A DNA stretch of 7,618 nucleotides from Gammaproteobacteria bacterium (lineage in GTDB: Bacteria > Pseudomonadota > Gammaproteobacteria > SURF-13). The stretch covers positions 1 through 7,618 of the forward strand of contig JAMDBH010000165.1 in the NCBI GenBank assembly GCA_023487615.1, in the 5' to 3' direction. Numbering within the stretch: position 1 is the stretch's first letter; each line of letters begins with the position of its first letter. Positions 1 to 7,618 of the stretch are shown in pieces. A program made the position numbers and the translations under genes. Below the pieces are notes generated by a model. That model was not told the DNA's origin. It was given only the letters and a program-made list of their open reading frames with translations, and did not search any database.

Positions 1-164
1 CTGATCCCACAGCGGCGTTTTATGAGCTCGATGCGCCTATCGCGCGCGTCGCCGCCGCGGACGTACCCACGCCCTATAACGGCGATTTGGAAGCCGCCTC
101 CATCCCCAACGCCGAGGCGGTGACCCTGGCGGTGCGCCGTATCGTGGGGACGCGTGAGGAGTAG
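1..164 (+). CDS. 2-oxoacid dehydrogenase E1 beta-type subunit, C-terminal end (partial)
   Basis: This is the last 53 residues of a protein that begins outside the window; the reading frame starts at base 3 and stops with TAG at 162-164. The segment LDAPIARVAAADVPTPYNGD, followed by LEAASIPNAE and AVTLAVRRI, is the usual C-terminus of the beta subunit of thiamine-diphosphate 2-oxoacid dehydrogenases (pyruvate, acetoin or branched-chain type). In that family this is the end of the transketolase C-terminal domain, which helps bind the E2 partner. These enzymes decarboxylate a 2-oxo acid and pass the acyl group to the lipoyl domain of E2. Which substrate is used cannot be told from the tail. GC is about 67% by hand count, well above the next gene. 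An E2 gene often follows E1 beta, but here a DUF488 gene follows after 12 bp. Confidence 0.8.
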   Translation, partial: DPTAAFYELDAPIARVAAADVPTPYNGDLEAASIPNAEAVTLAVRRIVGTREE

Positions 165-176
165 TCATACAAGGGC

Positions 177-536
177 ATGACCGTTCACATTAAAAGGGTT
201 TACGAAAAGCCAACCAAAGCAGATGGCTTCAGGGTCCTGATTGACCGGTTATGGCCGCGTGGTATTAAGAAGGAAGCGGCAGAGATCGATCTCTGGCTTA
301 AGGACATTGCACCGAGCGATGCGTTGCGTAAATGGTTTGGTCATATGCCGATAAAGTGGGGTGAGTTCAAGTCCCGCTATTTTCGGGAGCTTGATCAGCG
401 GCCTGAATGGGTATCTCAGCTCTTAGCGAAGGCGACGAAACACCAGGTGACCTTGGTGTATGCTTCAAAGGAGGAGAGATTTAATAATGCCGTTGCGCTA
501 AAGGAATATCTAGAGCAGCATTTGAGCAGGCATTAA
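177..536 (+). CDS. DUF488 family protein (YeaO-like)
   Basis: This 119-residue protein has the length and motifs of the DUF488/YeaO family. Near the N-terminus is [12 protein letters not shown] (about residues 22-33), then [18 protein letters not shown] (39-56), and near the C-terminus [20 protein letters not shown] (92-111). The function of the family is not established; it is small, soluble and widespread in bacteria. No signal peptide or membrane segment is visible. The ATG at 177 fits the family's usual start, although it lacks a well-spaced Shine-Dalgarno: GAGGAG at 156-161 is rather far and GGG at 173-175 too close. The gene lies 12 bp after the E1 beta stop, so it may be co-transcribed. 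Its GC is about 49% by hand count against about 67% for the upstream fragment, which suggests separate acquisition. Confidence 0.85.
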
Positions 537-731
537 AAGACCCCGCGCGATTATATATCGCTCAAACGTTTTGCTAACAAATGCGCGGCGGCGGGTCGTC
601 CTCTAATTCTTCCGGCACCCTTTTTACACCGATGGGTGTCTGTTGTCCAGCGAGCATCTAGTGTCGAGTCTGAAAGTATACTAAGCTTGATTGTCCCCGA
701 TTACCTCCATAGATAAAATCCACGACAACAG
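537..731. other. Intergenic gap without a gene, with two short inverted repeats
   Basis: I see no gene in this 195-bp AT-richer stretch. It has two short perfect inverted repeats: GCGAT/ATCGC around TATAT at 547-561, and ACACC/GGTGT around GATG at 626-639. Neither is followed by a T run on either strand, so neither is a convincing terminator. A TATACT hexamer at 677-682 could be a -10 box for the mazG-like gene, but no -35 box is recognisable upstream. A TAA in the mazG frame at 714-716 rules out an in-frame extension of that gene to the left. Confidence 0.5.
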
Positions 732-1136
732 ATGCCGAGCATACTCGATGATATTGACGCCTCACTGCCGGTGGTGCAACATGCCACCGAGTTCCAGAGG
801 CGGGTGGCAAAGGTGGGCTTCGATTGGCCGCAGGTAAGTCTTGTGCTTGCCAAGATCGAAGAAGAACTGCACGAAATCCGTCAGGAAATCGCTGCTGGCT
901 CCACCCATGATCGCATGGAAGATGAAATCGGCGATCTGCTCTTTGTATGCATCAATCTTGCGCGCCACATGCGAGTGGATCCTGAACAGGCGCTACGCCG
1001 TGTCAACGCCAAATTCGAGCGACGCTTCCGGCGCATCGAGACGCTGCTCGCAGCTCGCGGACGCAGTCCGGAACAATCCACACTAGAGGAAATGGACGCG
1101 CTGTGGGATCAGGCGAAGTCGGAGGAGAAAGAGTAA
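732..1136 (+). CDS. mazG: Half-length MazG: nucleoside triphosphate pyrophosphohydrolase C-terminal domain
   Basis: MazG hydrolyses nucleoside triphosphates to monophosphate and pyrophosphate, which clears abnormal nucleotides and affects stringent-response levels. This 134-residue protein aligns with only the C-terminal half of the roughly 263-residue E. coli MazG. It begins in the inter-domain linker (SILDDIDASLP), followed by VAKVGFDWPQV (26-35). Metal-binding acidic residues are present as EEExxE (43-48) and ExxD (E65, D68). The substrate-side residues K94 and R98 in NAKFERRF, and W125 and K129 near the end, are also present. In E. coli the C-terminal domain is the active one, so this protein should be able to work, as a dimer. 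The N-terminal domain is absent: a stop lies in frame at 714-716 and I recognise no N-terminal MazG sequence upstream. No Shine-Dalgarno is visible before the ATG. Confidence 0.85.
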   Translation: MPSILDDIDASLPVVQHATEFQRRVAKVGFDWPQVSLVLAKIEEELHEIRQEIAAGSTHDRMEDEIGDLLFVCINLARHMRVDPEQALRRVNAKFERRFRRIETLLAARGRSPEQSTLEEMDALWDQAKSEEKE

Positions 1137-1149
1137 CTGTCAGGCTGCA

Positions 1150-2163
1150 TTACCGGTTACCCGTATAGGCATCGTGCAGCTCTTCCCGCAAGCGCAACTC
1201 TTCGCCTGCATATTTGGGCGAAAAATGAAAGGGGATTATCTTTTTCGCGCGGGCGGCCCGCGCCAGCATTCCGGCCTGACGTGCAGTCAAGTGATACTTC
1301 TCCATCGCCCGCTCTGCGTCTTCTTCCAAAAAGGTGGTTTCAATGGCGAGGATGTCCGAATCCTGAGCAAGAGCCACGATCTTCTTTGCATTCTGTTCAT
1401 GGTAAACCGCATCGGTAACATAGGTGATTTTCTGCCCCGGCACGATGCGTAAGATCTTCTCCTTGAGCAGCCCGAGAGGAAGCCATTTTTCGTAAATAGC
1501 GCCCCGCTCGCACGCATGCACCTGGATAAGGGTGTCGTCCGGCGCGTCGCCTAGCACCGCTTTCTTTAAGGTTTGCAACCAGGGGCCGGTGATTAATTGC
1601 ATCTCCTCCAACCGGTTTTTCCAGACGTTGATATGCAGCTTCTCTTCCAGCGCGAAGGCAAGGCAAGGTGTCTTGTGGTCGAGAAAGGTGCTCCGCACCC
1701 GGAGCACGGTTTCATCCAGCAGCACATTGTCGGGGAGGAGGAACTCCTTGTCACCTTCGCGCCGGAAGGCCTTACGGCAGCGGAATATATCCCTTCTGGC
1801 GGTTCCATCGGGGCGGATTTCCAATACTTCCAGCGTCAAGTCGGCGGGATAATTGTGCACCAGATTCCAGGTATAGGCGCTGAGTTTATGTTCCACTTGA
1901 TCTATAAATCCGGGCGGCCCATACAGCCGCAGCCGTTTCTCCCGCCCCAGGCAAACGCGCAAGAGATGATCGAATCCCACGAAGTGATCCATGTGCGCAT
2001 GGGAGACGAAGACATCGCTGAGCCGTAAAATCTTGCGTGGCGCAAGTGCCCGCAGATCTCCCAGATCAAACAACAGGGCGCGCTTTTCAAACAGAAACTC
2101 TATGTAGAGTCCTGGATCTCCGAATGGATCGTTGACTAATTGAGGGTGAAAGATAGGCCGCAT
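1150..2163 (-). CDS. MBL-fold metallo-hydrolase, ribonuclease Z-like
   Basis: This 337-residue protein has the metallo-beta-lactamase fold arranged as in RNase Z, the endonuclease that trims tRNA 3' ends. The zinc motif HxHxDH is SHAHMDH (H55, H57, D59, H60). It is followed by GPPG (82-85), DHKTPCLAFAL (H163), YVTDA (D251), an ETTF segment (275-278) with YHLTARQAG (H291), and HFSPKY (H313), the last being typical of RNase Z. It is slightly longer than the usual 305-residue enzyme, the extra length lying between the first and third metal motifs. tRNA processing is therefore likely but not proven; another phosphodiesterase role is possible. The ATG at 2163 is the farthest good start but lacks a clear Shine-Dalgarno. 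The gene converges on mazG with a 13-bp gap and is divergent from the MFS gene. No signal peptide is visible, so it is cytoplasmic. Confidence 0.8.
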   Translation of the reverse strand: MRPIFHPQLVNDPFGDPGLYIEFLFEKRALLFDLGDLRALAPRKILRLSDVFVSHAHMDHFVGFDHLLRVCLGREKRLRLYGPPGFIDQVEHKLSAYTWNLVHNYPADLTLEVLEIRPDGTARRDIFRCRKAFRREGDKEFLLPDNVLLDETVLRVRSTFLDHKTPCLAFALEEKLHINVWKNRLEEMQLITGPWLQTLKKAVLGDAPDDTLIQVHACERGAIYEKWLPLGLLKEKILRIVPGQKITYVTDAVYHEQNAKKIVALAQDSDILAIETTFLEEDAERAMEKYHLTARQAGMLARAARAKKIIPFHFSPKYAGEELRLREELHDAYTGNR

Positions 2164-2241
2164 ATCGGTAGGTTAAGCAGATCAGTTCACGTCATGGCTC
2201 TGGCAAGTGCCTGTAACCGGATATTACTTCAGGATTTTCCA

Positions 2242-2270
2242 TTTACAAGCGATACTGTTAGGGTTATGCA
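2242..2270 (+). promoter_or_regulatory. Possible promoter for the MFS gene
   Basis: TTTACA (2242-2247) and TATGCA (2265-2270) are separated by 17 bp in the 149-bp divergent gap between the MBL and MFS genes. The -35 box matches consensus at five of six positions, but the -10 box at only three, so this is a weak prediction. Confidence 0.25.
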
Positions 2271-2312
2271 CGCGACGGTACCGAATACACGCCAGAACAA
2301 TAAGGAGCACCC

Positions 2313-3608
2313 ATGAAACGCAGTCTCGCGGCAGACGTGCGCCCCGGAGAGCTGTGGGCCTGGGCGATGTATGACTTTGCCAACTCAGGTTATACCACAG
2401 TCGTGATCACCGCGATCTTCAACGCCTATTTTGTGGCGGAGGTGGCGGGAAATGCGCAGTGGGCCACCCTGGTCTGGACCCTGGCCTTGGCGGTTTCCTA
2501 CGCCCTCATTATGCTGACCGCACCCGTGGTGGGGGCCTACGCCGACATCTATGCCGCCAAGAAGCGTCTGCTGGCGGTGACCACCGTAGGCTGTGTCCTG
2601 GCTACCGCGGCATTGGGTTGGGTGGGCCCGGGCGATCTCTGGCTCGGCATAGTGCTGATAGTACTCTCCAATTTTTTCTTCGGCAGCGGTGAAAATATTA
2701 TTGCTGCCTTTCTCCCTGAACTGGCACGCGGCCGTGGGCTGGGCAGGGTATCCGGCTGGGGCTGGGGGCTCGGCTATGTGGGCGGATTAGTAAGCCTCGG
2801 CCTTTCTCTTGCCTACGTGACGTGGGCGCAGGGGCAGGGGCAGCAAGCCGCTCAGTTTGTGCCCGTGACCATGCTCATCACTGCGAGCCTGTTCGCTCTG
2901 GCGAGCCTGCCCACCTTTATGTTTTTGCGTGAGCGGGCGATACCCAACCCTGCCTTGCAAGCTCATAGTGTGGCGGCCGGTGCCTTCGCGCGCGTGGCGC
3001 AAACTCTCAAACGGGTTCACCATTACCGCGATCTGCGTCTGTTCCTGATCTGCACGGTGTTCTATCAGGCAGGCATCATGGCAGTAGTGAGCCTCGCCGC
3101 CATCTATGCCACGCAAGTGATGGGCTTCTCCACCCAGGACACCTTACAGTTGATTCTGGTGGTCAACGTTACCGCCGCCATCGGAGCCTTCTTCTTTGGG
3201 TATCTCCAGGACCGCATCGGTCACATCCCTGCTATTGCCTTGGTTTTACTGGGCTGGCTTGTTACGGTCGCACTGGTGTGGCTTGCGCGCGGGCCGGGCC
3301 TGTTTTGGCTGGCGGCCAATCTGGCGGGCCTGTGTCTGGGCGGCAGCCAATCGGCCGGCCGCGCCTTGGTGGGTCTGCTGAGTCCCGCCAACCGCCGCGC
3401 CGAATTTTTCGGCCTGTGGGGACTCGCGGTCAAACTCTCCGCTATTCTCGGCCCGGTGACCTACGGCCTGGTGAGCTGGTTGTCGCAAGGCGATCACCGC
3501 TTGGCCATGCTGATGACCGGCGGTTATTTCCTAGTAGGACTCGCACTATTGAGTCGTGTTGATGTGAAGCGGGGGCGACGTGCCGCGTTGAGTAGAGGCA
3601 ATCAGTAG
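2313..3608 (+). CDS. MFS transporter, UMF1 family (Atg22-like)
   Basis: This 431-residue inner-membrane protein is a major facilitator transporter of the UMF1 type, related to the yeast vacuolar amino-acid exporter Atg22. Its substrate in bacteria is not established. Family signatures are WAMYDFANSGYTTVV near the N-terminus (17-31), PVVGAYAD with AAKKRLL (71-87, the MFS loop 2-3 motif), and NIIAAFLPELA followed by GRVSGWGWGLGYVGG (128-158). Repeated hydrophobic stretches fit about 12 membrane spans with a central loop near residues 205-235. A strong AAGGAG (2302-2307) lies 5 nt before the ATG and decides the start. The tail VDVKRGRRAALSRGNQ is basic and cytoplasmic by the positive-inside rule. 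The TAG stop at 3606-3608 lies inside the first 80-bp repeat copy, so the present C-terminus may have been set by arrival of that repeat. Confidence 0.88.
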   Translation: MKRSLAADVRPGELWAWAMYDFANSGYTTVVITAIFNAYFVAEVAGNAQWATLVWTLALAVSYALIMLTAPVVGAYADIYAAKKRLLAVTTVGCVLATAALGWVGPGDLWLGIVLIVLSNFFFGSGENIIAAFLPELARGRGLGRVSGWGWGLGYVGGLVSLGLSLAYVTWAQGQGQQAAQFVPVTMLITASLFALASLPTFMFLRERAIPNPALQAHSVAAGAFARVAQTLKRVHHYRDLRLFLICTVFYQAGIMAVVSLAAIYATQVMGFSTQDTLQLILVVNVTAAIGAFFFGYLQDRIGHIPAIALVLLGWLVTVALVWLARGPGLFWLAANLAGLCLGGSQSAGRALVGLLSPANRRAEFFGLWGLAVKLSAILGPVTYGLVSWLSQGDHRLAMLMTGGYFLVGLALLSRVDVKRGRRAALSRGNQ

Positions 3609-3684
3609 GGTGGGCACAAGTTGCCCACATGTTTCAAATCGGGGTTGAGTTCGCGTGGGCAAAAAATCCATTTAGCCACCCTAC
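3605..3684. repeat. 80-bp palindromic repeat, copy 1
   Basis: This intergenic element starts GTAGGGTGG and ends CCACCCTAC, a perfect 9-bp terminal inverted repeat. Inside the left end is a perfect 7-bp hairpin, GTGGGCA (3610-3616) and TGCCCAC (3622-3628), with a 5-nt loop. A second GTGGGC at 3655-3660 can pair imperfectly with GCCAC at 3675-3679. It aligns without gaps to copy 2 at 4347-4426 in the same orientation, with 14 mismatches in 80 by hand; the 28-bp core 3637-3664 has only one. The TAGGGTGGGC...GCCCACCCTA type of end is, from memory, common in dispersed intergenic repeats of proteobacteria. It could act as a bidirectional terminator or be a REP/MITE-like element. Its TAG ends the MFS gene. 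Confidence 0.85.
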
Positions 3685-3690
3685 GAGAGC

Positions 3691-3975
3691 TTAGGCAGCG
3701 AGTTTCTTAACGCGCAATTCACGACGATGCTGTTCGGCTTGCCAAAGATCATACTGCACCTGTTGGTTAAGCCAACTTTCGGAAGACGTACCAAAGGCAA
3801 TCGAAAGGCGAACAGCCATCTCCGGGCTGATACCTACCCGTCCGTTGAGAATAGCGGAGAGCGTTTTGCGCGACACACCCAGCGCCTCAGCCATGTGTGT
3901 TACGGTAAGGCCGAGCGGCTCAAGACACAACTGTCTTAATACTTGACCGGGATGGGGAGGATTGTGCATTAGCAT
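3691..3975 (-). CDS. higA: HigA-family antitoxin (XRE-type DNA-binding protein)
   Basis: This 94-residue protein is a HigA/VapI-type antitoxin. It neutralises the HigB toxin encoded just upstream and represses the shared promoter. The family start MHNPPHPG is present, followed by a helix-turn-helix around residues 24-50 ([20 protein letters not shown] and NGRVGIS). A short amphipathic C-terminal part ends VKKLAA. The start at 3975 is chosen because AAGG lies 7 nt before it; the ATG at 3969 gives the usual MHNPP start but is farther from that site. The higB stop is 9 nt upstream of this start, so the two genes are one transcript with the toxin first, the inverted order typical of hig loci. The TAA stop is 6 nt from the end of repeat copy 1. 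Confidence 0.9.
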
Positions 3976-3984
3976 AATTGAACC

Positions 3985-4263
3985 TTAGTGGTAATCTTCA
4001 TAATCAACATGTGTGACATGGCCGCCAACAAACGTGAAGGTCACGCGCCAGTTGCCGCTGACCTTTACCACCCAAGTTCCCTTTCGGTTTCCGGTGAGCG
4101 GATGTAACATGAGGCCAGGAAGATTCATATCCTGCGGTGCAACTGACACATTCAAACGGCCAAGAATAAGCCGGAGCCGCTCGGCGTGCTGTGCCTGAAT
4201 GCCTGCCTTGGCGCCCTTAAGGAAAAATCGTTCGAGACCTTTATGCTTAAAGGAACGGATCAC
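3985..4263 (-). CDS. higB: HigB-family toxin (RelE/ParE-like mRNA interferase)
   Basis: This 92-residue protein is a HigB toxin, a ribosome-dependent mRNA endonuclease of the RelE fold, closest by eye to the plasmid Rts1 HigB group. Visible signatures are MIRSFKHKGLERFF (1-14), GIQAQHAERLRLIL (21-34), DMNLPGLMLHPL (45-56), the GNWRVTF core (70-76) with R73, and the C-terminal DYEDYH containing D90, Y91 and H92. As I recall, these last residues and R73 matter for Rts1 HigB activity. Residue 57 is T where Rts1 HigB has K by my alignment. The start codon is GTG at 4263, matching the family N-terminus, but no Shine-Dalgarno is visible; the predicted transcription start falls almost on it. GC is about 50%, lower than the flanking genes. 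The toxin looks intact. Confidence 0.9.
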   Translation of the reverse strand: MIRSFKHKGLERFFLKGAKAGIQAQHAERLRLILGRLNVSVAPQDMNLPGLMLHPLTGNRKGTWVVKVSGNWRVTFTFVGGHVTHVDYEDYH

Positions 4264-4269
4264 GCGATA

Positions 4270-4298
4270 AGTGTAACTCGAAACGCCTCACGTTACAA
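4270..4298 (-). promoter_or_regulatory. Likely higBA promoter
   Basis: On the minus strand, TTGTAA (4298-4293) and TACACT (4275-4270) are spaced by 17 bp; each matches consensus at four of six positions. Transcription would start about 7 nt downstream of the -10 box, at or next to the GTG start of higB at 4263, which would make the message leaderless or nearly so. Confidence 0.45.
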
Positions 4299-4313
4299 TG
4301 TGTCTAACGTTAG
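4290..4313. promoter_or_regulatory. Candidate HigA operator: nested inverted repeats
   Basis: ACGTTA (4290-4295) and TAACGT (4305-4310) form an inverted repeat with a 9-bp spacer. The right arm lies within a perfect 10-bp palindrome, CTAACGTTAG (4304-4313). The left arm overlaps the predicted -35 box of higBA, so binding would block transcription, as expected for autoregulation by HigA. From memory, a similar TTAACGTTAA palindrome has been reported for Pseudomonas HigA. The role is inferred from position and symmetry. Confidence 0.5.
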
Positions 4314-4346
4314 CGATGAGCGTCGGGGCAACAGCAAGCGAAGCCA

Positions 4347-4426
4347 GTAGGGTGGCAACTTGTTGCCAACATGGTTCGAATCGGGGTTGAGTTTGCGTGG
4401 GCAAAAGATCCGTTTGCCTAGCCTAC
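4347..4426. repeat. 80-bp palindromic repeat, copy 2
   Basis: This is the second copy of the element at 3605-3684, in direct orientation and of identical length, 742 bp further on. It starts GTAGGGTGG but ends TAGCCTAC, so its terminal inverted repeat is degraded. The left hairpin is preserved by different bases: TGGCAA (4353-4358) pairs with TTGCCA (4363-4368) around a 4-nt loop, in a register shifted from copy 1. This suggests that the fold, more than the sequence, is kept. It lies between the higBA promoter region and the stop of the orphan antitoxin gene, where that gene's toxin partner would be expected. Confidence 0.82.
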
Positions 4427-4432
4427 ATGAGT

Positions 4433-4633
4433 TCAAAGCTCGGAGCACGATCCGGATTGAAAGGACTTCAGGGCGGCATTGGCCAAACTATCGAGTTTCC
4501 CTGAGCGGGCATCTTCCTCGATTTGACGGTCCCACGCCTCGGAATCAAACTCGCGGAACCAAATACGAAAAGCCACCAACTCCGCGGAGGATAGCGCGAC
4601 AATCTCGCGTTCAATACTCTCGACTTTGCTCAT
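4433..4633 (-). CDS. Orphan antitoxin-like protein (addiction-module component type)
   Basis: This 66-residue acidic protein, MSKVESIEREIVALSSAELV then AFRIWFREFDSEAWDRQIEE and DARSGKLDSLANAALKSFQS, resembles the small antitoxin proteins usually encoded just before a RelE/ParE-like toxin. The motif WFxEFDxxxWDRQIEEDAxxGKLD is characteristic of that group in my recollection; no biochemical role is shown by the sequence itself. The ATG at 4633 is preferred because GGAA lies about 7 nt before it; an in-frame ATG at 4645 would add METV but has no ribosome site. The C-terminus appears complete. The expected toxin gene should follow immediately, but after 6 nt comes repeat copy 2 and then the separate higBA unit. 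The gene is therefore an orphan, either a relic or able to cross-act. Confidence 0.7.
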   Translation of the reverse strand: MSKVESIEREIVALSSAELVAFRIWFREFDSEAWDRQIEEDARSGKLDSLANAALKSFQSGSCSEL

Positions 4634-4663
4634 AACAGTTTCCATCGGATCGGAACATGCAAA

Positions 4664-4672
4664 AGTATATCA
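4664..4672 (-). promoter_or_regulatory. Possible extended -10 promoter of the orphan antitoxin
   Basis: On the minus strand TGATATACT combines a TGn extension with TATACT, a five-of-six -10 box. The -35 region is poor, as often with extended -10 promoters. Transcription would start near 4657, giving a leader of about 24 nt before the ATG at 4633. It lies between rmuC and the antitoxin gene, so the latter need not depend on read-through. Confidence 0.35.
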
Positions 4673-4700
4673 AAAGTCGCAGATAGGAGCTAACGACCAA

Positions 4701-5996
4701 TTAAACATCATCTGCATCTACACTACTCTTTTCGGCAGTGATCGTCATCATGCGCGACTGTTTTTCGAGCGGCTCTGGCGCTTCAATCAGCTTGCCGGTT
4801 TCTACGCCCATTTCCGCAAATTTGCGTGCGCCGGGGATGAGTTGGCGTTCAAACGAGCCGACGGCGGCGTTGTAGCTGTCGACGCTGCTGTTGAGGCTTT
4901 TGCCGACTTTCGTCAGGTGATCGGCGAACACGCCGAGGCGTTTGTATAATTCCTCACCTACAACGCGGATGCGCTCCGCGTTCACCGCCAGCGTCTGCTG
5001 GCGCCAGCCGTAGGCGACTGCGCGCAGCAGGGCGACAAAGCTGGTGGGGGTGGCGAGTATCACCTTCTGCCGCAGCGCAATTTCGATCAGGTCGCGCTGG
5101 ATGTCGAGCGCGGCGTTCAGGAACTGGTCGCCGGGGATGAACAGCACAATAAAGTCGGGCGCGTTCTTGAACTGCTCCCAGTAGGATTTGGCGGCGAGTT
5201 CACGCACGCGTTTAACGACGTTGCGGGCATGACTTTCGAGATGCAGGGTGCGCGTGGCGTCATCGGGCGCCTCGACGGCGCTGAGATAGGCATCGAGCGG
5301 CGTCTTGACGTCAACGATGATTTCGCGTCCGTCGGGCATGCGGACTATCATGTCAGGGCGCATGCCGCCTTCCGTTGTTGACGTGTGCTCCTGTTCGAAG
5401 AAGTCGCAGTACTCCACCATGCCGGCAAGCTCGGCGAGACGCTTGAGGGTAAGCTCACCCCATTGTCCGCGCACCTCCGGACGGCGCAGGGCCTGCACCA
5501 GGTTGCGGGTTTCACTTTGCAGTGACTGCTGGTTGAGCGCCATGGTTTCGAGGTGCCTGCTGAGCGAGCCGAAGGATTCCTTGCGTTCGAGTTCGATCAG
5601 GCGGATCTGTTGTTCGTTTTTCTCCAGCGCATCCTTTATAGGCTTCACCAGTTGCTCGATGGATTTTTCCTTCTGTTCCAGATCACCCTGTGCCTTGATG
5701 TGAAACTGTTTTAGATTTTCCTGCGCCAGTTTGAGAAATTCTTCGTTGTTACTGCGCAGCGCCTCGCTCGCGAGCGCGGTGAAGGTGTGGGTGAGTTGCT
5801 CGCGCGCGGCTTCGAGCGCGGCTATTTTTTCCGCGCCGCTGCGCTGCTCGGCCTCAAGTTGCGCGCTCAGTGTGGCGTTGTCCCGGTTCAATGCGCCAAG
5901 CCGGCGCTGCATGAAAAGATACGCGATCACGCCGCCCGTTAGTGCGCCGAGTGCGGCAATGGCAATCAACGTGAGCAGGGAAACCGGCTCAGTCAT
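4701..5996 (-). CDS. rmuC: DNA recombination protein RmuC homologue
   Basis: RmuC limits recombination between inverted repeats and has a predicted nuclease-like core; its exact reaction is unsettled. This 431-residue protein has the family layout. One N-terminal membrane segment (about residues 7-29) is followed by a long coiled coil (about 35-165, rich in E, Q, K and L). The conserved RmuC domain runs from about 170 to 385, starting RRPEVRGQWGELTLKRLAEL and containing RPDMIVRMPDGREIIVDVKT. In the latter, D229 and K231 fit the D/ExK pattern of PD-(D/E)xK nucleases. VLFIPGDQFLNAAL (284-297) and VILATPTSFVALLR (312-325) are further family blocks. The ATG overlaps the stop of the upstream phosphatase gene by 8 nt (5989-5996), suggesting translational coupling. 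The protein appears complete and is likely anchored in the inner membrane facing the cytoplasm. Confidence 0.93.
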   Translation of the reverse strand: MTEPVSLLTLIAIAALGALTGGVIAYLFMQRRLGALNRDNATLSAQLEAEQRSGAEKIAALEAAREQLTHTFTALASEALRSNNEEFLKLAQENLKQFHIKAQGDLEQKEKSIEQLVKPIKDALEKNEQQIRLIELERKESFGSLSRHLETMALNQQSLQSETRNLVQALRRPEVRGQWGELTLKRLAELAGMVEYCDFFEQEHTSTTEGGMRPDMIVRMPDGREIIVDVKTPLDAYLSAVEAPDDATRTLHLESHARNVVKRVRELAAKSYWEQFKNAPDFIVLFIPGDQFLNAALDIQRDLIEIALRQKVILATPTSFVALLRAVAYGWRQQTLAVNAERIRVVGEELYKRLGVFADHLTKVGKSLNSSVDSYNAAVGSFERQLIPGARKFAEMGVETGKLIEAPEPLEKQSRMMTITAEKSSVDADDV

Positions 5997-6687
5997 GTGC
6001 GGTGATCCAGTCGAGTAGTTCTGCAGGATGCCCGATCATGCCGTCCGCGCCCCAGTTGTCCGGTTGTTCATCTGCGCCGATGTAACCGAATAGCGCCACC
6101 AGCGTTTTCATGCCCGCGCGCTTGCCGGCCTCGATGTCACGCGCGGCGTCACCGATATACACGCATTCATGCGCCGCGCTGCCCGCGAGGTGGCAGGCGT
6201 GCAGCATGGGCGCGGGGTGCGGCTTGCGCTCGGCCACGGTGTCGCCGCTCACCACGCACGCCGCGCGCTCAAACAATCCGATCTGCTCCAGCAGCGGGCC
6301 GGTGAGCCACGCGGGTTTGTTGGTCACTACGCCCCAGTTCATCCCGCGTTGTTCAATAGCGCCGAGCAGTTCCTCGATGCCGGGGAACAGGCGCGTGTGT
6401 CGCGTCAGATGCTTGCGATAGATATCGAGCAGACGCAGGCGCAGCGGTTCAAACGTAGCGTCATTCGGTTCAATTTGAAATCCGAGGCGGATGAGCGCAG
6501 TCGCGCCGTGTGACACCACAGGCCGGATAGTTTCGAAGGGTAACGGCACGCGGTTCTGTTCTTGCAGCACAGCGTTGAGCGCGAAGGCGAGGTCGGGAGC
6601 GGTATCGGCGAGCGTGCCGTCCAGATCGAACAAAATGGTGCGCAGTGCGTGATTATTCGCAGACGGAGATTTGGCAGGTTTAGTCAT
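5989..6687 (-). CDS. HAD-family phosphatase, MupP-like or phosphoglycolate phosphatase
   Basis: This 232-residue HAD hydrolase carries the catalytic DLDGT motif (D21, D23), VVTNKP with T122, lysine K155 in RKPHPAP, and [11 protein letters not shown] with D180 and D184. Proteins of this type are usually labelled phosphoglycolate phosphatase (Gph). However, the position directly after ubiG matches Pseudomonas mupP, which encodes N-acetylmuramic acid 6-phosphate phosphatase of cell-wall recycling. [14 protein letters not shown] (57-70), NWGVVTNKP and [15 protein letters not shown] (201-215) look close to MupP as I remember it. Both readings remain open. The start at 6687 is chosen because ATGACTAA overlaps the ubiG stop by 8 nt; an in-frame ATG at 6702 would add five residues. 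The cap domain lies around residues 35-100. The enzyme is cytoplasmic, and rmuC is coupled downstream. Confidence 0.85.
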
Positions 6688-7393
6688 CAGAGCGCAAGAC
6701 ATGCGCGAAATAATTCACGGAAACATCGCGGTCCAAGCTGTAACGTTTCGTCAAAGGGTTATAGCTCATGCCGGTCAATTCGCGGACTTTGAGTCCGGCA
6801 TGCCGCGACCACGCCTCCAACTCCGCGGGCCGGATGAATCTGCTGTAATCATGCGTGCCTGCGGGCAGCAGTTTCAGTATATATTCGGCGCCTATCACGG
6901 CGAACAGATAGGCCTTGAGATTGCGATTGATGGTAGAGAAAAACACATGACCGCCGGGCTTGACGAGTTGCGCGCAGGCGTTTACCACAGAGGTCGGATC
7001 GGGAACATGCTCCAATAGCTCCATGCAGGTGACCACATCGTACGCGCCGGGTTCTTGTGCGGCGAGCTGCTCTGCGCTCATGTAGCGATAATCCACTTCC
7101 GCGCCGGACTCCAGCAGGTGTAGCGCCGCCACCTTGAGCGGGGCCTCGCCCATGTCTATGCCGGTGACCGCCGCCCCGCGCAAGGCCATTGCCTCGGAGA
7201 GAATGCCCCCGCCACAACCGACATCCACGACCTTTTTACCGGCAAGCCCGGCGCGCGTGTCAATATAATCGAGCCGCAACGGATTGATATCATGCAGCGG
7301 CTTGAACTCGCTCAGAGGGTCCCACCAGCGCGACGCCAGCTTCTCAAACTTGGCGATTTCGCACTGGTCTACATTTTGCGTGGAGGAAGGCAT
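6680..7393 (-). CDS. ubiG: Ubiquinone biosynthesis O-methyltransferase UbiG
   Basis: UbiG catalyses both O-methylations of ubiquinone synthesis using S-adenosylmethionine. This 237-residue protein closely follows E. coli UbiG. The N-terminal block is [19 protein letters not shown] (7-25), followed by [13 protein letters not shown] (29-41). The SAM-binding glycine motif is [15 protein letters not shown] (55-69), with acidic D80 in [21 protein letters not shown] (118-133) and [16 protein letters not shown] (143-158) are family hallmarks. The [20 protein letters not shown] segment (168-187) fits the membrane-associating part described for UbiG. The start at 7393 is chosen for GGGG 4-7 nt upstream; an ATG at 7402 would add three residues. 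It is preceded by a deaminase gene on the same strand with a 49-bp gap and overlaps the phosphatase gene downstream. Ubiquinone indicates respiratory metabolism. Confidence 0.96.
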
Positions 7394-7442
7394 AGACCCC
7401 ATTCTATAGGGAAGGCGGTAGTGGCCGCCAGCGGGTAGTATT

Positions 7443-7618
7443 TCAACGTCCGGCGATCCTGTCGCGCCACTGCTGTGTCTTGCGCAGGATATCAGTTTCG
7501 TCCAGGGTGGTGAGGGCCCGATTGTTGAGCAGTCGCTGACCGGCCACCCAGACATCGGTGACGTGGTCGCGGCCGGCGGCATAGACCAGTTGCGAGATGG
7601 GATCGTATACGGGTTGGG
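7443..7618 (-). CDS. TRZ/ATZ-family amidohydrolase, C-terminal end (partial; MTA/SAH deaminase-like)
   Basis: The minus-strand frame that begins at 7616 gives the last 57 residues of a protein and stops with TGA at 7445-7443. [20 protein letters not shown] then [20 protein letters not shown] is the typical C-terminus of cytosine-deaminase-like amidohydrolases (TRZ/ATZ family). There the last beta strands carry the VxDVWVxG turn. Relatives next to ubiG in Pseudomonas (PA3170) deaminate 5'-methylthioadenosine; from memory they are labelled methylthioadenosine/S-adenosylhomocysteine deaminases. A role in clearing by-products of SAM-dependent methylation would suit a neighbour of UbiG, but the active site lies outside the window, so the substrate is inferred. 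The gap to ubiG is 49 bp. Confidence 0.8.

Follow-up and report, generated by a model that had tools for sequence, protein, structure and literature searches.

Two apparently old GTAG-type REPINs around a HigBA toxin-antitoxin operon in a gammaproteobacterial genome

Results

The REPIN-higBA-REPIN block

We analysed a stretch of 7,618 nucleotides (the window) from a gammaproteobacterial genome (assembly GCA_023487615.1, contig JAMDBH010000165.1). It contains a higBA toxin-antitoxin (TA) operon between two direct copies of an 80-bp element which, judged by its sequence, is a REPIN of a known kind, made of two inverted GTAG-tagged REPs and belonging to a class attributed to RAYT transposases. 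On balance we lean to the reading that these are two old REPINs which arrived separately around an acquired HigBA, and that the trio is immobile now. The features discussed below are as follows.

2313..3608, + strand: MFS transporter (PF11700, PF07690)
3605..3684, + strand: REPIN A, inverted GTAG REPs separated by a spacer; overlaps the 3' end of the MFS gene
3691..3975, - strand: higA, antitoxin (TIGR02607, 109 bits, cut-off 47.7; PF01381)
3985..4263, - strand: higB, RelE-like toxin (PF05015, 63 bits, cut-off 27)
4264..4346, - strand: 83-bp region ahead of higB, the presumed promoter region; no consensus promoter found
4308-4302, - strand: GTTAGAC, integron-type core motif, 45 bp ahead of higB
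4347..4426, + strand: REPIN B, direct copy of A; 6 bp short of the orf70 stop codon
4433..4645, - strand: orf70, putative antitoxin without a partner; its G367 homologue adjoins a ParE-like gene
3605..4431, no strand: block missing from the matching interval of genome G367 (the match between the window and L110 ends at 3607 and restarts at 4432)

The HigB-like toxin gene is followed directly by the gene of a HigA antitoxin with an HTH domain. This is the gene order of type II HigBA modules, and with PF05015 and TIGR02607 as their domains the predicted genes show no difference from such modules. The TAG stop codon of the MFS gene comes from REPIN A, which overlaps its last codon. An earlier sequence-only reading had the repeats enclose higA, higB and their promoter. 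This holds for the two genes and for the 83 bp ahead of higB, where the promoter is presumed. The same reading noted no transposase or integrase nearby, and there is none among the ten window ORFs scanned with Pfam.

The two copies share 66 of 80 bases in an ungapped alignment, with a spacing of 742 bp, one orientation and a longest exact run of 15 bp. These coordinates and counts agree with the earlier reading, as does its 28-bp core with one mismatch, present in the alignment as 15 and 12 matches around a single mismatch. With A as the BLAST query, B is recovered from the window at E = 7.8e-20, and the runner-up has E = 0.78. The likeness can be extended to 87 nt at 82%, and the similarity ends at the REPIN limits. 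The word palindromic, also used before, fits A better than B and neither perfectly: of the outer 12 bases, 10 equal their own reverse complement in A and 8 do so in B, and in single-stranded folding of the + strand A does better than shuffles (z -2.75) and B hardly does (z -1.22). All four arms start with GTAGG, and the REPs are inverted. No target-site duplication is visible in the sequence flanking A and B; RAYT elements need not produce one. A search of Rfam gave no match. Promoter and terminator predictions were no more numerous than in shuffles; a terminator role of the REPINs is thus unsupported.

Identity of the repeats

A search with RmuC yielded a family of six genomes, with G367 the closest (RmuC 95%). 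The motif GTAGGGTGGGCA, with at most one mismatch, occurs 38 times in G367 (30 exact), compared to 11 times for the reversed control, and 22 of the 38 matches pair into 11 convergent dimers, each 62 to 132 bp long. On contig 40 of the same genome, a RAYT gene (192 bits with NF047646, the NCBIfam model of the REP-associated tyrosine transposase; cut-off 80) has a copy of the REP on either side.

The four arms of A and B were aligned with 20 arms from relatives. The aligned arms share GTAG, an unpaired GG and then a stem. In the 7-pair stem next to GTAG, 96.9% of the cells are paired over 23 distinct arms, the window arms being partly mismatched. Of 21 arms, 12 have C-G and 9 have A-U at stem pair 13-25; the pair is broken in no arm and gapped in two, and none of 500 shuffles reached the observed level of covariation. 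It is this combination of GTAG, unpaired GG and covarying stem, matching the anatomy of GTAG REPs as set out in the available text of PMC3733652 and the REPIN as defined in that of PMC3116915, that makes the element a REPIN. Features shared with known systems are the extragenic location, GTAG feet, a dinucleotide left unpaired ahead of the stem, the head-to-head arrangement in dimers of about 80 bp and, in the close relative G367, a RAYT with matching REPs. The differences are that the REPINs of the window are direct copies around a TA pair, and that the copy number is low (the 11 dimers of G367).

A REPIN next to a stop codon was also seen in G408 and at several places in G367 (gaps of 3-12 bp). 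The G367 neighbours that were scanned are mostly ordinary genes, with two TA-like exceptions. The earlier reading would have been undone by hundreds of copies with random neighbours: G367 is well short of hundreds, although the ordinary neighbours do fit that picture. Scans for the dimer gave 10 loci in viral contigs and, class-wide, 11 of 369 genomes, with none for the reversed control among the matches listed; the class-wide number understates the spread, since the spacer setting excludes G367's own dimers.

Age and decay of the pair

The divergence of A from B is 17.5%, compared to 18.1% at the four-fold sites that separate the window from G367 (731 sites in five genes). Among 13 REPINs compared they are mutually closest, if narrowly (84%, the next being 82 and 81%). 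Stem mismatches were found in the right arm of A and, in the aligned register, in both arms of B, where the left arm can by eye still pair in a shifted register. From the 17.5% divergence, the 15-bp limit on exact matching and the decayed arms, A and B look like an old pair, and efficient recombination between them or cutting today is unlikely. There is no sign of present mobility of the block in the window or in the comparison with G367. The excision or movement between the copies proposed by the sequence-only reading is not supported, the copies being old and decayed and no target-site duplication being seen. Its other proposal, a transposase acting in trans, has some support: this class of elements is held to be moved by RAYTs, and the G367 alignment breaks at the outer REPIN ends.

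The corresponding site in relatives

The window aligns with G367 at 90-93% on either side of the block. The alignment breaks at 3607, the outer end of A, and resumes at 4432, just outside B. The place of the block is taken in G367 by about 1.6 kb of different sequence with no REPIN. This interval contains a ParE-like gene directly after orf70 (PF24732, 22.5 bits, just below the cut-off of 24.4), a fragment of an IS5-type transposase (NF033581) and two additional pieces of the 3' end of rmuC. It seems that orf70 of the window has lost its partner. In G408, G153 and G269 other ORFs follow rmuC, and so, on this comparison of gene content, the site downstream of rmuC is a place of gene turnover. 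An empty site holding one copy, as predicted, was not seen in G367, whose interval is neither empty nor supplied with a REPIN.

A search for relatives of the MFS protein gave 80 loci at 65-75% identity. Neither the interval nor the element was found in any of them, and only L014 retains another window neighbour, a metallo-beta-lactamase-fold gene, beside the MFS gene. The element was also not found in the 40 of 80 MFS-relative genomes that were searched, an empty result that proves nothing. Plasmid and phage collections contain no match covering more than 70% of the REPIN-higBA-REPIN block. Many of the genomes on which these comparisons rest are fragmentary.

Direct repeats around other HigBA operons

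A HigBA operon was considered bracketed if direct repeats no shorter than 35 bp and at least 75% identical lay within 450 bp on both sides of it. HigB matches were taken at 48 places in the first sample and at 27 of 29 in a fresh sample, two G112 places having been met earlier, and up to 10 kb were fetched per side; 4 of the 48 and 1 of the 27 modules were left out for short flanks. In the first sample 9 of 44 testable modules are bracketed, and none has an inverted bracket. The controls gave 10 of 930 for random places in the same loci and 5 of 417 for gene-bounded units (inverted, 1 of 417). The idea arose on loci overlapping this sample, so that only the second one is fresh: there 5 of 26 modules are bracketed (one inverted), compared to 3 of 119 gene-bounded units (none inverted; p = 0.005). 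An earlier look with other cut-offs had given 6 of 32 (46 loci, 14 of them too short) against 2 of 268.

Pooled, the counts are 14 of 70 for HigBA and 8 of 536 for gene-bounded units (p = 3e-9), or 6 of 302 if only the same loci are used (p = 3e-7). The excess is weaker relative to small two-gene operons, of which 5 of 108 are bracketed (p = 0.0015) and, in the same loci, 4 of 61 (p = 0.02), with two inverted brackets in these 61. Direct brackets outnumber inverted ones 14 to 1 among the 70 modules and 8 to 1 among the 536 controls; since the controls lean alike, the preference for direct repeats is not specific to HigBA. Six queries with other TA toxins gave 8 testable loci, 2 of them bracketed, which says little about whether HigBA is special, as one of the two, L110, was known beforehand.

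The brackets were assigned to classes by eye and after the fact. Five of the 14 are attC-like (L266, L272, L275, L351, L360) and six are palindromic and REP-like (L273, L281, L289, L292, L294, L359), while L295 is probably coding, L340 is RHS-like and coding, and L338 was left unassigned. Counting only the palindromic pairs, again by eye, gives 6 of 70 versus about 3 of 536 (p = 1e-4), or 5 of 69 (p = 7e-4) if L292 and L294, which share one block and represent one event, are counted once. The repeats fit similarly around the operon in several loci: the gaps after higA and before higB are 6 and 83 bp in the window, 9 and 66 in L273, 14 and 87 in L359, and 9 and 53 in the attC-like L266. The best genome match of the left copy is the right copy both in G276 (6 matches) and in G262 (29 matches).

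G262 has a 147-nt palindromic repeat in four direct copies (70-93% alike) and one partial copy, which keep apart a series of TA genes: ParE- and Phd-like genes, higBA, and a pair resembling YefM/YoeB. A Phd-like gene stands immediately ahead of the first copy. Not every slot is a TA pair, as a radical-SAM gene lies between two of the copies. Genome-wide the repeat has 29 scattered matches, 19 of them in one orientation.

G301 and G190 have a common REP-higBA-REP block of 1,036 bp, 94.3% identical. The match begins at the left REP and stops 4 bp past the right one. In L294 the 45-bp REPs of the block are identical; in L292 they are 98% alike. Beyond the block, with 1.9 kb and 9.4 kb of L294 flank available for comparison, the DNA matches between the two loci are REP pieces, and protein matches occur only in the block or at REP edges. 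Since the shared block ends at the REPs and the flanks are unrelated, this REP-bounded HigBA block sits, as far as the alignments go, in two unrelated places. Many other shared HigBA blocks end near the operon, with no bracket seen in the two samples, e.g. L280/L282, 95% over 693 bp.

Some shared blocks end at integron-type core motifs and others at bare edges; integrons are thus one route for HigBA. In 14 of 77 loci, the window included, the motif GTTRRRY was found at a distance of 20-70 bp ahead of higB; adjacent intervals gave 1-7 of about 76, and the opposite strand gave 2 of 77. The core pair is not complete in the window, where RYYYAAC is not matched after higA and GCCTAAG occurs instead. 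The higBA operon of the window is possibly a former integron cassette. The suggestion that TA pairs can be packaged between small repeats is supported in other genomes by the excess of brackets, by G262 and by the G301/G190 block, but the already known route through integrons accounts for a part of it.

Discussion

In the reading to which we lean, a RAYT transposase encoded elsewhere would spread GTAG-type REPINs as miniature elements, and two of them would have arrived separately at a site of turnover, one beside the MFS stop codon and one beside that of orf70. HigBA would have been acquired horizontally between them, perhaps as an integron cassette. REPINs and operon would since have aged in place, the trio neither excising nor moving as a unit, and HigBA would persist as an ordinary type II TA pair, resisting loss from a slot between direct repeats because it is addictive. 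Two observations speak against separate arrival. A and B are the nearest kin of each other, if only just, which fits a common origin, and the block gained or lost relative to G367 is bounded by REPIN ends on both sides. Moreover, the bracket in the window may not be an accident, as elsewhere HigBA is bracketed more often than its neighbours; the general pattern could be that recombination at REPs, or RAYT action beside them, carries REP-bounded units.

One alternative is capture by recombination at REPs. An incoming higBA accompanied by one or two REPs would recombine with REP sequence at the site and leave direct copies on both sides, and REP-bounded units could be exchanged without a dedicated integrase because REPs are patches of homology shared between genomes. 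The G301/G190 block, limited by its REPs, is in favour of such capture, as are the best matches of the left copies to the right ones in G276 and G262 and the near absence of inverted brackets, though the controls are similar in this last respect. For the window itself we consider capture rather improbable: its copies are 82.5% alike overall, mismatch-free over 15 bp and without likeness past the REPIN, and the single-copy empty site was not found in G367.

In composite transposons and MITE-flanked genes the cargo is framed by a mobile element present in two copies. The window has the same layout, and the differences visible in its sequence are that the copies are without a transposase and that no target-site duplication is seen. 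A composite unit, in which a RAYT would cut at the outer REP feet and move the whole REPIN-higBA-REPIN, would account for the coincidence of the G367 breaks with the outer REPIN ends and for the REP limits of the G301/G190 block. G367 has a RAYT with matching REPs, and according to the available part of PMC8266576 such enzymes cleave single-stranded DNA in vitro at CT or CA next to REPs. However, the RAYT units on record in the available text of PMC3116915 are single REPINs, both copies in the window are decayed, and the block is not known from a second location, the plasmid and phage matches included. We therefore regard a composite unit as quite unlikely.

It is hardly credible that the whole is an integron cassette with the repeats as attC sites: relatives of the HigBA lie between attC-like repeats at the five loci listed above, some shared blocks end at core-like motifs, and GTTAGAC stands before higB at the distance where such motifs are enriched, but the 80-bp repeats align with the GTAG REPINs of relatives, the GTTGAGT of A and B is not conserved in the REPIN kin L113 and L116, RYYYAAC is unmatched, and the scanned ORFs include no integrase. 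The likeness to integron TA cassettes, which stabilise a superintegron (available text of PMC11551772), is that of a compact TA operon between direct palindromic repeats, with a spacing of about 680-740 bp in both; the repeats of the window differ in being REPINs and not attC, and no integrase or array is seen in it.

The separate arrival of two REPINs around HigBA thus remains the reading that we prefer for the window. Beyond it, we put forward tentatively, as less probable than not, that direct REPs act as integron-like boundaries, with TA operons entering slots, moving between them and staying in them without an integrase. This would span unrelated REP families (GTAGGGTGGGC in the window, GTAGCCTGGAT in G301/G190 and the 147-nt palindrome of G262). 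The movement would be by REP-REP recombination or by RAYT, and the window would represent a single such case, old and decayed. We found no report of TA pairs bounded by direct REPs in the open-licence literature, including the available part of PMC3390384.

About one in five such HigBA modules lie between direct repeats, which is about 4-13 times as often as nearby gene units, depending on the control. These counts bear on how small TA modules that carry no enzyme of their own move, outside integrons, as single units between chromosomes. If the excess and the REP limits of the block shared by G301 and G190 hold up, REPs would double as docking sites for addiction modules.

The blocks consisting of higBA between two REPs in genomes G301 (L292:9462-10490) and G190 (L294:1889-2920) have 94.3% identity. 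The borders of the block fall at the REPs, and the surrounding DNA is unrelated between the two loci. HigBA of G171 (L295:353-1509) has on both sides direct copies of a 208-bp sequence, 92% alike; the same reading frames are open in both copies, and neither is a palindrome.

A palindromic repeat of 147 nt was observed in G262, where direct copies separate TA-like operons (L281:5004-11020). This operon series resembles an integron cassette array, but it is devoid of attC sites. The window itself contains an integron-type core motif, GTTAGAC, on the minus strand at 4302-4308, 45 bp upstream of higB. The motif is enriched at the matching position in related loci.

Other small gene pairs lie near REPs in G367, a close relative of the window's host. 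On contig 40, a hicBA-like pair flanked by REPs adjoins a RAYT gene (L183:5874-7300). The pair has a PF07927 match above the cut-off and a HicB-like match below it. The same locus contains a tandem duplication of the RAYT 3' end together with its REP. On contig 36, a small gene pair (L116:8919-9469) ends 37 bp ahead of the REPIN that is most similar to REPIN A. The second gene contains PF10049 (DUF2283), and this is possibly a further TA pair.

In the G367 counterpart of the window's MFS-rmuC interval (L110:8158-9612), the 3' end of rmuC is duplicated directly, and the 117-bp copies enclose orf70 and a ParE-like gene. An additional piece of the rmuC 3' end lies outside this duplication. The window's orf70 (4433-4645, minus strand) looks like an antitoxin gene that has lost its former toxin partner, the latter being retained in G367.
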